Below, in pieces: positions 1 through 64,000 of a stretch of DNA of 64,000 nucleotides. Under the pieces are notes generated by a model. The model was not told the DNA's origin. It saw only the letters and a list, made by a program, of their open reading frames with translations, and did no database searches. Each line of letters opens with the position of its first letter. Position 1 is the first letter of the stretch. The position numbers and the translations under genes are program-made. The stretch comes from a virus, in the IMG/VR virus record IMGVR_UViG_3300017782_000002, positions 1 to 64,000 of that record. One strand, 5' to 3'.

Positions 1-1
1 T

Positions 2-2350
2 CTTACAATGAACGGTACAGCATCAACTTTTGCAGGTGATGTAAGATTACCAGCGAGTGGAAAACTATATTTGTGGACCGGTCACGATGCTAACTATTTA
101 AGGTATGACTTGTGGACTGCTTCAGCTTCAGCTGGAATCACAATACAAAACACATCTACCGCTGGTGAAATATATCTTAAATCTGGAAACGCTTTAACTC
201 TTACGTTGGATGATAGCCAAAATGCAACTTTTGCAGGGGCTGTAACTACTGGTGGTACTGTTAATATAAATAATGCTGGGTCAGATAAAAAAATGTCTTT
301 TGACAGAACTGGAGGTAAAGGTATTTCAATAGAACATGATTCTAGTGGAATGTACTTTTACAACGAAACAGACGCTAGCGTTATGTTTAGAATGTATAAT
401 GCTGGTAACATACAAACATCTGGTGAAATAGAAGGAGGTAGCTTAGACATTAATGGTGCTGCCGCTATTAATGGTAAAGTAGTGATAGAAGGTGATTCAG
501 CTGCTTGGAATACATCAGCGCCTGGTACAACTACAGGTTCTTTACATTTTGATCCTGGTGTTGGCACTGATCATTATGGTAATGCTATAACATTTGGTGC
601 TTCAGACTCCGGTAATGGGGCTACCGCTCAAGCTGGTATATATCTTAGAACAGATGGTAGCTATGGTAGTAAAATGTATTTTGCAACTACAGATAGCTAT
701 GCTTCTGGATCTAAAATAGCCATGTATATAAATCATAATAAAGATGTTTATTTTAATGATGATATAAATGTTGCTGGTAATATAGCTGTATCTGGCACGG
801 TTGATGGTGTAGATATATCAGCTCTACCAACTTCTTTTTTTAATGGAGCATATGGTTCTTTATCAGGTGTACCAAGTACATTTACACCATCTTCTCATAC
901 TCACACTTTTGGTTCCTTAACAAGTAAGCCAACCACATTAGCAGGATATGGTATAACTGATGCGTCAACTACAACAGCTATGAATAGTGCTATAAGTACT
1001 GCAGTAGCAAATTTAGTAGATAGTTCACCAGCTGCTTTAGATACATTAAATGAATTAGCAGCTGCTATTGGAGACGATGCTAACTTTTCAACAACTATTA
1101 CAACTAGTATAGGTACAAAAGCTGCAGACAATGCTGTTGTTAAATTAACAGGTAATCAAACTATAGCTGGTAATAAAACTTTTAGTGGACAAATAACTGC
1201 AAACAATAGTATATATCTACAAGATGGAGATGGGATATATATTACTGGTCAAACATATCCAAATCTAACTTTATCAGGAGATGAACCAACATTAAGTTCA
1301 GCTCAAGGAGATACGTGTTATCTTTCTGACAATGTTAGAGTAAACGGTGATCTTACTGTTAATGGTGGGGATATAACATTAAATGGAACAGGTAAAATAA
1401 CAGGTATTGATACAGTAACTGCAGCTACACATGCAGCAAATAAATCATATGTAGATACACAAGTTGCAACTAGAGCTGCTTCATCACATACACACGCTTA
1501 TAATACTCTTACAGGTATACCAAGTACTTTTGCTCCTTCATCACATACACATACGTTTAGTTCTATAACAAGTAAACCAACAACTATAAGTGGTTATGGA
1601 ATCACAGATGCATTAGTAATTGGAACAACAAATACCACAGCAAAAAGAGGAGACACAACAACAATAACAACAGGACAAGCTAATGCTATAAGTGCTAATA
1701 CCACACATGCTGCATCAGCTCATGCTCCTTCTAATGCAACAGCAAATTCATCTGATGCTACATTATTAGCTAGAGCAAACCATACGGGTACACAAGCCTA
1801 CAGTACTTTAACTGGAATACCAACTAAAGCAACATATGATTTAGATCATTTATTTACTCTAGTAGGTGCTGCTGCAGATACGTCTACAAATATGGGTGTT
1901 TATACTTCAGCAACTGTTCCACCAAATCAAACTATAAGACAAAACATAGATGCCCTAGCTACAAGAAAAGAAAATTTCATTGTAGCTTGCTCTGATGAAA
2001 CTAGTGATCTAACAACAGGTACAGCTAAGGTTACATTTAGAATGCCTTATACTATGCAAATAACAGATGTAAGAGCAAGTTTAACAACAGCTACTAGCTC
2101 TGGTATAGTAACTGTAGATATTAATTTAAGTGGTAGTAGTATATTTGGAAATGGAGAAACAGGTACACGTTTAACAATAGACGCAGGAGAAAGAACATCA
2201 ACAACCGCAGCAACTGCTTACAATTTTGTTAGTAGTGCAACTCTAGTAACTTTTGGAGATGATACAGAAGTAAGTATAGATATAGATACTGTAGGTACAG
2301 AAGGTACAGGTAAAGGATTAAAAGTAACATTAATAGGATACCAAAGATAA
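2..2350 (+). CDS. Distal tail fibre protein, 5' end outside window
   Basis: Repetitive, Ser/Thr/Gly-rich beta-structured fibre of at least 780 residues. The frame is open to the window edge, and the first ATG (position 8) lies inside a repeat resembling a later one (the 'TFAG' motif near residues 8 and 77), so the true start is probably upstream. A repeat of the form SHTHTFxSxTSKPTTxxGYGITDA occurs around residues 298 and 516, and a DTLNELAAAIGDDANFS-type segment occurs near residue 345; both are typical of tail fibres of marine phages. It probably forms a trimeric host-binding fibre. Its stop overlaps the start of the LamG gene, so the two are likely translated together. Receptor and trimerisation domain are unknown. 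Confidence 0.8.
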   Translation, partial: LTMNGTASTFAGDVRLPASGKLYLWTGHDANYLRYDLWTASASAGITIQNTSTAGEIYLKSGNALTLTLDDSQNATFAGAVTTGGTVNINNAGSDKKMSFDRTGGKGISIEHDSSGMYFYNETDASVMFRMYNAGNIQTSGEIEGGSLDINGAAAINGKVVIEGDSAAWNTSAPGTTTGSLHFDPGVGTDHYGNAITFGASDSGNGATAQAGIYLRTDGSYGSKMYFATTDSYASGSKIAMYINHNKDVYFNDDINVAGNIAVSGTVDGVDISALPTSFFNGAYGSLSGVPSTFTPSSHTHTFGSLTSKPTTLAGYGITDASTTTAMNSAISTAVANLVDSSPAALDTLNELAAAIGDDANFSTTITTSIGTKAADNAVVKLTGNQTIAGNKTFSGQITANNSIYLQDGDGIYITGQTYPNLTLSGDEPTLSSAQGDTCYLSDNVRVNGDLTVNGGDITLNGTGKITGIDTVTAATHAANKSYVDTQVATRAASSHTHAYNTLTGIPSTFAPSSHTHTFSSITSKPTTISGYGITDALVIGTTNTTAKRGDTTTITTGQANAISANTTHAASAHAPSNATANSSDATLLARANHTGTQAYSTLTGIPTKATYDLDHLFTLVGAAADTSTNMGVYTSATVPPNQTIRQNIDALATRKENFIVACSDETSDLTTGTAKVTFRMPYTMQITDVRASLTTATSSGIVTVDINLSGSSIFGNGETGTRLTIDAGERTSTTAATAYNFVSSATLVTFGDDTEVSIDIDTVGTEGTGKGLKVTLIGYQR

Positions 2351-3210
2351 TGGGAATGATAATTAATCCATATCTCCCTTTTCCATCTGCTAGTTTTGCA
2401 GATGATAAAGCCTTATATAGAACTTGGGCTACAGGTGCGGGTAATTTTGCAGGTGTAGATGACTCAAATGGTATGGGTGTAGAATGGGATGAATATGATG
2501 AATTTAGTATATCTTTATGGGTAAAACCAGGATGGAGCTCATCTTTAAATACTAATGTGCATTTATTTTGTATGAATGATGTGGGTGTAACTACATCTAG
2601 CGGAGGTTTAATAAGAATATATTATCATGAATCAAATAATAGAATGTATTTTGATTGGAGATCAAATGGTAGTAATAGAACAAGTAACTTTTGGTTGTTT
2701 CATTCAACATCATCACAATATTTAGCTGCATACAATGCTGCAGGCTTAGGTAGTTCATATTGGAGTAATACTAATAGAGGTAACGTTGGAGATGATGATT
2801 ATACTATGATAACAGTAACAAAAGGATCAGATGATCAAGCTAAAAGAACTAATGTGTCTCTATATTGGAATGCTGCTAGTTGTGGTAACGGTTATTATAC
2901 AAATGGATATAACGCAGGTACACCGGCTTTAAATAATAATGATAGAAAATTAGCATTTGGTAGTTCATCATGGAATAACTATAGAGCAGGTAACTATAGT
3001 ACTACTAGATATAATGATATAACTTTTTGGGACAAAAGGCTTAGTGCTGCTGAAGTGTCAGAACTATATAACAATGGTACAAGAATGGACGCAACAACTC
3101 ATTCAGCAGCTAGTGATCTAAAAGGCTACTATACATTTGAGACAGCAGCCGCTACAATAGGAGAAGATACTAATTTACCAAACGGTGGATCAACAATAGG
3201 AAACGTATGA
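2350..3210 (+). CDS. LamG/concanavalin-like lectin domain protein, tail adhesin
   Basis: A 286-residue protein that looks like a single LamG (concanavalin A-like glucanase/lectin) beta-sandwich. Supporting segments are 'FSISLWVKPGW' near residue 52, a central 'YTMITVTKG' strand and the C-terminal 'DITFWDKRLSAAEVSELYNNG' signature that ends most LamG domains. The start codon overlaps the fibre stop, which suggests the adhesin is made with the fibre and may be its receptor- or glycan-binding tip. Family known, ligand unknown; the virion role is inferred from position. Confidence 0.8.
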   Translation: MGMIINPYLPFPSASFADDKALYRTWATGAGNFAGVDDSNGMGVEWDEYDEFSISLWVKPGWSSSLNTNVHLFCMNDVGVTTSSGGLIRIYYHESNNRMYFDWRSNGSNRTSNFWLFHSTSSQYLAAYNAAGLGSSYWSNTNRGNVGDDDYTMITVTKGSDDQAKRTNVSLYWNAASCGNGYYTNGYNAGTPALNNNDRKLAFGSSSWNNYRAGNYSTTRYNDITFWDKRLSAAEVSELYNNGTRMDATTHSAASDLKGYYTFETAAATIGEDTNLPNGGSTIGNV

Positions 3211-3485
3211 TAAAATACTATATAATACCAAAACACGTTTTTGCATGGGTAGACAAGCAACGAGTATCATATTTACTTAAGAGTATAGATAGAACAAAAT
3301 ACATTATAGGATACGAAGGAGTTTTTGAGCATTTACATGAGGCTACAAAAACATTTGATACAGTTAACGATTTGTCAGCATATACGTATAAAGAACCGGA
3401 GGATTGGTTTGGTGATAACGATGGATTAGATGTAGATATGATAGAGGAAAACGAATATTTACCAGACATTGATGATAGTGAATGA
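3207..3485 (+). CDS. Small acidic hypothetical protein of the fibre/lysis operon
   Basis: A 92-residue protein of no recognised family. The N-terminal half is basic and aromatic, while the last 25 residues are strongly acidic (Asp/Glu-rich, ending DIDDSE). The start overlaps the LamG stop by 4 bp (ATGA) and its own stop overlaps the next gene in the same way, so the run 2350-3805 is translationally coupled. It could be a fibre chaperone or connector, but nothing in the sequence settles this. Confidence 0.6.
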   Translation: MIKYYIIPKHVFAWVDKQRVSYLLKSIDRTKYIIGYEGVFEHLHEATKTFDTVNDLSAYTYKEPEDWFGDNDGLDVDMIEENEYLPDIDDSE

Positions 3486-3805
3486 TGTATAGAATAGTAG
3501 CAATTATAATGTTATTGTGTATAAATCTACAAGCACAACGTTTAAACGAAGTGTTAGATATGCACAAGGATAAACAACTACACGTAGGTTATACGTACAT
3601 TATATCCTCTGCTACAACAAGCTATGTTTTGAAAAAAACTGGCAATAAAAAAAAGGCTATATTAATAGGTATAGGAACAGGTATGACAATTGGGATTGTA
3701 AAAGAAATACACGATGCAAGATTTAAAGGTGCAGAGCGTGGTGATATAATAGCTGACATTGCTGGATCAGTGATGGGGTCCTTGGTTGTAACAATACCTT
3801 TTTAA
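3482..3805 (+). CDS. YfiM/DUF2279-like membrane protein, possible lysis accessory
   Basis: 107 residues with an N-terminal signal or anchor segment (about residues 2-18), a 'DKQLHVGYTYIIS' motif near residue 30, a glycine-rich hydrophobic segment (about 54-70), 'KEIHDARFKG' and a 'GDIIADIAGSVMGS' stretch. The DK-H, KE-D and D-G-D-G pattern resembles the YfiM/DUF2279 family of small envelope proteins. It lies directly upstream of the holin, so a role in lysis (for example a spanin-like function) is plausible but inferred. The start overlaps the preceding stop by 4 bp. Confidence 0.55.
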   Translation: MMYRIVAIIMLLCINLQAQRLNEVLDMHKDKQLHVGYTYIISSATTSYVLKKTGNKKKAILIGIGTGMTIGIVKEIHDARFKGAERGDIIADIAGSVMGSLVVTIPF

Positions 3806-3824
3806 ATAATTAAAATTAAAAACG

Positions 3825-4217
3825 ATGAGTATAATAAGTAAAATTTTCAGTGGAGGTGCAACAGAACTTGTTAAAGGAGTAGGTGACGTAATAGATAATC
3901 TACATACTTCTAAAGAAGAAAAGCTTGCTGCTGAGCAAAAAGTTAAGGAGTTAATAGCTTCTTACGAAACACAAATGGAAAAAGAAATCTCTACCAGGTG
4001 GAGCGCAGACATGAACAGTGATTCATGGTTGTCCAAGAACGTAAGACCTATGGTTCTTATATTTTTAGTAGTGTGTACTGTCCTTATGATCTTTATAGAT
4101 GCTGGTACAATAGCATTTGAAGTAGAAGATAAGTGGACGGATTTACTACAATTAGTGTTAATAACCGTAATTGGGGCCTACTTTGGAGGACGTTCATTAG
4201 AGAAAACTAAAAAATAA
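3825..4217 (+). CDS. Three-TM holin (GTA_holin_3TM-like)
   Basis: 130 residues. An amphipathic N-terminal part with 'SGGATELVKGVGDVIDNL' and a Lys/Glu-rich coiled helix leads to 'SWLSKNVRPMVLIFL', a hydrophobic hairpin at about residues 74-95, and a C-terminal membrane segment (about 104-120) ending 'GGRSLEKTKK'. This order matches the 3TM holin family that releases gene transfer agents and many phages by permeabilising the inner membrane. No endolysin is seen in the window, so the muralytic partner must lie elsewhere or be unrecognised. An A-rich context precedes the start, with no Shine-Dalgarno site. Confidence 0.75.
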   Translation: MSIISKIFSGGATELVKGVGDVIDNLHTSKEEKLAAEQKVKELIASYETQMEKEISTRWSADMNSDSWLSKNVRPMVLIFLVVCTVLMIFIDAGTIAFEVEDKWTDLLQLVLITVIGAYFGGRSLEKTKK

Positions 4218-4229
4218 TCCGTATCTTTG
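4197..4229 (+). promoter_or_regulatory. Possible Bacteroidota-type promoter
   Basis: The -7 element TATCTTTG lies at 4222-4229, matching TAnnTTTG. The -33 region is weak (TTAG at 4197-4200, 21 bp spacing). The ATG of the next gene is only 8 bp downstream, so transcripts would be nearly leaderless. Confidence 0.45.
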
Positions 4230-4236
4230 TATAGTA

Positions 4237-4491
4237 ATGGCTAAGAAAAGAAATTATAAAAAAGAATACGCTAAGTTCCAAGCCTCTGATAAACAAAAAA
4301 AGGATAGAGCCAAAAGGAACGCTGCTAGACGTAAGGCTACTAAAGCAGGTAGAGTAAAAAAAGGTGATGGAAAAGATGTACATCATCCTAATGGTGTTAA
4401 TTCTAAAAAGACTAAAGTATTGTCTAAGTCTAAGAACAGAGGAATGAAAGAAGAATCTAGATTAAAAGGATCAAAAAGAAAAAAAAGATAA
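4237..4491 (+). CDS. Lys/Arg-rich small protein of marine phages
   Basis: 84 residues, about 45% Lys/Arg, with no hydrophobic core. Visible features are 'NYKKEYAKFQ' at the start, a central 'KKGDGKDVHHPNG' and a basic tail ending KRKKR. Similar lysine-rich proteins with a GDGKDVHHP-like motif occur in many marine phages and have been loosely called HNH-like, but no complete HNH fold is visible. It is probably a nucleic-acid-binding or virion-packaged basic protein. It overlaps the next start by one base. Confidence 0.55.
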   Translation: MAKKRNYKKEYAKFQASDKQKKDRAKRNAARRKATKAGRVKKGDGKDVHHPNGVNSKKTKVLSKSKNRGMKEESRLKGSKRKKR

Positions 4492-4727
4492 TGGGAAAAA
4501 TAGACAGAAAAAGAACTAGGTGCTGCAACAAGTATGTTTGCACGTGTATGAAAAATAGAACTCTAGAACAAAAGTATCCGTGGAAATCTTCAATCAACGG
4601 AGATAAGAATAATAGAAAACTAGATGCTCAAATGACTGAGAGAAAAGATACATCTAGCAGACTTAAATATCAAGATGGTAGAAACAAAAAGTCAGGATTC
4701 CGAGTAAATAAACTCCCCTGGTCTTAA
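4491..4727 (+). CDS. Small basic Cys-containing hypothetical protein
   Basis: 78 residues, highly basic, with four cysteines near the N terminus (CC at about 11-12, C at about 17 and 19) that could hold a metal ion. The rest is polar and probably disordered. It starts on the stop codon of the preceding basic gene and is the last rightward gene before the convergent terminator. No family recognised. Confidence 0.55.
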   Translation: MGKIDRKRTRCCNKYVCTCMKNRTLEQKYPWKSSINGDKNNRKLDAQMTERKDTSSRLKYQDGRNKKSGFRVNKLPWS

Positions 4728-4730
4728 ATG

Positions 4731-4759
4731 AGTGCAGGGACTTAACGGTCCCTGGCACT
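4731..4759. terminator. Convergent-gene hairpin, probable bidirectional terminator
   Basis: AGTGCAGGGAC and GTCCCTGGCACT form an 11-bp stem with one bulged base around a short loop. It lies 4 bp after the last rightward gene and about 50 bp beyond the end of the leftward operon, where a terminator serving both directions is expected. The flanking T-tracts are weak. Confidence 0.65.
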
Positions 4760-4811
4760 ACATTCTAACAAATAATCTAACAATAAAACAGTAGCTATAA
4801 TTAATATAGTA

Positions 4812-5033
4812 TTAATCATCTAACTTAGACATAAGGTATAATTCTATCCAAACCATACCTTTTGTTATAGTTTTAAATTGTTTACTTTCTATTGAATTCC
4901 AGCTTCCGCTAGGATTTTTCTTATATATAGAACATCTCCAAGGCTTTTTAGGATCTGAGTCAGCAGTAGGTATTACACTAAACCACCAGCCTCTTTGAAG
5001 TATGTAATCAAACTCTTCTTTAAATTCAGACAT
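4812..5033 (-). CDS. Small hypothetical protein downstream of groEL
   Basis: 73 residues, aromatic-rich ('RGWWFSVIPTADSDPKKPWRC' region), with no recognised family. It begins 2 bp after the groEL stop and is the last gene of the long leftward operon. It could be a chaperonin partner by position only. Confidence 0.55.
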   Translation of the reverse strand: MSEFKEEFDYILQRGWWFSVIPTADSDPKKPWRCSIYKKNPSGSWNSIESKQFKTITKGMVWIELYLMSKLDD

Positions 5034-5035
5034 AT

Positions 5036-6682
<1,647 letters not shown>

Positions 6683-6687
6683 TTAAT

Positions 6688-7434
6688 TTACTCTCTTGTA
6701 TATGGGTCATCAGCCTGTCCCTTAAGATAGGCTTTACCCGCTACTTCTATAATTTTATATTGTGCTTTCTGAACAAGACCTAAGTCATCCCAGTTATCTT
6801 CACAGTATTTTAAATAACTTTCTATTATTGGTTGTATCATGTTCTCATAATTAACATATTCATTATTCTTATGAGCACCATACTTTTTTGCTACAGTGTA
6901 ACCCCCGGTTATCCAACCTAAGAAGCTTTTCTCTATGCAGCCTATATATAAACGATCAGGCCTAGATTGGCTAACAAAATGCACAGGTCCTTGTTTTTGA
7001 AATGGAGACTCTATCCAAGTACCTGAAAAGAGTTTAGCTTTCCCCCACATAACAACATCATCTTTAATTATAGCATCACCTTCAACTAATGCTTGACCCT
7101 GTACTATAGCTCTACCCATAACCTGAGCCTTATCAGATACTATAGCTTTGTCTTTAACTTGAGCATCACCAGATATTACAGCATTCTTTTGTATTCTAGA
7201 TTGACCACTAACAACAGCATTATCTTTAATTAGAGCATTATCTGTAAGTATAGCTAGCCCCATTAACATTGCTTCATCAGCAATCCATGTTTCTTTACCA
7301 CAACTTCCTAGGTTTTCTACCCAACCTCCTTTGTCTCCTTTCTTACCGTATTTACAATCTTTAGCTAGTTCAACTCTTGACAACAAGGTTCTTCCTATTG
7401 TTTTTGTTTCATCTGTTAGCTTAATATATTCCAT
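6688..7434 (-). CDS. Left-handed beta-helix (YdcK-like hexapeptide repeat) protein
   Basis: 248 residues. After a conserved entry motif ('GDKGGWVEN', about 33-41), residues 47-135 are a run of imperfect hexapeptides with A/V/I every sixth position (for example 'DNALIKDNAVVSGQSRIQKNA'), predicting a left-handed beta-helix. The C-terminal part is alpha/beta and ends 'DDPYTRE'. This is the YdcK-like family often found in phages; no enzymatic activity is established. Acyltransferases with this fold use a catalytic His, and none is evident here. It sits between groEL and small early genes. Confidence 0.7.
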   Translation of the reverse strand: MEYIKLTDETKTIGRTLLSRVELAKDCKYGKKGDKGGWVENLGSCGKETWIADEAMLMGLAILTDNALIKDNAVVSGQSRIQKNAVISGDAQVKDKAIVSDKAQVMGRAIVQGQALVEGDAIIKDDVVMWGKAKLFSGTWIESPFQKQGPVHFVSQSRPDRLYIGCIEKSFLGWITGGYTVAKKYGAHKNNEYVNYENMIQPIIESYLKYCEDNWDDLGLVQKAQYKIIEVAGKAYLKGQADDPYTRE

Positions 7435-7452
7435 AGTATAATTTACGAAAAT

Positions 7453-7713
7453 TTAGTGGTATTGTATGTCAAATTTCAAACTATTTATCAGATCCTCAAG
7501 CTCTTCAGGAGAGGAGACAGCTTTTTTAAGCTGCTTAACCTCTTCCTTAAGAATCTTTTTAATCAAGACACGTGTATGTACAGAATGAGATTTCTCTACT
7601 TCACAATTAAACAGTGTATTATATCTGTTAGTTATCTCTTCTATTGTTTGGGATTGGTATACTTCTTTCTTCAACGCTTCCCATAGTGCTAGTTTACTTT
7701 TTGACAAAGCCAT
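7453..7713 (-). CDS. Small helical hypothetical protein
   Basis: 86 residues, mostly alpha-helical and charged, ending 'SLKFDIQYH'. No family recognised. It overlaps the upstream gene by 20 bp, consistent with a tightly packed phage operon. Confidence 0.5.
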   Translation of the reverse strand: MALSKSKLALWEALKKEVYQSQTIEEITNRYNTLFNCEVEKSHSVHTRVLIKKILKEEVKQLKKAVSSPEELEDLINSLKFDIQYH

Positions 7714-7900
7714 ACTTCTGTTTATATCTTTTAAGTTTCTTTACTTCTTTTTCATACTTATAATAGTCAGGATTAATTTTTTCAATCTGCCCACTATATT
7801 TCCATAATTGATCTGATGTTAGCTGTATAGGACCATTGTGTTTATCATGTTCTTTTTTTGCTACCATCTCATTTATTACTGCTCTTGTACTTTCTTTCAT
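7694..7900 (-). CDS. Small basic helical hypothetical protein
   Basis: 68 residues if the ATG at 7900 is used; a longer reading begins at a TTG at 7909, which I consider less likely. It is Lys-rich at the C terminus ('YEKEVKKLKRYKQKYG'). No family recognised. It overlaps the genes on both sides. Confidence 0.45.
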   Translation of the reverse strand: MKESTRAVINEMVAKKEHDKHNGPIQLTSDQLWKYSGQIEKINPDYYKYEKEVKKLKRYKQKYGFVKK

Positions 7901-8012
7901 TTTCTTCAAATTTTTTTAAATTATTTACAAGGTCATTATTATCTCCTATAAGTAAATGATTAGTTAAGGATATAGCAATGATAAGCGCTATAATTATTAA
8001 AAGGTAAATCAT
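7869..8012 (-). CDS. Tiny single-TM peptide (47 aa)
   Basis: The peptide begins MIYLLIIIALIIAISLTNH, one membrane helix at the N terminus, followed by a polar tail ending KSSNK. The ATG overlaps the stop of the DUF3310 gene as ATGA, and the 3' end overlaps the next gene by 32 bp. The position fills an otherwise empty gap and the architecture matches the other tiny membrane peptides at 26383 and 28600. Function unknown. Confidence 0.5.
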   Translation of the reverse strand: MIYLLIIIALIIAISLTNHLLIGDNNDLVNNLKKFEENERKYKSSNK

Positions 8013-8650
8013 ATCTTAGCTTCCCCAAACATTGGATCCTGTGCTTGTGCATCAGCTGCAGCTTCCTTTTGTTTTCTTTTTTCTTCACAACTAAGACATT
8101 TACCCGTATCATCAGGTAAGATAGGCATAGGTGGGGCTTTTTGTAAATTAGGATTAAACATTACACCACTCTTTATGGTGTTATGATGCATCATCAATGC
8201 TTTCTGGCGTTGTAACTCCTCTATTTCAAAGCCTATATGATTCTTAGCTTTAACTAAATCCTCAATATGTTTATCTATAGTTTCTAATCCTACTTCTTTT
8301 TTCTTACCTGCACGAAGTATGTAAGAACAAACATTACCTATGTTGTAAGATAACTGAAAGTCTTCAATAATTTTACGTGCTTCATAGCCAAATGTTTTTC
8401 CTATATAATAACTAGGTGTAGGTGTCTTTTCATAATTAGGTTTATCTGTCATTTTTCTTTTAGGTTTTGTGTATTCTCCAAAGATTTCAGCTTGGTTACC
8501 ATACATGGCCTTATCAGCTATTTCATGTAAAGAATACGGTTTATTAAATTCCAAACCTTCAGGCACAGACATCTTTACTTGATTGTGCCCGTAAGGTAGG
8601 TTTCTTGTTGTGTCCCAATAATGCTCACTATAATTGCTGTCTTTTGTCAT
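8009..8650 (-). CDS. DUF3310-containing phage protein
   Basis: 213 residues. The centre (about residues 80-135) reads 'YEARKIIEDFQLSYNIGNVCSYILRAGKK' in two blocks, then 'IDKHIEDLVKAKNHIGFEI', the signature of DUF3310, a small helical domain found alone or fused in many phages and sometimes annotated as nucleotide-kinase-like. The C-terminal tail has a CLSC pair and is Ala/Gln-rich. No catalytic motif can be pointed to. Its start overlaps the DUF932 stop (ATGA), suggesting joint translation. Confidence 0.75.
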   Translation of the reverse strand: MTKDSNYSEHYWDTTRNLPYGHNQVKMSVPEGLEFNKPYSLHEIADKAMYGNQAEIFGEYTKPKRKMTDKPNYEKTPTPSYYIGKTFGYEARKIIEDFQLSYNIGNVCSYILRAGKKKEVGLETIDKHIEDLVKAKNHIGFEIEELQRQKALMMHHNTIKSGVMFNPNLQKAPPMPILPDDTGKCLSCEEKRKQKEAAADAQAQDPMFGEAKI

Positions 8651-9480
8651 ATGTTAAAAGATTCAAAAATAGATTCTACAGATGTCTCATCTTCTGGGAC
8701 TACTTCTATATCCGGTTTAGTTGTAGCAGTGTCCTGTTGCTGAGGTGTATGCGCTGTATATACTTCAGCCATCATAAATTTATGGAACTTACTTTGATAG
8801 TTCATCCAGTTACGTGGGTGTGTTTGCTTAAATGCATGTGTTACATTATTATAAAACATCCATGCTGTATCAGGGTCTACTCCATAATTAAAAGAAGGGG
8901 TTTCTATTTCAGACTTAACTATACCTATCTGTTGTGTATCAAGGAGTTTTTCCTCAACAAATAATCTGCCTAATAATTCACTTTGATTAGTTATAGACAA
9001 CTTATGAATTTTCATTGCGTCTTTATCTGTAACAAGTGTTTTAAATTTATTATTAGCCATACCTATTTGTGCTACAATATGTGATGCAATTTCTGCATTA
9101 GCAGTTCCAGTATGTTTTCTTCCGTATGTAGATAAGTCTCCGTGTATAAGTCCGTTGTTACAAACAAATACTTGAGCACCTATCCCGCATTGGAATCTTG
9201 TGCTTTTATCATAAGAGTTAGTCCATGCAAACATCATACCCATATCTGAGTCTGTAGTGCTGCTAGCATGTGCTAGATGATAAATACCCTGAGCTATTTT
9301 AGCATTCAGGTTAGCTCTATATAATTCTCTAGTTATTGTAAATCCTCCCTTGTTCAAGGCCTTAGTTACACCGTCCATCACTTCTTTGTGTGATACAACG
9401 GTGTAAGTGTCCCCGTGACTAGGAAGAGGCGCTGACTCAAGCCAGGCTCTTGTGGTTTCATTTGGTTTTCTATGTCCCAT
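8647..9480 (-). CDS. DUF932 phage/plasmid-type protein
   Basis: 277 residues. The pattern 'YTVVSHKEVMDGVTKAL', 'MMFAWTNSYDKSTRFQCGIGAQVFVCNNGLI' (in two parts) and 'RKHTGTA' followed by a helical second half matches the DUF932 family (phage/plasmid-like LGT_TIGR03299), which is widespread on mobile DNA. No biochemical role is established. The C terminus is low-complexity and acidic. Located just downstream of the DNA polymerase gene, so a replication-linked role is possible. Confidence 0.7.
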   Translation of the reverse strand: MGHRKPNETTRAWLESAPLPSHGDTYTVVSHKEVMDGVTKALNKGGFTITRELYRANLNAKIAQGIYHLAHASSTTDSDMGMMFAWTNSYDKSTRFQCGIGAQVFVCNNGLIHGDLSTYGRKHTGTANAEIASHIVAQIGMANNKFKTLVTDKDAMKIHKLSITNQSELLGRLFVEEKLLDTQQIGIVKSEIETPSFNYGVDPDTAWMFYNNVTHAFKQTHPRNWMNYQSKFHKFMMAEVYTAHTPQQQDTATTKPDIEVVPEDETSVESIFESFNI

Positions 9481-9520
9481 ATTAGTTGATTTTAATGTTC
9501 AAAAATAATAAATTTTCTGA

Positions 9521-11431
9521 TTAAAACAAAGATAATTGATTACAATTTACATTAAGAATATTGTTTATCTCTTTTTCAATTGCTTGCAGATAATACTTCT
9601 CATTTATGTTGTAATCTTCCCATTTCCTTGAGTCAACCTTATTAAATACAGTTTGTATCCATTTACCGGCTTCTAACTGTATCTCTCTACCATCATTTTT
9701 GTTACGCTTAATAAGCTTAACACCCTTGTCTGAGATGTAATACCTGTTAATCTTTTGTAGATTCTCTTGGATATATTCACCTTTCTCTAGGCTGTCAGCT
9801 ACTACTTGCCAACCGCTGTTAGTCTTAGATCCTATACAATAGTCTAATATGTTTTTATTAGTCTTAAGATAGTCTTCAGGTAACATGTCATTAACAAAGT
9901 ATTCATAGATTGCTTTAGGTATAACTAATTTAGATTTATTCTTATGCAAAGCAAGATTCTTAAACTCAAACCTACCTTTACATTTAGCTTTATCATCTAG
10001 ATTAATTGCAATGTAATTGTTGACGTCTGCTAGTATAAGCTTCTTGTATTCATCATGCTCAAGATTAAAGTTAGTTATATCTTCCCACTGTTTACATACT
10101 TCCATGTACTTTTCTTTATACTTCTTAGGTATGATTGTCTCTATACCATCAGTATTCTGAAGCAAGGGGATAGCATCCGGTATAGCCTCCATGATCATCT
10201 CATAAAGCATCATAAGTGTGAGTTGACCATTAATTGTTATACGCATGGTAAACTCAGGGTCATATAGAAAAGAATTCTTATCATTAGATAAACCATATGT
10301 ACTATTTAATATAATTTTATATACATAGTTCATAGGATTACTCTTAGGTATTTTCTTTCTTTCCGTAAAGAACCACTCATACAGTGTACAAAACTGTTTA
10401 CTTGGTAAATGCGCAGGAGACCATCCATTCTTAATAGCTAAGTTAGGATAGAAACTAGTAACATCTGAAGACATTATAATATTATCTTCATCAGCTTCAT
10501 ATACTCCAGGCTGATTAGCACCGTGTGCACCACCTAAACCAAAGTGTGTCTTAACACCTTTATAAACAACTGAATGCTTAAAAGCTCCTTTAATATTTTG
10601 TGGGTCCAACTCTACAGTTTTGAATCTAGCTAAAAGATTATTAAACTCCGGTGTAACAAATGCAACACAAGGTAATATAATCCTATCAAGCTTTATAACT
10701 TTCCTAAATGTTCTAAGTTTTTTAAGTTCACGTTTTTCTATGTTCAGTTCTTTACTTAAATAGAAACTAAACAACTCCTTAGATATACGTGGCTCAGAAG
10801 CATTCATAAGATTTATATTATACTCTTTAGTCAGATTCATCCTCAATGCTATAAGATCCTTAGATCTATTATAGATTTCATGAGTTGCGTCTACATCATT
10901 AATACAATACTCAACAATAGTATTTAACTCCTCTTGCGTATTTATATCTGCTTCATGATGTATAGGCATATCTAGAATGTTATCCCAATCCATAGTATAT
11001 TCAATCCACTTAAGACTAGAGCGCTTAGCCATATTGTCCCAGTGATTAAGTTTAAATACATCTATCTGCTTGATTAACATTTGCCATTCAGGAAACTCAG
11101 AAAATTCTCTATTGTTTGATCTTCTAATAGCTTCTTGTGCGTATCCATATATTTCTTCAGTGATACCGTCAGGGTCCATACCTTCCCATTCTTTATAATG
11201 CTTAAGAATATTATGTGTTACCTGTGAATCAAAGCCAATACCATTAAATGAGATGTGGTATTCATTATTTTTTATATTTTCTTTTAAGAACTTGATTAGC
11301 TCTACAGAATCATCTTGAAGTTTATGAATTATAAAAGTCTTATAAGTATTTGTTTTATAATGTTTAAATACACCAACAAAACAGTTCTTAAGAGTCTCAT
11401 AATCCATTACCCAGTGATTCATGACGGCCAT
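9521..11431 (-). CDS. Family-B DNA polymerase with proofreading exonuclease and clamp-binding tail
   Basis: 636 residues. Exonuclease motifs: DYE (D10/E12), N63xxxFD (to D68) and Y175xxxD179. Polymerase motifs: A 'DVTSFYPN' (323-330), B 'KIILNSTYG' (372-380) and C 'QNTDGIE' (425-431), where the classical DTDS is NTDG so only the second aspartate (D428) remains. This variant occurs in compact phage PolB enzymes. The last five residues, QLSLF (632-636), fit the bacterial beta-clamp-binding consensus. It is therefore the likely replicative polymerase, tethered by a sliding clamp that is not encoded in this window. It is shorter than T4-type PolB (about 900) and no protein-priming TPR insertion is evident. 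Confidence 0.93.
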   Translation of the reverse strand: MAVMNHWVMDYETLKNCFVGVFKHYKTNTYKTFIIHKLQDDSVELIKFLKENIKNNEYHISFNGIGFDSQVTHNILKHYKEWEGMDPDGITEEIYGYAQEAIRRSNNREFSEFPEWQMLIKQIDVFKLNHWDNMAKRSSLKWIEYTMDWDNILDMPIHHEADINTQEELNTIVEYCINDVDATHEIYNRSKDLIALRMNLTKEYNINLMNASEPRISKELFSFYLSKELNIEKRELKKLRTFRKVIKLDRIILPCVAFVTPEFNNLLARFKTVELDPQNIKGAFKHSVVYKGVKTHFGLGGAHGANQPGVYEADEDNIIMSSDVTSFYPNLAIKNGWSPAHLPSKQFCTLYEWFFTERKKIPKSNPMNYVYKIILNSTYGLSNDKNSFLYDPEFTMRITINGQLTLMMLYEMIMEAIPDAIPLLQNTDGIETIIPKKYKEKYMEVCKQWEDITNFNLEHDEYKKLILADVNNYIAINLDDKAKCKGRFEFKNLALHKNKSKLVIPKAIYEYFVNDMLPEDYLKTNKNILDYCIGSKTNSGWQVVADSLEKGEYIQENLQKINRYYISDKGVKLIKRNKNDGREIQLEAGKWIQTVFNKVDSRKWEDYNINEKYYLQAIEKEINNILNVNCNQLSLF

Positions 11432-11452
11432 ACTACTATGATATTTTCCATA

Positions 11453-12316
11453 TTAAAATATATATCTGATTTTATTCCAAGGGATTTTCTTTTTGTGCAG
11501 TCTTTTAAACTGATCTATGTATTCCCTTTTTAATTCATAATTATACCTTATGTTTTTCCCACCATACTGTGACTGTTTAGTCTCTTGTATATTAGGTGTC
11601 CATAAAGTTAGTTCTGTTTCTGGATGTTTTTCTAAGTTAACAACATGCTTACTAAAATTATGTGTTAAGAATATTACTTCTGCTAACACTTCTTTTTTGT
11701 AACCGTGGTCAACATAATCATTCATCATGTCAAACAAAAGCTCATAGTCTTCTAACCATCCATCATAAACTATAACTGGACTGTAGTTGACATGTACATC
11801 ATAACCAGCATCTATAAATGCACTGATAGCTTTTATTCTATCAATAATTTTAGATGTGTTTGGCTCATGTATATCTGCCATTTTTTGTGGCATTAAACTA
11901 AATCTTATACGTATTTTACCTTCAGGGTCAAACGTGGTAAGATTAGGGTTAACATACTTAGTAGCGAAACTACCCATAGCAACTGGGTGCGTCCTAAAAA
12001 ATTCAAATATTCTTTCCCAGTCATGATGCTTTGCATGCAAACAAAAGTCTTCATTACAACTAATATCATATGTTGTAAATTCAGGATGTGTTTGATTAGG
12101 CTTATCTACTGGTGTAAAATATGCATGATTATTTATTTCTGTAAGTATATCTCCAGTGTTTTTTGCAACACTTAAACCTTTTGGTTTGTGACGTTTCATA
12201 TAACAATATGAACAATCATATAAACAACCGTGACCGAAGCTAGGTGATATAAAATCTGTACTCCTACCTGATGGTCTTATGGTGAAAGTTTTTCTATTTA
12301 CTTTTTTTATTAGCAT
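11453..12316 (-). CDS. Radical SAM enzyme of the spore photoproduct lyase type
   Basis: 287 residues. The radical SAM cluster motif C31xxxC35xxC38 ('GCLYDCSYC') is followed by 'YMKRH', and the rest is a TIM-barrel-like alternation with 'RIRFSLMP' and 'HVNYSPVIVYDGW', as in the SPL-like group (COG1533). Spore photoproduct lyase reverses a UV thymine dimer; many homologues have unknown substrates. A phage copy next to the polymerase suggests UV-lesion repair in sunlit water or modification of nucleic acid. The SPL-specific distal cysteine could not be assigned, so substrate is open. Confidence 0.75.
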   Translation of the reverse strand: MLIKKVNRKTFTIRPSGRSTDFISPSFGHGCLYDCSYCYMKRHKPKGLSVAKNTGDILTEINNHAYFTPVDKPNQTHPEFTTYDISCNEDFCLHAKHHDWERIFEFFRTHPVAMGSFATKYVNPNLTTFDPEGKIRIRFSLMPQKMADIHEPNTSKIIDRIKAISAFIDAGYDVHVNYSPVIVYDGWLEDYELLFDMMNDYVDHGYKKEVLAEVIFLTHNFSKHVVNLEKHPETELTLWTPNIQETKQSQYGGKNIRYNYELKREYIDQFKRLHKKKIPWNKIRYIF

Positions 12317-12333
12317 ATGATAAAATTGGACCC

Positions 12334-12361
12334 AAAAAAAGGGGACAACAAGGCCCCCTTA
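12334..12361 (-). terminator. Rho-independent terminator
   Basis: On the minus strand AAGGGG and CCCCTT pair around a 10-base loop and are followed by a run of T. It lies just after the stop of the 12386-12838 gene and ahead of the radical SAM gene, so it probably attenuates the operon before the radical SAM and polymerase genes. Confidence 0.75.
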
Positions 12362-12385
12362 ATTTGGAAGAAAGGAAAATTAATC

Positions 12386-12838
12386 CTAAGTGACTATTTC
12401 TAAGTTAGTAGCTTTTTCAGCTGGCATTGGATTACCTGCTGGTGTTACTTCTGACTCAAGGTGTGTTGTATAATCATATGTATCTGCATTAATAGCAAAT
12501 GCATTGATTAAAGTTTTTACCTCTTCTAAGTCATTAACGTAATACTCTTGATAAGTATCCATCATGACTCTTTGTTCTTTAATTTCTTTTCCATTAGGTC
12601 TTTTACCTAGTTTAACTGTAACTTGATCACCGTTGTCATCTAATTTAGGAACCATATGGTAAGAAGGTTTACTTAATTTAGATATGATTGCAAGTATTTT
12701 GCTACTTGGATCAAAGATTGCCTCTACATAAGGGCATTCTGTATTTATAGGGATAAGTTTAAATGTTTTATAAGGTCCCCAGTTAGAGGATACTAAAATC
12801 ATTGACTTTTCAATATTCATTTCTTTCTTTTTTGACAT
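12386..12838 (-). CDS. Hypothetical protein
   Basis: 150 residues, mixed alpha/beta with a Lys-rich N terminus; 'DPSSKILAIISKLSKPSY' and 'DTYQEYYVNDLEEV' are the only memorable segments. No family recognised. It is the last gene before a strong leftward terminator and follows recombination genes, so a DNA-metabolism role is possible. Confidence 0.6.
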   Translation of the reverse strand: MSKKKEMNIEKSMILVSSNWGPYKTFKLIPINTECPYVEAIFDPSSKILAIISKLSKPSYHMVPKLDDNGDQVTVKLGKRPNGKEIKEQRVMMDTYQEYYVNDLEEVKTLINAFAINADTYDYTTHLESEVTPAGNPMPAEKATNLEIVT

Positions 12839-12849
12839 AATAATTAGGT

Positions 12850-13425
12850 TTATTTCTTAGGCAAAGATACATTATCTTTTGTAATAATCTCAATTAGCTT
12901 GACATTTTTTTCTAATGTTTCTTTTTCTAAGTTTGGTGGATCACATACTTCCCAAACATCTGTTATTGATCCTAGTTTAACGTTTAACAATTCTGCATAA
13001 TCTTCATGATAGAATTCAGGGTACATATAACTTTCTACCGTTTCAGCTACAACACCTGCTTGCCCAAAGAACTTTAATATTTTCTTTTTTTCTCTTTCAT
13101 TTATTTTTGAATATACTCCTGTTAGAACAGCTATCCATGTTTGTGGATAATTTCCAAGATCAAAGATATACAAGTGTGTATTATCTTCAAGTTTTTTATA
13201 GTCAAAAAAGTTTTTATTTTTTAATAATCTTTTCTCTTCAAATTCTAAAAAGCCCTTAGTTTGTTTGTGCTTATACACACAAAACAACTTCATATCCCCT
13301 GTAGGGTTATGGTTTTTCCAAGACATGTATGTTTCTTTAGGTATATATTTTGCACCCTTTGCTATTCCTAGCAAGGGATACAAAAATACTTTACTCTTTT
13401 GAAAATAAGTCTTAAAGAGTTTCAT
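12850..13425 (-). CDS. Hypothetical protein downstream of exonuclease
   Basis: 191 residues, rich in Lys, Tyr and Phe, no recognised domain. It shares one base with the stop region of the exonuclease gene, so the two are probably co-translated. Segments 'HLYIFDLGNYPQTWIAVLTGVY' (in two parts) look like beta strands of a globular protein. Could be an accessory factor of the nuclease by position. Confidence 0.55.
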   Translation of the reverse strand: MKLFKTYFQKSKVFLYPLLGIAKGAKYIPKETYMSWKNHNPTGDMKLFCVYKHKQTKGFLEFEEKRLLKNKNFFDYKKLEDNTHLYIFDLGNYPQTWIAVLTGVYSKINEREKKKILKFFGQAGVVAETVESYMYPEFYHEDYAELLNVKLGSITDVWEVCDPPNLEKETLEKNVKLIEIITKDNVSLPKK

Positions 13426-14423
13426 TATAATGATGGATTGTCTTTAAGAAACATATATGGTAGGTCATATCTATTTTCTGTTACATGATATTCAGCTTCA
13501 TCTAAGACGTCAGTCATAGCAAGGCCCCATTCACTCAAAGTGTTCTGTTTAACTGGGAATGCATATATTTGATTATACTTGTCTATTACTATAAAGTTAA
13601 AACTAATTTTATAATCTTTAGCATCTTCTCCTAGGTTTTTAGTAACTAAAACCATATAAACAGCTGCTTGAAGCCAATATTTATAGAAAGAAACAGTTTC
13701 TGGAAAGTCTGTTATAGTTTTTCCAGTTGTTTTAACATCTATAATTTTAACTTCCTTTTTATCATGATCAATAACATATCTGTCAATATAACCCTTAAGT
13801 CCAAAGCTGTAGTTGCCAAGATCACATTCTAAATATGCCTCATTGAACACTTCTAAGTTGTCCATTTCAAAATCAGTTGGTTCATCTTGGAGTAATGCAA
13901 ATACATCTGCATTTTCCTTTATTAATTCAACTGACTCAGTACATTTAACAAATGTATCTTCATCAACTACGTCTTTATCTGTAGTAGAAGCAACAGCATA
14001 GTAGTCATTGCACTCTACAGTGCGGACCTTAGCTATACGTTTAGCTTCATCTTTCAGTGACTGATATAATCCAACTTCTTTAAGTGAGTTTAAGATAATC
14101 CTATCTTCTACTTTATCTAATGTTATAGCGTCAGTATATAATGTGATATTCTTTATAACTTTCTTTAAAGAGTCAGAAGGAAGTTTAGATGGCATCAGCA
14201 CAAACTGATTGTTAAACTCCTCTGGTTGTAATAATAATAAATGAATTAGTTTACCTGCAATAAGATGCTTGTCTAACCTTTCCTCTTTTTCTTTAAGAAT
14301 ATAATCCTTATAGAATAGAGACGGGGCAAACTGAAGCCTGTTGAGAGAGGAGTAGCTAAATTTAAACTCTCCTTTCTCAATCTTTTGCTTGAAAACCTTT
14401 TCTTTGTTAAGGTCTTTTTTCAT
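13425..14423 (-). CDS. PD-(D/E)XK exonuclease (RecE/DUF3799-like)
   Basis: 332 residues. 'FSYSSLNRLQFAPSLFYKDY' (in two parts), 'AGKLIHLLLLQPEEF' near residue 57, and the catalytic core 'GLKGYIDRYV' plus 'VKIIDVKTTGKT' (about 209-235) give the G-D and DxK residues of the PD-(D/E)XK fold. The pattern matches phage exonucleases of the RecE C-terminal/DUF3799 group, which resect double-stranded ends. The Sak4-type ATPase and probable SSB in the same operon would complete a recombination system. Confidence 0.8.
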   Translation of the reverse strand: MKKDLNKEKVFKQKIEKGEFKFSYSSLNRLQFAPSLFYKDYILKEKEERLDKHLIAGKLIHLLLLQPEEFNNQFVLMPSKLPSDSLKKVIKNITLYTDAITLDKVEDRIILNSLKEVGLYQSLKDEAKRIAKVRTVECNDYYAVASTTDKDVVDEDTFVKCTESVELIKENADVFALLQDEPTDFEMDNLEVFNEAYLECDLGNYSFGLKGYIDRYVIDHDKKEVKIIDVKTTGKTITDFPETVSFYKYWLQAAVYMVLVTKNLGEDAKDYKISFNFIVIDKYNQIYAFPVKQNTLSEWGLAMTDVLDEAEYHVTENRYDLPYMFLKDNPSL

Positions 14424-14432
14424 AATGTAATT

Positions 14433-15647
14433 TTAAAATGGTAAATCACTTTGCATGTCTAATGCAATTTGTGACAAATCTACATCATTTTTAACTTTAG
14501 CCTTAGCTGCAGGCGCTAGTTTTACTGATGCTTTGTCTAATATAAACATATTATTGTCACTGTTAATACCTGTACTTTGATTTATAACGTTATCAAACAT
14601 TATTGTAATCAAATGTTCAGCAGCATTTACAGTTAACGCTCCGTCTTCAGCTAAATACTGCACACATTGCGAGTATCTATTAGAGTGGTAATGATTGTAT
14701 TCTAAACAATACTTTTCAAACTCACGTCTAAGAGATTTAAAAGCAACCTGATTCCACATAGGCGTACCTCTTAAAGTCTCACTAAAGTGAAAGAATAACA
14801 ATGCCAGGTAAGTTCTAGACTTCTGTATATTACAATTAGACATAATAGACATACCTACAGCTTTATCTTCTTTGTTTGTAGACTTAAGTAAAGAACGTAT
14901 TTGCTTGTAATCTTTACCAGAAAGAACATGAGAGTCCTCAGAAGCAAGATTATTCATAAATACGTCACTTACAAGCATTCCTGTTTTTGAGTTCAAGATC
15001 TCTTCAAAAGTATCCATATGCTCTTCTTTAACTGTGTTAAGATAGCTTTCAGATTTGGTTATTTTTCTAAAATCTTCTAACCACGCCTCTGCAGGATTAG
15101 CCTTATCATTAGTGTATCTATAATAATTATGAGGATTAACACTAACGGGAAATTCTACACCGTGTTCTTCTATTAGCTTTGTAAGATTAGCAATTATAAT
15201 ATCTTTAGCGTTATCAACATACAATGCAGAGTCAGATATGTCTATGAAAGAGAGTATTGAACCTAGTGATGATAGTGACATACGCCAATGTTGCTGTACA
15301 GTTTTCTCAATCATTTTCTGACCAATGATACTAAAATCAGCTTTATCCTTATTAAGAACTTTAGCCATACCATATTTTTGTTTACAGTTATCCATCTTAT
15401 CTCTTGATAAGTTTATGTTAGGATACCTATAATATTTTTTATGTATCTTAGAATCAAAATTGCTTTCACCTTGTTTACACAATGTCTGTGTTAGGTCTTG
15501 AAGCTTTTTTTCTACGTCACTGTAAGAGATGTTTTTGTCAAGAAAAATACTTCTTTTAAAAAGAAATACATCTTTATCTATTTTTGCATCAGTCTTAGAA
15601 AAATCTGTGTAATTTACTGTTAAATGTAAGGATTTATTAATTTTCAT
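14433..15647 (-). CDS. Hypothetical 404-aa protein with SSB-like C-terminal tip
   Basis: 404 residues, mostly helical, no recognised domain. It ends 'ALDMQSDLPF', which resembles the conserved C-terminal peptide of bacterial SSB (DDLPF/DDIPF) that recruits host repair and replication enzymes. No OB fold is evident, so it would be a mimic of the tail rather than an SSB. It lies between the exonuclease and a conserved unknown gene. The start overlaps the preceding stop by 11 bp. Confidence 0.6.
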   Translation of the reverse strand: MKINKSLHLTVNYTDFSKTDAKIDKDVFLFKRSIFLDKNISYSDVEKKLQDLTQTLCKQGESNFDSKIHKKYYRYPNINLSRDKMDNCKQKYGMAKVLNKDKADFSIIGQKMIEKTVQQHWRMSLSSLGSILSFIDISDSALYVDNAKDIIIANLTKLIEEHGVEFPVSVNPHNYYRYTNDKANPAEAWLEDFRKITKSESYLNTVKEEHMDTFEEILNSKTGMLVSDVFMNNLASEDSHVLSGKDYKQIRSLLKSTNKEDKAVGMSIMSNCNIQKSRTYLALLFFHFSETLRGTPMWNQVAFKSLRREFEKYCLEYNHYHSNRYSQCVQYLAEDGALTVNAAEHLITIMFDNVINQSTGINSDNNMFILDKASVKLAPAAKAKVKNDVDLSQIALDMQSDLPF

Positions 15648-16671
15648 CTTTTTTATTTTTAAAATATTTTCTATATTCTGGTTTTATTTGAACTTTAAAT
15701 ACATACAGTTCTCTATTATGTATACTTATCTCTGATCTAACTATGGGTTCTAACATCTTAAATGTTTTCTTATCTAGTTCACCAGTTTGTTCAAAGTATA
15801 ATATAGCATCTTGTGCACTCATACGTGAAAGTTTTCTTATCCTAGCTTTCTCTGCCCAATAAGTAATGTCTTTATTTCTAAAGTCATAGTCTATTCTTTG
15901 AGCAGCTTCACCGGCTAACTTCCACATAAGACCTGGTTCATATCTATAATCAATTGTAGGTAATATAGTACCTGCCATTTCTCTATCTTCTCTACTATTT
16001 AACATTGCTGTAAGCTGATCAACTAGCTCAGGCGTCAAACGTTGTTTAGTATTAGAAGAATTCATTACAGTTTCTACATCAACTACTTGCATATCTCCAT
16101 CTTTAATCTTGCTAGCAAGTTCAATAGCTAGGCCGGATATACCATATAAATCATATTCTGCTGATTCATAGTCACAATTATATAATGGACAAGAGTTTTT
16201 TACTTTATCACAATAAATAGTCCAGTTACCTGTTCTATCAAAGTAATCTTCAGCAAAACCTTCTTTAAGTATATACATGTTAGTTTTATGATGTAACGGT
16301 TTTGTAGTTCTAAACGTTGAGTCATGCTCATCTGCGCACAAACCATCATTTACTAATACATCTGCCAACTCATAATCATTAGTGACAACTACCTTATGTT
16401 CTCTAAGAGCTTCTTTAAGTCTATCAGCACTCATACCTACACCAGGCATTATAAAAGCTTTCTTGGCCGTAGATAGATCATCAGTAGTCTCATCTTCTAA
16501 TGTACCTTTTATCTCAGTATAATCAGAATAAGATTCAGTAACTAAAATAGTTTGTATGTTATTACCAGCAGTATCAGTTGGTATACCATACTGTGTAATA
16601 CAATCTACATCATATCCTAAGTCTTCATATTTTTGTAAATCAATGTCTTGAAATATTGTCTTCTTTGCCAT
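15637..16671 (-). CDS. Hypothetical 344-aa early protein
   Basis: 344 residues with no recognised family. It has an alpha/beta N-terminal half ('TILVTESYSDYTEI', 'KAFIMPGVGMSADRL', 'KVVVTNDYELADVLVNDG'), which could be a Rossmann-like fold, and a helical C-terminal half. The two cysteines in 'NSCPLYNCDY' might bind metal. It begins one base after the groES stop, so it is expressed with the chaperone cassette. Confidence 0.6.
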   Translation of the reverse strand: MAKKTIFQDIDLQKYEDLGYDVDCITQYGIPTDTAGNNIQTILVTESYSDYTEIKGTLEDETTDDLSTAKKAFIMPGVGMSADRLKEALREHKVVVTNDYELADVLVNDGLCADEHDSTFRTTKPLHHKTNMYILKEGFAEDYFDRTGNWTIYCDKVKNSCPLYNCDYESAEYDLYGISGLAIELASKIKDGDMQVVDVETVMNSSNTKQRLTPELVDQLTAMLNSREDREMAGTILPTIDYRYEPGLMWKLAGEAAQRIDYDFRNKDITYWAEKARIRKLSRMSAQDAILYFEQTGELDKKTFKMLEPIVRSEISIHNRELYVFKVQIKPEYRKYFKNKKDEN

Positions 16672-16672
16672 G

Positions 16673-16933
16673 TTAAACTATTTTTGCTAGGATATGTGAC
16701 TCTTCTAGTATAATAAGATCATTGTCTTCAAAGTTAATCTTCTGACCCGCATACTCTCCGTATACTACAGTGTCTCCAACTTCAACAACATCACTACTAG
16801 TTTCTATAACTAATCCCATTAATGGTTTCTTTTGATTTGCGTCAGGAATAATAAGTCCTTGGGCTGTCTTTTCTTCAGCCTTTATAGTTGTTATAATAAT
16901 TCTCTTTCCTACAGGAATAATTTGTTTAGCCAT
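16673..16933 (-). CDS. groES: Phage-encoded co-chaperonin GroES (Cpn10)
   Basis: 86 residues from the ATG at 16933, close to the usual 95-97; an in-frame ATG at 16975 exists but would add residues unlike any Cpn10. Visible are 'IIPVGKRIIITTIKAEEKT' (beta-barrel start), 'AQGLIIPDANQKKP' (mobile loop with the hydrophobic LII tripeptide that binds GroEL), 'VEVGDTVVYGEYAG' and 'NDLIILEESHILAKIV'. All core elements are present. It lies directly downstream of the MoxR gene and 10 kb from groEL on the same strand, not adjacent as in bacteria. Confidence 0.93.
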   Translation of the reverse strand: MAKQIIPVGKRIIITTIKAEEKTAQGLIIPDANQKKPLMGLVIETSSDVVEVGDTVVYGEYAGQKINFEDNDLIILEESHILAKIV

Positions 16934-16953
16934 AATTTTTGTGTTGTAAATAC

Positions 16954-16973
16954 GGGGAGACATAAGCCTCCCC
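16954..16973 (-). promoter_or_regulatory. GC-rich hairpin ahead of groES
   Basis: GGGGAG and CTCCCC flank an 8-base loop, in the 54-bp gap between the MoxR and groES genes and 20 bp before the groES ATG. No U-run follows, so it is more likely an mRNA stability, processing or translation-control element than a terminator. Confidence 0.5.
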
Positions 16974-16987
16974 ACATTCAGGTTAAT

Positions 16988-18250
16988 TTATTTTACAGTC
17001 ATCTTAATGATCTGCGGGTTCATCATCATCTTGTTAAATTTCTGCTTGTTACCACTGTAAATAGTTCTTACAATAAGATATTGCAGGTCATCAGCAAAAT
17101 GATTACTAGTACATAACTCAATCAATCTATCAGTAATCTTCTTATTGATTGTGTTTTCTGTAGAATATACTACAGCATAGTTAGCTAATCTTGTAGCTAA
17201 TGCAGATGCAATATCAGCACGATATGCATCATCTTTACCAATTGCTGAAGTTAGCAAGCCTGTTACATATGCATCATTCTCATTAGTTAAAAGATCCTTT
17301 GGTGTAGGTAACTTATCTAACTTGTTGTTAATGAACATAGTAAACATAGAAGAAAATTCATCTCCTACTGAACCTTCACCAATCATTTGGATTAGCGCCA
17401 AGCTATCAGAAAAACTTTCTATACCAGAAATAGCATTAAAGAATGTAGATATAGATCTAGCATTAGTCTCTTGCGTAACTAGTTCAGGATTTAACAATAA
17501 GAAGTTAATACATCTTGTGTCAATGCCTTCTGCTTCTGCCCACTTAGCCCACACATCTATATCAAACTTAAGATTAGCTGTAATATAACGTGTTTTCTGT
17601 GCTGCATCTACAGAATTTACCATGTAGTCACCATTATCCGGGTTAGCTGTTAAGATAATATGCCAGTCTTTAGGTAAAGCCCATGAGATATAAGTCTGAC
17701 GGTCAACTAATTCCATAACTGCCTGAATAAATCTGACATCTGCACGGTTCCAGTCATCTAACAATAGTATACCGCCTGCTTTTTTATCAGCAATCCATTC
17801 TGGTGCACAATAAGACATTCTGTTCTTACCGGTCATTTTCCAACCACTCTTAAGATAATCAGATACAGCTAACTCGTCAACCCACTGACCAACTTTCTTA
17901 GTAACAGGTGCAGTCATTTTAGCTAGATCTTCTGATGCTGCTAATCTAGAGTTATAATTTAGATCATTACTCTTAGAAGGTATTTGTTTCTCTCTATACA
18001 TTTGAAACTGTCTAACAGGAAAACCTACAAGGTCACCTAACTCTTCTATCTGTGCTAAGTTTAACTTAACAAAATCTAATTCATGCTTCTTAGCCATATC
18101 CATAATACTAGTAGTTTTACCTATACCGGATTCACCTACTACTTCAATTGCCACAGGCTTCTTGCCTTGGTCTTGTAAAAATCTGTTGTTTGTAATGATG
18201 TGATTTACAAATCCATCTAGTTCCTCAATGTTTAAATTTACTTGAGCCAT
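16988..18250 (-). CDS. MoxR-type AAA+ ATPase
   Basis: 420 residues. Walker A GESGIGKT (39-46), Walker B 'ILLLDDWNRA' (161-170) and sensor 1 'IILTANPDNGDY' near residue 200 place it in the MoxR/CbbQ/NorQ AAA+ group. These ATPases work with a VWA-domain partner to remodel or activate protein complexes or insert cofactors. The partner gene lies 21 bp upstream (18272-19426). The protein is longer than many MoxR proteins (about 320) owing to its C-terminal part. No D-to-N or K change removes ATP hydrolysis. It is an intact enzyme by sequence; substrate unknown. Confidence 0.85.
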   Translation of the reverse strand: MAQVNLNIEELDGFVNHIITNNRFLQDQGKKPVAIEVVGESGIGKTTSIMDMAKKHELDFVKLNLAQIEELGDLVGFPVRQFQMYREKQIPSKSNDLNYNSRLAASEDLAKMTAPVTKKVGQWVDELAVSDYLKSGWKMTGKNRMSYCAPEWIADKKAGGILLLDDWNRADVRFIQAVMELVDRQTYISWALPKDWHIILTANPDNGDYMVNSVDAAQKTRYITANLKFDIDVWAKWAEAEGIDTRCINFLLLNPELVTQETNARSISTFFNAISGIESFSDSLALIQMIGEGSVGDEFSSMFTMFINNKLDKLPTPKDLLTNENDAYVTGLLTSAIGKDDAYRADIASALATRLANYAVVYSTENTINKKITDRLIELCTSNHFADDLQYLIVRTIYSGNKQKFNKMMMNPQIIKMTVK

Positions 18251-18271
18251 AATTTCCTTTCTTTTTTTTGG

Positions 18272-19426
18272 TTAATTAATTTGAATTTTTTGTCCTGGTA
18301 ACTCTTCATTGATGCTACATCTTGAACTGTGTACCCACAAGGCATTTTTTGGACAGTCTTCTGGTGGATATGCCTCACCATCTGTTAAATATATAAGAGC
18401 AGTATAATCTTTTTCATTATAATGATCAATGACAGGTTGGAAGCTTGTGCCACCCCTGCCTTTTATGTCCCAATCCTTTTTAGGATTGAATATCTCAACT
18501 GAATTAATTTCTGTATCACATTGTACTACAGTAATTTGATGTCCAGTTTTGTGCATATGGCACAACTCATTCATAAATTCTTGTAGTTCACTGTTAGATA
18601 CTGAGCCAGATGTATCTACACCTACACAAATATGATTCTTAAACTTAATCTTAAGGCCAGGATTACCTGTATACCTTTTATTATATTTACGTCTAAGCTT
18701 CTTTGTATAAGAAATAGATGAATTACCAACAAATCTTCTTAAGTATTGTTTCCACGGGAATGCCGGTGGTTCAATAGTCATAAGTCTTCTGATAGTATCA
18801 GCAAGTTCTCCAGGTACATTACCTTGTCTCTTGACTGTTTGCTCAGCAGTTTCTTTAAGTTGGTGCTCTATCTGTTTCTGTACTAGTTTCTTGTCAGCTT
18901 CAGATAACTCATCAAACTCATCCCATGTAGGATGGTCATATGCACTGTTACCATTCATTTGATTAAGTATATTATCTAGTGCGCTACAGTTACCCTGTTG
19001 CTGGGCTTTTTCTAGCTTCTCATAATAATATGTAGTACCTGCTCTTGAGTCTAGATTTAGATCAGCAAACATTTCCATAGTTATACCACCTTCAGGTAGG
19101 CAATCACTTTCAATGTATTGATTAATTTCTAAATCTGCAGCTATATTAAATAGCTTATGACATTTAAACCGGTCTCTCATTATTAAGTGACCAAATGATA
19201 CATGCAGCAGCTCGTGCTTTAGTAATCCTATTTGTTGTTTCTCATTAAGACCCTCAAAGAATTCAGGGTTTACGGCTAACTGTACGTTAATCCCATGCTT
19301 ACTAACACCTGCTGTAGGTATAGTTTTAATATATTTTTTGTTAAGTCCTATAAGAAAGTAACCGTAAAAAGGTTCTTTCAGCATCAACGACTTACTTGCT
19401 TTGGCTAATTGTTCTATTGCTTTCAT
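18272..19426 (-). CDS. DUF2201-type metallopeptidase/VWA-like protein, MoxR partner
   Basis: 384 residues. The N-terminal part has the zinc motif HELLHVSFGH (71-80, HExxHxxxxH), as in the putative metallopeptidase domain of DUF2201. The C-terminal part is VWA-like, with MIDAS motif DTSGS (271-275), 'GGTSFQPVI' near residue 330 supplying the MIDAS Thr and 'YLTDGEAYPPED' near 350. This two-domain protein next to a MoxR ATPase is a known bacterial and phage arrangement. Here both metal sites look intact. Predicted role: VWA partner that presents clients to the MoxR ATPase. Confidence 0.8.
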   Translation of the reverse strand: MKAIEQLAKASKSLMLKEPFYGYFLIGLNKKYIKTIPTAGVSKHGINVQLAVNPEFFEGLNEKQQIGLLKHELLHVSFGHLIMRDRFKCHKLFNIAADLEINQYIESDCLPEGGITMEMFADLNLDSRAGTTYYYEKLEKAQQQGNCSALDNILNQMNGNSAYDHPTWDEFDELSEADKKLVQKQIEHQLKETAEQTVKRQGNVPGELADTIRRLMTIEPPAFPWKQYLRRFVGNSSISYTKKLRRKYNKRYTGNPGLKIKFKNHICVGVDTSGSVSNSELQEFMNELCHMHKTGHQITVVQCDTEINSVEIFNPKKDWDIKGRGGTSFQPVIDHYNEKDYTALIYLTDGEAYPPEDCPKNALWVHSSRCSINEELPGQKIQIN

Positions 19427-19491
19427 ATTGATCTTATTATATGCGTGTTAGGTTGTTCATCACCAGGGTCAGATATTATAACTTCATTCAT
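19423..19491 (-). CDS. Tiny ORF (22 aa) fitting between two genes
   Basis: MNEVIISDPGDEQPNTHIIR-type acidic peptide. Its ATG overlaps the upstream gene's stop as ATGA and its own stop overlaps the downstream metallopeptidase/VWA start as ATGA. Such double coupling is unlikely by chance and suggests that the ORF is translated, either as a peptide or to carry ribosomes to the next start. Confidence 0.5.
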   Translation of the reverse strand: MNEVIISDPGDEQPNTHIIRSI

Positions 19492-19685
19492 AACCCTAGT
19501 CTTTCTTCATCCATTCTATCTTCTGCTATATCATCCAAGCGTCTTTGTCTATATTCATAGTCTTCTATAGGTTCATTGAACGCTTCTTTACAATTGTGAT
19601 TGTCACAAATGTAGATGTCATAGCCTTCATCATCTACATGATCGCTGTAATCTCCCCCACAGCAAGGGCTTACTAGTTCTGCCAT
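19488..19685 (-). CDS. Small zinc-finger-like protein
   Basis: 65 residues. 'SPCCGGDYSDH' and 'YICDNHNCKEAF' give two Cys-Cys or Cys-x4-Cys knuckles of the type seen in short zinc-ribbon proteins; the tail is acidic and helical. Start overlaps the upstream gene by 13 bp. Probably a zinc-binding adaptor or nucleic-acid-binding protein; function not known. Confidence 0.6.
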   Translation of the reverse strand: MAELVSPCCGGDYSDHVDDEGYDIYICDNHNCKEAFNEPIEDYEYRQRRLDDIAEDRMDEERLGL

Positions 19686-20074
19686 TTTATTTTTAATTTA
19701 ATTGGTTTAATATTCTTTCCTATTCCTTCATTTATTAATTTCTGGTTCACATAATTAGTAAATTCCTGCTCTATTATATCTCTATACTTAACGTATTCTT
19801 TATTAGCTATTAGATAATCCATAATAACTGACCAAGTTAATCTATTATTAATAGACCACTTTCCTTCTTCTTTTTGCGTTATTAAGAATTTTCTAGTTCT
19901 AATTTCATGGCACTGTTTTTTCAATATTACAGTGAGTAGCTCAGGTGGATCCATTGCAAACCATGTCTTTAGACCAATAAAAAAGTCCTCATCATCAGAG
20001 GACCTTATTAATTTAACTATGTTGTTATATATATCAAGTGTTATCTCTATCTTTTCTTCTATTTCTTTTGTCAT
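19673..20074 (-). CDS. Hypothetical helical protein
   Basis: 133 residues, helical, with 'DPPELLTVILKKQCHEIRTRKF' (in two parts) in the middle and a basic C terminus. No family recognised. It overlaps the RusA gene by 41 bp in another frame. Confidence 0.55.
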   Translation of the reverse strand: MTKEIEEKIEITLDIYNNIVKLIRSSDDEDFFIGLKTWFAMDPPELLTVILKKQCHEIRTRKFLITQKEEGKWSINNRLTWSVIMDYLIANKEYVKYRDIIEQEFTNYVNQKLINEGIGKNIKPIKLKIKWQN

Positions 20075-20432
20075 TTAAATTAATTATTACTCCTGCATTT
20101 TCTTTGTCATACTCATATGGTTCAAACACAGGTATGATATATTCACAATTGTCATCAGGTATCCATTCATGCTTTTGCATGTCATCCTGTACTGTCTGTA
20201 AAGGATTAACGTAATCAAACTTACGTCTGCTATTCCTAATAAACTTAAAGGTTACATACACGGGTAACTCCAATTGATTGAATTCTTTAACAAAGGACTC
20301 TTTCAACTCTATATAAGAAGCATTAGTGGCCTGTCTGTATTTAGTAACTGTCTTACTAGTTATAAAATACTTACCTGTCCATTGCCTGCTGTTCTTAGAG
20401 CTTGGTGTGTTACCCGGTATAAACCATTCCAT
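20034..20432 (-). CDS. rusA: RusA-type Holliday junction resolvase
   Basis: 132 residues, matching the 120 of E. coli RusA. 'FIPGNTPSSKNSRQ' at the N terminus, 'VTFKFIRNSRRKFDYVNPL' (in two parts, residues about 60-77) and 'VQDDMQKHEWIPDDN' (80-94) give the aspartates that bind Mg2+ in RusA (D near 72, DD near 82 and DD near 92). It would cleave branched DNA from replication and recombination before packaging. It lies 4 bp downstream of the primase gene. Confidence 0.85.
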   Translation of the reverse strand: MEWFIPGNTPSSKNSRQWTGKYFITSKTVTKYRQATNASYIELKESFVKEFNQLELPVYVTFKFIRNSRRKFDYVNPLQTVQDDMQKHEWIPDDNCEYIIPVFEPYEYDKENAGVIINLNDKRNRRKDRDNT

Positions 20433-20436
20433 AATA

Positions 20437-21414
20437 TTATATTGAGTCCTTAATTAGTTTAAACAACTTAGGCTGCACTGCACTGAATCCATACTTGGCA
20501 ACTACATCTGCTATATCTTTCTCTGATTTGAGGTAGATACCGTCAATGTTGTATGCTTTTTTGTATTTATCCATAGCAGCGTGTCCTGCGTCATCATTGT
20601 CTAGCAAAGATAACAATTTTTTGTATTTAGACTGTAGGTTCTGTATAATATACGGTTTGATGATAGTGTTCTCTGAATCAGGAGCTATGACATCTAAGCC
20701 AAAGTTAAATGACTTAAGACACATTGCGTCCTTGAGTGATGAACATATCACTAGATAGTCCTTGTCATACTTGAGTTGTTCAAGTCCTTGAAGGTGGCTA
20801 TCTATCTTAATAAATTTGTAACTCTTCTGCTTGGGTTGATATATCTTGTAACATTCACCACTGTCTGTATAGTAACCATACATCAATTGGTTTCTTATCA
20901 CAAGTTTGTCAATACCTTCAGCTGAAGCTTTGACCATATTATAATATTCAATAGGGTGTACGTTATACTCATTAAGCATAGACGTACCTATATTATATTG
21001 TAACCAGTACTTAGCATCATTTGAATTCCATTCTCTTTTAGAAATATAATCTACTGCATATCTAGATACAGGCTTGTACTCCGGATCAGGCTCAAGAAAT
21101 CCCCCGTCCATAATCCATTTGTTGTAATCCTCTGTAATCTTAAACAATGCCTCACTATATGTTAAATCAAATAGATGTTGAACTATATCAATTTTACTAC
21201 CTTGTTTCCCTGTAGAGAAATCCTTAAATTTATATTCCATACAAGAAGGGTCAAGGTATATATACATGCTTGGCGTGCGCTCACTAGGATTGAATATGGA
21301 TTTGATTTGTATATCTTGTCCGGTCAATTGTTCAGGCAGGCTAAGGTAGTATTGAAATACCCAACCACTCTTGATCTCTTCATGTTGACTGATAAAATTC
21401 TTTGTACTAAACAT
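20437..21414 (-). CDS. Toprim DNA primase, phage type
   Basis: 325 residues. The N-terminal part ('KDFSTGKQGSKIDIVQHLFD' region) is CHC2-like but lacks zinc-binding cysteines. The Toprim core has 'YLVICSSLKDAMCLK' (about 213-227), where the usual catalytic EG is SS, and 'SLLDNDDAGHAAMDKY' (about 263-278) with the DxDxxG motif intact. This ([IV]xxSLKD) variant is common in phage primases. It is followed by DnaB and SSB-like genes in the same operon, so it probably primes lagging-strand synthesis. Confidence 0.85.
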   Translation of the reverse strand: MFSTKNFISQHEEIKSGWVFQYYLSLPEQLTGQDIQIKSIFNPSERTPSMYIYLDPSCMEYKFKDFSTGKQGSKIDIVQHLFDLTYSEALFKITEDYNKWIMDGGFLEPDPEYKPVSRYAVDYISKREWNSNDAKYWLQYNIGTSMLNEYNVHPIEYYNMVKASAEGIDKLVIRNQLMYGYYTDSGECYKIYQPKQKSYKFIKIDSHLQGLEQLKYDKDYLVICSSLKDAMCLKSFNFGLDVIAPDSENTIIKPYIIQNLQSKYKKLLSLLDNDDAGHAAMDKYKKAYNIDGIYLKSEKDIADVVAKYGFSAVQPKLFKLIKDSI

Positions 21415-21421
21415 AATAAAT

Positions 21422-21442
21422 GAGGGGGCATGATACCCCCTC
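21422..21442 (-). promoter_or_regulatory. GC-rich hairpin upstream of primase
   Basis: GAGGGGG and CCCCCTC form a 7-bp stem with a 7-base loop between the SSB-like gene stop and the primase start (ATG at 21414). There is no U-run, so it resembles the hairpin before groES and may tune downstream expression or protect an mRNA end. Confidence 0.45.
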
Positions 21443-21449
21443 TATTTAA

Positions 21450-22130
21450 TTATAATTCAAAGTCAGATGCTCCACCATTAGAAGCAACAGGCTCAAATGT
21501 AGCTGCCGCTTTAGGCGCATCATTTGTCTTGTTGATACTTCTCACATGTGTAGCTTTGTCAAACTTAATTAATCTAGTATTATCTACACCTAACTTCTCC
21601 ATTGGTACACCATCTCTAGATAGTTTAGGTAAGTATAGATCATTGTTAACATAACCTTCTTTGTTTTCCCATTCACGTGAACCTAAACATACGTTAAAGA
21701 ATTCACTGTTAGAAAACAAACCATTACATTTAGTAATAAAGTCCTCAATTGTAGCAGCTTCTATAGCATCTAGCTTTTCACGGCCACCAACAACTTCACT
21801 AACAAATATCATAGCTTTTAAGATCTCTTGATCTTTACTTATCTCTCTACCATTATCTAATGTAGCATCTTTGTAAGGAAATGGAGACATTCTTACTCTT
21901 GCAATCTGACCATCATATCTTCCTAATGACTCATTATTTTGGTCACGTAGGAATCCTTCAAAGTCTCCTTTGATAGGCTCACTTTCTACATGTAGATGTA
22001 TCTGATATGCATTAGCATCCCACGGAGTCTTGTCCATAGATATACTATTAATTCTTACTACTGCGTTGCCTGGTCCCATTAAAGGTCTAAGCTTGCCACC
22101 ACCTGTGGCCATGTCTTTTGTACTTAACAT
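21450..22130 (-). CDS. Probable single-stranded DNA-binding protein
   Basis: 226 residues. The first 150 residues contain alternating strands with a 'GDFEGFLRDQNNESLGRYDGQIARV' segment (in two parts) that fits an OB-like beta-barrel, and the tail is low-complexity and ends acidic-hydrophobic ('GGASDFEL'), as in SSBs. It sits between the Sak4-like ATPase and the primase, where many phages keep their SSB. The call rests on context and tail, not on a firm family match. Confidence 0.5.
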   Translation of the reverse strand: MLSTKDMATGGGKLRPLMGPGNAVVRINSISMDKTPWDANAYQIHLHVESEPIKGDFEGFLRDQNNESLGRYDGQIARVRMSPFPYKDATLDNGREISKDQEILKAMIFVSEVVGGREKLDAIEAATIEDFITKCNGLFSNSEFFNVCLGSREWENKEGYVNNDLYLPKLSRDGVPMEKLGVDNTRLIKFDKATHVRSINKTNDAPKAAATFEPVASNGGASDFEL

Positions 22131-22158
22131 ACTTTCTTTTTTTTAATTAATTAATTGA

Positions 22159-22839
22159 TTATTGTTCATACTCTGTTATACAGTCTTTCACAAACTGTAA
22201 GTCATTATCTATAAATGGTTCTTTAAACATGTCAATTGGAGACTTACATGTGTTCTCTCCATTATTAACTGTATCAAACCCATACTCTAGTCCATCATCA
22301 GTTTTGTTTACTCTACCAAATAATACTATAGAAAACAAACCTTCTAGTGTTAAAGTGTTGTCAATCATTTTACCTATTGTCTTAGCTTTAACTTTTCTAT
22401 TACCATTACCGTCTACTGAATCTTCTGAGTGAGTCAAGAAAAATATAGTTAAGTCTTCTCTCATATCTTTAGGCATCTTAGCAACCTGTGCTAAGTTAGC
22501 TGCAATCTGAGTAAACTTATCATATCCCTTTTCATGTGCTCTGTCAAAGTATTCAAAACTAGACATGTACTGCCAGTCATCTATGACTAACGTTTTTATA
22601 TGAGGCATCTTATCATTAACATGATTCATAGCCTTAATGATACCTGCAGCTGAACTAGCAGATGTCATGTTACCTTTAGGAGTTTCCTTAGATATACTAG
22701 TATAATTCTTTTTCCATCCCTTAAATGGTAAAGGTTTGTTAGCTATGTTAATTATAAATGTTTCTTTAGGATTTAATTTCCTAATTGATGTAGACTTTCC
22801 AGTCCCTGAGTCAGCTATGACTAATACGCTTTGTGCCAT
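22159..22839 (-). CDS. Sak4-like RecA-fold ATPase (AAA_24)
   Basis: 226 residues with Walker A ADSGTGKST (9-17) and Walker B TLVIDDWQY (83-91), 'IFFLTHSED' near residue 140 (sensor strand) and a compact RecA core. Sak4 proteins are phage single-strand annealing/recombination ATPases that work with an SSB; the probable SSB is the next gene. Length and motifs agree with the family (200-250 aa). Confidence 0.8.
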   Translation of the reverse strand: MAQSVLVIADSGTGKSTSIRKLNPKETFIINIANKPLPFKGWKKNYTSISKETPKGNMTSASSAAGIIKAMNHVNDKMPHIKTLVIDDWQYMSSFEYFDRAHEKGYDKFTQIAANLAQVAKMPKDMREDLTIFFLTHSEDSVDGNGNRKVKAKTIGKMIDNTLTLEGLFSIVLFGRVNKTDDGLEYGFDTVNNGENTCKSPIDMFKEPFIDNDLQFVKDCITEYEQ

Positions 22840-22840
22840 T

Positions 22841-23326
22841 CTATTTTAATTTTGAGTTAATACTTAATAATGCTCTTTCTATTCCTTTTAATACATCAAC
22901 TATGTCCCTCTCTGTCTCCGGGTTAGGTAATGTAGTAAACTCTTTGCTTACAGCAGCTTCAACAGTATTCCTAGATGTTACATCATTTAGTGCTTTTAAT
23001 TCACTGACAGGTACAATGTGTCTCTGAAATCCTGAGTTACTTGTAATCATTTCATACTCATCTTTCCAATGAGGATTATACTTAAGTAAGTATAGTGTTC
23101 TCTTTGGATCTTCTGATTTATAATCAATGCTAACAAATTCTGTATATATATCCATATTATTTTCTAGTTCACTAGGGAAGAATGTAATATGTAATTCATC
23201 TTTACCTTGAGGTCTATATGCCATCTTAGGTATGTACGCAGGCTTGTTTATCTTTTCATTTTTAAAATAATCAGCATGCTCTTTATATAATTCTTTAATA
23301 CTTGCTTTACGTTCTTGTGGTGTCAT
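22841..23326 (-). CDS. Hypothetical replication-operon protein
   Basis: 161 residues starting at ATG 23326 (MTPQERKASIKELYKEHAD); a longer reading to 23533 would overlap the helicase gene and is rejected. Mixed alpha/beta, with 'ELHITFFPSELENN' and a C-terminal helical part. It lies between helicase and Sak4 genes. No family recognised. Confidence 0.6.
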   Translation of the reverse strand: MTPQERKASIKELYKEHADYFKNEKINKPAYIPKMAYRPQGKDELHITFFPSELENNMDIYTEFVSIDYKSEDPKRTLYLLKYNPHWKDEYEMITSNSGFQRHIVPVSELKALNDVTSRNTVEAAVSKEFTTLPNPETERDIVDVLKGIERALLSINSKLK

Positions 23327-23336
23327 ATATTTTATT

Positions 23337-24287
23337 TTATTGTCTAACTTGTTGAGGTGGCGTGTCCATCTCCATAATTTCCATACGTTCAAATGCTGCT
23401 TTAAAGAATGACATACGTGCATCACCATTTCTTGCTTTAAGAAAGTGAAGCACAAGAGTCTTGTCATCTTGTATAACATATCTGTCTGGACCATAAAATC
23501 TAATCTTCTGCTTAGCTGGCCTGTTAATACCAATCAATGTGTCAGCATGTTGTAACATTGCATCTGAGCCAAATATATCTGACTCAAGTACATAGTTACC
23601 ATACTTGCCATCAACTGCACGATCAGGATTATCTATGTTCCTATTCAATTGAGACAATGCTATAAACATTACAGGATACTCACGCTTAACTTGTGTAAAG
23701 AATTCACCTAACTCAAACAACATGTCTAATCTATTGTTTTGATATGGTGCTCTCTTTACTAGAATAGTATGGTCTAATGTTATTATAGTCTTTTGTCCTC
23801 TGTGCTCATTCATATAAGCATCAACTTGTTCTCTCATTTGATTGACAGTCATAGGTGTAGATATAATATCAACCGGGTTCTTAACTCTAGTCTTTGCATA
23901 CTGATGACACTTGTCAAAGGTTTGCTGATCTAGTATAGTACCTGCACTACATAGTTCTTTATATGTTTTACCTGTAATTGAACTAAACTCTCTTATTGCT
24001 GATGTTCTACCCACCATCTCAAACTGAAACTCAAGTACACGGTAATCCTCTGCAGGATTATGTATAAATGATTCTCTAATGATCTGATCTTTTATCAATG
24101 TTTTACCTGAACCAGGTCTACCACCTATAACAGTTAATGTATTCCATTCTAAACCGTCAGTGATTGCGTCATTGAACTTAGGCCATGGAGTCTGTATGGA
24201 TTTCTCCTTACCACTCTGCCTATCAAGCATATATTTAAGTGCCTCATTAAAGGCTGTGTATTGTCCGCCCCATGCGTTATCACTCAT
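23337..24287 (-). CDS. DnaB-like replicative helicase, RecA core only
   Basis: 316 residues. Walker A GGRPGSGKT (55-63), a 'RVLEFQFEMVGRTSAIRE' region (H1a-like), 'IITLDHTIL' (Walker B) near residue 160 and 'VMFIALSQLNRN' near 195 identify the DnaB/Gp4 C-terminal helicase family. There is no N-terminal primase-binding domain, so it is shorter than DnaB (471). It overlaps the upstream winged-helix gene by 4 bp. Confidence 0.85.
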   Translation of the reverse strand: MSDNAWGGQYTAFNEALKYMLDRQSGKEKSIQTPWPKFNDAITDGLEWNTLTVIGGRPGSGKTLIKDQIIRESFIHNPAEDYRVLEFQFEMVGRTSAIREFSSITGKTYKELCSAGTILDQQTFDKCHQYAKTRVKNPVDIISTPMTVNQMREQVDAYMNEHRGQKTIITLDHTILVKRAPYQNNRLDMLFELGEFFTQVKREYPVMFIALSQLNRNIDNPDRAVDGKYGNYVLESDIFGSDAMLQHADTLIGINRPAKQKIRFYGPDRYVIQDDKTLVLHFLKARNGDARMSFFKAAFERMEIMEMDTPPQQVRQ

Positions 24288-24877
24288 ACTACTTTCTCTT
24301 TAAAATGGTTATTGTTATCATCTGTTCCTTCTTTAATCATGTCACAATAATCAGCTAGCTCTGACACTTTCTGCTTATTAGGTGCAGTCTTTACAATAAA
24401 GTATTGACTAGTTTTCATGTACATATAATTATTATCTTCATACTCATTAAGATACTTACGTGTTGCTGCATATATATCAGACCAAGTATAATCATATGTA
24501 TCAAAGAACCAACGAAAACAATCAATAAGGGTTTTTTCATTTACTCTTGCAGGCTTACCACTTGGTAGTTTCATTTTAGGAAACATAGTTCTGTAGTTTT
24601 GCACTGACACAGTATAATCTTTACCCATCAATTGTATACTAGTTCTTTTCTTTGCTTTAACAAAGTAGTTGTTATACTTTGCCATGATTTTTTTACCAGC
24701 TGGAGTGATAATATATTTACTCTCCACCTTCTTCATATATCCTTCAGCAAGTAAACCTCTTAACTCTAAGTGAGGATTTATCTGTGATATAGCAAGGCTC
24801 TGATCAAATGCATATAATAATAACAGCTGATTAGGCGTTATCTTGTCTTGTAGTATTTTCTGTAATATCTCCCACAT
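24284..24877 (-). CDS. Winged-helix replication protein, possible helicase loader
   Basis: 197 residues. The first 70 residues look like a winged helix ('ITPNQLLLLYAFDQSLA', 'LRGLLAEGYMKKVESKYIITPAGKKI', in two parts), then a helical domain with 'CFRWFFDTYDYTWSDIYAAT'. Located between a DnaA domain IV-like gene and the helicase, so a role in origin binding or helicase loading is inferred. It overlaps the upstream gene by 47 bp. Confidence 0.55.
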   Translation of the reverse strand: MWEILQKILQDKITPNQLLLLYAFDQSLAISQINPHLELRGLLAEGYMKKVESKYIITPAGKKIMAKYNNYFVKAKKRTSIQLMGKDYTVSVQNYRTMFPKMKLPSGKPARVNEKTLIDCFRWFFDTYDYTWSDIYAATRKYLNEYEDNNYMYMKTSQYFIVKTAPNKQKVSELADYCDMIKEGTDDNNNHFKEKVV

Positions 24878-25304
24878 GTGTTAAATAATAATTAGTTAAG
24901 TATCTGTATCTTTCTAGTAAGTATGGGTTATACCCATCTAATGCATCTTGTGTTTTCTTTATGCTGCTAATAACTGTAGCATGATTCTTTAATAAACTTC
25001 TACCTATATCTAATTTAGAATGACCATGCATCCATGCAATGTAAGCAAAGACTTGTTGCCAAGATACAAACTCTCTCTTTCTAGATTTATTTCTAATAGA
25101 TAAATACTTTTGTAATGCATAATCATAGTCACACATAGCGTGATATGTCTCATCTCTAAGTATTTCTAAAGCAATCTTATTACCACTTTTTTGGTCCAAT
25201 ATAGTACCACCAAGTATAACATTAACGTCAAGGTTATACTTATGCTTAACCCTTTTTACAAAGTCCTGAGTTTCAGTGGCTAAGCTATTTTTTTCTATAG
25301 TCAT
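24831..25304 (-). CDS. DnaA domain IV-like origin-binding protein
   Basis: 157 residues. Residues about 68-125 follow the DnaA C-terminal domain: 'RNKSRKREFVSWQQVFAYIAW', 'SKLDIGRSLLKNHATVISSI' and 'KKTQDALD', matching the DnaA basic helix, the helix-turn-helix and the final helix. The AAA+ ATPase domain is absent. A DNA-binding-only DnaA relative at the head of the replication operon is a good candidate for the phage origin-recognition protein. It is first in the leftward replication operon. Confidence 0.7.
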   Translation of the reverse strand: MTIEKNSLATETQDFVKRVKHKYNLDVNVILGGTILDQKSGNKIALEILRDETYHAMCDYDYALQKYLSIRNKSRKREFVSWQQVFAYIAWMHGHSKLDIGRSLLKNHATVISSIKKTQDALDGYNPYLLERYRYLTNYYLTHVGDITENTTRQDNA

Positions 25305-25323
25305 ATGTCTTAATTTTGGTTTA

Positions 25324-25331
25324 CAAATATA
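25324..25331 (-). promoter_or_regulatory. Divergent leftward promoter, -7 element
   Basis: On the minus strand the sequence TATATTTG fits TAnnTTTG, and would start transcription close to the ATG of the DnaA-like gene. The -33 region is poor. It faces the rightward promoter at 25351-25382. Confidence 0.5.
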
Positions 25332-25350
25332 ATAAATTTTGTGTTAATAT

Positions 25351-25382
25351 CTTGTGTATTTACTAGAGAATATATATCTTTG
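25351..25382 (+). promoter_or_regulatory. Rightward Bacteroidota-type promoter
   Basis: CTTG (25351-25354), 20 bp, then TATCTTTG (25375-25382). This is a good match to the TTG-N19-21-TAnnTTTG consensus, 17 bp from the next start codon. It is the best-formed promoter in the window. Confidence 0.75.
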
Positions 25383-25398
25383 TAGCAAATAATATATT

Positions 25399-26043
25399 AT
25401 GAGTGAAGAATACACAGAAGAACAAATAGCACAGATGAAAATGAAAGCTGCGCTGGAAGCATCAGAAGCATTACCAAGTGATACATTTGCTGCTGTACCT
25501 GATGAAGAAATAGTTACTCTTGAAGTATCAGGCCAATTTGGGCGTGTACTAAATAGAGTTGTTGAATATCTATATCAGTGTGAAGATGAAAAAACTGTAA
25601 TAAAATCAGCAAACTTAGTTGCTAATAACTTTGAAGGTTTAAAACCTGATGAAATAAACTTACATGCTTTATCTTTATGGGCTATGTCAAACCTACTAGC
25701 AAATTTTAGTATGCAAGCAGGTATACAAAACAAAACCAAAATATATGACAAGGATAAAATCATGACACATATATTTGGTGGTGTTACTAGTGATGACCCA
25801 CTAACTCCTCTAACTCCTGAAGAATTAGAAGAAAGAAAATTAAAAGTTAAGCCATCAGATAAACCAAGAGAAGAAGCAATTGTTAATCTTGATGATGTTG
25901 ATGCTGAAAAAGCAAGAGATGCTAGAAGAGCACACAGACATGCACAACGTGCTAAATCAATGAGAGGTCCTAAAAATTATATTAGTGATGAAGAGTTATC
26001 TGCTAGAGAAAGTAAGGCTAAAGACTCTAATCCCGAAGATTAG
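25399..26043 (+). CDS. Lone rightward hypothetical gene
   Basis: 214 residues: a conserved-looking helical core (about residues 40-120) and an acidic/basic low-complexity C terminus rich in Lys/Arg/Asp. No family recognised. It is the only plus-strand gene between two leftward operons, with its own promoter, and its stop overlaps the end of the opposing gene by 17 bp. Its isolation suggests early or regulatory use. Confidence 0.6.
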   Translation: MSEEYTEEQIAQMKMKAALEASEALPSDTFAAVPDEEIVTLEVSGQFGRVLNRVVEYLYQCEDEKTVIKSANLVANNFEGLKPDEINLHALSLWAMSNLLANFSMQAGIQNKTKIYDKDKIMTHIFGGVTSDDPLTPLTPEELEERKLKVKPSDKPREEAIVNLDDVDAEKARDARRAHRHAQRAKSMRGPKNYISDEELSARESKAKDSNPED

Positions 26044-26386
26044 AACCAAGGAAATCACCCATAGTAAGTATAACTTGTATTACACTACTTAACTCATGCT
26101 TATCACAATCTGCAAATGATTTATCAATGTCAGCTCTCTCTTTGACTTGAGCTTTCATTGACATAGTATCTTCACCTACATCATCAGCTAACTGTCTGAT
26201 CATAGCATGTATCTTAGCTAACTGAGCTTTACTACCTTTACTACCAGACACATCCATAAATATATCTACTTTGGTGTCTTCAGGTAATGACTTGACATAC
26301 TCTTTATACAATTGTTCTTTTGCATCTAAAGTATGTACAAGCTTATCACCTTTCTTTATTAATATTGATGTAAAAATCTTTTTCAT
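26027..26386 (-). CDS. Hypothetical protein
   Basis: 119 residues, helical, with 'KAQLAKIHAMIRQLADDVGEDTMSMKAQVKERA' (in two parts) faintly recalling NinB-type recombination proteins, too weak for a call. It overlaps the lone plus-strand gene by 17 bp at the 3' ends and is coupled by ATGA to the tiny ORF upstream. Confidence 0.5.
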   Translation of the reverse strand: MKKIFTSILIKKGDKLVHTLDAKEQLYKEYVKSLPEDTKVDIFMDVSGSKGSKAQLAKIHAMIRQLADDVGEDTMSMKAQVKERADIDKSFADCDKHELSSVIQVILTMGDFLGSNLRD

Positions 26387-26478
26387 TTCTTTTTATCTTT
26401 ATCTAAACAGTGATGCCAATACATTCCTGATACTAGACCTATAATAAAAACTATTAATGTTATTATAAATTCTCCCAT
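26383..26478 (-). CDS. Tiny single-TM peptide (31 aa)
   Basis: MGEFIITLIVFIIGLVSGMY followed by a polar tail with HHC and ending DKDKKK. One predicted membrane helix. It begins one base after the upstream stop (TAA-T-ATG) and ends in an ATGA overlap with the next gene. Function unknown; one of a set of such peptides in this phage. Confidence 0.5.
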   Translation of the reverse strand: MGEFIITLIVFIIGLVSGMYWHHCLDKDKKK

Positions 26479-26479
26479 A

Positions 26480-26695
26480 TTATCTAAACCTTACGGTATT
26501 TGCATCAACTAATACAAACTCCTGGGCACAGCCATTACATTTTATATCAGTTGAAGAGTTAAACTTCAGTTTATTTGTAAAACAGTTGGGACACTTTATA
26601 TCTAAAGACACTGGTTCTTTAGGTACATGATGTGACACCATCTCATACAATTCTTTCTCACGCATTTCTGCCCATAGTTGTTTCATTTTACCCAT
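26480..26695 (-). CDS. Zinc-ribbon protein
   Basis: 71 residues with a helical N terminus and 'KCPNCFTNKL' / 'IKCNGCAQEF' (about 34-60), a CxxC-CxxC zinc ribbon. Overlaps the upstream TM gene by 13 bp. Probably a small nucleic-acid- or protein-binding factor. Confidence 0.6.
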   Translation of the reverse strand: MGKMKQLWAEMREKELYEMVSHHVPKEPVSLDIKCPNCFTNKLKFNSSTDIKCNGCAQEFVLVDANTVRFR

Positions 26696-26877
26696 ATCAT
26701 ACGTCTTAATTCTTTACCTATAACAAAGATAAATAGTTCTAATAATAAAACAATACATGCTCTTGCAAATTCTCCTTGGAATAATAAGTACAAGAATACT
26801 GCAGCTGTACAAGTAGCAATAAGATATACTACACATATTGCTAGCATAATCATAAACATTTTCTTTTTGTGTTCCAT
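26683..26877 (-). CDS. Small membrane protein, two TM segments
   Basis: 64 residues with hydrophobic stretches at about 8-30 and 38-54 and a Lys-rich cytoplasmic start (MEHKKK). No enzyme motif. It could be an inner-membrane early protein. Confidence 0.5.
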   Translation of the reverse strand: MEHKKKMFMIMLAICVVYLIATCTAAVFLYLLFQGEFARACIVLLLELFIFVIGKELRRMIWVK

Positions 26878-26879
26878 AT

Positions 26880-27977
26880 TTAATTATCTAAAGGGTTATA
26901 ATATTTAATTTTACTCTTATCAAAGCTAGATAATGCTGACTCAACCCATTTTTCATCTATTGTATCTTTATAACATAAGATGTGACATGTTGCAGTCTCT
27001 CTTGGATTAAGGCGTAACAGCCTACCTATACGTTGTGATGATTTTCTATTGTTACCATATGCATGCAAGATAATACCTTGCTTAAGCCCAGGTATACTAA
27101 CACCTTCACTTAATTGTAATACACACGATAGCTGATCAATTCTACCATCACTAAATAGTTCTAAGTTTTCTTCTGAACTACTATTACCTGAATGATAACT
27201 ATGCTTACATATTCTATCTGCTTGTTTCTGAGTGTTAGCAAATACTATACATTTCTGATTCATATGCTTAAGCATTCCCTTGGCATATGCTTCTTTAGAT
27301 GTATACTCCATCATAGATCTCATTCTCATAATACTATTAAATTGCTTTTGTTTTTGTGTGCCAGACTCATGGACCCTCTTGCTAGAGTATTCATAGTCTT
27401 TCTTCTCACTAGTATACCATTGTCTACCATCTTTAGTTTTCTTTTGTAAACTTGAGACTTTAGACAACTCTAACTGGTGTATAATTATCTGATACTGATT
27501 AAGAATCTTATTATCAGAGGCATCATCAACACTGAAAGTATATTTAATAGGACAATACTTGTTGACCATGAAGTATTTATCTGTACCTCTCCTCTCTGGT
27601 GGTGTCCCGGTTAAACCTAGGATCTTACCAGTGTATTGAGATAAGAATAACTCATGACCTAACAACAAACTGTGGCATTCGTCCAAGTATACCACATCAT
27701 AATCATTTGGATTATGCTTATTTATACTGAGATACGTAGTGTAAGTGATGTGACTACCTAGGTAATCATTATCTATCTTAGCTATCTCATCTTTCCACGA
27801 TTGAAATATAGACTTCTTTGGTGCTACTACTAAATAGCTTACCATTGGGTTAAAGTTCTTGATCATGTGCTGGAGACCTATTCTAGTCTTACCTACGCCC
27901 ATAGATATACCTAAACCACAACGTTTATTATTAGTAGCAATTCCAAGAGCCTGCTCCTGAACTTGTTCTCTACTCAT
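26880..27977 (-). CDS. SF2 DNA helicase (DEAD/DEAH-type, Res-like)
   Basis: 365 residues, a complete compact SF2 core: motif I SMGVGKT (25-31), motif Ia 'VVAPKKS', motif II DECH (99-102), motif III 'TGTPPERR', motif V-VI 'LSEGVSIPG' and 'QRIGRLLR' near 330. It lacks accessory domains, so this is a short DNA unwinding enzyme of phages (T4 UvsW-like size is larger). Likely involved in recombination or replication restart. The 3' neighbour starts 2 bp past its stop. Confidence 0.85.
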   Translation of the reverse strand: MSREQVQEQALGIATNNKRCGLGISMGVGKTRIGLQHMIKNFNPMVSYLVVAPKKSIFQSWKDEIAKIDNDYLGSHITYTTYLSINKHNPNDYDVVYLDECHSLLLGHELFLSQYTGKILGLTGTPPERRGTDKYFMVNKYCPIKYTFSVDDASDNKILNQYQIIIHQLELSKVSSLQKKTKDGRQWYTSEKKDYEYSSKRVHESGTQKQKQFNSIMRMRSMMEYTSKEAYAKGMLKHMNQKCIVFANTQKQADRICKHSYHSGNSSSEENLELFSDGRIDQLSCVLQLSEGVSIPGLKQGIILHAYGNNRKSSQRIGRLLRLNPRETATCHILCYKDTIDEKWVESALSSFDKSKIKYYNPLDN

Positions 27978-28173
27978 TGATGTCTTCTATGTTTATACCA
28001 TGTCTTTTACAGATTTTGTCTAATTGTTGTTGTAATACGTTTTTAGACGGCTTTGTGCCTGTAAATATGGTGTTTTTGATTGAACCATTGCCTATAACAG
28101 TGCTGCCACTGTATTTTTGAATAGTTTTATTTAGATTCCTAGCAATTTCTAATGCTTTATCTCTGTCTGTCAT
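27970..28173 (-). CDS. Small protein resembling the RecA N-terminal segment
   Basis: 67 residues from ATG 28173 (MTDRDKALEIARN...); the longer reading to 28212 would overlap the HNH gene. 'DKALEIARNLNKTIQKYSGSTVI' and a later 'FTGTKPSKNVL' loosely follow RecA residues 5-45 (KAL...I-K-G-GS..., TGS). This is a weak similarity seen by eye; no ATPase core is present. It follows HNH and precedes the SF2 helicase. Confidence 0.4.
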   Translation of the reverse strand: MTDRDKALEIARNLNKTIQKYSGSTVIGNGSIKNTIFTGTKPSKNVLQQQLDKICKRHGINIEDINE

Positions 28174-28186
28174 AATATAATATGTT

Positions 28187-28609
28187 TTAGTCTCTCTTCT
28201 GTGAATAACCAAGCTCTATAGCTTCTTTTGGGTGTTCTTCTATCCATATGTGACATGTCCTGCACACTGATAACCATGTGGTTGGATCATTATGATATTT
28301 GCCTCTGCCTGCCTTGTGGTGGATGTCGTGCGATGATAGTGAACAACCTGTTAAGCGTGCTTGACACATTGGATACCGTTCTAAGTATGTTTTTCTGAGT
28401 GCTGAATAGACTGTATCAAGAGCATTCATCTTGGATGATTTCTTTCTCATTGGTTTTTGAGAATGCTTGATAGGTGTACGCTTGATAGGTTTTGTTGGGA
28501 CCTTAGTTAGCCAACAAGCCTTACAATATCTATACCCTCCATCATTCTTCCAGATGAATTGCTCTTTGTTACAGCCAACACACAGTTTACGTTTAGGTTT
28601 TATTGCCAT
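28187..28609 (-). CDS. HNH endonuclease-like protein
   Basis: 140 residues. An N-terminal CxxC zinc knuckle ('CVGCNKEQ') with a second CKAC, a basic linker, then 'GCSLSSHDIHHKAGRG', 'DPTTWLSVCRTCHIWIEEHP' (about 90-130), with the H, N and H residues of the HNH nuclease fold and a C-x2-C pair. It resembles the NinG/Rap or HNH family of phages, which act in recombination or cut DNA. A recombination nuclease is the safest call. Confidence 0.7.
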   Translation of the reverse strand: MAIKPKRKLCVGCNKEQFIWKNDGGYRYCKACWLTKVPTKPIKRTPIKHSQKPMRKKSSKMNALDTVYSALRKTYLERYPMCQARLTGCSLSSHDIHHKAGRGKYHNDPTTWLSVCRTCHIWIEEHPKEAIELGYSQKRD

Positions 28610-28677
28610 TTGTCTCTAGTTTTACCAAGTACAAATATAACAATTAACCACAATATAACTGATACTATGTATATCAT
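28600..28677 (-). CDS. Tiny single-TM peptide (25 aa)
   Basis: MIYIVSVILWLIVIFVLGKT then RDKWQ. A single membrane helix with a short basic tail. The ATG overlaps the upstream stop as ATGA and the 3' end overlaps the HNH start by 10 bp. It looks like the other tiny TM peptides of this phage. Confidence 0.45.
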   Translation of the reverse strand: MIYIVSVILWLIVIFVLGKTRDKWQ

Positions 28678-29171
28678 ATCTCCTTTAGATTAAAGTAATT
28701 CTTAGGTAATAATCCTTCAGTATAGAACTTGATAATCAAATCCTCATACTTGATACCTAATACCTTGAGTGACATCTTGTTAATGAACTGATCATCTGTA
28801 TCCTCAATTGGTGTATTTAATATACTCTTAGCTAATGGACTATGATCAAACACAGCCAAGATCTCATTGGATCTCTTATTACATATACGTTGCTTAAATC
28901 TATTGATAACTCTTTGGGCTCTCCTCCATACTTTCTTTATCCTTCTCTTCTTGTCCCAGTGCATAGTCTCTAATTGTTCATGATCATATGCGTTAAGTCC
29001 ATGTAGTACTCTCTTAAATAAGAATACTTGATGTGTGTTTAGTTCTGTGTATACAATAGTTTGTACAACTTTACTGCTAACTGTTTGATATTCAGATAAC
29101 ATACCTAAGTATGTGTATCTCTCTATTTCTCTCTGTTGATTTAATTTATTTAACTGCTGTTGTGTTAACAT
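28674..29171 (-). CDS. Helical basic hypothetical protein
   Basis: 165 residues, helical, with 'WDKKRRIKKVWRRAQRVINRF' (in two parts) giving a strongly basic segment at about 72-92, so it may bind nucleic acid. No family recognised. First gene after the structured terminator at 29239. Confidence 0.55.
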   Translation of the reverse strand: MLTQQQLNKLNQQREIERYTYLGMLSEYQTVSSKVVQTIVYTELNTHQVFLFKRVLHGLNAYDHEQLETMHWDKKRRIKKVWRRAQRVINRFKQRICNKRSNEILAVFDHSPLAKSILNTPIEDTDDQFINKMSLKVLGIKYEDLIIKFYTEGLLPKNYFNLKEI

Positions 29172-29238
29172 GATTTTATTTATTTATAGTTTACATTTAA
29201 TTTATTATTTACGTAATATTTGTTTATATAAAAGGAAG

Positions 29239-29300
29239 AGAAGAGTGGCACAAAAACATTTAATAATTATTATTAGCCACAAATGGCATACCACTCCTCT
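29239..29300 (-). terminator. Branched structured terminator-like element
   Basis: A 10-bp outer stem (29239-29248 with 29291-29300, one G-U pair) encloses a GCCA-CAAA-TGGC hairpin (29276-29287) and an AT-rich segment; a pyrimidine-rich run follows on the minus strand. It follows the stop of the 29320-30087 gene in the intergenic gap 29172-29319. A simple terminator would not need the internal hairpin. Confidence 0.55.
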
Positions 29301-29319
29301 CAACCTATAAAATTAAAGA

Positions 29320-30087
29320 TTAAAGATCAAACTTGATGTCGTCTTCATCTGCATCAACCTCTACTAATTCTTCAGTATCTATATCATCATTTAATATAGT
29401 TTCATCAGGTACAGTAGTGTCAGTATCAACTTCTTCTTCATCATCATCCTCATCAAAAGGATTGTTAGCACCTATAGTATTCTCTTGTTCATATCCTACT
29501 GGTGTCTCAACTTCATCTGATTCAGCATCTTCTGACTCAACTTCTGCAATCATTTCTTCTAAGTTTCTTTGATTGGCAGGCTGTCCATTAACAGAGTCTT
29601 CATCACTAATCATACTATTTATAAAGTCAGCTTCAGCTTCTTTGCTGCCTTCAACCATAGCATTACGGATGTCTTCACTGTTTGTATGAGCTACGAACTC
29701 ATCTACTTCAAGCATTGTAGGATCATAGAAACCTTTTCTATAAATAGGTTCTCCATGTCTTGCACATATAAGTGCATCATCACCGCTACCAGCTCTCTTT
29801 AAATCCATATCAGGATTCTCTAAGTTAAATGGTGTTGTTGATTCTTTCACTACTATTTGACCAGGTAAGTAATCTTTGTTAGCTATACCTATATCTTGTA
29901 TACTTTCAACCTTACCATGAAGTAATGCATGTACTGTCTTGCTGTTGACCCAACCTTTAGGACTGATGACAGTCTTTTGTTGTCTTAGCAATACATGTGC
30001 AAACTCTGGATTGTTGGTTGATACTCTAATTTTAGCACCTAAATCATTAGGTACAATTTCTACTAAATTTTCTTTCTTGTCTGACAT
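29320..30087 (-). CDS. Acidic hypothetical early protein
   Basis: 255 residues. A folded N-terminal half ('AKIRVSTNNPEFAHVLLRQ', 'GWVNSKTVHALLHGKV') and a very acidic low-complexity C-terminal third that ends 'DEDDIKFDL'. Such tails occur on SSBs and on scaffolds or chaperones; the N-terminal fold is not recognised. It has terminators on both sides, suggesting its own transcript and probably abundant expression. Confidence 0.6.
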   Translation of the reverse strand: MSDKKENLVEIVPNDLGAKIRVSTNNPEFAHVLLRQQKTVISPKGWVNSKTVHALLHGKVESIQDIGIANKDYLPGQIVVKESTTPFNLENPDMDLKRAGSGDDALICARHGEPIYRKGFYDPTMLEVDEFVAHTNSEDIRNAMVEGSKEAEADFINSMISDEDSVNGQPANQRNLEEMIAEVESEDAESDEVETPVGYEQENTIGANNPFDEDDDEEEVDTDTTVPDETILNDDIDTEELVEVDADEDDIKFDL

Positions 30088-30117
30088 AATTTAAATAAAA
30101 GGGTTAATAAAAGGGAA

Positions 30118-30142
30118 AGGCCGCATGTATAATATGCAGCCT
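30118..30142 (-). terminator. Rho-independent terminator
   Basis: GGC-GCAT and ATGC-GCC arms around a short AT loop, followed by a T-rich run on the minus strand; it lies between the genes at 30174-30431 and 29320-30087. Confidence 0.65.
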
Positions 30143-30173
30143 AACTAGGAATTCTTATGTATATCAGATGATG

Positions 30174-30431
30174 TTAATCATCATCCTTGTTGTGGAAGTA
30201 AGTGTCATCTCTCTTTACTTGCTCAGGTATGTCTGTAAGTTTATGTTCATCATTAAGCTCAGGTTTCTTTGGTTCTCTACCTTTACTATATGATCCATAG
30301 AAAGGATTGTTAAGCTCCATAGTATTACCATGGCCCAAGCAATCTAACTCTCTTAGTTCTTCATCAGTCATATCTAAGTATTGTTCTACTGAGATTTCAA
30401 TTGTTCTTCCACTTGGAAGTTGGTATAACAT
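30174..30431 (-). CDS. Hypothetical small protein
   Basis: 85 residues, 'MLYQLPSGRTIEISVEQYL' start, charged and polar C terminus ending DDD. No family recognised. It ends next to a strong terminator, so it is the last gene of its transcript. Confidence 0.55.
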   Translation of the reverse strand: MLYQLPSGRTIEISVEQYLDMTDEELRELDCLGHGNTMELNNPFYGSYSKGREPKKPELNDEHKLTDIPEQVKRDDTYFHNKDDD

Positions 30432-30453
30432 TGTAATTGTGTGTTTGTTCCCA

Positions 30454-30461
30454 CAAAATTA
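30454..30461 (-). promoter_or_regulatory. Possible leftward promoter -7 element
   Basis: The minus strand reads TAATTTTG, matching TAnnTTTG, 23 bp before the ATG at 30431. No convincing -33 element is present. The upstream gap (30462-30537) also holds a small CTGCA...TGCAG hairpin. Confidence 0.4.
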
Positions 30462-30537
30462 AACAATATTATACTACTTCTTTATGTATACGTATGTAAA
30501 TAACTCTGACTCTGCAAAGTTTATTGCAGATATATAG

Positions 30538-30996
30538 CTATACACTACGTAATGCATGTTGATATTGGCTCATCAAGGTATCTATATCTACTGAAATCAA
30601 TTTAATTTCATTAGTATATGTAGACGTTTCTGTCACACTAACCTTGTTATCAGCATTCAAACCCAACATGTTTATCTTCATCTTATAGTAATAAGGATTA
30701 AACTCATCTCTGTAATCATCTGATCCAATTATAACACCTCTACGGTATTGATTACAAGCTAATCCAAAATCTATAAGTTGAACTGAAGGTTCTTCACCTT
30801 GTTTAAATTGAACCAAGTCACCAACCTTAAAAGGTCTGTACTTTTGATTCATCATGTTAAGTTCTACTACTTGCTCTAAAACATTAGAGTCTAACGTTTG
30901 CATAAGCATATCAATAAGTATATCTTTATTGATAAAGTCTTTGATGTTACTACCAAGTATCATCTTGACTGTTGCGTCATTAATTCTTACACTCAT
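30538..30996 (-). CDS. Hypothetical protein with possible signal of beta-barrel domain
   Basis: 152 residues from ATG 30996 (MSVRINDATVKMILG). A longer reading begins at 31041 but overlaps the upstream gene more. It contains 'YRPFKVGDLVQFKQGEEP', a turn-rich SH3-like or Tudor-like strand pattern at about 55-72. No family recognised. Confidence 0.55.
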   Translation of the reverse strand: MSVRINDATVKMILGSNIKDFINKDILIDMLMQTLDSNVLEQVVELNMMNQKYRPFKVGDLVQFKQGEEPSVQLIDFGLACNQYRRGVIIGSDDYRDEFNPYYYKMKINMLGLNADNKVSVTETSTYTNEIKLISVDIDTLMSQYQHALRSV

Positions 30997-31573
30997 GAGG
31001 AGATTGTTTAAGATTAAAAAATAAATTAGGAGAAATACCACTCAAGCTTATTCTATATGTGTCAGCTATATCTTCTACAGCATTATACCTGAATACTTTT
31101 TTAATAGCTTTCATTACTTCTCTAAGCTCTCTAAGTGCATCAATGTTATGTAGATTATTCTTAAAAGCAAATCCTTCATACTCTTTTGTTTGTTTTATAT
31201 CAATACAAAAGTTCATAAGACTTACTTCATAATCATTAGTCTTCATAACAAGACAATCTAATAGACCATTATTACTACGATCAACACCACAATGATGTAG
31301 ATATGCTACTAATGCTTCCATTTTCTTTTGGATATACTTAGGTGTTATAACATTATAAATATAATTTATATCAGTTAAATTTGTACTCACATAATACTCT
31401 TGTCTAGCATAACCACCATAATATGTATTTAACAATATTATAGTACTGTGACCTTCATCACAACGATGTGTGAGTTCACTCATGTTACCTTTAAACTGAC
31501 TATGCTTAGGAAGAATGCTATATAAATAGTTCTTCTCAACACCTACTGGACTTTCAAAACTATGCTTTTTCAT
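30980..31573 (-). CDS. Hypothetical protein, early operon
   Basis: 197 residues, alpha/beta, with Cys residues scattered and no recognised motif. It overlaps both neighbours by 14-17 bp. Its expression is coupled to the next two small genes. The role is unknown. Confidence 0.55.
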   Translation of the reverse strand: MKKHSFESPVGVEKNYLYSILPKHSQFKGNMSELTHRCDEGHSTIILLNTYYGGYARQEYYVSTNLTDINYIYNVITPKYIQKKMEALVAYLHHCGVDRSNNGLLDCLVMKTNDYEVSLMNFCIDIKQTKEYEGFAFKNNLHNIDALRELREVMKAIKKVFRYNAVEDIADTYRISLSGISPNLFFNLKQSPHECKN

Positions 31574-31862
31574 CTAATTTCTTTTTTATGTGTTTAAGAG
31601 TCAAGTAACAATGACCCAACGATTCAATTAATTTCTCTTTACTCATATAGAATACATCTATACCAAAAGGATTAAGATTCTCACGAGAACCAACGTCCTC
31701 CCATTCTCTTATCTCTCCTATCTCAGTATTTATATCATTCTCTATTTTCTGTGCTCTCATAAAGTCACGAGTATTACGCTCAGCTTGTGCTTGAGCCTCT
31801 AGTGCTTTATTATCAGGTGATGTTCCAAACATATCCTTGATTATTTCATTAATTCTTTTCAT
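31560..31862 (-). CDS. Hypothetical helical early protein
   Basis: 100 residues, helical, starting MKRINEIIKDMFG, with Glu/Ala/Gln-rich helix ('LEAQAQAERNTRDFMRAQKI') and a Lys-rich C terminus. No family recognised. Probably early. Confidence 0.55.
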   Translation of the reverse strand: MKRINEIIKDMFGTSPDNKALEAQAQAERNTRDFMRAQKIENDINTEIGEIREWEDVGSRENLNPFGIDVFYMSKEKLIESLGHCYLTLKHIKKKLDEKA

Positions 31863-31971
31863 ATCTATCTATTATTATTGCTCTATGTATAAGCATAGCA
31901 CTAAATATAATTAATGCTAATACCAACCACAAAGCTTTTACTGTTACGTATGTTATTATAAATTTTATCAC
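31849..31971 (-). CDS. Tiny TM peptide with GTG start (40 aa)
   Basis: Reads (V/M)IKFIITYVTVKALWLVLAL then IIFSAMLIHRAIIIDRYEKN, a long hydrophobic helix with a polar end. The frame is open only from a GTG, or from an internal ATG that would leave a short peptide, and it overlaps the next start by 14 bp. Less secure than the other tiny TM peptides. Confidence 0.35.
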   Translation of the reverse strand: MIKFIITYVTVKALWLVLALIIFSAMLIHRAIIIDRYEKN

Positions 31972-31994
31972 TTTATTGTATTTTAATTGTTATT

Positions 31995-32026
31995 AAAAAA
32001 ATACCTACTGCATAATACACAGTAGG
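31995..32026 (-). terminator. Rho-independent terminator
   Basis: On the minus strand CCTACTG and CAGTAGG pair perfectly around a 9-base loop and are followed by T-A-T7. It closes the gene-poor segment 32027-32230 and precedes the 31849-31971 ORF. Confidence 0.8.
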
Positions 32027-32118
32027 ATTACAAGTTACCCTGCGATGGGAGTAGTGTCTTGTTAACTACAAACGGCTGTCTAGGGAACCACCCCGCTTAG
32101 TAGAGACATCTAGTATTA

Positions 32119-32205
32119 TTAGGAGAAGTCATCATCTTCATTGCCTCCATTAGTAGCATCAACACTGATTAAGTGGCTAGTTAATTGCGTATAAACAGGG
32201 CCCAT
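32119..32205 (-). CDS. Short acidic ORF (28 aa) in early RNA
   Basis: Peptide MGPVYTQLTSHLISVDATNG plus GNEDDDFS, ending in two stop codons in a row. It lies between two terminators on the minus strand, in a stretch that otherwise has no gene. The acidic tip recalls SSB-tail peptides, but it ends in DFS rather than DLPF, so this is only a resemblance. No Shine-Dalgarno site. Could be a genuine micro-protein or chance. Confidence 0.35.
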   Translation of the reverse strand: MGPVYTQLTSHLISVDATNGGNEDDDFS

Positions 32206-32230
32206 CTACCACAACTAACGCTTTTATTGT

Positions 32231-32333
32231 AAAAAAAAACAACAACTCTCCACTGATACACCACGTGTGTGAGCATACAATGGTCTTAGCACTGTACTCT
32301 TGGTATGCAATAAACGCTTCAAGGAGTTGTTGT
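32231..32333 (-). ncRNA. Candidate structured RNA or branched terminator (about 100 nt)
   Basis: A perfect 10-bp closing helix (32324-32333 with 32239-32248) encloses a GCATAC/GTATGC hairpin (32303-32308 with 32273-32278) and an ACAC/GTGT hairpin near 32257-32269, like a three-way junction, and is followed by nine U residues at the 3' end. It begins five bases after the stop of the 107-residue gene, so it may be that gene's 3' UTR terminator, but its size and inner helices exceed a normal terminator. Confidence 0.5.
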
Positions 32334-32338
32334 ATTAT

Positions 32339-32662
32339 TTAATTATATTTATTATCATAAGCATGTACTTCCAACATTCTTTCTTGTACATTCTTACCTG
32401 TTAGCTTACCTTCTGAATCACGAACTTGCATCCTGAGAACCCAGTAATCCATCTTAGTGTAAAGTGTAACATACTCAAGATTGATTAGATCAATACGTTC
32501 ATTATTCAACATGAAGTCTAGTGTCCATGATACACCATTATCACATTCTTGACAATACACATCTGTATCATCAACTGTTGTGAATGGTGTTTGGTTTATA
32601 CCTGTGTTTATAAATGTTAACATGATTATTGTTTTTAAGATTGCGGATACATATATGCTCAT
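32339..32662 (-). CDS. Hypothetical early protein with hydrophobic N terminus
   Basis: 107 residues. The first 22 residues are hydrophobic with one Lys (possible signal or anchor), followed by 'VYCQECDNGVSW', with a CxxC motif, and a mixed strand segment. No family recognised. It ends at the candidate structured RNA and has a 330-bp untranslated stretch upstream. Confidence 0.5.
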   Translation of the reverse strand: MSIYVSAILKTIIMLTFINTGINQTPFTTVDDTDVYCQECDNGVSWTLDFMLNNERIDLINLEYVTLYTKMDYWVLRMQVRDSEGKLTGKNVQERMLEVHAYDNKYN

Positions 32663-32994
32663 TCTACATAGAGAGAGTATACTAACTACAGATAAGAGAA
32701 TAGAGTGGTAAGACTATCTCTACCATGAGGAACTTATTACAGGCTGATCAGTGCCAGACCTCTACTCCCATCTCTTACTATAGCTATATCCTTTATATAT
32801 TGTACTTGTAGTCAGTTGTGGTAAATAATGGTAAAAAGTGGGTATGTATGCCACTCACACAGAGTTTAACACACACACCACTACATTTTTACCAACTAAT
32901 CACACAATTAACTATTATTCACGTAAGTATACTCTGATGATAGTGAATTAAAAGGAAGAAAGGCACATTAGTGCCAATCTTCACTCACATTCTA
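32663..32994. other. Intergenic stretch, 332 bp, structured, no gene seen
   Basis: No ORF longer than about 14 codons. On the minus strand it holds a terminator (32955-32982), a TGGTA/TACCA hairpin around 32707-32726 and several purine-rich runs. An 11-nt segment (32762-32772) is the exact inverted copy of 32044-32054. It should contain the promoter of the 107-residue gene, but no good TAnnTTTG element is visible. Confidence 0.55.
32955..32982 (-). terminator. Rho-independent terminator
   Basis: GAAGATTGGCAC and GTGCCTTTCTTC form a stem with a TAAT loop and are followed by a T-rich run, directly after the stop of the 121-residue gene. Confidence 0.75.
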
Positions 32995-33360
32995 CTAGCA
33001 GTCAAGCTTGCCAAGGTAACGGAACGTTGACTTGTTGCCAGACTTGTACTCTACAGCGTCACCCTTGAGGATGTTGTGCTTTTTAGCACGCATCTTCTCA
33101 AGTTGTTCATCAGTGAACTCATACTTGCCGTTCAATGGAACAATGACCTGGTCTCCTGAATCAACTTGCTTGAAGGAACCATACGTTTGCACGGCTACAC
33201 CTGCAAACTTAGTGGTGATACTACCACTTCTCACAACCTCGTTGTGTTGTTGTACATCTGTTAACTCATCTTGGTCAACTTGTTTGTCAGAAAAGACTAG
33301 CATAGTCTTGCCTGATCTAGGAGAGTTATAAGTCTCCATGAAAAACATTTTTTTAGACAT
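32995..33360 (-). CDS. Highly codon-biased 121-aa early protein
   Basis: 121 residues, no recognised family; 'EVVRSGSITTKFAGVAVQTYG' (in two parts) suggests beta strands, and the C terminus 'STFRYLGKLDC' is basic. Compared with its neighbours it uses many C- and G-ending codons (AAG, GAG, GAC, AAC, GGC), typical of very highly expressed genes, as in the coat protein gene here. It is first in the leftward arm from the 33.4 kb control region and has its own terminator, so it is probably a strongly transcribed early protein. Confidence 0.6.
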   Translation of the reverse strand: MSKKMFFMETYNSPRSGKTMLVFSDKQVDQDELTDVQQHNEVVRSGSITTKFAGVAVQTYGSFKQVDSGDQVIVPLNGKYEFTDEQLEKMRAKKHNILKGDAVEYKSGNKSTFRYLGKLDC

Positions 33361-33383
33361 TTTTTTACTTTTTAATTAATACT

Positions 33384-33485
33384 TCATTTCTTTGGGGGGT
33401 GACCCCAGTCCAAGATTTTGTTGGGGAGTCTAAGTGTAGGACCCTTAGAGAACGCCATGCTCACAACATTTTTCCCTACGGACAT
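33384..33485 (-). CDS. Possible 33-aa leader ORF
   Basis: Peptide MSVGKNVVSMAFSKGPTLRL then PNKILDWGHPPKK, with codons rich in G/C, in the leader of the 121-residue gene. The frame is open further upstream (about 17 codons) with no other ATG. It could be a translated leader peptide, an early micro-protein or chance. No Shine-Dalgarno site is visible. Confidence 0.35.
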   Translation of the reverse strand: MSVGKNVVSMAFSKGPTLRLPNKILDWGHPPKK

Positions 33486-33537
33486 GGGGGTAGTTGACTC
33501 AGGTGTACCCCGGTGGGGGCTGGTTTGTTAAAGATTA

Positions 33538-33569
33538 CTTGGCTAAGTTTTGTTTTTTCCGTATATTTA
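33538..33569 (+). promoter_or_regulatory. Rightward late-type promoter
   Basis: CTTG (33538-33541), 20 bp, then GTATATTTA with TATATTTA at 33562-33569. The spacing is ideal for a Bacteroidota sigma factor but the -7 element is of the TATATT type seen upstream of several late genes, not TAnnTTTG. Just upstream of the first virion gene. Confidence 0.6.
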
Positions 33570-33573
33570 TAAT

Positions 33574-35619
33574 ATGGGTATAAAGAAATACATGCACGGG
33601 GGTAATCATCATGAGGCAGCTAATTATGGGCTATCTTCAGTGTATGATAAAAATCGTTATTCTAAAAAGGCACAGAGTTATAGAAGATTTAAAAAAGGCG
33701 GTCAGGTTTTAGACGTGTATTCTTCTAAAGGAGAAAAGAAAGGTAAAGGAGTAAATGGCCGTGAGCTTTACAATGGTCCTTATAAAGATATGACATTAAA
33801 AGATTTCTTTGACTTTTCTAATGGTGTATTTAAAACAAATAGTGAAGGTATCTCTTTTGCTAATGATCCAGAATATAAAAATTGGAGAAGTAAAAAACGT
33901 GGTTATTCAGCTGATGAATTATTAAAATATTATATCCATACTCAAGTATACATAGATGGGGCTGACGTTAATCCAATGGATAGGTCAACATGGGAAGGTA
34001 AAAACTTTGGTTCTCCAAGAAGATATAAAGTAAATAAAGAAACTGGAGAACTAGAGTTTAATAGTAAAGGTCAACCTAAATATATGGGACATGATGAAGA
34101 ATTACATCAAACGTATTTAAATAGAAAAAACGCAGGTGATCCTGAAGCTTCTTGGTATCCATCTTCTCAAAGTGAAGCTTTCGGTATGGCAAAAGATCTA
34201 GGTCTAGGCGTTTTCTTTTATGAAGGTAAACCTGTACTAACGCAAACTGAAGAAGAAAGGGTTAAAGAGCAGAAAAAACATGGTATTTACTGGACAACTA
34301 ATAAATCACCTCAGCTTTTAGAATTAATGAAAGAAAATAAAGAGGTAAATTATAGCGACCTTAACCGTGAATCTTTAATCTATCTTGGTACTGATGAAAA
34401 TAAAAATGAAGCTTTACCGTTTTTACAAAATGTAGTACGTAATTTTAATAGTAATGAAGAAGCTTTAGAATTTGTAAATGAATTTGGAACACAAGGTTTA
34501 AAGAAAATAACAGTAAATGGTAAAAATTTCTTATTAGAACATGGACCTAACAGTGATATTGCTGGGCAGTACTATGATGAGAATAGAAAAGATTATCTTG
34601 ATAAACTACAAAAAGAGTTTGATAATCATCCAAAAACAAAAGCACTTAATAAAAGACTTAATGATATTAACAATGCTAAAGAAAATTATGGTATAGATGC
34701 AATCAGTGGTGCAGGTTTTGAAGGTTGGAGCCCAGAACAATTTTTCTCTGAGTATGATCATTCTCAATATAAATCTAATTTTGTACCTATAACTAAAGAA
34801 AACAGCAAACACGCTTTACTTAGTTATGCTGAAAAATTTCATGCAAACAGTACACGATTGGGTTATGATCTACCAGCCCGTATAGAAGGACCTGGTAAAT
34901 ATGGTTATAAGGTAAACGGTGAATATGTTGAGAATCCTAATGTTACTCATACTGAAAGTGGCCCTACAGGTATGCGTTCTGTTATGGGAGATATTGCACT
35001 GTTTTTTGCATTAGGAGGTCCTAGATTTGTAGGTAGTGGTATAACTAAAACTATTGGTCATTGGGGTAAAAATAGTTTAAGTAAATCAGCATGGTATGGA
35101 GCTAAACCTTTAGCAAATACAATATTTCAACCTCTAAAAGGCGCTGGTGATTATTATAAAAGATCAGCATTTAATAAATTTGTAGGTAGTCCTGCACTTC
35201 CAGGAACATTTGGTCTTGCTAATGTAAACAATGCAGCTAATGCTACTTTTGCAGCTATGGCAGGAGATCAAGCTATAACTGATTTTAGTGAAGGAAACTA
35301 TGGTATGGGTGCTCTAAATCTTGGATTTGCTGGACTTAATGCATATAACCCTTATAGAAAATTTCAAACTAATGCAAAATTGTTTAGTACAAAAAATGTA
35401 ATAGCACCAGCAAACTATGACCTTAAAGGATTAAAATCATTTGTAAATAATCAATTACCAGCACTTTCTTTAAAACAAGGTGTTAATAATATAGCAGGTA
35501 GTAATATATTCAACCCAGTATCTACACAATTAGGAGCTCAAAAATATATGAATAACATGATTAATTCAAATAAATTTACTCCTAATAATTCAGCATATGG
35601 AAAATTTATACTTCAATAA
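33574..35619 (+). CDS. Large unknown protein, first gene of the late arm
   Basis: 681 residues from ATG 33574 (MGIKKYMHGGNHHEAANYG); an ATG at 33550 lies before the promoter and an ATG at 33592 is another option. Residues 1-60 are basic and Gly/His-rich, the middle is alpha/beta, and 470-640 are Gly/Ala-rich helices ('GDIALFFALGGPRF', 'ATFAAMAGDQAI') that may be membrane-active. The position and composition suggest an internal virion or ejection protein; no family recognised. Confidence 0.5.
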   Translation: MGIKKYMHGGNHHEAANYGLSSVYDKNRYSKKAQSYRRFKKGGQVLDVYSSKGEKKGKGVNGRELYNGPYKDMTLKDFFDFSNGVFKTNSEGISFANDPEYKNWRSKKRGYSADELLKYYIHTQVYIDGADVNPMDRSTWEGKNFGSPRRYKVNKETGELEFNSKGQPKYMGHDEELHQTYLNRKNAGDPEASWYPSSQSEAFGMAKDLGLGVFFYEGKPVLTQTEEERVKEQKKHGIYWTTNKSPQLLELMKENKEVNYSDLNRESLIYLGTDENKNEALPFLQNVVRNFNSNEEALEFVNEFGTQGLKKITVNGKNFLLEHGPNSDIAGQYYDENRKDYLDKLQKEFDNHPKTKALNKRLNDINNAKENYGIDAISGAGFEGWSPEQFFSEYDHSQYKSNFVPITKENSKHALLSYAEKFHANSTRLGYDLPARIEGPGKYGYKVNGEYVENPNVTHTESGPTGMRSVMGDIALFFALGGPRFVGSGITKTIGHWGKNSLSKSAWYGAKPLANTIFQPLKGAGDYYKRSAFNKFVGSPALPGTFGLANVNNAANATFAAMAGDQAITDFSEGNYGMGALNLGFAGLNAYNPYRKFQTNAKLFSTKNVIAPANYDLKGLKSFVNNQLPALSLKQGVNNIAGSNIFNPVSTQLGAQKYMNNMINSNKFTPNNSAYGKFILQ

Positions 35620-35644
35620 TTAGGAACTTATTAATAAAAGTTTA

Positions 35645-35652
35645 TAACTTTG
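35645..35652 (+). promoter_or_regulatory. Promoter -7 element upstream of UVR-motif gene
   Basis: TAACTTTG (35645-35652) matches TAnnTTTG, 18 bp from the next ATG. A weak TTAG lies 21 bp upstream at 35620-35623. Confidence 0.55.
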
Positions 35653-35669
35653 CAACTAAAAAGTAATAC

Positions 35670-36059
35670 ATGGACAATACTGATCCTCTAGATGGTTATG
35701 ATGATTTAAATGAAAGTGAACAGTACATCTTAGAACAAGAGTTACTGAATAGAGCTTTTACTAACTCTTTTAACCTTATAACTAAAAGGAAAAAAATGAA
35801 AGATATAGTTGAAGAGTCAGGTGGATTACTTTTATCACATGACCCTTTTTCTGATTTATTTCCTAATGATTTAATAAACATGTTAGATTTTTTTATAGAA
35901 GAGGAAGATTATGAAAAATGTGCAGAAGTTAGAGATTATATTAATGATTTAAAGCGTAAACATGCTAGAAAACAGAAAGAAGACACCACCAAAGAACTCA
36001 GTGAAGTTCTCAATAACATTATCAGAGGAGCAAAAAGCCGCAAAAAAAGAAATTCTTAG
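35670..36059 (+). CDS. UVR-motif small protein
   Basis: 129 residues. The segment 'MLDFFIEEEDYEKCAEVRDYINDLKRK' (in two parts, about residues 71-97) fits the UVR motif of UvrB/UvrC, ClpC and McsA, a protein-interaction helix pair. The C-terminal third is Lys-rich. It overlaps the PhoH gene by 98 bp in another frame, so the two are tightly linked. It may act as an adaptor in repair or protease pathways. Confidence 0.6.
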   Translation: MDNTDPLDGYDDLNESEQYILEQELLNRAFTNSFNLITKRKKMKDIVEESGGLLLSHDPFSDLFPNDLINMLDFFIEEEDYEKCAEVRDYINDLKRKHARKQKEDTTKELSEVLNNIIRGAKSRKKRNS

Positions 36060-36621
36060 TCACCCATTTAATTTTTTAGTTGGAAAAGCAGGTAGTGGTA
36101 AAACATTACTAGCTGTACAAGTTGCTCTTGATCAATTTTTTAAGCGTCAATACAATAAAATTATAATAACTAGACCTACTGTTTCTACGGAAGATAACGG
36201 TTTTTTACCTGGTTCAGAAAAAGAAAAATTAGAACCCTGGTTAGTTCCTATTAAGTCTAACATGAGAAAAGTATATAACAAACCTGAAAAACTTGAAAAA
36301 ATGGAAGATCAGGAAGAGATAGAATTAGTATCTCTAGCTCATTTTAGAGGCCGTACGTTTGATGACAGCATAATAATCATAGATGAGTTCCAAAACCTTA
36401 CTAAATCTCAATTCAGCATGGCTTTAGGTAGGTTAGGTAAAGGATCAATGATGATATTTTGTGGAGATTATCAACAAATAGATATTAAAGATGAAAATTA
36501 TTCAGCTATACATGAAGTTGCTAAAATAAAAGATTCTGACTACGTATACAAGTGTGTATTACAAGATAATCATAGACATAGAGCTATAGGTGACGTTTTA
36601 AAGTTACTAACTGGTTATTAA
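35962..36621 (+). CDS. phoH: PhoH-like ATPase
   Basis: 219 residues. Walker A GKAGSGKT (41-48), 'KIIITRPTVSTEDNGFLPGS' (in two parts), Walker B IIIIDEFQN (137-145) and 'MIFCGDYQQID' near residue 165. This is the complete PhoH ATPase core, common in marine phages; proposed roles are RNA or DNA unwinding under phosphate stress, not proven. It starts inside the UVR gene. Confidence 0.9.
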   Translation: MLENRKKTPPKNSVKFSITLSEEQKAAKKEILSHPFNFLVGKAGSGKTLLAVQVALDQFFKRQYNKIIITRPTVSTEDNGFLPGSEKEKLEPWLVPIKSNMRKVYNKPEKLEKMEDQEEIELVSLAHFRGRTFDDSIIIIDEFQNLTKSQFSMALGRLGKGSMMIFCGDYQQIDIKDENYSAIHEVAKIKDSDYVYKCVLQDNHRHRAIGDVLKLLTGY

Positions 36622-36663
36622 TAAATATTTAGTTTAAACCTTTTATATTTAAACTTATTTTAT

Positions 36664-36671
36664 TATCTTTG
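36664..36671 (+). promoter_or_regulatory. Promoter -7 element
   Basis: TATCTTTG (36664-36671) matches TAnnTTTG, 31 bp ahead of ATG 36702; no clear -33 element. Confidence 0.55.
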
Positions 36672-36701
36672 TACTATATTAATTAATAAAACCAAAGTAA
36701 A

Positions 36702-37082
36702 ATGGCAAAAAAATCTGAAAAGTCTGCTGAAGAATTAGCAGCTGAAGCATCAAAACTTGAGATGCAAGCAAAAAGAGATGAAATTACTGCATACTACAAA
36801 GATAGTATTAAACATCTTAAAGTTCAACAAGAATATGAAGCTCTATTGAAAGACATAGAAACTTCAAGAGCAGAAAGAATTCAAGCTCAAACATTTATAG
36901 CTAATGCAATGGCTCAACAACAAGCAGCACAACAAGCTCCTGCTCCTAATCCTGCTCCTACAGCAGATGCTGGATCTGGTAATGCTGTAGCTGGTACAGA
37001 CTGGGAAGCTTCTAGTGATAAAGCACCTCCAGCTGTAGATCCTGCTTTTGCAAACGCTGCAAGAAAGTTGAAAACCACTTAA
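36702..37082 (+). CDS. Ala/Pro/Gln-rich coiled protein
   Basis: 126 residues. The first 70 form a charged amphipathic coil ('EELAAEASKLEMQAKRDEI'), followed by an Ala/Gln/Pro-rich linker ('AQQQAAQQAPAPNPAPT') and a short end. No family recognised; a structural or scaffolding accessory is possible. Confidence 0.55.
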   Translation: MAKKSEKSAEELAAEASKLEMQAKRDEITAYYKDSIKHLKVQQEYEALLKDIETSRAERIQAQTFIANAMAQQQAAQQAPAPNPAPTADAGSGNAVAGTDWEASSDKAPPAVDPAFANAARKLKTT

Positions 37083-37096
37083 TAAATAGCAGTGAA

Positions 37097-37143
37097 CCCC
37101 TGGTGTTGAATCCTAATTAGTTGATGTCTTATAGCACCAGGGG
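37097..37143 (+). promoter_or_regulatory. Long-loop GC hairpin
   Basis: CCCCTGGTG (37097-37105) and CACCAGGGG (37135-37143) form a perfect 9-bp stem around a 29-base loop, 22 bp before the start at 37166. There is no U-run, so it is a regulatory or terminator-like element of unclear type. Confidence 0.55.
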
Positions 37144-37165
37144 GGATCTCTATAATAGTATTATT

Positions 37166-37516
37166 ATGGCAATAGTAAATAAAGTAGAAAAAAGAGTAAA
37201 AATCAATAGAGACAATGTAATTAAGTTTCAAATTATTACATATTGTTTTATGAATGATATTCAAATAAGTGCTTCTGATTTAAATTGTCTAACTGAACTT
37301 GCTAAAGAAGAATCTATTGATTTAACAAACTTTTGTGAAAATATATCAGGACAACTAATATTTAAAAGTCCTCAGTCTTGTAGAAATGCTATACAAAAAG
37401 CTAAAAGAAAAGATCTTGTAATAAAAGATGGTAAGAAAGTTATGTTAAATCCAACAATGAAAATTCAAACAACAGGAGACATATTTTTAGATTTTAAAAT
37501 ATTAGGTGTAGATTAA
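37166..37516 (+). CDS. Conserved-looking helical protein upstream of IHF-like gene
   Basis: 116 residues from ATG 37166 (MAIVNKVEKRVKINRD); a longer reading at 37121 would include hairpin sequence. Helical N-terminal half and 'CRNAIQKAKRKDLVIKDGKK' then 'GDIFLDFKILGVD', which may be a small HTH or beta-hairpin. Overlaps the next ATG by one base (TAATG). No family recognised. Confidence 0.55.
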   Translation: MAIVNKVEKRVKINRDNVIKFQIITYCFMNDIQISASDLNCLTELAKEESIDLTNFCENISGQLIFKSPQSCRNAIQKAKRKDLVIKDGKKVMLNPTMKIQTTGDIFLDFKILGVD

Positions 37517-37902
37517 TGAATATTGAAACTAAGGATATGCAATTGAGTCCTAAGAATTACAGAGAATTCTTTAAAGAGATTGCGGAAGAATGTGAAGTAC
37601 ATCCAGATTTAGTAGATGAATTAGTTAGATTTTTCTATAATGAAGTAAGAAAGAATATTGAAAGTCTGGATCACACAAGAATAAGATTACCTAATCTTGG
37701 TACTTTTATAACTAGAAAAGGAAGGTTAGATAGAGCAATTAAAAGGCATAAAGATATGTTAGGTAATTTAGAAAAAAGAACATTCAAAGGTTACAACAAG
37801 CATGTACCTATTAAAGAAAAATTAGAACTAATGGAAAAAGCTGCTGATAGAATTAGTCAAGAAATTACAAATAAGAAAAATTGGAAAAATGAACATAGGT
37901 AA
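37516..37902 (+). CDS. HU/IHF-like DNA-bending protein
   Basis: 128 residues. 'EIAEECEVHPDLVDELVRFFYNEVRKNI' (in two parts, about 18-48), then 'TRIRLPNLGTFITRKG' is the HU/IHF helix-turn plus beta-saddle arrangement with the GTF turn. The C terminus extends past the usual 90 residues with a Lys/Glu helix. crAss-like phages also carry IHF-like genes. It would bend DNA for packaging, replication or transcription. Confidence 0.75.
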   Translation: MNIETKDMQLSPKNYREFFKEIAEECEVHPDLVDELVRFFYNEVRKNIESLDHTRIRLPNLGTFITRKGRLDRAIKRHKDMLGNLEKRTFKGYNKHVPIKEKLELMEKAADRISQEITNKKNWKNEHR

Positions 37903-38233
37903 ATTATTAAATGGAGTAAAAAATATTACTCAAGTATATGAAGGTGTAAAAAATAAAATCTTTAAAAGAGAATATGTAGAACAGATAGCAGATCATAGAT
38001 GGCAGGTGTGTAAAGAGTGTGAACATTTAGATCTTAAAGGTGATCTATGTGCTGCACCTGGTACTCAACCTTGCTGTGCTGATTGTGGTTGTAGTTTAGC
38101 TTTTAAAACAAGATCTCTTGCATCAGCGTGCCCTAAAAGTAAATGGAAAGAATTAATGTCTGACCAAGAAGAAAAAGCTTTGTTTGAGCAATTAGTAGAA
38201 AATGAAAATAAACAAAGAAATAAAAATTTATAA
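37889..38233 (+). CDS. Cysteine-rich zinc-ribbon protein
   Basis: 114 residues. 'WQVCKECEHLDLKGDLC', 'GTQPCCADCGCSL' and 'SACPKSKW' give eight or nine cysteines in a central 50-residue stretch, enough for two zinc sites. The C terminus is helical and Lys/Glu-rich. Overlaps the IHF-like gene by 14 bp and the next gene by one base. Probably a nucleic-acid-binding adaptor. Confidence 0.6.
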   Translation: MNIGKLLNGVKNITQVYEGVKNKIFKREYVEQIADHRWQVCKECEHLDLKGDLCAAPGTQPCCADCGCSLAFKTRSLASACPKSKWKELMSDQEEKALFEQLVENENKQRNKNL

Positions 38234-39060
38234 TGGCAATCATATTTAAAGAAGAAAACCATATCTATGAAAGCATAGATGAAAACTTAGAAAAGGATAA
38301 TATAACCTGGACTAGTGTTACATCTTTTATAGGTCAATTTAAACCTAAGTTTGATGCTAAAAAACAAGCAAAAAAATCTAGTAAAAATAAAAGATCTAAG
38401 TGGTATGGTATGACTCCTAAAGAAATATTAGATGCTTGGGATGCAGAAACACAAAGAGCTATTAAATTAGGTAATTGGTATCATAACCAAAGAGAAGATG
38501 GTTTATTAGAATTTAGTACAATAGAAAGAGAAGGTATAGAAGTACCTATAATAAAACCAATTATTGATGCAAATGGTATTAAGATAGCACCAGAACAAAA
38601 ATTAAAAGATGGGGTTTATCCTGAACATTTTGCTTATTTAAAATCTGCAGCTATATGTGGTCAAGCTGATTTAGTAACTATTGTAAATGGTAAAGTAAAT
38701 ATTACAGATTATAAAACTAATAAAGAAATTAAGGAAAAAGGATTTACTAATTGGGAAGGTATAACATCAAAAATGTACAAACCTGTATCACACTTAGATG
38801 ACTGTAATATCAATCATTATAACTTACAATTGAGTATTTATATGTATATTATATTAAAGCATAACCCTAAACTTAAACCTGGTAAGTTAGTAATACAGCA
38901 TGTATCATTTAAGAAAGAAGGAGAAAATGCTCATGGTTACCCTATTACTAAATATGATGATCAAGGAGAACCTATAATAAATGAAATTAAAATATATGAT
39001 CTACCTTACATGAAAGAAGAAGTTAGATCATTAATAATGTGGCTAAAAGACAAAAAATAA
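38233..39060 (+). CDS. PD-(D/E)XK nuclease-family protein
   Basis: 275 residues. 'GNWYHNQREDG' (about 79-89), then 'GQADLVTIVNGKVNITDYKTNKE' (in two parts, about 144-166) supplies the catalytic D and DxK, and 'HYNLQLSIYMYI' supplies the downstream QxxxY motif. All hallmarks of the PD-(D/E)XK fold are present. It lies just before the terminase module, so it may process DNA during packaging or late recombination; this differs from the exonuclease at 13425. Confidence 0.75.
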   Translation: MAIIFKEENHIYESIDENLEKDNITWTSVTSFIGQFKPKFDAKKQAKKSSKNKRSKWYGMTPKEILDAWDAETQRAIKLGNWYHNQREDGLLEFSTIEREGIEVPIIKPIIDANGIKIAPEQKLKDGVYPEHFAYLKSAAICGQADLVTIVNGKVNITDYKTNKEIKEKGFTNWEGITSKMYKPVSHLDDCNINHYNLQLSIYMYIILKHNPKLKPGKLVIQHVSFKKEGENAHGYPITKYDDQGEPIINEIKIYDLPYMKEEVRSLIMWLKDKK

Positions 39061-39061
39061 T

Positions 39062-39445
39062 ATGGCAAAATTTAAACAATTAGACGTTCTAAAATTAGCA
39101 GATAATGAAGATCCGGATAATGGTACATGTTTTAACTATGACGGAGAAGTAGTAAATATTGGTTCTAATACAGCAGTTCCAGCAGGTACTTCTGATCCTG
39201 CAAGTGCAATGGGTTATTGTACTAATGCTGGTTACCAATGGGAAGGAGATCAAGCTGTTGACTTAAATGATTCTAGACCTACAACTATAGATTTAGAAAA
39301 AATAGCAAGTTATTCTGCTTTTTTAAATCCTGATACTGGTAATGATGATAATACTAAAACTGAAGTAATGATGGAATCAAATCAAAAATATGTAATCAAT
39401 GAAACATTAGAAAACTTTATGAAACTAATGTCTACAGCTGTATAA
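39062..39445 (+). CDS. Hypothetical protein of the packaging module
   Basis: 127 residues, alpha/beta with an Asp/Asn-rich middle ('GNDDNTKTEVM') and a hydrophobic-helical C terminus. No family recognised. It lies between the nuclease and TerL, with 1-bp spacing to its neighbour. Could be a head-completion or packaging accessory. Confidence 0.5.
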   Translation: MAKFKQLDVLKLADNEDPDNGTCFNYDGEVVNIGSNTAVPAGTSDPASAMGYCTNAGYQWEGDQAVDLNDSRPTTIDLEKIASYSAFLNPDTGNDDNTKTEVMMESNQKYVINETLENFMKLMSTAV

Positions 39446-39446
39446 T

Positions 39447-39965
39447 ATGCTAGTAAAGTTATTTGACATATCAAACGGAAAAGTAGTACCTTCAGAACAC
39501 TGTTATACTTTAAATTTTTTAAAAGCAATTATGGATAAATATCCTGACACACATTTAGATGTGTACATGTATTTATTTTATATGACATGTCCTGACCCAG
39601 ATCTAAATCCTTTTTTTAATGTACCAGAAGTAGACAAAGAAGAAATTATATTAGATGAAATTAATATGGAAGAATCTTTAGAGTGTTCTAAAATAAGATA
39701 CGCTCTAGATAAATGTGCTGAACTATATGAAACACCTACTTTTAGAGCATACAAAGGTATTAAGTCTATGATAGATAAATTAGCTAAATACATGGAGAGC
39801 ACACAAATTGAACACGGAAGAGATGGTAATATAAATTCATTAGTAAGTGCAGCTAAAAACTTTGACGCTATTAGACAATCATTTAAAGGAGCATATAAAG
39901 ACATGAAGGAAGAACAATCAACTTCCGTGCGTGGAGGTCAAGGACTAGCTTATGATCAATTATAA
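39447..39965 (+). CDS. Acidic hypothetical protein upstream of terL
   Basis: 172 residues, helical; 'SLECSKIRYALDKCAELY' and 'FDAIRQSFKGAYKDMKEEQ' at the C-terminal end. Overlaps the terL start by 14 bp, as a small terminase subunit often does, but no HTH signature is evident, so the TerS role is only a positional guess. Confidence 0.5.
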   Translation: MLVKLFDISNGKVVPSEHCYTLNFLKAIMDKYPDTHLDVYMYLFYMTCPDPDLNPFFNVPEVDKEEIILDEINMEESLECSKIRYALDKCAELYETPTFRAYKGIKSMIDKLAKYMESTQIEHGRDGNINSLVSAAKNFDAIRQSFKGAYKDMKEEQSTSVRGGQGLAYDQL

Positions 39966-42147
39966 AACAATTCCTACCTGGAATGAAGGAGTTTGGGAAG
40001 AAACTGTATTTGAGCAGATAGATGACTTTAGACAATTTATAGAAGATATATTTAAAGAACCTGGTCTATATGAATTTGATGAAACAGCATATGTATTTAA
40101 TGAAGAAGCAACTAGATTTAATAAACTAGGATTCTATTGTGATAAACCAATGAGATCAAAAGATTTCATGAAGTATTGGGAAGATCAAAAAAATAAATGT
40201 AGAGAAGGTGTAATATACAAAAATAAAGGTAAGACATGGTATCTCACTAGAGATTACTACATGTGGTTAAATTTTTTACCTATTTTTGATAAAGAAGAAA
40301 AAGCATACGGATTTGCTAAAGTAAGAGATGCTCAGTATCATATGGCTCTATATGAAATAATGGCTGAGATAAACTATAAACATGTTGCTATTCTTAAAAA
40401 AAGACAGATAGCATCTTCTTATTTTCATATGGGTAAACTAATCAATATGTATTGGTTTGAAGAAGGTGCTACATTAAAAATTGGAGCAGCCTTAAAAGAT
40501 TATATAAATGATAAAGGTTCATGGAAGTTTTTAGATGAATATAAAACTTTTCTAAATGAACACACTGCTTGGTATAGACCATCTAACCCTGGTAAAGTAT
40601 TATTATGGGAACAAAAGATTGAAGTAACAATAAATACTAGAAAAACACAAAAAGGTCTAAGATCTAAAATACAAGGTGCCTCTTTTGAAAAAAATGCTAC
40701 TGCAGGGGTAGGGGGTCCATGTACGTACTTCTTTCATGAAGAAGCAGGTATTGCCCCTAAAATGGATCAAACATATGAATACTTACGTCCTGCAATGTCT
40801 TCTGGTATGATGACAACAGGTCAATTTATTGCAGCAGGATCTGTTGGTGATTTAGATCATTGTAAACCATTAAAGATGTTTATTCTAAATCCAGAAGCTA
40901 ATGGTATATTAGGTGTAGAAACAAATTTAATGGATGATAAAGGTACAGTTGGTATAGCAGGTTTATTTATACCAGAACAATGGTCTATGCCTCCATACAT
41001 AGATCAGTATGGTAACTCTAATATTGAAGGTGCACTTAAATCTATAAAACGTGAAAGAGAGCAATGGAAAAGAGATTTAGAAGCAGAAGCATTTCAGTTA
41101 AGAGTATCTCAGAAACCTATAGATATAGCAGAAGCTTTTGCATATAGAAAAGAATCAATATTTCCTCAAGGTTTTTTATCTAGACAAATGAAAAGAATTG
41201 AAGATAAAGAATATTCATATGAGTTACTTGCTTTAGAATTTGATGGTAATAAAATATTACCTAAGAGAACTAAAAAATTACCTATTAATGAATTCCCTGT
41301 AAACAAAAAGAGAGAAGATAAAACAGGAGCTTTAGTAGTTTGGGAAAGACCTATTAATGATCCACCTTTTGGTACATACTATGCATCTATTGACCCTGTG
41401 TCAGAAGGTAAAACTACTACAACAGATTCACTTTGTAGTATTTTTGTATATAAAAATCCTATAGAAGTAACAAAAGAAACACCAGAAGGTTTAGAAACAT
41501 TTGTTGAGGGAGATAAAATTGTAGCATCATGGTGTGGTAGATATGATGATATAAATCAAACACATGAACAGTTATTAAAAATTATAGAATGGTACAATGC
41601 TTGGACACTTGTAGAGAATAACATATCTTTGTTTATACAATACATGATTGCCAAAAGAAAACAAAAATATTTAGTACCTAAATCACAAATTGTATTCCTA
41701 AAAGATTTAGGATCTAACAAAACAGTATACCAAGAATATGGTTGGAAAAATACTGGTACTTTATTTAAAAGTCATTTGGTATCTTATGCTATTGAATTCA
41801 TTAGAGAAGTTATAGATGAAGATACAGATGAAGAAGGTAAAGTTTATAAAAGTAAATATGGTGTTGAACGTATCCCTGACAAAATGTTGATAACTGAAAT
41901 GCTACAATACCATGAAGGACTAAACGTGGATAGATTAGTCTCTTTTTCTGCCTTAGTAGCTTTTGCTAAAATGCAACAAGCAAATAGAGGTTATGTTAAA
42001 CGTAAAGAGAGAGATAAGTCACTAGAAATCTTGGATAAGTCAAAGAAATTTGGTAAATTATCTATGAGTCCGTTTAGGAACATTGGTAGGAATAAAAAGA
42101 CCTCTGCAAAAAAAATGAAGAAAAACCCTTTTAAAAATATAAAATAA
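39952..42147 (+). CDS. terL: Terminase large subunit
   Basis: 731 residues. 'WYLTRDYYMWLNFLPI' (about 88-103) is typical of Bacteroidota phage TerL. 'AILKKRQIASSYFHMGKL' near 142-160 is the variant Walker A, and 'CTYFFHEEAGI' near 256 the Walker B with EE. The nuclease domain has 'YYASIDPVSEG' (about 477-487), 'LVENNISLF' near 544 and 'GLNVDRLVSFSALVAF' near the C terminus, giving the three acidic residues of the RNase H-like fold. It cuts and pumps DNA into the head. A 1-bp overlap leads to a tiny ORF. Confidence 0.9.
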   Translation: MINYKTIPTWNEGVWEETVFEQIDDFRQFIEDIFKEPGLYEFDETAYVFNEEATRFNKLGFYCDKPMRSKDFMKYWEDQKNKCREGVIYKNKGKTWYLTRDYYMWLNFLPIFDKEEKAYGFAKVRDAQYHMALYEIMAEINYKHVAILKKRQIASSYFHMGKLINMYWFEEGATLKIGAALKDYINDKGSWKFLDEYKTFLNEHTAWYRPSNPGKVLLWEQKIEVTINTRKTQKGLRSKIQGASFEKNATAGVGGPCTYFFHEEAGIAPKMDQTYEYLRPAMSSGMMTTGQFIAAGSVGDLDHCKPLKMFILNPEANGILGVETNLMDDKGTVGIAGLFIPEQWSMPPYIDQYGNSNIEGALKSIKREREQWKRDLEAEAFQLRVSQKPIDIAEAFAYRKESIFPQGFLSRQMKRIEDKEYSYELLALEFDGNKILPKRTKKLPINEFPVNKKREDKTGALVVWERPINDPPFGTYYASIDPVSEGKTTTTDSLCSIFVYKNPIEVTKETPEGLETFVEGDKIVASWCGRYDDINQTHEQLLKIIEWYNAWTLVENNISLFIQYMIAKRKQKYLVPKSQIVFLKDLGSNKTVYQEYGWKNTGTLFKSHLVSYAIEFIREVIDEDTDEEGKVYKSKYGVERIPDKMLITEMLQYHEGLNVDRLVSFSALVAFAKMQQANRGYVKRKERDKSLEILDKSKKFGKLSMSPFRNIGRNKKTSAKKMKKNPFKNIK

Positions 42148-42242
42148 TGTATGAATACGTAACAACCTGTACAGATCCTTATTTATCTTTTGTGTATGTT
42201 TACATAACAGAGTATATAGATTATGTTGAAAAAGACAACTAA
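42147..42242 (+). CDS. Tiny acidic-aromatic ORF between terL and portal (31 aa)
   Basis: MYEYVTTCTDPYLSFVYVYI then TEYIDYVEKDN. It starts on the TAATG at the terL stop, ends three bases before the portal ATG and fills the gap exactly, so it is probably translated and couples the two genes. No family recognised. Confidence 0.5.
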   Translation: MYEYVTTCTDPYLSFVYVYITEYIDYVEKDN

Positions 42243-42245
42243 AAT

Positions 42246-44999
42246 ATGAAAGTATATAATGCACTACAATTAAAAAAAGGAGCTAAGGTTAAGAAGGACC
42301 TAAAATTTGCAAACCTAAATCAACCTTTACAATTTATACCATCTAAAGAAAAAGATGATGATTGGGCTGCTTGGAATTTAGATTGGCTAGAAACTAGAGG
42401 TATGGATCAGCTTAAGAAAAACTCTAGAAGACTTTTAAAAAATTATAAACTAGCTAAAGGTATAATTGATAAAACAGACTACATAGTTGAAGAAGAAAAT
42501 GACTATGCAGATTTAATGGATGTTTTAACAAAAGAGGATGAGTCAGCATTAGAGCTTAAATTTTATCCAATAATTCCAAACGTTGTAAATGTATTAACAG
42601 GAGAATTCAGTAAGAGATACACAAAAGTACAGTTTAGAGCTGTAGATGATACATCTTATAATGAGATGTTAGAACAAAAAAGAGCTATGATTGAGGAGAA
42701 TCTTTTAACAGATGCCTACAACAAGCTTATGATAAACATGATCCAGCAAGGAGCTGATCCTAATTCAGAAGAAGTACAACAACAATTATCTACAGAAAAT
42801 TTAAAAACATTACCTGAGATAGAAGATTTTTTTAGCAAAAGTTATAGAAGTTTAATAGAAGAATGGGCATCACATCAATTAAATGTAGATGAAGAAAGAT
42901 TTAAAATGCAAGAACTTGAAGAAAGAGCATTTAAAGATATGCTTATTTGTGATAGAGAGTTTTGGCATTTTAAAATGAATGAGGATGATTATGATGTAGA
43001 ATTATGGAATCCTGTTTTAACATTCTATCAAAAATCTCCTGAGTCAAGATATATATCAGAATCTAATTTTGCTGGTAAATGTGATATGATGACAGTTGCA
43101 GATGTTATTGACAAGTATGGTTACTTAATGGATGAAGAGCAATTAAGATCTATGCAAAATATACATCCTGCTAGAAACTCACAATATTTGTTAAATGGTA
43201 TGCAAAATGATGGTTCATATTATGATGCAAGTAGATCACACAAATGGAATACAGAATCACCTAGTTTAGATTACAGAAAGTTAATGAGTAACTATGGAAG
43301 TAATCCTGGTGTTGAAGGAGACATTGTAAATTGGATATTGCAAGAAGGAAATGACATAAGTCAATGGGGACAAGCAGACATGATGCGTGTTACTACAGTG
43401 TATTGGAAAACTCAAAGAAAAATAGGTCACCTTACAAGAATAGATACTACTGGTGAACTTATACAAAAAATAATTGATGAAGATTATAAAGTAAATGATA
43501 AACCTGTATATAACACAAGATTATTTAAAGATAAAACAAGAGATAATTTAATTGAAGGAGAACATATAGATTGGTTCTGGATCAATGAGGTGTGGGGAGG
43601 CGTTAAAATAGGACCAAATGGACCTCAGCATTGGAGATCAGAAGATAATGACGTAGATCCAATGTATTTAGGTATTAATGCTAAAAAACCAGGTAAAGTA
43701 AAATACCAGTTTAAAGGTGAAGATACTTTATACAATTGTAAACTACCTGTAGAGGGTAGAGTATTCTCAGACAGAAATACAAGATCAACTTCTTTAGTTG
43801 ATTTAATGAAACCATATCAAATTGGATATAATATGGTAAATAATCAAATAGCAGACATACTAGTAGATGAGCTAGGTACTGTTATTATGTTTGATCAAAA
43901 TGCTTTACCACGTCACTCAATGGGAGAAGACTGGGGTAAGAATAATTTAGAAAAAGCTTATGTAGCAATGAAAGATTTTGGTATGATGCCTTTAGACACA
44001 TCTATTACTAATACTGAAAATGCTGTAAACTTTAATCATTACCAAACATTAAACTTAGAACAAACTAATAGATTAATGTCTAGAATTCAATTAGCTAATC
44101 ATTTTAAACAACAGGCATTTGAATCTATAGGAATAAATCAACAACGTATGGGTACACCTATTGCACAACAAACAGCAACAGGAGTTACACAAGCAATGAA
44201 TCAATCATTTTCACAAACAGAACAGTACTTTACACAACACTCTGATCATCTAATGCCAAGAGTACATCAAATGAGAACTGACTTATCACAGTTTTACCAT
44301 AGTACTAAACCATCTGTTAGATTAAGTTATATGACATCAGAAGCAGAAAAGGTAAACTTTACTATTAATGGTCAAAAATTATTGTTAAGAGATTTTAATG
44401 TGTTTGCTACAACTAAAACAAACCATAGAGAAACATTACAACAATTAAAAGAAATGGCTTTACAGAACAATACAACAGGGGCATCTATTTACGACCTTGG
44501 TAATGTACTTAAGTCTAACTCTATTGCTGAAGTATCAGACATACTAAAAGATGCTGAAGCTAAAACACAGCAACAAAAACAAGCAGAAATGCAACAACAA
44601 CAAAAAATGCAAGAGCAACAATTACAAGCTCAGCAACAACAGCAACAAGCTCAACAACAGTTTGAAGCTGAACAAGCTGATGCTGAAAGGCAAAAAGACA
44701 TTACTGTTGCTGAAATAAGATCTGCAGGTTATGGTGCAATGCAAGATATTGATGAAAATAAACAAAGTGACTTCCAAGATGCTATGAAAGACATACGTGA
44801 AAGAGATCAATACAGAGAGCAAATGAACTTCAAAAGAGAACAAGCTACTAATGACAACTCAAATAAAAGAGCAAAAATGGACATTGATAGAGAAAAACTT
44901 GCTACTCAACGTGAAATAGCTGCTAAAAACTTAGAAATTGCACGTGAAAATAAAAACAAATATGATGTAAAACCTAAGAAAAAGGATAAGAAAAAATAA
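42246..44999 (+). CDS. Portal protein
   Basis: 917 residues. 'FYPIIPNVVNVLTGEFSKRYTKVQFRAVD' (in two parts, about 107-135) is the characteristic N-terminal segment of large portals of crAss-like phages, followed by clip, stem and wing regions. Residues about 774-815 are Gln-rich ('KTQQQKQAEMQQQQKMQEQQ' and onward) and the C-terminal 150 residues are charged coils. It forms the dodecameric ring that TerL docks on. Longer than typical portals (about 500-750). Confidence 0.8.
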   Translation: MKVYNALQLKKGAKVKKDLKFANLNQPLQFIPSKEKDDDWAAWNLDWLETRGMDQLKKNSRRLLKNYKLAKGIIDKTDYIVEEENDYADLMDVLTKEDESALELKFYPIIPNVVNVLTGEFSKRYTKVQFRAVDDTSYNEMLEQKRAMIEENLLTDAYNKLMINMIQQGADPNSEEVQQQLSTENLKTLPEIEDFFSKSYRSLIEEWASHQLNVDEERFKMQELEERAFKDMLICDREFWHFKMNEDDYDVELWNPVLTFYQKSPESRYISESNFAGKCDMMTVADVIDKYGYLMDEEQLRSMQNIHPARNSQYLLNGMQNDGSYYDASRSHKWNTESPSLDYRKLMSNYGSNPGVEGDIVNWILQEGNDISQWGQADMMRVTTVYWKTQRKIGHLTRIDTTGELIQKIIDEDYKVNDKPVYNTRLFKDKTRDNLIEGEHIDWFWINEVWGGVKIGPNGPQHWRSEDNDVDPMYLGINAKKPGKVKYQFKGEDTLYNCKLPVEGRVFSDRNTRSTSLVDLMKPYQIGYNMVNNQIADILVDELGTVIMFDQNALPRHSMGEDWGKNNLEKAYVAMKDFGMMPLDTSITNTENAVNFNHYQTLNLEQTNRLMSRIQLANHFKQQAFESIGINQQRMGTPIAQQTATGVTQAMNQSFSQTEQYFTQHSDHLMPRVHQMRTDLSQFYHSTKPSVRLSYMTSEAEKVNFTINGQKLLLRDFNVFATTKTNHRETLQQLKEMALQNNTTGASIYDLGNVLKSNSIAEVSDILKDAEAKTQQQKQAEMQQQQKMQEQQLQAQQQQQQAQQQFEAEQADAERQKDITVAEIRSAGYGAMQDIDENKQSDFQDAMKDIRERDQYREQMNFKREQATNDNSNKRAKMDIDREKLATQREIAAKNLEIARENKNKYDVKPKKKDKKK

Positions 45000-45069
45000 T
45001 CATAGCTATATACTACAAAAAACTTTACTAGACTTAAGAAATTTCTAAGGTTTATAAAAAAAACTTTAG

Positions 45070-45077
45070 TATATTGT
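45070..45077 (+). promoter_or_regulatory. Possible late promoter
   Basis: GTATATTGTATAT with TATATTGT at 45070-45077 resembles the GTATATTAT element of other late genes. The -33 region is weak. It lies in the 119-bp gap between the portal and the scaffold-like gene. Confidence 0.45.
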
Positions 45078-45118
45078 ATATGTAATAAACCAAAACATTA
45101 ACCAAACCAATATATATT

Positions 45119-46462
45119 ATGGAAGAATCCAACATGGAAACAACAAACGTACAGCAAGTAGATGTAGATTTAGATGAAATCTTTAATGGTGCTCCAGGAG
45201 CGTCATCTGTTACGTTACCATCAACTGAAGAAACTAGTGAAAAACCAAAACCAAATGTATTTTCTAGGAACGCAGAAGTAGATTTAGGTTTCTTAGAACC
45301 AAAAGAAAATGAAGATACAAAAGATGAATCCTCTAAAGAAGTTGACGCAGAAGCTAAAACTGAAGAGGGAACTGCAGAAATTGCAGATAAAGGAGTGGAG
45401 ACTAAACCAGCAGATACAAAAACTCAAGAAGGAGATAAAGTCTCTGAGTCAGAAATAGATGAAATTTTAAATGAAGGTTTAGAAGTAGCAGAAGATGAAG
45501 ATGAAAAGTCTACTGCTAAAGGTAGAAAAAGAATTAATGATATGGCTGACGTTTTCAAGAAGATGATTGAAAATGATGAAATCATTCCTTTTGATGATGA
45601 TAAAGACTTAGAAGAATATACAGCTAAAGATTGGAAAGAGCTTATTAAAGCTAACATGGATGAGAGAGCTAACAAAGTTAGAAGAGAAACTCCAAAACAG
45701 TTTTTTGACAGTTTACCACAAGAATTACAAGTTGCAGCAAAATATGTTGCAGATGGTGGTCAAGATTTAAAAGGTTTATTTGCAACTTTATCACAAGTTG
45801 AAGAAACAAGATCTTTAGACATGTCTACTGAAAAGGGACAAGAACATATTGTAAGAGAATACTTAACTGCTACAGGGTATGGTAATGTAGAAGAAGTTAA
45901 TGAAGAAATAGAAATTTGGAAAGATTTAGGAAAGCTTGAAAAACAAGCAACTAAATTTAAACCAAAATTAGATAAGATGTCAGAAGCAGTTGTTGCTAAA
46001 AAATTAGAAGAGCAGGAAATGAAACGTGCACAACAACAAAAAGCTTCAGAAAACTATATGGCTAATGTATATCACACATTAAAAGATGGTAAATTAGGAG
46101 ACATGAAAGTAAATAAGAAGACACAATCAATGTTATATAATGGTTTAGTTTCTCCTTCTTATCCTTCTATCTCTGGTGAGAATACTAATTTGCTAGGACA
46201 TTTATTAGAAAAATACCAATTTGTTGAGCCAAATTACAACTTAGTATCAGAAGCACTATGGTTACTAGCTGATCCAGAAGGATATAAAAGTCAACTAAAA
46301 ACACAAGGTACTAATGCAGCTGTAGAACAAACAGTAAGAAAACTAAAAACAGCACAAGCAAGTAAAAACGCATCTTCTAGTAAAACAGGAGGAGAGAAAT
46401 CTAGCAGTAGAGGACCAAAAAGAACTTTACCTAGAAACAACAACATATTTAAAAGATTTTAA
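45119..46462 (+). CDS. Probable scaffold protein
   Basis: 447 residues. The first 150 residues are highly acidic and disordered ('EPKENEDTKDESSKEVDAEA'), the middle and C terminus are helical and charged, and the tail is Lys/Ser-rich and basic ('KRTLPRNNNIFKRF'). Gene order portal-scaffold-coat and the acidic-helical composition fit a capsid scaffold. No catalytic motif visible. It should be removed or cleaved during maturation. Confidence 0.65.
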   Translation: MEESNMETTNVQQVDVDLDEIFNGAPGASSVTLPSTEETSEKPKPNVFSRNAEVDLGFLEPKENEDTKDESSKEVDAEAKTEEGTAEIADKGVETKPADTKTQEGDKVSESEIDEILNEGLEVAEDEDEKSTAKGRKRINDMADVFKKMIENDEIIPFDDDKDLEEYTAKDWKELIKANMDERANKVRRETPKQFFDSLPQELQVAAKYVADGGQDLKGLFATLSQVEETRSLDMSTEKGQEHIVREYLTATGYGNVEEVNEEIEIWKDLGKLEKQATKFKPKLDKMSEAVVAKKLEEQEMKRAQQQKASENYMANVYHTLKDGKLGDMKVNKKTQSMLYNGLVSPSYPSISGENTNLLGHLLEKYQFVEPNYNLVSEALWLLADPEGYKSQLKTQGTNAAVEQTVRKLKTAQASKNASSSKTGGEKSSSRGPKRTLPRNNNIFKRF

Positions 46463-46507
46463 AAATAGACAACAACAATAATTATTAATTAAAAACAATT
46501 TCAAAAA

Positions 46508-48136
46508 ATGGCAACACCAGTTTTAAACAACGGTCTCTTCCTCAGAGACACTAATTACAAAGCTAGTTCCCATATTGATTCTTATCACTTAACGAATATG
46601 TTAGGTAATGCTGAGCCAACTGACATGGGTCCTGTGGACTTATGGGCTATGACGCAGAAGGTAGAAATGCCTTTATACCAAATGGCTTCTTTTGGTGGAA
46701 AGAATACAATCATGGTTGACAACGCTCGTGGGGAGTACAAATGGCAAACACCAGTAGCTCAAGAATTACCTGTTTCTTTAGGGAAAATTGACACTATGGC
46801 TGCCGGAACAAGAGGTATTGATGGACAATCATTCAAAATTAAACTATCTAAAAGAGAGTTTGGTCACGGTGACATCATTACTTATGATAAGTATAATGGA
46901 CTTGAACTTTACATTACTGCAGATGATATTTTGCAAGTAGGTGATGGTTGGATTTATACTTGTGAGTTAGTTAACAGTAACTCAACTACAGGTCTAGCTG
47001 ACAAATATCTTGTAGCTGGAACTAAATTCTTTAGAAAAGGTTCTGCAAGAGGTGAGTATGGAGAAAGATTCTCTGACATCACTACAGGAGCTGGCTTCAG
47101 AGAGTACTACAACTTTGTTGGAGGTGCTGAAGCTCACGTACACTATTCTATTTCTAGCCGTGCTGATCTTATGATCAAAGGTGGTATGAATGCTGATGGT
47201 TCTGTACCAGTAACTGAAATCTGGAGAAACTTTGATAAGTCTGTAGATCCATCATTAAACTCTATTGAAGATATTGCTTCTGCAATGGGTAAAGACTATG
47301 TTAAAAAAGCATTTGATAACGGATCTCTTTCTAGAACTTTCTTAACTTCTATGGAAGGTGCTCACTTATCTAAAATTGCTAATGACATTGAAACTTACTT
47401 AATGTGGGGTCATGGTGGTAGAGTTAAGCAAGACGGTCCGGATGACTTAAGATTATCTGTAGGTCTTTGGAAGCAATTAGACAACTCTTTCAAGAGAGTA
47501 TACAACAAATCAGGATTTGATTTAGATATGTTCAAAAATGAACTATATAACTTCTATGCTGGTAAAGTTGAGTTTGATGGTCCAGATCCAAAACGTCAAC
47601 TAGTTGTTCAAACTGGTATTGGTGGTATGCAACTAATCAACACTGCTATTGCTGCTGAGGCAGGTGGTGCTGCAGGTGCAGGTGTACAAACGTCATTAAC
47701 TGACATTGGTGCAATCACTGGTAAAGGAATGGACTTAGGATACGGATTTGCGTACACTAGCTTCATCATTCCTTTCTTAGCTAATGTTAAGTTTGTATTA
47801 AACCCAGCGTTTGATAACTTACATACTAATGACATTGAGAATCCTTTAGTAGATGGTCGTCCATTATCTTCTTACAGCTACATCATCTTTGATGTTACTG
47901 ATTCAGGAAGTGATAACATCCACTTATTAAAACTATCTTGGGATAACCAATTAAAATGGTTCTACCAAAATGGTACTATGGATTACATGGGAAGAACTCA
48001 AGGGTTTGCTTCTACAGGACACTTTAACGGGTATAGAGTTATGATGACTCAAACAATGCCTGCTATATGGGTAGAAGATCCAACTAAGGTTCTTAAAATT
48101 GTAATGAAGAATCCAATTACTGGAGGATCATTCTAA
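46508..48136 (+). CDS. Major capsid protein
   Basis: 542 residues, beginning MATPVLNNGLFLRDTNYKAS. The mixed beta/alpha pattern, gene position after portal and scaffold, strong codon bias toward C-ending codons and a terminator straight after the gene all point to the coat protein. A long insertion-like segment (about 380-400, Ala/Gly-rich) may be surface-exposed. HK97 fold is expected by position but not proven by motif. Confidence 0.8.
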   Translation: MATPVLNNGLFLRDTNYKASSHIDSYHLTNMLGNAEPTDMGPVDLWAMTQKVEMPLYQMASFGGKNTIMVDNARGEYKWQTPVAQELPVSLGKIDTMAAGTRGIDGQSFKIKLSKREFGHGDIITYDKYNGLELYITADDILQVGDGWIYTCELVNSNSTTGLADKYLVAGTKFFRKGSARGEYGERFSDITTGAGFREYYNFVGGAEAHVHYSISSRADLMIKGGMNADGSVPVTEIWRNFDKSVDPSLNSIEDIASAMGKDYVKKAFDNGSLSRTFLTSMEGAHLSKIANDIETYLMWGHGGRVKQDGPDDLRLSVGLWKQLDNSFKRVYNKSGFDLDMFKNELYNFYAGKVEFDGPDPKRQLVVQTGIGGMQLINTAIAAEAGGAAGAGVQTSLTDIGAITGKGMDLGYGFAYTSFIIPFLANVKFVLNPAFDNLHTNDIENPLVDGRPLSSYSYIIFDVTDSGSDNIHLLKLSWDNQLKWFYQNGTMDYMGRTQGFASTGHFNGYRVMMTQTMPAIWVEDPTKVLKIVMKNPITGGSF

Positions 48137-48151
48137 TAACAACTGAAAGAC

Positions 48152-48172
48152 GGAGGGGTGTTATGCCCCTCC
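48152..48172 (+). terminator. Rho-independent terminator after the coat protein gene
   Basis: GGAGGGG and CCCCTCC pair around a 7-base loop and are followed by TTATTTCTT. It ends the coat protein transcript. Confidence 0.85.
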
Positions 48173-48218
48173 TTATTTCTTAAACCAATAATTAATAATT
48201 AACCAATAAAAAAGTATT

Positions 48219-49241
48219 ATGAAAGTAAATGATGTAACAATTACTGAAAAGTATCAAGCAACTAAAAACAAACAAGTTGCAATAAAACCTTATTTTAATC
48301 CTGATATATCTAATATGGGATTAGAAAAATATAACCAAACATTATTTGATGGTGTATGGCATCACGAAAGTTTGGCATGTTTAGAAAGAAATGGAATAGC
48401 AAGATATGTAACAGGATTAAATGAATTTGCACCTAGTGTTAAAACATTACCTCCTGCAGAAAAAAAGGCTAAAATAAAAGAAATTAGAGAAGTGGTTTCA
48501 CAATTAGAAAAAGAACTAGCAGCAAATGTTATTGATCCAGAAGATAAAGACTTTTGGAACAAAGTTCAAGTTTTGAGACCTGATAATCATAAGTTTTGGG
48601 ATAAAATTGAACTAAAGGTAGGTAATGAACCATTATTTCTTGATCCTTCTGTTGATCCTTATGATTTAATAAAAATATATGCAATAGAAGCTGGAGGTTT
48701 TTCTATAGTATCTCCTAACTTACGTCAAGCAAAGATAGACGGAACTAGGTTTTATTTAAATAGAACAAAAGATTCAGCTAGCACTAGAACATCTGTATCT
48801 AAAACTAAAAACAGAGCTCTAGCAGCATTGCAAAATTTATATGATACTGACACAACCAAGTTATTATATGTAGCAAAAGTTGTTGACTCAAACAGTACAC
48901 AGTATATAAAAGGAACTCCTATTGATGTATTATATGAGAATATGGATGCATACATAAATGGACAAGGAGCTGAAAGACGTACAAAAGAAGCAGCTGAAAA
49001 TTTTGTTAAAACAGCTAATTCTAATATGGAAGATCTTAAAATTAGAGCTGTCATAAAAGATGCAATAACATATAACTTAATGACTAGTAAGTCAGACGGT
49101 CATATTTATGATAAGTATTCTGGTTCTAAGTTAGGTGCAAGACCTTCAGAAGTACTTGAGTTTCTTAAGAACCCAAAAAATGATGATGTACTACAACGTT
49201 TCTTAGATGAAGTAGAAGAGTTGTGGGATAACGAAAACTAG
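48219..49241 (+). CDS. Conserved-type head protein, unknown role
   Basis: 340 residues, helical, with 'NPDISNMGLEKYNQTLFDGVWHHE' (in two parts) near residue 28 and a helical C terminus ending LWDNEN. Located between the coat protein and connector genes, so an auxiliary or head-completion protein is likely. No family recognised. Confidence 0.6.
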   Translation: MKVNDVTITEKYQATKNKQVAIKPYFNPDISNMGLEKYNQTLFDGVWHHESLACLERNGIARYVTGLNEFAPSVKTLPPAEKKAKIKEIREVVSQLEKELAANVIDPEDKDFWNKVQVLRPDNHKFWDKIELKVGNEPLFLDPSVDPYDLIKIYAIEAGGFSIVSPNLRQAKIDGTRFYLNRTKDSASTRTSVSKTKNRALAALQNLYDTDTTKLLYVAKVVDSNSTQYIKGTPIDVLYENMDAYINGQGAERRTKEAAENFVKTANSNMEDLKIRAVIKDAITYNLMTSKSDGHIYDKYSGSKLGARPSEVLEFLKNPKNDDVLQRFLDEVEELWDNEN

Positions 49242-49244
49242 AAC

Positions 49245-49952
49245 ATGGCAATTAACAACACTACATTACAAATAAAGTTTAAACAAAGACTTAACAAGCT
49301 AGCTAGTAATGACTATGATAATATAGAGTGTTGGCAGATTGTAGAAGCTTTTAATAAAGCTCAAATAGAGTGGTGTAGAAGAAACTTACATGGTAATAAT
49401 ATGTTTAAAGAAGGGGATGAGGCATCTAAACGTAGGATAGATGACCTCCAACCTCTTTTAAATAGATTAGTTTTAACAGGAGTTAACAATGCTGATCATT
49501 TTGAAGGTAATAACTTTCCTGCAGATTATCTAGAATATAAGAGAGTTAGTATTAATGCTACTAATGATTGTTGTACAACAGAAAGATCTATGACTGTATA
49601 TTTAGCTGAAGAAGCTAATGTTGATCTTATAATGAGAGATCCTTTAAAAAGACCAGATTTTGAGTGGGGTGAAACTTTTTGTACAATGCAACAAAATACA
49701 GTAAGGATATATCATAGAGACTTTAATATTGTTAGTCCTGTATTAACTTATTATAGAAGACCTAGAATGATAGAAATAATGAATTGTACAGATCCATATA
49801 CTCAAGCAGCATCAGCAGCGGATGTTACTTGTGAATTTAAAGATGACGTTGTAGAATTATTAATTGATGAAGCTGTAGCAATCATAGCAGGAGACATAGA
49901 TTATGTACAACAGCAAATGAGAGGAACACAATCATCAGAAAGAAACAATTAA
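49245..49952 (+). CDS. Probable head-tail connector (ring protein)
   Basis: 235 residues, helical N terminus ('IVEAFNKAQIEWCRRNLHG'), 'FPADYLEYKRVSINATN' near 88-104, 'SPVLTYYRRPRMIEI' near 164-178 and a helical end with 'VVELLIDEAVAIIAGD'. This strand-plus-helix arrangement and location match tail-adaptor or ring proteins of crAss-like podoviruses. A CC pair near 109 is notable. Confidence 0.55.
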   Translation: MAINNTTLQIKFKQRLNKLASNDYDNIECWQIVEAFNKAQIEWCRRNLHGNNMFKEGDEASKRRIDDLQPLLNRLVLTGVNNADHFEGNNFPADYLEYKRVSINATNDCCTTERSMTVYLAEEANVDLIMRDPLKRPDFEWGETFCTMQQNTVRIYHRDFNIVSPVLTYYRRPRMIEIMNCTDPYTQAASAADVTCEFKDDVVELLIDEAVAIIAGDIDYVQQQMRGTQSSERNN

Positions 49953-49954
49953 AT

Positions 49955-50062
49955 ATGCCAGCAAAAAAGAAACAAGCAAGTTTAGGAAAAACAAAAAATA
50001 CAACTACTTATAAGAAAGGTGGAGAGAAAAAAAGTAAAAGAAAAGCTTACAAAAGAAAATAA
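49955..50062 (+). CDS. Tiny highly basic protein (35 aa)
   Basis: MPAKKKQASLGKTKNTTTYK then KGGEKKSKRKAYKRK, about half Lys/Arg. It begins three bases after the connector stop. Basic mini-proteins like this are common in phage heads and may bind DNA. Confidence 0.55.
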   Translation: MPAKKKQASLGKTKNTTTYKKGGEKKSKRKAYKRK

Positions 50063-50101
50063 AGTAGTATATTATAGTATACAATAGTAAAGGTTAAGAT
50101 T

Positions 50102-50140
50102 CGGCTACCTTTATTATGGTGATATAAAGCCGTTCTTTTT
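50102..50140 (+). terminator. Terminator and leader hairpins upstream of 50179
   Basis: CGGCT...AGCCG (50102-50106 with 50128-50132) with a nested ACC...GGT pair is followed by TTCTTTTT, so it should end the 48219-50062 transcript. Downstream, CCTG-CTAAAA-CAGG (50155-50168) sits just 10 bp ahead of the next ATG, where it could affect translation. A GTATATTAT element (50068-50075) lies before the terminator, not after it. Confidence 0.6.
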
Positions 50141-50178
50141 ATTATAAATAAAGACCTGCTAAAACAGGCATTTTAAAA

Positions 50179-51357
50179 ATGAGTTATTTCAATCACGCTT
50201 ACAAAAAAACTTTGTTAGCAAACACAGTGAGCACTACAACTGCACACAAAGCGCATACTCTTGCGCCTGCTGCTGTTGCAATGTGTTCTTCAAGCACGTA
50301 TGGTGTAATTAATTACGCTACTACACCAGATGAATTCCTTTTAGTGCAAGGAAACTTAAATAAGACTACGGCTGCAGGTACTGCTGCTACTGTTGCTAAT
50401 GACACTTTAGGTGGAAATAAGCATCACGGTGGTTACGCACACTCAATCAAGTCTAAAGTAATCAAAACTAAATACATTAATAAATTGTGGAAAGAAGCTT
50501 CTGTAGATAATTCAGAACAAACAATTACATTAAGAGTTACAGATGACTGCTATACTTGTACAAAGCATGCTCAATTACGTATTGACCTTAAAGGTGAAGA
50601 GGTACAAAGAGCATTTAACAGAAACTACTACACTGTAGTATCTTCTGAAGGATGTTGTACAATGACTGGTGATTCTGCATCTCTTACTTCTAAAAACATT
50701 GTTGACGGTTGGGCTGCAGCAATTAATGAAGATGAAATGTTATCAGAATTTGTTTCTGCTGCAACTGCTGATCCAGGTGGTCAAACATACTCAACTATAA
50801 CACTTACGTTAAAAGCTGACCGTATGACTAAATTTGATGACTGTTCTTTTGATACAAGAGACTGGTACAATACTGAGCCATTAAAATTAATCTTATCTGA
50901 GATTGATGATGAAGGTGATGCATGTTCTACAGGATGTATTAAAGATAATTCAGGAGTTGATATGCCAGTTGAAGGTTTAAATATTCTTGATTTAGCTGAT
51001 GCAACAAGTGGTGAAACAATCCTTAGAGATCTTATCATGGACGGAAGATACAGAAATGATGGTGGATTTAATCAAGGTAACAGAGATTCTGCACGTTTCA
51101 GAGAAATTGAAAAGTCTGGAAAAGCTGTTATTGGTGCAATTGATAGAAACAGTAGATTTGATGTATTCTATTTACAACACAGTGTGCCACGTTTCAATAA
51201 CCCAACAGGTGTATTTGACAATGATCAGTACGTAATTCAAGTTGCTGCTGACAAAGTTAACAATGCTGCTGCGGTTACTGCATTAGGTAATATGTGGACT
51301 GCAATTGCTGCTAATGCTAAAACTAGTGTTGGTGTTGATACGTACCCTGTAGTATAA
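50179..51357 (+). CDS. Abundant virion protein, tail or head auxiliary, unknown family
   Basis: 392 residues, beginning MSYFNHAYKKTLLANTVSTT, mixed beta-rich and Ala-rich, with cysteines in 'DDCYTCTKH', 'SEGCCTMTG', 'FDDCSFD' and 'DACSTGCIKD'. Terminators on both sides isolate it as a single-gene transcript, and codons are enriched in C-ending forms, so it is likely a major structural protein. Family not recognised; a tail sheath or tube is possible but not shown, and the number of cysteines is unusual for a virion protein. Confidence 0.6.
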   Translation: MSYFNHAYKKTLLANTVSTTTAHKAHTLAPAAVAMCSSSTYGVINYATTPDEFLLVQGNLNKTTAAGTAATVANDTLGGNKHHGGYAHSIKSKVIKTKYINKLWKEASVDNSEQTITLRVTDDCYTCTKHAQLRIDLKGEEVQRAFNRNYYTVVSSEGCCTMTGDSASLTSKNIVDGWAAAINEDEMLSEFVSAATADPGGQTYSTITLTLKADRMTKFDDCSFDTRDWYNTEPLKLILSEIDDEGDACSTGCIKDNSGVDMPVEGLNILDLADATSGETILRDLIMDGRYRNDGGFNQGNRDSARFREIEKSGKAVIGAIDRNSRFDVFYLQHSVPRFNNPTGVFDNDQYVIQVAADKVNNAAAVTALGNMWTAIAANAKTSVGVDTYPVV

Positions 51358-51384
51358 TACTATAGAGTTAGTTAATATTCTTAG

Positions 51385-51416
51385 AAGGGTGGGATTAAGT
51401 TCTCACCCTTTTTTGT
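51385..51416 (+). terminator. Rho-independent terminator
   Basis: AAGGGTG and CACCCTT form a stem with a 12-base loop and are followed by TTTTTTG. It ends the transcript of the 392-residue virion protein. Confidence 0.85.
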
Positions 51417-51438
51417 TTTATAATTGAGTGTTTTTTTG

Positions 51439-51446
51439 TATATTAT
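51439..51446 (+). promoter_or_regulatory. Late promoter -7 element
   Basis: TTTTTTTGTATATTATTAATAG; the TATATTAT core is at 51439-51446, and TTTG (51412-51415) lies 23 bp upstream. It drives the 51485-58752 fibre and tail genes. Shared with the element at 57123. Confidence 0.6.
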
Positions 51447-51484
51447 TAATAGATACTAAATGCATTTTAATTAACTATACATAA

Positions 51485-52069
51485 ATGGCTGCCAAACACA
51501 TACTAAGTTTAGAAGTTCTTGATGTCTCAAATACTAAATATTTATCTATTAGAGATACTAGTAAGTACGCAAAAGGTCTTGGTACTGACTGTGCAGAACT
51601 ACTAATAACTCCGCCACCTGCTACAGGTACAACAAATAAAAAAACATCTATAATAGAAGTCAAGCCTGGATTTGATTTAAACATTACTGCATGTGCTATG
51701 AATTTACAGCTTATGAGTTGTAATGAAATTAGAACAGATATACCTGACGGAGTGTATGTTATTAAATACCAATTATCACCTCATGATAAAACTTATGTAG
51801 AATATAACTACTTAAGAACCACAGGTTTAATGAAGATGTATTATGAAAAATTATGTAAATTAGAATTAGCTGCATGTGAACCTGACTCTACTAGAAAGAA
51901 ATTAATGTCAGAAATGAATGTTATAAGAATGTTAATAGATGGAGCTAAATCAAAAGTTGAATATTGTTCACAACCTGATGCGGGTATGGAACTATTTAAC
52001 TATGCAAAGAAAAAATTAGAAAGAATAGTCTGCAAACAATGTGAAGGACTAAGTAAAGTAAATAGATAA
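51485..52069 (+). CDS. Structural protein, unknown family
   Basis: 194 residues, beta-rich N terminus ('SLEVLDVSNTKYLSIRDTS', 'TSIIEVKPGFDLNITACAM') and a helical C terminus with several cysteines ('NLQLMSC', 'LAACEPD', 'RIVCKQCEGL'). First gene of the fibre operon, behind a late promoter. No family recognised. Confidence 0.5.
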   Translation: MAAKHILSLEVLDVSNTKYLSIRDTSKYAKGLGTDCAELLITPPPATGTTNKKTSIIEVKPGFDLNITACAMNLQLMSCNEIRTDIPDGVYVIKYQLSPHDKTYVEYNYLRTTGLMKMYYEKLCKLELAACEPDSTRKKLMSEMNVIRMLIDGAKSKVEYCSQPDAGMELFNYAKKKLERIVCKQCEGLSKVNR

Positions 52070-52088
52070 TAACCAAAACCAATAAGTA

Positions 52089-52250
52089 ATGCCAGGAGTA
52101 GTAAACGGAGTCAATTGCAATCATTGTCACAAACCATTTAGTTGTGGATGTCAAAAAACAACAGATGACAACGGAAATACAGTTCACAAAGGATGCGTAA
52201 ACCAAGCAAATGCAATAATAAGAACACAAAATGCTAATCAAAACGCATAG
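52089..52250 (+). CDS. Tiny zinc-finger-like protein (53 aa)
   Basis: MPGVVNGVNCNHCHKPFSCG then a CQKTTDDNG... segment and 'HKGCVNQANA'. Cysteines at 10, 13, 19, 21 and 36 with histidines at 12, 14 and 34 fit a small zinc site. Not long enough for most gene callers. It sits directly before the 1609-residue fibre protein, 11 bp from its start. Confidence 0.55.
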   Translation: MPGVVNGVNCNHCHKPFSCGCQKTTDDNGNTVHKGCVNQANAIIRTQNANQNA

Positions 52251-52261
52251 AAAATTAAAAG

Positions 52262-55200
52262 ATGACCTTAAATAACACTCTTTATTACAATTGGAAAAAG
52301 CATGACGGAAGCTGTGGATCAGGAGCAATTACAGGTTCAATAACTAGTGCATCTGCAGTTGATACATTATATACAAAAAGATTAGGTTCTTGGTATTTTT
52401 ATCAGGGTATGGGTCAACCTTCTATTGGTACATTTGTATGTTATAATGGTATTTGTTATGAATACATGGGTACTACGCAAGATGCTGCAGGCGGTGGAGT
52501 AGAATATGATGCTATAATACCATCACCTGCATTAACATCATCAAATCATTTTCCTAATTGTTTTGGATGTTTGTCTGGATGTGCTGCACAACAAACATAC
52601 CATGCTTTTGAAATGTGTAACAATTTAGGTGCTGTAGGTATAGGACTAGAAAATACTAGTACAATAACTGTAGGATCAAATGCTAATGTTTATGCAGGAT
52701 TAGGTTCTCCAGCATTAAACAAAACAGCTACATATAACGGAATATGCATTATATATAAAGGAATGTATATGAGTAATGATGCTGTAATAACAAGCAGTCC
52801 ATTTATATTTAATGTAAACACAACACCTTATACAACTCCTCATGTACATAATGATAATTGTGCTGCATGTCAAGGTACAGGTGTAGATACATTCCATGAA
52901 TGGAAAGTGTGTGGTGGTACTGAAGTCATAAATTTATTAGCCGTGGGTGATGCTAATAGTGCTGCTAATAATGAAACATTTTATTTAAGTGCAGGATCAC
53001 CTAGTGTAGGAACTGTTACTAATTTAAACCCTGCTGTTTCAAGTAGAGCTGGTAATTGTTGGGAGTATGTGGGAACAAATGCTGCACCTGCTGCTTCAGG
53101 AATGCAAAATATTGCGGTAGTATCACCAGCATCATATGCTGATTGCACAACATGTTTAAACCCAGGCACAGGAGGTTGTACTGACATTACAGCAACAAAC
53201 TATAATCCTTCAGCTACTTTTGATGATGGTTCATGTTTATATTCTGCAGGTTGTACGGATCCAACAGCTTCTAATTATAATGCTGCAGCTACTGTAGATG
53301 ATGGTAGTTGTTATTATTGTGTATATGGTTGTATGGACCAAAGTGCTAACAACTATAATGCTGCTGCTACATGTGATGATTCAACTTGTAGGTATACTGT
53401 AGGAGGTGGAGCAGGTACATGTGATATATCTTTTTCAGAACTTTGTGCTGCAGATGGAACTTCTACAGTAACAGTAGATCTATCAGCAGGAACAGGAATA
53501 AAAAATATAACAGCAAAACTTCAAGGTACAACAGTAAGTTCACAAACATGTGGAACACCTACTGATATTAATATTACAGGGGTATTACAAAATCAAACAA
53601 TAAATGTTACTGGAGAATGCTCATATGAAAAAGAAGATTATGATGCAGCTAGTGCAGCACCACAACCAGGATGGGCTGGTGCAGAATGTGGTCAAGTTAC
53701 TGTAAGTTCTAATACAAAAGTATATGCATTTTATGATGGTACATCTTTAGGTGCAACACCAGCTAAAAATGCTTATAAAGCATTAATGGGATGGTTAAAA
53801 GGTGTTGCAAATTTTACTGTAGATACAGTACATGGTTCTCCTACACAAAATGTATTTCATACTACAGTAGCAGGAGAAAGATGGTTAGATTGGGGAACAT
53901 CAGTATTAACAGGTAAATTTAACAATGATAATTTACCTCAACAAATTTCATTAAATGGTGGAGCTTTAAGCACTATATATAACTGTACTGCAGGATCAGA
54001 TTGTGCAACAAAAAAGAATGCTACAGCAGATGAATTTATAGGTGCTGCCTTTGAATCACCTGTTAGCGGCTCTAAAGCAATAGCAATAGCTAACTGGGCT
54101 TATGATACAGCTACTGAAAGTGCTAACGGATATACTTGGACTGTAGATGAATTTTATGATACTGCTGAAGGTACTTTAATAGGTCAACCAATGCTTGATT
54201 ATAATACTTCTAATAATAACGGTGCACAAACTTGGAATGGTTATCCACCACAAGCATCAAATACAGATGATGTATTAGTAGTTATTTTTGCAGATGAGTC
54301 TATGTGGGCTTATCATGTAGGTCAACAAAATGAATTTACAAATTCTACTAATCCTTATACACATTCTTCTGGTGGAAATAGTTACGCAAATATTGATCCT
54401 CAACAACCTACTCCCCAATATAAAGCTGATTATGATAAGTTTAAAGCAATTTATACAGGACACGGAGGATCATACAGAGCTTTCTTATACCCTTCTAGAC
54501 CTACTAGCGTATCTACATCTGGTGGACATAAAATGTTCCCACTACACGCTCTAGCGTCAATTCATAGTGGTAATAATGTTCCTGCAGATGGTATGTGGCA
54601 AACAGGTACTTCTCCTACTAATGCTTATAGTACTATAGATATAATAGAAACTGAAAATCCTTATTGGACAGGTTTATCACCAACTTATGGTGGATTAGAT
54701 CAATCTGGATGGGGAGTTAATGTAGCAGGTGTCTCTTTTGATGCAACTACTTTTCAAAATGACTTAGAAGTATTTCTTGGTTTAAATGCACAAACTTGTG
54801 ATGGATCACAATGTACAGTTATACAAGTATTAGATGAAAACGGTGTTCCTGTTTCAAGTTACCCAATAGACGTAAACGGTACAAACATTGGCTCAACGGA
54901 TGCTGCTGGACAAATTACAACAACTATTAATGCATCTGGCTCAGTAGTTATAAACGGTTGTTATACATTTAATGCTACTGGTAATTGTTTACAATCTCTA
55001 ATTACAATAAATACAATAAGTGCAAATTATACTTCTAATTTAAATTGTATTACGGGTTGTACAGATCCTCTATCTTGGAATTATAACGCTCTTGCAGGTA
55101 TAGATGACGGTTCTTGTATGTACCCTTTAACAGAAGAAGAAGAACTTTCAAGATGTGAAAAAGTTAAATTAGATACAGAGTGTCAATTTGCTACTGATGT

Positions 55201-57091
55201 ATTTAACTTATACAAATATGAAAGATATGGTTTAGATAAGGGATGCTTATATAACTTTGATGGACATATTAGCAAAAAATATTCAATGGATTGGGATGAT
55301 AAATTATTACCAGACTTTGGAACAGAATCATATACTAAGACATTACACACAAAAGGTGCAACACCAAAACCACTTTGGGTAGATTCTGCATGCGGAGGCT
55401 CTTCTTGTGACGGATCAGAATGTGTATACTTTTATGTAAAAGATAAAAATGATAAAGCTGTTGAAGACTATGAAATAGTATTAGATGGTATAGTTATAGG
55501 TAAAACAGATGAAAATGGTGAGCTAAGACATTCTATACCAAATGCAGCAGAAGATACAGAACATAAAGTTAATTTCTGCCACTGTTTTACAACAACAGGA
55601 GGTTGCAATTCACAAAGAATAAAAATAACAGTAGAAGGTATAACTGAATGTAATACTTGCGGTTTAGAATCAGTAGCATGCACATGTATACCTACAGAAA
55701 CAGCAGCTGGAGACATAGCTTTAGAAGTATTAGGTTGTACAGATTCTACTGCTACTAATTACAATGCTCTTGCAAATTGTGACGATGGAAGTTGTATAGA
55801 AACAATAGTAGGATGTATGGACCCTACTTCTTTAAATTATAATCCTTGTGCTAATGTTGCATGTAGTAGCTGCTGTTGTTCAGTAGCAGGATGTATGGAT
55901 GCAACAGCTGATAATTATAATGCTTCAGCTTGTTTAGATGATGGTTCTTGTGAATACACAGGATGTATGGATACTGCTGCTAGTAATTACAACTCTAGTG
56001 CAAACGTAGCATGTAGTAGTTGTTGTACATACCCTGGTTGTACAAATGCAACAGCGTTAAACTATGATCCAAATGCTAATGTAGATGACGGATCATGTAT
56101 ATTACCTGTGTATGGTTGTATGGATTCAACTGCTTTAAACTATAATGCAGCTGCAAACGTAGATGATGGTTCATGTACTTACTGTGTGTATGGATGTATG
56201 GATGCTACAGCGTCTAACTACAACTCTTTAGCTACATGTACTGACGGAAGCTGTACTTATCCAATTCAAGGATGTACTGACGCTAGTGCTTGTAATTATG
56301 ATCCTCTTGCAACACAAGATGACGGTTCTTGTTTAACAGTTCCTACAATGGATCTTGGTTCTACAAACTTTGGTATTAATACTCCTAACTTATTACAACA
56401 AGATGGTAGTGGTGTTAGTGGTCTTGGTTGTGCAACTTACTATATGCAAGCTTATCCTTATGAAGTAGGTGAGCCATTCTATGGTGGACACGTTACAAAA
56501 AATATTTCTGGTAGTTTTGTTTTAGGTGGTACAGGTAATCATGTAGGAAATGTATGGACAGAATCTTATTTCTTTGAATTAGGTACTGATGCTGCAAATG
56601 GTAATCCTCCATTAACTATAGGTAATCAATATTGTATAACATGGGCTGAGATTGTAATGGCTTTAAGATCTAGTGGTCAATGTTCTGATTGTTTAATGGG
56701 AGGTTGGGGTGTTAGAATAGATCAAGGTACAGGTACTCCTACTACAGCTGATCTTAATAGTGCAACTAATTTATATGATCCTGTAGCTCTTGGTACTTTA
56801 AGTACAGCTAATGCTTTAATTCATAACTCTGCATGTCAAACAAACGATGTTGGAAATGCTAATGGTGTTAACTCACCAGGTGCTCCAAATGGAAGTCACT
56901 CTAATTGGGTTGACAAATGTATTACGTTTACAGCTACTGCATCACAACACAGAATACACATGTATGTAATTACTGATTATAACCAATGTACTTCTTGTAC
57001 TTCACATTCTGGATCTAGTGTCCACGGATCATACATGGGTATATCAAAAGTACAGATAAGTACAAGCTGTAGTGGTAGTTGTAATTGCTAG
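52262..57091 (+). CDS. 1609-aa DGSC-repeat adhesin, probable tail fibre/spike
   Basis: The longest gene here. Residues 1-300 contain three modules of about 95 residues that each end in a CxxC. Residues about 305-376, 932-952 and 1158-1357 carry 12 copies of a GC-[TM]-[DN]-x7-NY-[ND]-x8-DGSC type repeat, with one-to-two-copy variants ending ACSSC. Residues about 485-840 hold an alpha/beta region with 'VYAFYDGTSLG' and 'DVLVVIFADESMWAYH', which might be a VWA-like fold (weak). The final 250 residues form a distinct C-terminal domain ending CSGSCNC. Very Cys-rich; probably a host-binding fibre. Confidence 0.7.
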   Translation: MTLNNTLYYNWKKHDGSCGSGAITGSITSASAVDTLYTKRLGSWYFYQGMGQPSIGTFVCYNGICYEYMGTTQDAAGGGVEYDAIIPSPALTSSNHFPNCFGCLSGCAAQQTYHAFEMCNNLGAVGIGLENTSTITVGSNANVYAGLGSPALNKTATYNGICIIYKGMYMSNDAVITSSPFIFNVNTTPYTTPHVHNDNCAACQGTGVDTFHEWKVCGGTEVINLLAVGDANSAANNETFYLSAGSPSVGTVTNLNPAVSSRAGNCWEYVGTNAAPAASGMQNIAVVSPASYADCTTCLNPGTGGCTDITATNYNPSATFDDGSCLYSAGCTDPTASNYNAAATVDDGSCYYCVYGCMDQSANNYNAAATCDDSTCRYTVGGGAGTCDISFSELCAADGTSTVTVDLSAGTGIKNITAKLQGTTVSSQTCGTPTDINITGVLQNQTINVTGECSYEKEDYDAASAAPQPGWAGAECGQVTVSSNTKVYAFYDGTSLGATPAKNAYKALMGWLKGVANFTVDTVHGSPTQNVFHTTVAGERWLDWGTSVLTGKFNNDNLPQQISLNGGALSTIYNCTAGSDCATKKNATADEFIGAAFESPVSGSKAIAIANWAYDTATESANGYTWTVDEFYDTAEGTLIGQPMLDYNTSNNNGAQTWNGYPPQASNTDDVLVVIFADESMWAYHVGQQNEFTNSTNPYTHSSGGNSYANIDPQQPTPQYKADYDKFKAIYTGHGGSYRAFLYPSRPTSVSTSGGHKMFPLHALASIHSGNNVPADGMWQTGTSPTNAYSTIDIIETENPYWTGLSPTYGGLDQSGWGVNVAGVSFDATTFQNDLEVFLGLNAQTCDGSQCTVIQVLDENGVPVSSYPIDVNGTNIGSTDAAGQITTTINASGSVVINGCYTFNATGNCLQSLITINTISANYTSNLNCITGCTDPLSWNYNALAGIDDGSCMYPLTEEEELSRCEKVKLDTECQFATDVFNLYKYERYGLDKGCLYNFDGHISKKYSMDWDDKLLPDFGTESYTKTLHTKGATPKPLWVDSACGGSSCDGSECVYFYVKDKNDKAVEDYEIVLDGIVIGKTDENGELRHSIPNAAEDTEHKVNFCHCFTTTGGCNSQRIKITVEGITECNTCGLESVACTCIPTETAAGDIALEVLGCTDSTATNYNALANCDDGSCIETIVGCMDPTSLNYNPCANVACSSCCCSVAGCMDATADNYNASACLDDGSCEYTGCMDTAASNYNSSANVACSSCCTYPGCTNATALNYDPNANVDDGSCILPVYGCMDSTALNYNAAANVDDGSCTYCVYGCMDATASNYNSLATCTDGSCTYPIQGCTDASACNYDPLATQDDGSCLTVPTMDLGSTNFGINTPNLLQQDGSGVSGLGCATYYMQAYPYEVGEPFYGGHVTKNISGSFVLGGTGNHVGNVWTESYFFELGTDAANGNPPLTIGNQYCITWAEIVMALRSSGQCSDCLMGGWGVRIDQGTGTPTTADLNSATNLYDPVALGTLSTANALIHNSACQTNDVGNANGVNSPGAPNGSHSNWVDKCITFTATASQHRIHMYVITDYNQCTSCTSHSGSSVHGSYMGISKVQISTSCSGSCNC
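53174..53389 (+). repeat. DGSC-type repeats, N-terminal set (3 copies)
   Basis: Three tandem copies of a 21-26-residue repeat: GCTDxTATNYNPSATFDDGSC and two variants, the last with DDSTC. They follow the CxxC modules of the adhesin. Confidence 0.8.
55055..55117 (+). repeat. DGSC-type repeat, single central copy
   Basis: One copy (GCTDPLSWNYNALAGIDDGSC pattern) separates the VWA-like and later parts of the 1609-residue adhesin. Confidence 0.75.
55733..56332 (+). repeat. DGSC-type repeats, C-terminal set (8 copies)
   Basis: Eight copies in a row with unequal linkers; two end ACSSC instead of DDGSC. Asn/Asp and Gly-Cys residues are constant, so each copy may bind Ca2+ or form a disulfide-tied loop. 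Confidence 0.8.
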
Positions 57092-57098
57092 GTAAATG

Positions 57099-57130
57099 TT
57101 TGCTTATAAGATGAATAATTTGTATATTAT
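57099..57130 (+). promoter_or_regulatory. Late promoter
   Basis: TTTG (57099-57102), 20 bp, then GTATATTAT (TATATTAT at 57123-57130), 26 bp before the next ATG. The -33 element and ideal spacing support this being a genuine promoter; the -7 differs from TAnnTTTG. Confidence 0.65.
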
Positions 57131-57155
57131 TATATACTAGTAAAGAAAATTAACT

Positions 57156-58202
57156 ATGGCTTTTGAAAGTTCAGATAAATCAGGTTTAAATAACGGGCGT
57201 ACAGCACGTTTAGATATTAGCAATATTAACCAAGGTGGTCTTAAAGGTGAAAGAGCTGCTACTGATGAACAGTTATTGCAATTGATTATTGATAATCTTG
57301 CAGGAGCACAAGTACCAGCAGGAACACAAGACTTAAATAATGATGGTAAAATTGATGTTAATGATTTGATATTCAGTGTTTCAGAAGCTTACAAAAGATA
57401 TGCAAAAACACAATCTGATAAAGTTACATTACCTAACTTAATAGATTCTCTTACAAAAGGTATAGCTGTTTTACATACAGATTTAAGCATACAGAAAAAA
57501 ATATCACAAGGTTTAGAAGCACAATTATTAGAGCAAAAGAAAAAAGCTGTTGGTGAAGCTAATCCAAGAATATACTCTAGTGGTACAGTAGAACAAAATA
57601 AACTGCATCCTATAGAAAAAATAGTACAAGCTACTGAAGCAAAGGTTGTAAGTACTGAAAAATTAGTAGGAACAACTACAGATATAGCAAAAAGTATTAG
57701 TGCACAAATAACAGATTTACATAAACCATTAACAGAATATGCAGGACCTGTAGTTCATGGTGCTAACAATTTAGCAGATACTATAAAAAATATGTGGACA
57801 GTTATTGGTGATCTTAGAAACACAGTTACTATATTACTAGAAGAAACAAGTAACACACTTAAAGTTGGAAGAATGGGAGATATATATACTTTCTTTTTAA
57901 GTAGAAATACTTGTGAAAATCTAATAGCAAATGCACAATCAATAGATGGTGCAGGAGGAAATGCAAGAGATTTATGGAATGAAACTGGAGCTTTATATGA
58001 TCCTAGTGTACCGGCATTCACAAGTAACGTACCTTCAGTTTCATCTGAATGTTTAAATGGAGCTTGGTATTGTGTAACGGGAAGTAAAGGTGGAAACACT
58101 CTAGCTCAATATAGCAGGACTGCACCATTTTGGAAAAATATTGGTTCAGTTTGTCCAGCACCTAAGAAAACATACAGTGACCCAAGTAGTTTAGAAGTAT
58201 AA
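57156..58202 (+). CDS. Virion protein with dockerin-like EF-hand
   Basis: 348 residues. Residues 59-71 read DLNNDGKIDVNDL, with D59, N61, D63 and D70 in the spacing of the dockerin/EF-hand calcium loop. Other parts are helical ('DEQLLQLIIDNLAG') and a Ser/Asn-rich tail with two cysteines in 'SECLNGAWYCVTG'. It is preceded by its own late promoter and followed by the FN3 protein gene. Probably a fibre or baseplate component in which Ca2+ stabilises an interface. Confidence 0.6.
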   Translation: MAFESSDKSGLNNGRTARLDISNINQGGLKGERAATDEQLLQLIIDNLAGAQVPAGTQDLNNDGKIDVNDLIFSVSEAYKRYAKTQSDKVTLPNLIDSLTKGIAVLHTDLSIQKKISQGLEAQLLEQKKKAVGEANPRIYSSGTVEQNKLHPIEKIVQATEAKVVSTEKLVGTTTDIAKSISAQITDLHKPLTEYAGPVVHGANNLADTIKNMWTVIGDLRNTVTILLEETSNTLKVGRMGDIYTFFLSRNTCENLIANAQSIDGAGGNARDLWNETGALYDPSVPAFTSNVPSVSSECLNGAWYCVTGSKGGNTLAQYSRTAPFWKNIGSVCPAPKKTYSDPSSLEV

Positions 58203-58215
58203 AAAAATAAAAAAA

Positions 58216-58752
58216 ATGAGCAATTGTACAGACAATCCATGTGATAAATTACCTTGCGGGTGTGATCAAACAGCTTACACACATACGTGTGAGTTATCAA
58301 ACTGTAACACACCTATTGAAAGATGTGAAGAATTACTATGCTCAAATTGTGTTTCTCATTGTTATGATAAATTTAGCTATACTGTAAATGGTGCTAATGA
58401 TATTATAGTAGAAAATGGAGAAAGATTATTATCAACACTACAAAGAATGATTATATCAACTGCAGGTGGAGATTGTTTTACAAAAGCAGCAGTTGGTGTA
58501 AGAACTTCTGGTATAACTGCTACAAGTATATTTGTTACATGGACTGCACCGCAAACACCAGCAGCTCCTACTTATACTGTTCAGTATAGAGTAGCAGGTA
58601 CTGCAACATGGACAGATGCTGTTACAGGTTTATCTGCAACAACATTTAGTTATAACATAGCTTGTTTAACTGCAGCAACTGCTTATGAATTAAGAATAAT
58701 AGCATCAGATGCAAATTGTCCTTCTGTGACTATTTATGCATCAACATTATAA
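58216..58752 (+). CDS. Cys-rich protein with FN3 domain
   Basis: 178 residues. The first 53 residues hold ten cysteines ('DNPCDKLPCGCDQ', 'CELSNCNTP', 'CEELLCSNCVSHCYDKF'). Residues about 94-178 match a fibronectin type III domain ('SIFVTWTAPQTPAAPTYTVQY', in two parts, and 'LTAATAYELRIIASD'). FN3 domains occur on many phage tail and head fibres and may bind carbohydrate. Cysteine crosslinks are plausible outside the cell. Confidence 0.75.
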   Translation: MSNCTDNPCDKLPCGCDQTAYTHTCELSNCNTPIERCEELLCSNCVSHCYDKFSYTVNGANDIIVENGERLLSTLQRMIISTAGGDCFTKAAVGVRTSGITATSIFVTWTAPQTPAAPTYTVQYRVAGTATWTDAVTGLSATTFSYNIACLTAATAYELRIIASDANCPSVTIYASTL

Positions 58753-58800
58753 AGAGACAAGAAAGTGAAGGTTTATTGGTTTTCCAACACTTAATTGTAT

Positions 58801-58837
58801 GAGGCCTGGGGTTAACACCGGGCCTCTTTCTTTTTTG
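58801..58837 (+). terminator. Rho-independent terminator
   Basis: GAGGCC and GGCCTC flank an interior GG/CC pair and loop, followed by TTTCTTTTTTG. It ends the fibre operon transcript. Confidence 0.85.
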
Positions 58838-58853
58838 TGAATAAATTTTTTTG

Positions 58854-58861
58854 TATCTTTG
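58854..58861 (+). promoter_or_regulatory. Host-type promoter -7 element
   Basis: TATCTTTG (58854-58861) matches TAnnTTTG, right after the terminator and 28 bp before ATG 58889. The best TTTG upstream is only 16 bp away, so the spacing is short. Confidence 0.55.
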
Positions 58862-58888
58862 CTTCATATTAACTAAATAAAATTATAA

Positions 58889-60070
58889 ATGGATTCATTA
58901 TTTGACAAGATTAAGGCATCATTCAAATGGAAAAAAACATCAGACTATTGTGCAGAAAAATTAGATTTAACAATAGAAGACTATGACAAACTAAAAGACA
59001 TAGTAAAAGGACAAGATCTCCTAGAAAACTCATCAACATCATATGAGTATAATTTAGAAAAAGGTGAAGCAAAAATGGAAACAATAAGTGCTTCAGAACC
59101 TAAATCACCAGAAGAAATAATTGATATATTAAACATTGATACAACACAATGGAAACTATCTAGTTATTGGAATAAACAAATGGGAGATCATTGGAGAGTT
59201 TCTGCAATGGTTACAAGGCTAAAAGATAATGAGGTAGATAATGTAGCTGAGTTATTAAAAGGTTTTAAACCAAAAAAACATAATCTAGTTAAAAGAATAA
59301 AAACTCCAGGTAAAGTAAAGACAGCTGGAGTTTTGTCATTACAAGACATACACTTTGGTAAAGAAGGTAATGAAACTATAGACCAAGATTTTGAAGAAAC
59401 AATAATTGATTTAGCAAATAGAGCTACAAGAGCTCATCATCTTGAAAAGCTGTATTACGTCATAGGAGGAGATCTAATCAACATGGATACCTGGAATGGT
59501 AGTACCACTAGTGGAACACCTTTAGACAACTGCTCAACAGCTACAGAAGCTTATATGCAAGCTTTTGATGCTATACAATGGAGTATAAATTATTTAAAAC
59601 AATTCTGTGATGAATTACAAATTGTATATATACCAGGCAATCATGATAGGTTATCTTCTTTTCATTTAGCACATGCTTTATCTAAATGTTTTAAAGACAA
59701 AAAGATTATATGGGATGTAGTATATCTAGAAAGAAAAGTATATACCTATAAAGATAACTTTTTTGCATTTGAACATGGAGATGTAAATACTAAAAACTCA
59801 TTGTTATTATATTCTATGGAATACCCAAAACAATGGGGTAAGACTTTATATAGAACATTATATACAGGACATTACCATCACAAGAAAAAAATAGAATATA
59901 TTACTGAGCATGAGCGTACTGGCTTTATGCTAAAGATATTACCAAGTTTATCACGTACAGATTATTATCATTACCATAATAAATTTGTAGGATCAAGAAG
60001 ATCTGGTGTATTGTCTATACATGATCCAAACAAAGGTGAAATTTGTGAACTAACATATTCACCCAATTAA
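58889..60070 (+). CDS. Metallophosphoesterase, calcineurin/Mre11-like
   Basis: 393 residues. Residues about 150-385 carry the five metallophosphoesterase motifs: DIHFGK, GGDLINMD, GNHDR (about 252-256), FEHGD and GHYHHK. The metal ligands look complete. The first 120 residues are helical and unrecognised ('YCAEKLDLTIEDYDKLKDIV'). It may be a nuclease or phosphodiesterase acting on DNA, RNA or a nucleotide; it has its own promoter between terminator-bounded operons. Confidence 0.85.
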   Translation: MDSLFDKIKASFKWKKTSDYCAEKLDLTIEDYDKLKDIVKGQDLLENSSTSYEYNLEKGEAKMETISASEPKSPEEIIDILNIDTTQWKLSSYWNKQMGDHWRVSAMVTRLKDNEVDNVAELLKGFKPKKHNLVKRIKTPGKVKTAGVLSLQDIHFGKEGNETIDQDFEETIIDLANRATRAHHLEKLYYVIGGDLINMDTWNGSTTSGTPLDNCSTATEAYMQAFDAIQWSINYLKQFCDELQIVYIPGNHDRLSSFHLAHALSKCFKDKKIIWDVVYLERKVYTYKDNFFAFEHGDVNTKNSLLLYSMEYPKQWGKTLYRTLYTGHYHHKKKIEYITEHERTGFMLKILPSLSRTDYYHYHNKFVGSRRSGVLSIHDPNKGEICELTYSPN

Positions 60071-60102
60071 CTTGAATAACTCCTCTTTTTTTTGTAAATT
60101 AT
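60071..60102 (+). promoter_or_regulatory. Late promoter
   Basis: CTTG (60071-60074), 20 bp, then GTAAATTAT (TAAATTAT at 60095-60102), 13 bp before ATG 60115. Matches the late pattern with ideal spacing. Confidence 0.6.
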
Positions 60103-60114
60103 AATGTATGTAAT

Positions 60115-60639
60115 ATGATAAGTAACTTTAAAGGACCAGATTTAAATAAACCTAGATATAAAGAAAAGGTTTTGAATCTATTAAACACAGATACATTAAC
60201 AAGATTTAAAGATAAAAACCCAATGTATTCAAGTGTAGATAATGTTAAACTAAAAAAAGTTATACAAAAGTTTAACTCTAAAATTTGGGAAACTGTTATA
60301 AACAACAGAAACGGAGTTGAATTACCTGAATCTTTAGGTTACTTATTTATAGGAAGTTGTCCTGCTGCAAAGAAAATAAATGTTGACTATGCCCTATCTA
60401 AACAATATGGAAAGTTAATACAAAACAAAAACTGGGATACAGATGGTAATGTAGGAAAAATATTCTACACAAATTATTCTCCCAAGTATAAGTTTAAGAC
60501 TAGAGAGTTATGGCAGTTTACAGCAGTAAGACAATTTAAAAGAGCAGTAGCAAAGTTTTATCCAAAAAATTGGAAAAAGTTTGTTACTATGAAAACAAAG
60601 ATCAGGGTTACTGATATGTATAAAAACAAAAAGAAGTAA
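60115..60639 (+). CDS. Hypothetical late protein
   Basis: 174 residues, basic, with 'GPDLNKPRYKEKVLNLLNTDT' (in two parts) at the N terminus and 'ELWQFTAVRQFKRAVAKFYPKNW' (in two parts) near the end. No family recognised. It precedes the tail ring proteins, and a start behind a late promoter fits a virion or virion-assembly protein. Confidence 0.5.
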   Translation: MISNFKGPDLNKPRYKEKVLNLLNTDTLTRFKDKNPMYSSVDNVKLKKVIQKFNSKIWETVINNRNGVELPESLGYLFIGSCPAAKKINVDYALSKQYGKLIQNKNWDTDGNVGKIFYTNYSPKYKFKTRELWQFTAVRQFKRAVAKFYPKNWKKFVTMKTKIRVTDMYKNKKK

Positions 60640-60640
60640 T

Positions 60641-61315
60641 ATGACAACAATAGGTGAAGCAATATCAAGACTCAGAGGAGCTCTTAAAGCAACCTCACAA
60701 GATGCGTTTGTTACAGATAGATACCTTTATAGTCTTATATTGAAATACGCTCAGCTATTAATGAGAAGGCAAGATCACTCTAACAAACTTATGAAGTTTA
60801 GCGCAGTATGGCAAACTTTACCTCATGTAGAATTAGTAGAAGTAGATAAGTTAGAAGCAGGTTGTGTAGGTATTTCTTCAGGACAAACTATAAAAAAGAG
60901 CAAGCATAAGTTACCAACATTCATGCAAGGTTATTGGGGCCCTTTAGTTAGAACTGTATCATCATTAGATGGTTCTACTGAAATACAACCAACAACTCCT
61001 GGCTCATACGTTTCTATGTCTAAAACAACTACATTTAAATATAATAACACTAAGTACTATTGGTTTTTAGATGGTTATTTGTATTTTCCAAATATAGAGT
61101 GGGATGCTGTTAAATTAGAAGGTGTGTTTGAAGCAGACATATCTTCTTGGACATGTGATACAGAAGATGACTGTACTCCAAGGTATTTACAAAATATGTA
61201 TATACCAGAATTTTTATTTGCAGAAATAGAAAATCAAATTTTAAACATACAGTTTAATACATTAAAAGTTACACCAGAAGACTCTCATAATAAAATAAAT
61301 ATAAATAGACAATAA
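60641..61315 (+). CDS. Probable tail ring protein
   Basis: 224 residues: helical start ('MTTIGEAISRLRGALKATSQDAFVTDRYLYS', in two parts), then a beta-rich middle ('FKYNNTKYYWFLDGYLYFPNIEWD', in two parts) and 'NMYIPEFLFAEIENQIL'. This helix-strand-helix arrangement and position in front of the muzzle-like gene match crAss-like ring/adaptor proteins. Overlaps the next start by one base. Confidence 0.55.
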   Translation: MTTIGEAISRLRGALKATSQDAFVTDRYLYSLILKYAQLLMRRQDHSNKLMKFSAVWQTLPHVELVEVDKLEAGCVGISSGQTIKKSKHKLPTFMQGYWGPLVRTVSSLDGSTEIQPTTPGSYVSMSKTTTFKYNNTKYYWFLDGYLYFPNIEWDAVKLEGVFEADISSWTCDTEDDCTPRYLQNMYIPEFLFAEIENQILNIQFNTLKVTPEDSHNKININRQ

Positions 61316-62202
61316 TGGCAGTATCACACAAATATAGAACCTTTAATCAGTTGCTAGAAGATGTTACTGTTGATTTTAGAACTTACGCATTAGAAGGTAT
61401 GATAGAACCTCAACAGTTAATTAAAGTTGCTGTAAGGGTTAATTATGATTTAGGTCTTAGAATACAAAGAACAAAAAATGCAATAATTGATATAGAAAAC
61501 AGTAAAGGTAAATTACCTTCTGATTTTAATGTATTAAATTATGGATCACTTTGTGGTACATATCAAGTAAAGACAACACAACCTAGCGGTACAAACACTG
61601 AAGAAGTTATAAAAGGAACATACAAGCCAGAACCAGGATACAGTGGTCCATGTGATGATCCTGCTGCTAATTGTACTAACGTTTGTGTAGTTAAAAAGGA
61701 TTGCGATGACAATGAACTAATGTTAGTACAAAAGATTAGCCCAGATAGTTATAGAGAATATAGTTATATGATACCTATAAATATTGTGGATAATCAAGGA
61801 GATAGTTGTAATGAATGTCCTATATATAAAGGAGCAGATGATGTTGAAATTAGAGATGGTTTTTTTATAACTAATTTTAAATCTGGTAAAATATATATAA
61901 GTTATCAAGGGGCAATGGAAGATGACAATGGAGAACTTCTAGTTTTAGATCATCCTTATTGTAATGAGTATTATGAATATGCATTAAAAGAAAGGATATT
62001 AGAAAACATGATGTTTGCTGGAGAGAATGTAGTGAATCAATTATCATTTATGCAACAAAAACTTAGAGCTGCTAGAAACAATGCTTTGACGTTTGTAAAC
62101 ACTCCAGACTTTGCACAATTAAAGAAATTATGGGAAAAGAACAGAAAAGCTCAATACCATAATTACTATAACATGTTTAAGAGTGTAGCTACAAACGGAT
62201 AG
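61315..62202 (+). CDS. Probable tail ring/adaptor protein
   Basis: 295 residues: helical N terminus ('FNQLLEDVTVDFRTYALEGM'), then a Cys-rich stretch ('GPCDDPAANCTNVCVVKKDCDD', in two parts, at about 107-128; 'SCNECPIY' near 163-170), beta strands and a helical C terminus ('MQQKLRAARNNALTFVN'). It is probably a second ring or adaptor between portal and tail hub. Overlaps the previous stop by one base. Confidence 0.55.
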   Translation: MAVSHKYRTFNQLLEDVTVDFRTYALEGMIEPQQLIKVAVRVNYDLGLRIQRTKNAIIDIENSKGKLPSDFNVLNYGSLCGTYQVKTTQPSGTNTEEVIKGTYKPEPGYSGPCDDPAANCTNVCVVKKDCDDNELMLVQKISPDSYREYSYMIPINIVDNQGDSCNECPIYKGADDVEIRDGFFITNFKSGKIYISYQGAMEDDNGELLVLDHPYCNEYYEYALKERILENMMFAGENVVNQLSFMQQKLRAARNNALTFVNTPDFAQLKKLWEKNRKAQYHNYYNMFKSVATNG

Positions 62203-62205
62203 AAA

Positions 62206-64000
62206 ATGGCAAAGAAGAAAAAACAACAGCAACAACCAAAACCTAAAAGTACTTCTAGTGTTTTTACAAATACTCCTATGAAGGGTATGATTAAAGACAC
62301 ACATGATGGCTACCTTAATAAAGATAATTGGTCACATGCTAGAAATGCTATAAATAATTCTGTTGATGGTGATACTGGAGTTATAGGTAATGAGCCTGCA
62401 AACATACTGTGTGCTAACATACCTTATACTGTTATAGGTGGAATACATCTTTATGGTGATAAATGGATAATTTACTCAACAGATAATGAAGGTACATTAA
62501 ATGATAAGTCTTCTGAGATAGGAGAGTTTGATGACAGCACATGTACATATAATACATTAATAAATGATTCTTGTTTAAACTTTCACAAAGACCATTTAGT
62601 TATAGGTGTTGCAAAAGAAAATTTTGATTGTTCATGGCAAGTATATTGGGATGATGGTAACAATCCTTCAAGAACTATTAATTTAAGTGATATACCTTTT
62701 AAGAAAGAAATAGCACCATCAAGTACACCTGCATGTACTATATATCAAAATATTACACCATTACAACTTGACTGTGAAAAAATTAGATTAGCTCCATTAT
62801 TAGATACACCAAATTTAGAACTAACAAAAGCTAGTGAGGGAGGACAACTACCTAACGGTATGTATCAAGTTTTTATTGCATACTCAATCAATGATCAAAT
62901 AATAGGTGATTACTTGGGTGCATCTAACATGCAATCATTATGGTCTCATGAAAATAATCAGGGTTCTTTAAATCTAAAAATATCTGGAGTAGATAAAGAG
63001 TTTGAATGGATGCAAGTTGTAGTTAGAACAAGAGTACACAACGGTTTTACATCATATGTTTTAGGTTATTATAGTACTGAAACTACAAATCTTAACATTG
63101 ATTATTTAGATCCTGATCTTACAAAAGTCAAATCATCAAGATTACTTTTAAGAAATCCTGCATATGAAAAATCATCAGGAATGTTTGAAGTAAATGATTA
63201 TTTAATTAGAGCACAACCTACAGAACAATTTGATTTTAATTATCAACCTCTTGCAAATAATATAAAAACAGAATGGGTTTCTGCTACTTACCCAGCAGAA
63301 TACTATAGAGAAGGAGGAAACAAGCCTACATTTCTAAGAGATGAAGTATACACATTCTTTATAAGATTTATATACAACACAGGAGAAAAATCAAAATCAT
63401 ACCATATACCAGGAAGATCTGCAACAGGAAATGAAGTTTCTTTAGATTTAACAGCTAACTCATGGGATGGTGTAGCTCTTCAATACAAAACACAAAACAC
63501 TGCAACATTTACAGCAACTACAAATGTAGTTTTACCTGACGGAGGAATTATACAATCCTACGGTGATATGGCATATTGGGAATCTGGTGAAAAATATCCA
63601 GCTACTGATCCTATAAGGTACAATAATGGAAGTATGGATTTATGTGGTATGCCTATTAGACATCACAAGATGCCTGATGAAAATACACACGTTACAACTA
63701 GACTGTCAACAAATGGTGCAGGAGGTACAGGTTCTACACATATACAAATAATAGGTGCTCAATTTTCTAATATTGCTGCACCGTTAGATAATAGTGGAAA
63801 TGTAATACCTAATATTGTAGGATATGAAGTATTAGTTGGTAATAGAGACGGTAACAAATCTATTATTGCAAAAGGTATTATAAGGAATATGATGTCATAC
63901 GAAAGGTATGAACATAAAAGAAGTTTACAAGCAGGGGCAGGTACAAACTATTACAGTCCTCTTGGTGATATACAAAATAGCCCAACATCATTTAATGGTG
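62206..64000 (+). CDS. Muzzle/stabilisation-like tail protein, 3' end outside window
   Basis: At least 598 residues from ATG 62206 (MAKKKKQQQQPKPKSTSSVF) and open to the window edge. 'YLNKDNWSHARNAINNSVDG' (about 45-64) followed by 'GNEPAN' strongly recalls the beginning of crAss-like muzzle/stabilisation proteins. The rest is beta-rich. It closes the tail tip and is followed outside the window by genes that must include the start of the left-edge tail fibre if the genome is circular. Confidence 0.65.
   Translation, partial: MAKKKKQQQQPKPKSTSSVFTNTPMKGMIKDTHDGYLNKDNWSHARNAINNSVDGDTGVIGNEPANILCANIPYTVIGGIHLYGDKWIIYSTDNEGTLNDKSSEIGEFDDSTCTYNTLINDSCLNFHKDHLVIGVAKENFDCSWQVYWDDGNNPSRTINLSDIPFKKEIAPSSTPACTIYQNITPLQLDCEKIRLAPLLDTPNLELTKASEGGQLPNGMYQVFIAYSINDQIIGDYLGASNMQSLWSHENNQGSLNLKISGVDKEFEWMQVVVRTRVHNGFTSYVLGYYSTETTNLNIDYLDPDLTKVKSSRLLLRNPAYEKSSGMFEVNDYLIRAQPTEQFDFNYQPLANNIKTEWVSATYPAEYYREGGNKPTFLRDEVYTFFIRFIYNTGEKSKSYHIPGRSATGNEVSLDLTANSWDGVALQYKTQNTATFTATTNVVLPDGGIIQSYGDMAYWESGEKYPATDPIRYNNGSMDLCGMPIRHHKMPDENTHVTTRLSTNGAGGTGSTHIQIIGAQFSNIAAPLDNSGNVIPNIVGYEVLVGNRDGNKSIIAKGIIRNMMSYERYEHKRSLQAGAGTNYYSPLGDIQNSPTSFNG

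Follow-up and report, generated by a model that had tools for sequence, protein, structure and literature searches.

The window analysed here, a 64,000-nt stretch of DNA, is part of a 119,816-base (119.8-kb) virus record. The capsid, portal and terminase of the record place it in the crAss-like group (PF23898 8.5e-29; PHROG 11589, 6547, 6681), and the best matches of its terminase large subunit (TerL) are crAss-like genomes. Three adjacent genes on the minus strand encode a VWA protein with a putative metallopeptidase domain, a MoxR-type ATPase and a GroES (Table 1). An earlier, sequence-only reading had described these three open reading frames, and they lie on the strand and at the positions that it gave, with the start of GroES corrected. 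The ATG is a more likely start than a GTG at 16975, because homology begins at the ATG and the first codons read from the GTG fall in a hairpin.

Table 1. Features of the locus, its operon and the terminase region (positions in the window)
Feature	Positions	Strand	Assignment or remark
GroEL (phage)	5036..6655	-	TIGR02348 4.3e-206, over cut-off; PHROG 5725
DNA polymerase, B type (PolB)	9521..11431	-	PHROG 1252 1.9e-137
PD-(D/E)XK exonuclease-like protein	13425..14423	-	PF12705 9.2e-13; PHROG 412 exonuclease VIII 5e-16
orf404	14433..15647	-	Conserved operon member
orf344	15637..16671	-	Directly after MoxR in 106/107 relatives with readable junction
GroES	16673..16932	-	86 aa from ATG at 16932; PF00166; lineage-specific position
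Hairpin GGGGAG...CTCCCC in MoxR-GroES gap	16947..16980	-	34 bases; fold -20.5 kcal/mol, z -4.1
MoxR-type AAA+ ATPase	16988..18250	-	PHROG 1297
VWA (MIDAS) protein with N-terminal HExxHxxxxH zincin-like domain	18272..19426	-	DUF2201 / PHROG 1314
RusA-like resolvase	20034..20432	-	PHROG 1682 1.2e-17
DNA primase (Toprim)	20437..21414	-	PHROG 12622 3.8e-22
Sak4-like annealing protein	22159..22839	-	PHROG 2872 6.4e-64
DnaB-like helicase	23337..24287	-	PF03796 2.6e-20
orf172	39447..39965	+	orf172-TerL junction is the GroES site in relatives
TerL, crAss-like	39952..42147	+	PHROG 6681 9.4e-69

Sequence and model features of the three proteins

The ATPase matches PHROG 1297 ('ATPase') over most of its length (1.2e-33). 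It scored below the cut-off of curated AAA models (Pfam AAA_5, 14.5 bits vs 22) and had no NCBIfam MoxR match; we therefore name it MoxR-type and do not file it as a curated MoxR member. The Walker motifs noticed in the sequence-only reading are present, Walker A as GESGIGKT and Walker B as LLLDDWN, in which the second acid is D, not E. Walker A, the DDWN of Walker B, the sensor-1 Asn and the Arg residues (G39-K45, D165-D166, N203, R221 and R265) are invariant in 21 clade sequences. An AF2 model of moderate confidence (pLDDT 71, pTM 0.53) gave NorQ-NorD as best PDB match (4.5e-6) and also listed CbbQ2; TM-scores were low and clamp loaders scored alike, and the modelled fold relation to NorQ-NorD/CbbQ2 is suggestive.

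The VWA protein exceeded both curated Pfam cut-offs, with 71.6 bits vs 23.2 for DUF2201_N (PF13203, 1.1e-19) and 68.6 bits vs 26.4 for DUF2201 (PF09967, 6.8e-19), which bears out its supposed relation to DUF2201. The two motifs reported for it, HExxHxxxxH and MIDAS, are present as HELLHVSFGH and DTSGS. Neither the zinc motif with its third His (H71, E72, H75, H80) nor the MIDAS residues (D271, S273, S275, T327, D349) vary among relatives or across four unrelated phages, which is well beyond chance. Peptidase activity is predicted from the motif. The best PDB match of the AF2 model (pLDDT 83) is the MDN1-MIDAS domain. Taken with DUF2201, PHROG 1297 and the NorQ-NorD match, this upholds the view of the two proteins as a MoxR-VWA remodelling pair. 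PHROG 1314 is labelled 'HNH endonuclease', a name repeated in many RefSeq phage records (L252, H1-H60). We reject the label because the family carries zincin and MIDAS motifs; no HNH was seen.

GroES matched PF00166 at 8.4e-20 (71.1 bits vs a cut-off of 21.1) and keeps the hydrophobic motif of the mobile loop, GLIIP. It is without the roof hairpin, seen as a gap of ∼ 11 residues against E. coli GroES that is largely common to the aligned phage relatives. In this it presumably resembles T4 gp31 and other phage GroES proteins of that type, as a phage-encoded co-chaperonin with the E. coli roof hairpin absent; unlike them, it comes from a phage that has its own GroEL too. That GroEL, absent from the sequence-only reading, lies on the same strand, 10 kb away, and the two are most likely a normal phage chaperonin. 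Among the first 50 related records GroEL was seen in 8, at varying positions near PolB. Records of at least 108 kb selected by VWA or MoxR carried GroES in 14/14 cases and GroEL in 2/14.

The pair is part of a conserved replication operon

Scanning with the ATPase gave at least 597 confirmed relatives, of which the best 80 loci were read. The VWA gene lies directly before MoxR, inside one operon, in all of them (80/80 loci and contigs). As far as each contig reached, the order in these 80 loci was DnaB-Sak4-primase-RusA-VWA-MoxR-orf344-orf404-exonuclease-PolB. Further members are a DnaA-type HTH protein and a winged-helix protein ahead of DnaB, and genes of unassigned function: one between DnaB and Sak4, one between Sak4 and primase (21450-22130, without a family match) and two between exonuclease and PolB. 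No known family was matched by orf344 in Pfam and PHROG profile searches. A spore photoproduct lyase-like protein at 11453-12316 (PF20903 2.7e-29) varies in position among relatives. PADLOC made no defence assignment and returned one weak DolB match.

Median identity among operon relatives was 77% for MoxR and 69% for VWA, 63% for PolB and 53% for primase; only DnaB (83%) and Sak4 (81%) were higher than the pair. A reverse check on 14 records chosen by GroES found both pair genes in nine and neither in five, and several of these records are fragments. The pair may therefore be less than universal in the clade, or the five records without both genes may themselves be fragments.

The pair in other phages

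Searched against annotated phages, the ATPase found two distant records only, none from the same clade. Relatives of the VWA protein occur in 492 phage records, many of them N4-like. The two genes stand side by side, ATPase first, in Salmonella phage SP-076, Moorella phage MTATph1, cyanophage S-TIM54 and Bacillus phage BpSp, and in all four the zinc-motif and MIDAS residues of the VWA protein and the Walker A core, sensor Asn and two Arg residues of the ATPase are invariant. Active-site invariance thus spans Schitoviridae, Moorella, cyanophage and Bacillus jumbo phages. In S-TIM54 (L253, 7305-9937), Hsp20, MoxR and VWA genes are consecutive and lie among genes for virion structure; here, too, a chaperone gene adjoins the pair. 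The Moorella phage cluster has a third gene; orf344 was considered as its counterpart and rejected, as it is not that gene.

The pair is PHROG 1314/1297, known already as N4 gp25/gp24 and from jumbo phages, so the pair itself is not new. The Schitoviridae proteins belong to the same two families, are adjacent, keep the active-site residues and, as in SP-076, are encoded upstream of exonuclease and DNA polymerase genes. PMC4193335 lists N4 gp24 and gp25 among the core genes and as middle transcripts. The N4-like pairs differ from ours in order, with the ATPase first there and VWA first here, the VWA proteins share about 28-31% identity, and the ATPase of the window carries additional residues ahead of Walker B. 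Iyer et al. (2021) described a MoxR-vWA pair in group 2.2 jumbo phages that likewise joins an AAA+ ATPase to a VWA protein with an N-terminal metallopeptidase (PMC7824862). Virion assembly was proposed for that pair, whereas the one described here sits in a crAss-like replication operon.

The position of GroES is lineage-specific

GroES ends one base before orf344. In relatives, MoxR runs straight into orf344, overlapping or nearly gapless. The gene after MoxR in 118 loci (some of which share a contig) was orf344 in 106 and orf404 in one, and 11 loci end there; in none of the 107 related loci whose junction could be read did GroES follow MoxR. Conversely, none of 103 GroES loci adjoins MoxR: 102 lie directly before TerL and the other stops at a contig edge after orf172. 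For these searches of viral contigs a single protein query found no close relative and an alignment query gave 401 matches, of which the best 80 were read. Nine of a further ten GroES loci (some repeats) precede a terminase gene. The tenth adjoins GroEL. One 179.7-kb record (G056; L231, L238) combines a distant homologue of VWA with a GroES gene immediately beside GroEL. A 245.6-kb record (G030; L099, L105) holds two different terminase-linked GroES copies and perhaps joins two related phages. In the window the orf172-TerL junction is closed and without GroES, and the copy after MoxR is the only GroES in the whole 119.8-kb record.

Since the position is seen in one record only, among searched records that may exclude those nearly identical to the window, an assembly error could be suspected. 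We judge this extremely improbable: standard operon order continues on both sides, a single base parts GroES from orf344, and the junction at the usual TerL site is clean and closed. A chimera would not produce both the displaced GroES and the closed TerL site.

The hairpin in the MoxR-GroES gap has no clear U tail and is possibly a weak terminator or a processing site; it leaves co-transcription of the two genes unsure. No second copy turned up in the window, and none in related loci. Strong G/C hairpins at early-operon gene junctions were seen at 16947-16980, 21422-21442 and 12339-12360.

These data bear on the proposal, made in the sequence-only reading, that GroES, MoxR and VWA act as one folding and activation unit. 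Adjacency on one strand, with the phage GroEL on that strand 10 kb downstream, would suit such a unit. The expected second phage with the same order was not found among the 118 MoxR loci, GroES is terminase-linked elsewhere and a strong hairpin separates it from MoxR, so that we consider the proposal very unlikely. It is just as improbable, in our estimate, that GroES was recruited from the late structural to the early replication strand, on which the phage GroEL is also found, such that the complete chaperonin and MoxR-VWA would be made together early and act sequentially on shared clients of replication or takeover.

Origin of the window GroES

A scan of bacterial genomes with GroES gave three matches only, and Bacteroidota copies for a tree were therefore taken from a separate search. 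In the tree, the window GroES fell outside the terminase-linked clade (support 97/88) and on the phage side of the hosts (94/77). The latter position led us to reject a host GroES as the direct donor. Grouping the window copy with those of the nearest genomes (L087/L243) was rejected with p-AU 3e-6, and a wider group with p-AU 0.002. One other locus (L120) has a host-like GroES with a roof loop at the orf172 site, intermediate between host and phage; its contig ends just after.

These results give somewhat more support to replacement of GroES by an acquired copy than to relocation. A possible, if tentative, alternative is a transfer of the phage's original terminase-linked copy into the MoxR operon followed by rapid divergence, which would be compatible with our explanation of the locus as a whole. 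The empty TerL site, the single GroES in the record and its tree position, apart from the hosts and on the side of the phages, agree with a move. The rejected groupings with the L087/L243 copies speak against it, though with some uncertainty: the window branch is long and the alignment has 100 columns only, which keeps relocation with fast change in play.

Proposed function of the pair

We favour, with moderate confidence, a model in which the known remodelling pair serves the replication module, and GroES/GroEL is a separate phage chaperonin whose GroES is sited there in one lineage only. By analogy with NorQ and CbbQ, the MoxR subunits would form a ring that docks the MIDAS/VWA domain of the partner. 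ATP hydrolysis would then pull or twist the VWA partner and its cargo, as in NorQ-NorD (PMC13036017), and the N-terminal zincin-like domain probably cuts the client or binds metal in it. The client would most likely be a replication, recombination or host-takeover complex and not the virion, given the constant place of the pair in that operon and, in N4-like phages too, its proximity to genes of replication. Operon membership may, however, reflect timing only. GroES would act as a separate chaperonin cap, normally encoded beside the terminase gene, and help to fold phage proteins with host or phage GroEL; this lineage lacks the terminase-linked copy and carries a divergent one after MoxR.

The bacterial NorQ-NorD, CbbQ-CbbO and RavA-ViaA systems also combine a MoxR AAA+ ring with a VWA partner, and the first is the best fold match of our ATPase model. 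Their clients concern metal insertion, Rubisco or respiratory complexes (PMC13036017, PMC4660213, PMC3893208). They differ from the phage pair in that the metallopeptidase domain of the latter is DUF2201_N.

Alternatively, the pair could be a virion assembly factor, with the MoxR ring and the VWA-metallopeptidase remodelling and processing structural proteins. This has been proposed for the group 2.2 jumbo phages and for Acidianus two-tailed virus (PMC7824862), and the place of the pair among structural genes beside Hsp20 in S-TIM54 would fit. In the clade of the window, however, the pair is always in the replication operon, in the window itself it lies on the strand opposite to the structural genes, and N4 gp24/gp25 are middle transcripts (PMC4193335). 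We thus regard an assembly role as rather unlikely.

The locus cautions against reading a shared function into a single gene neighbourhood, since GroES is terminase-linked in nearly all other members examined. The MoxR-VWA-metallopeptidase pair emerges as a component of the replication operon that is under strong constraint across a large uncultured crAss-like clade and better conserved than PolB, and a role in replication for the N4 gp24/gp25 family thereby becomes testable.
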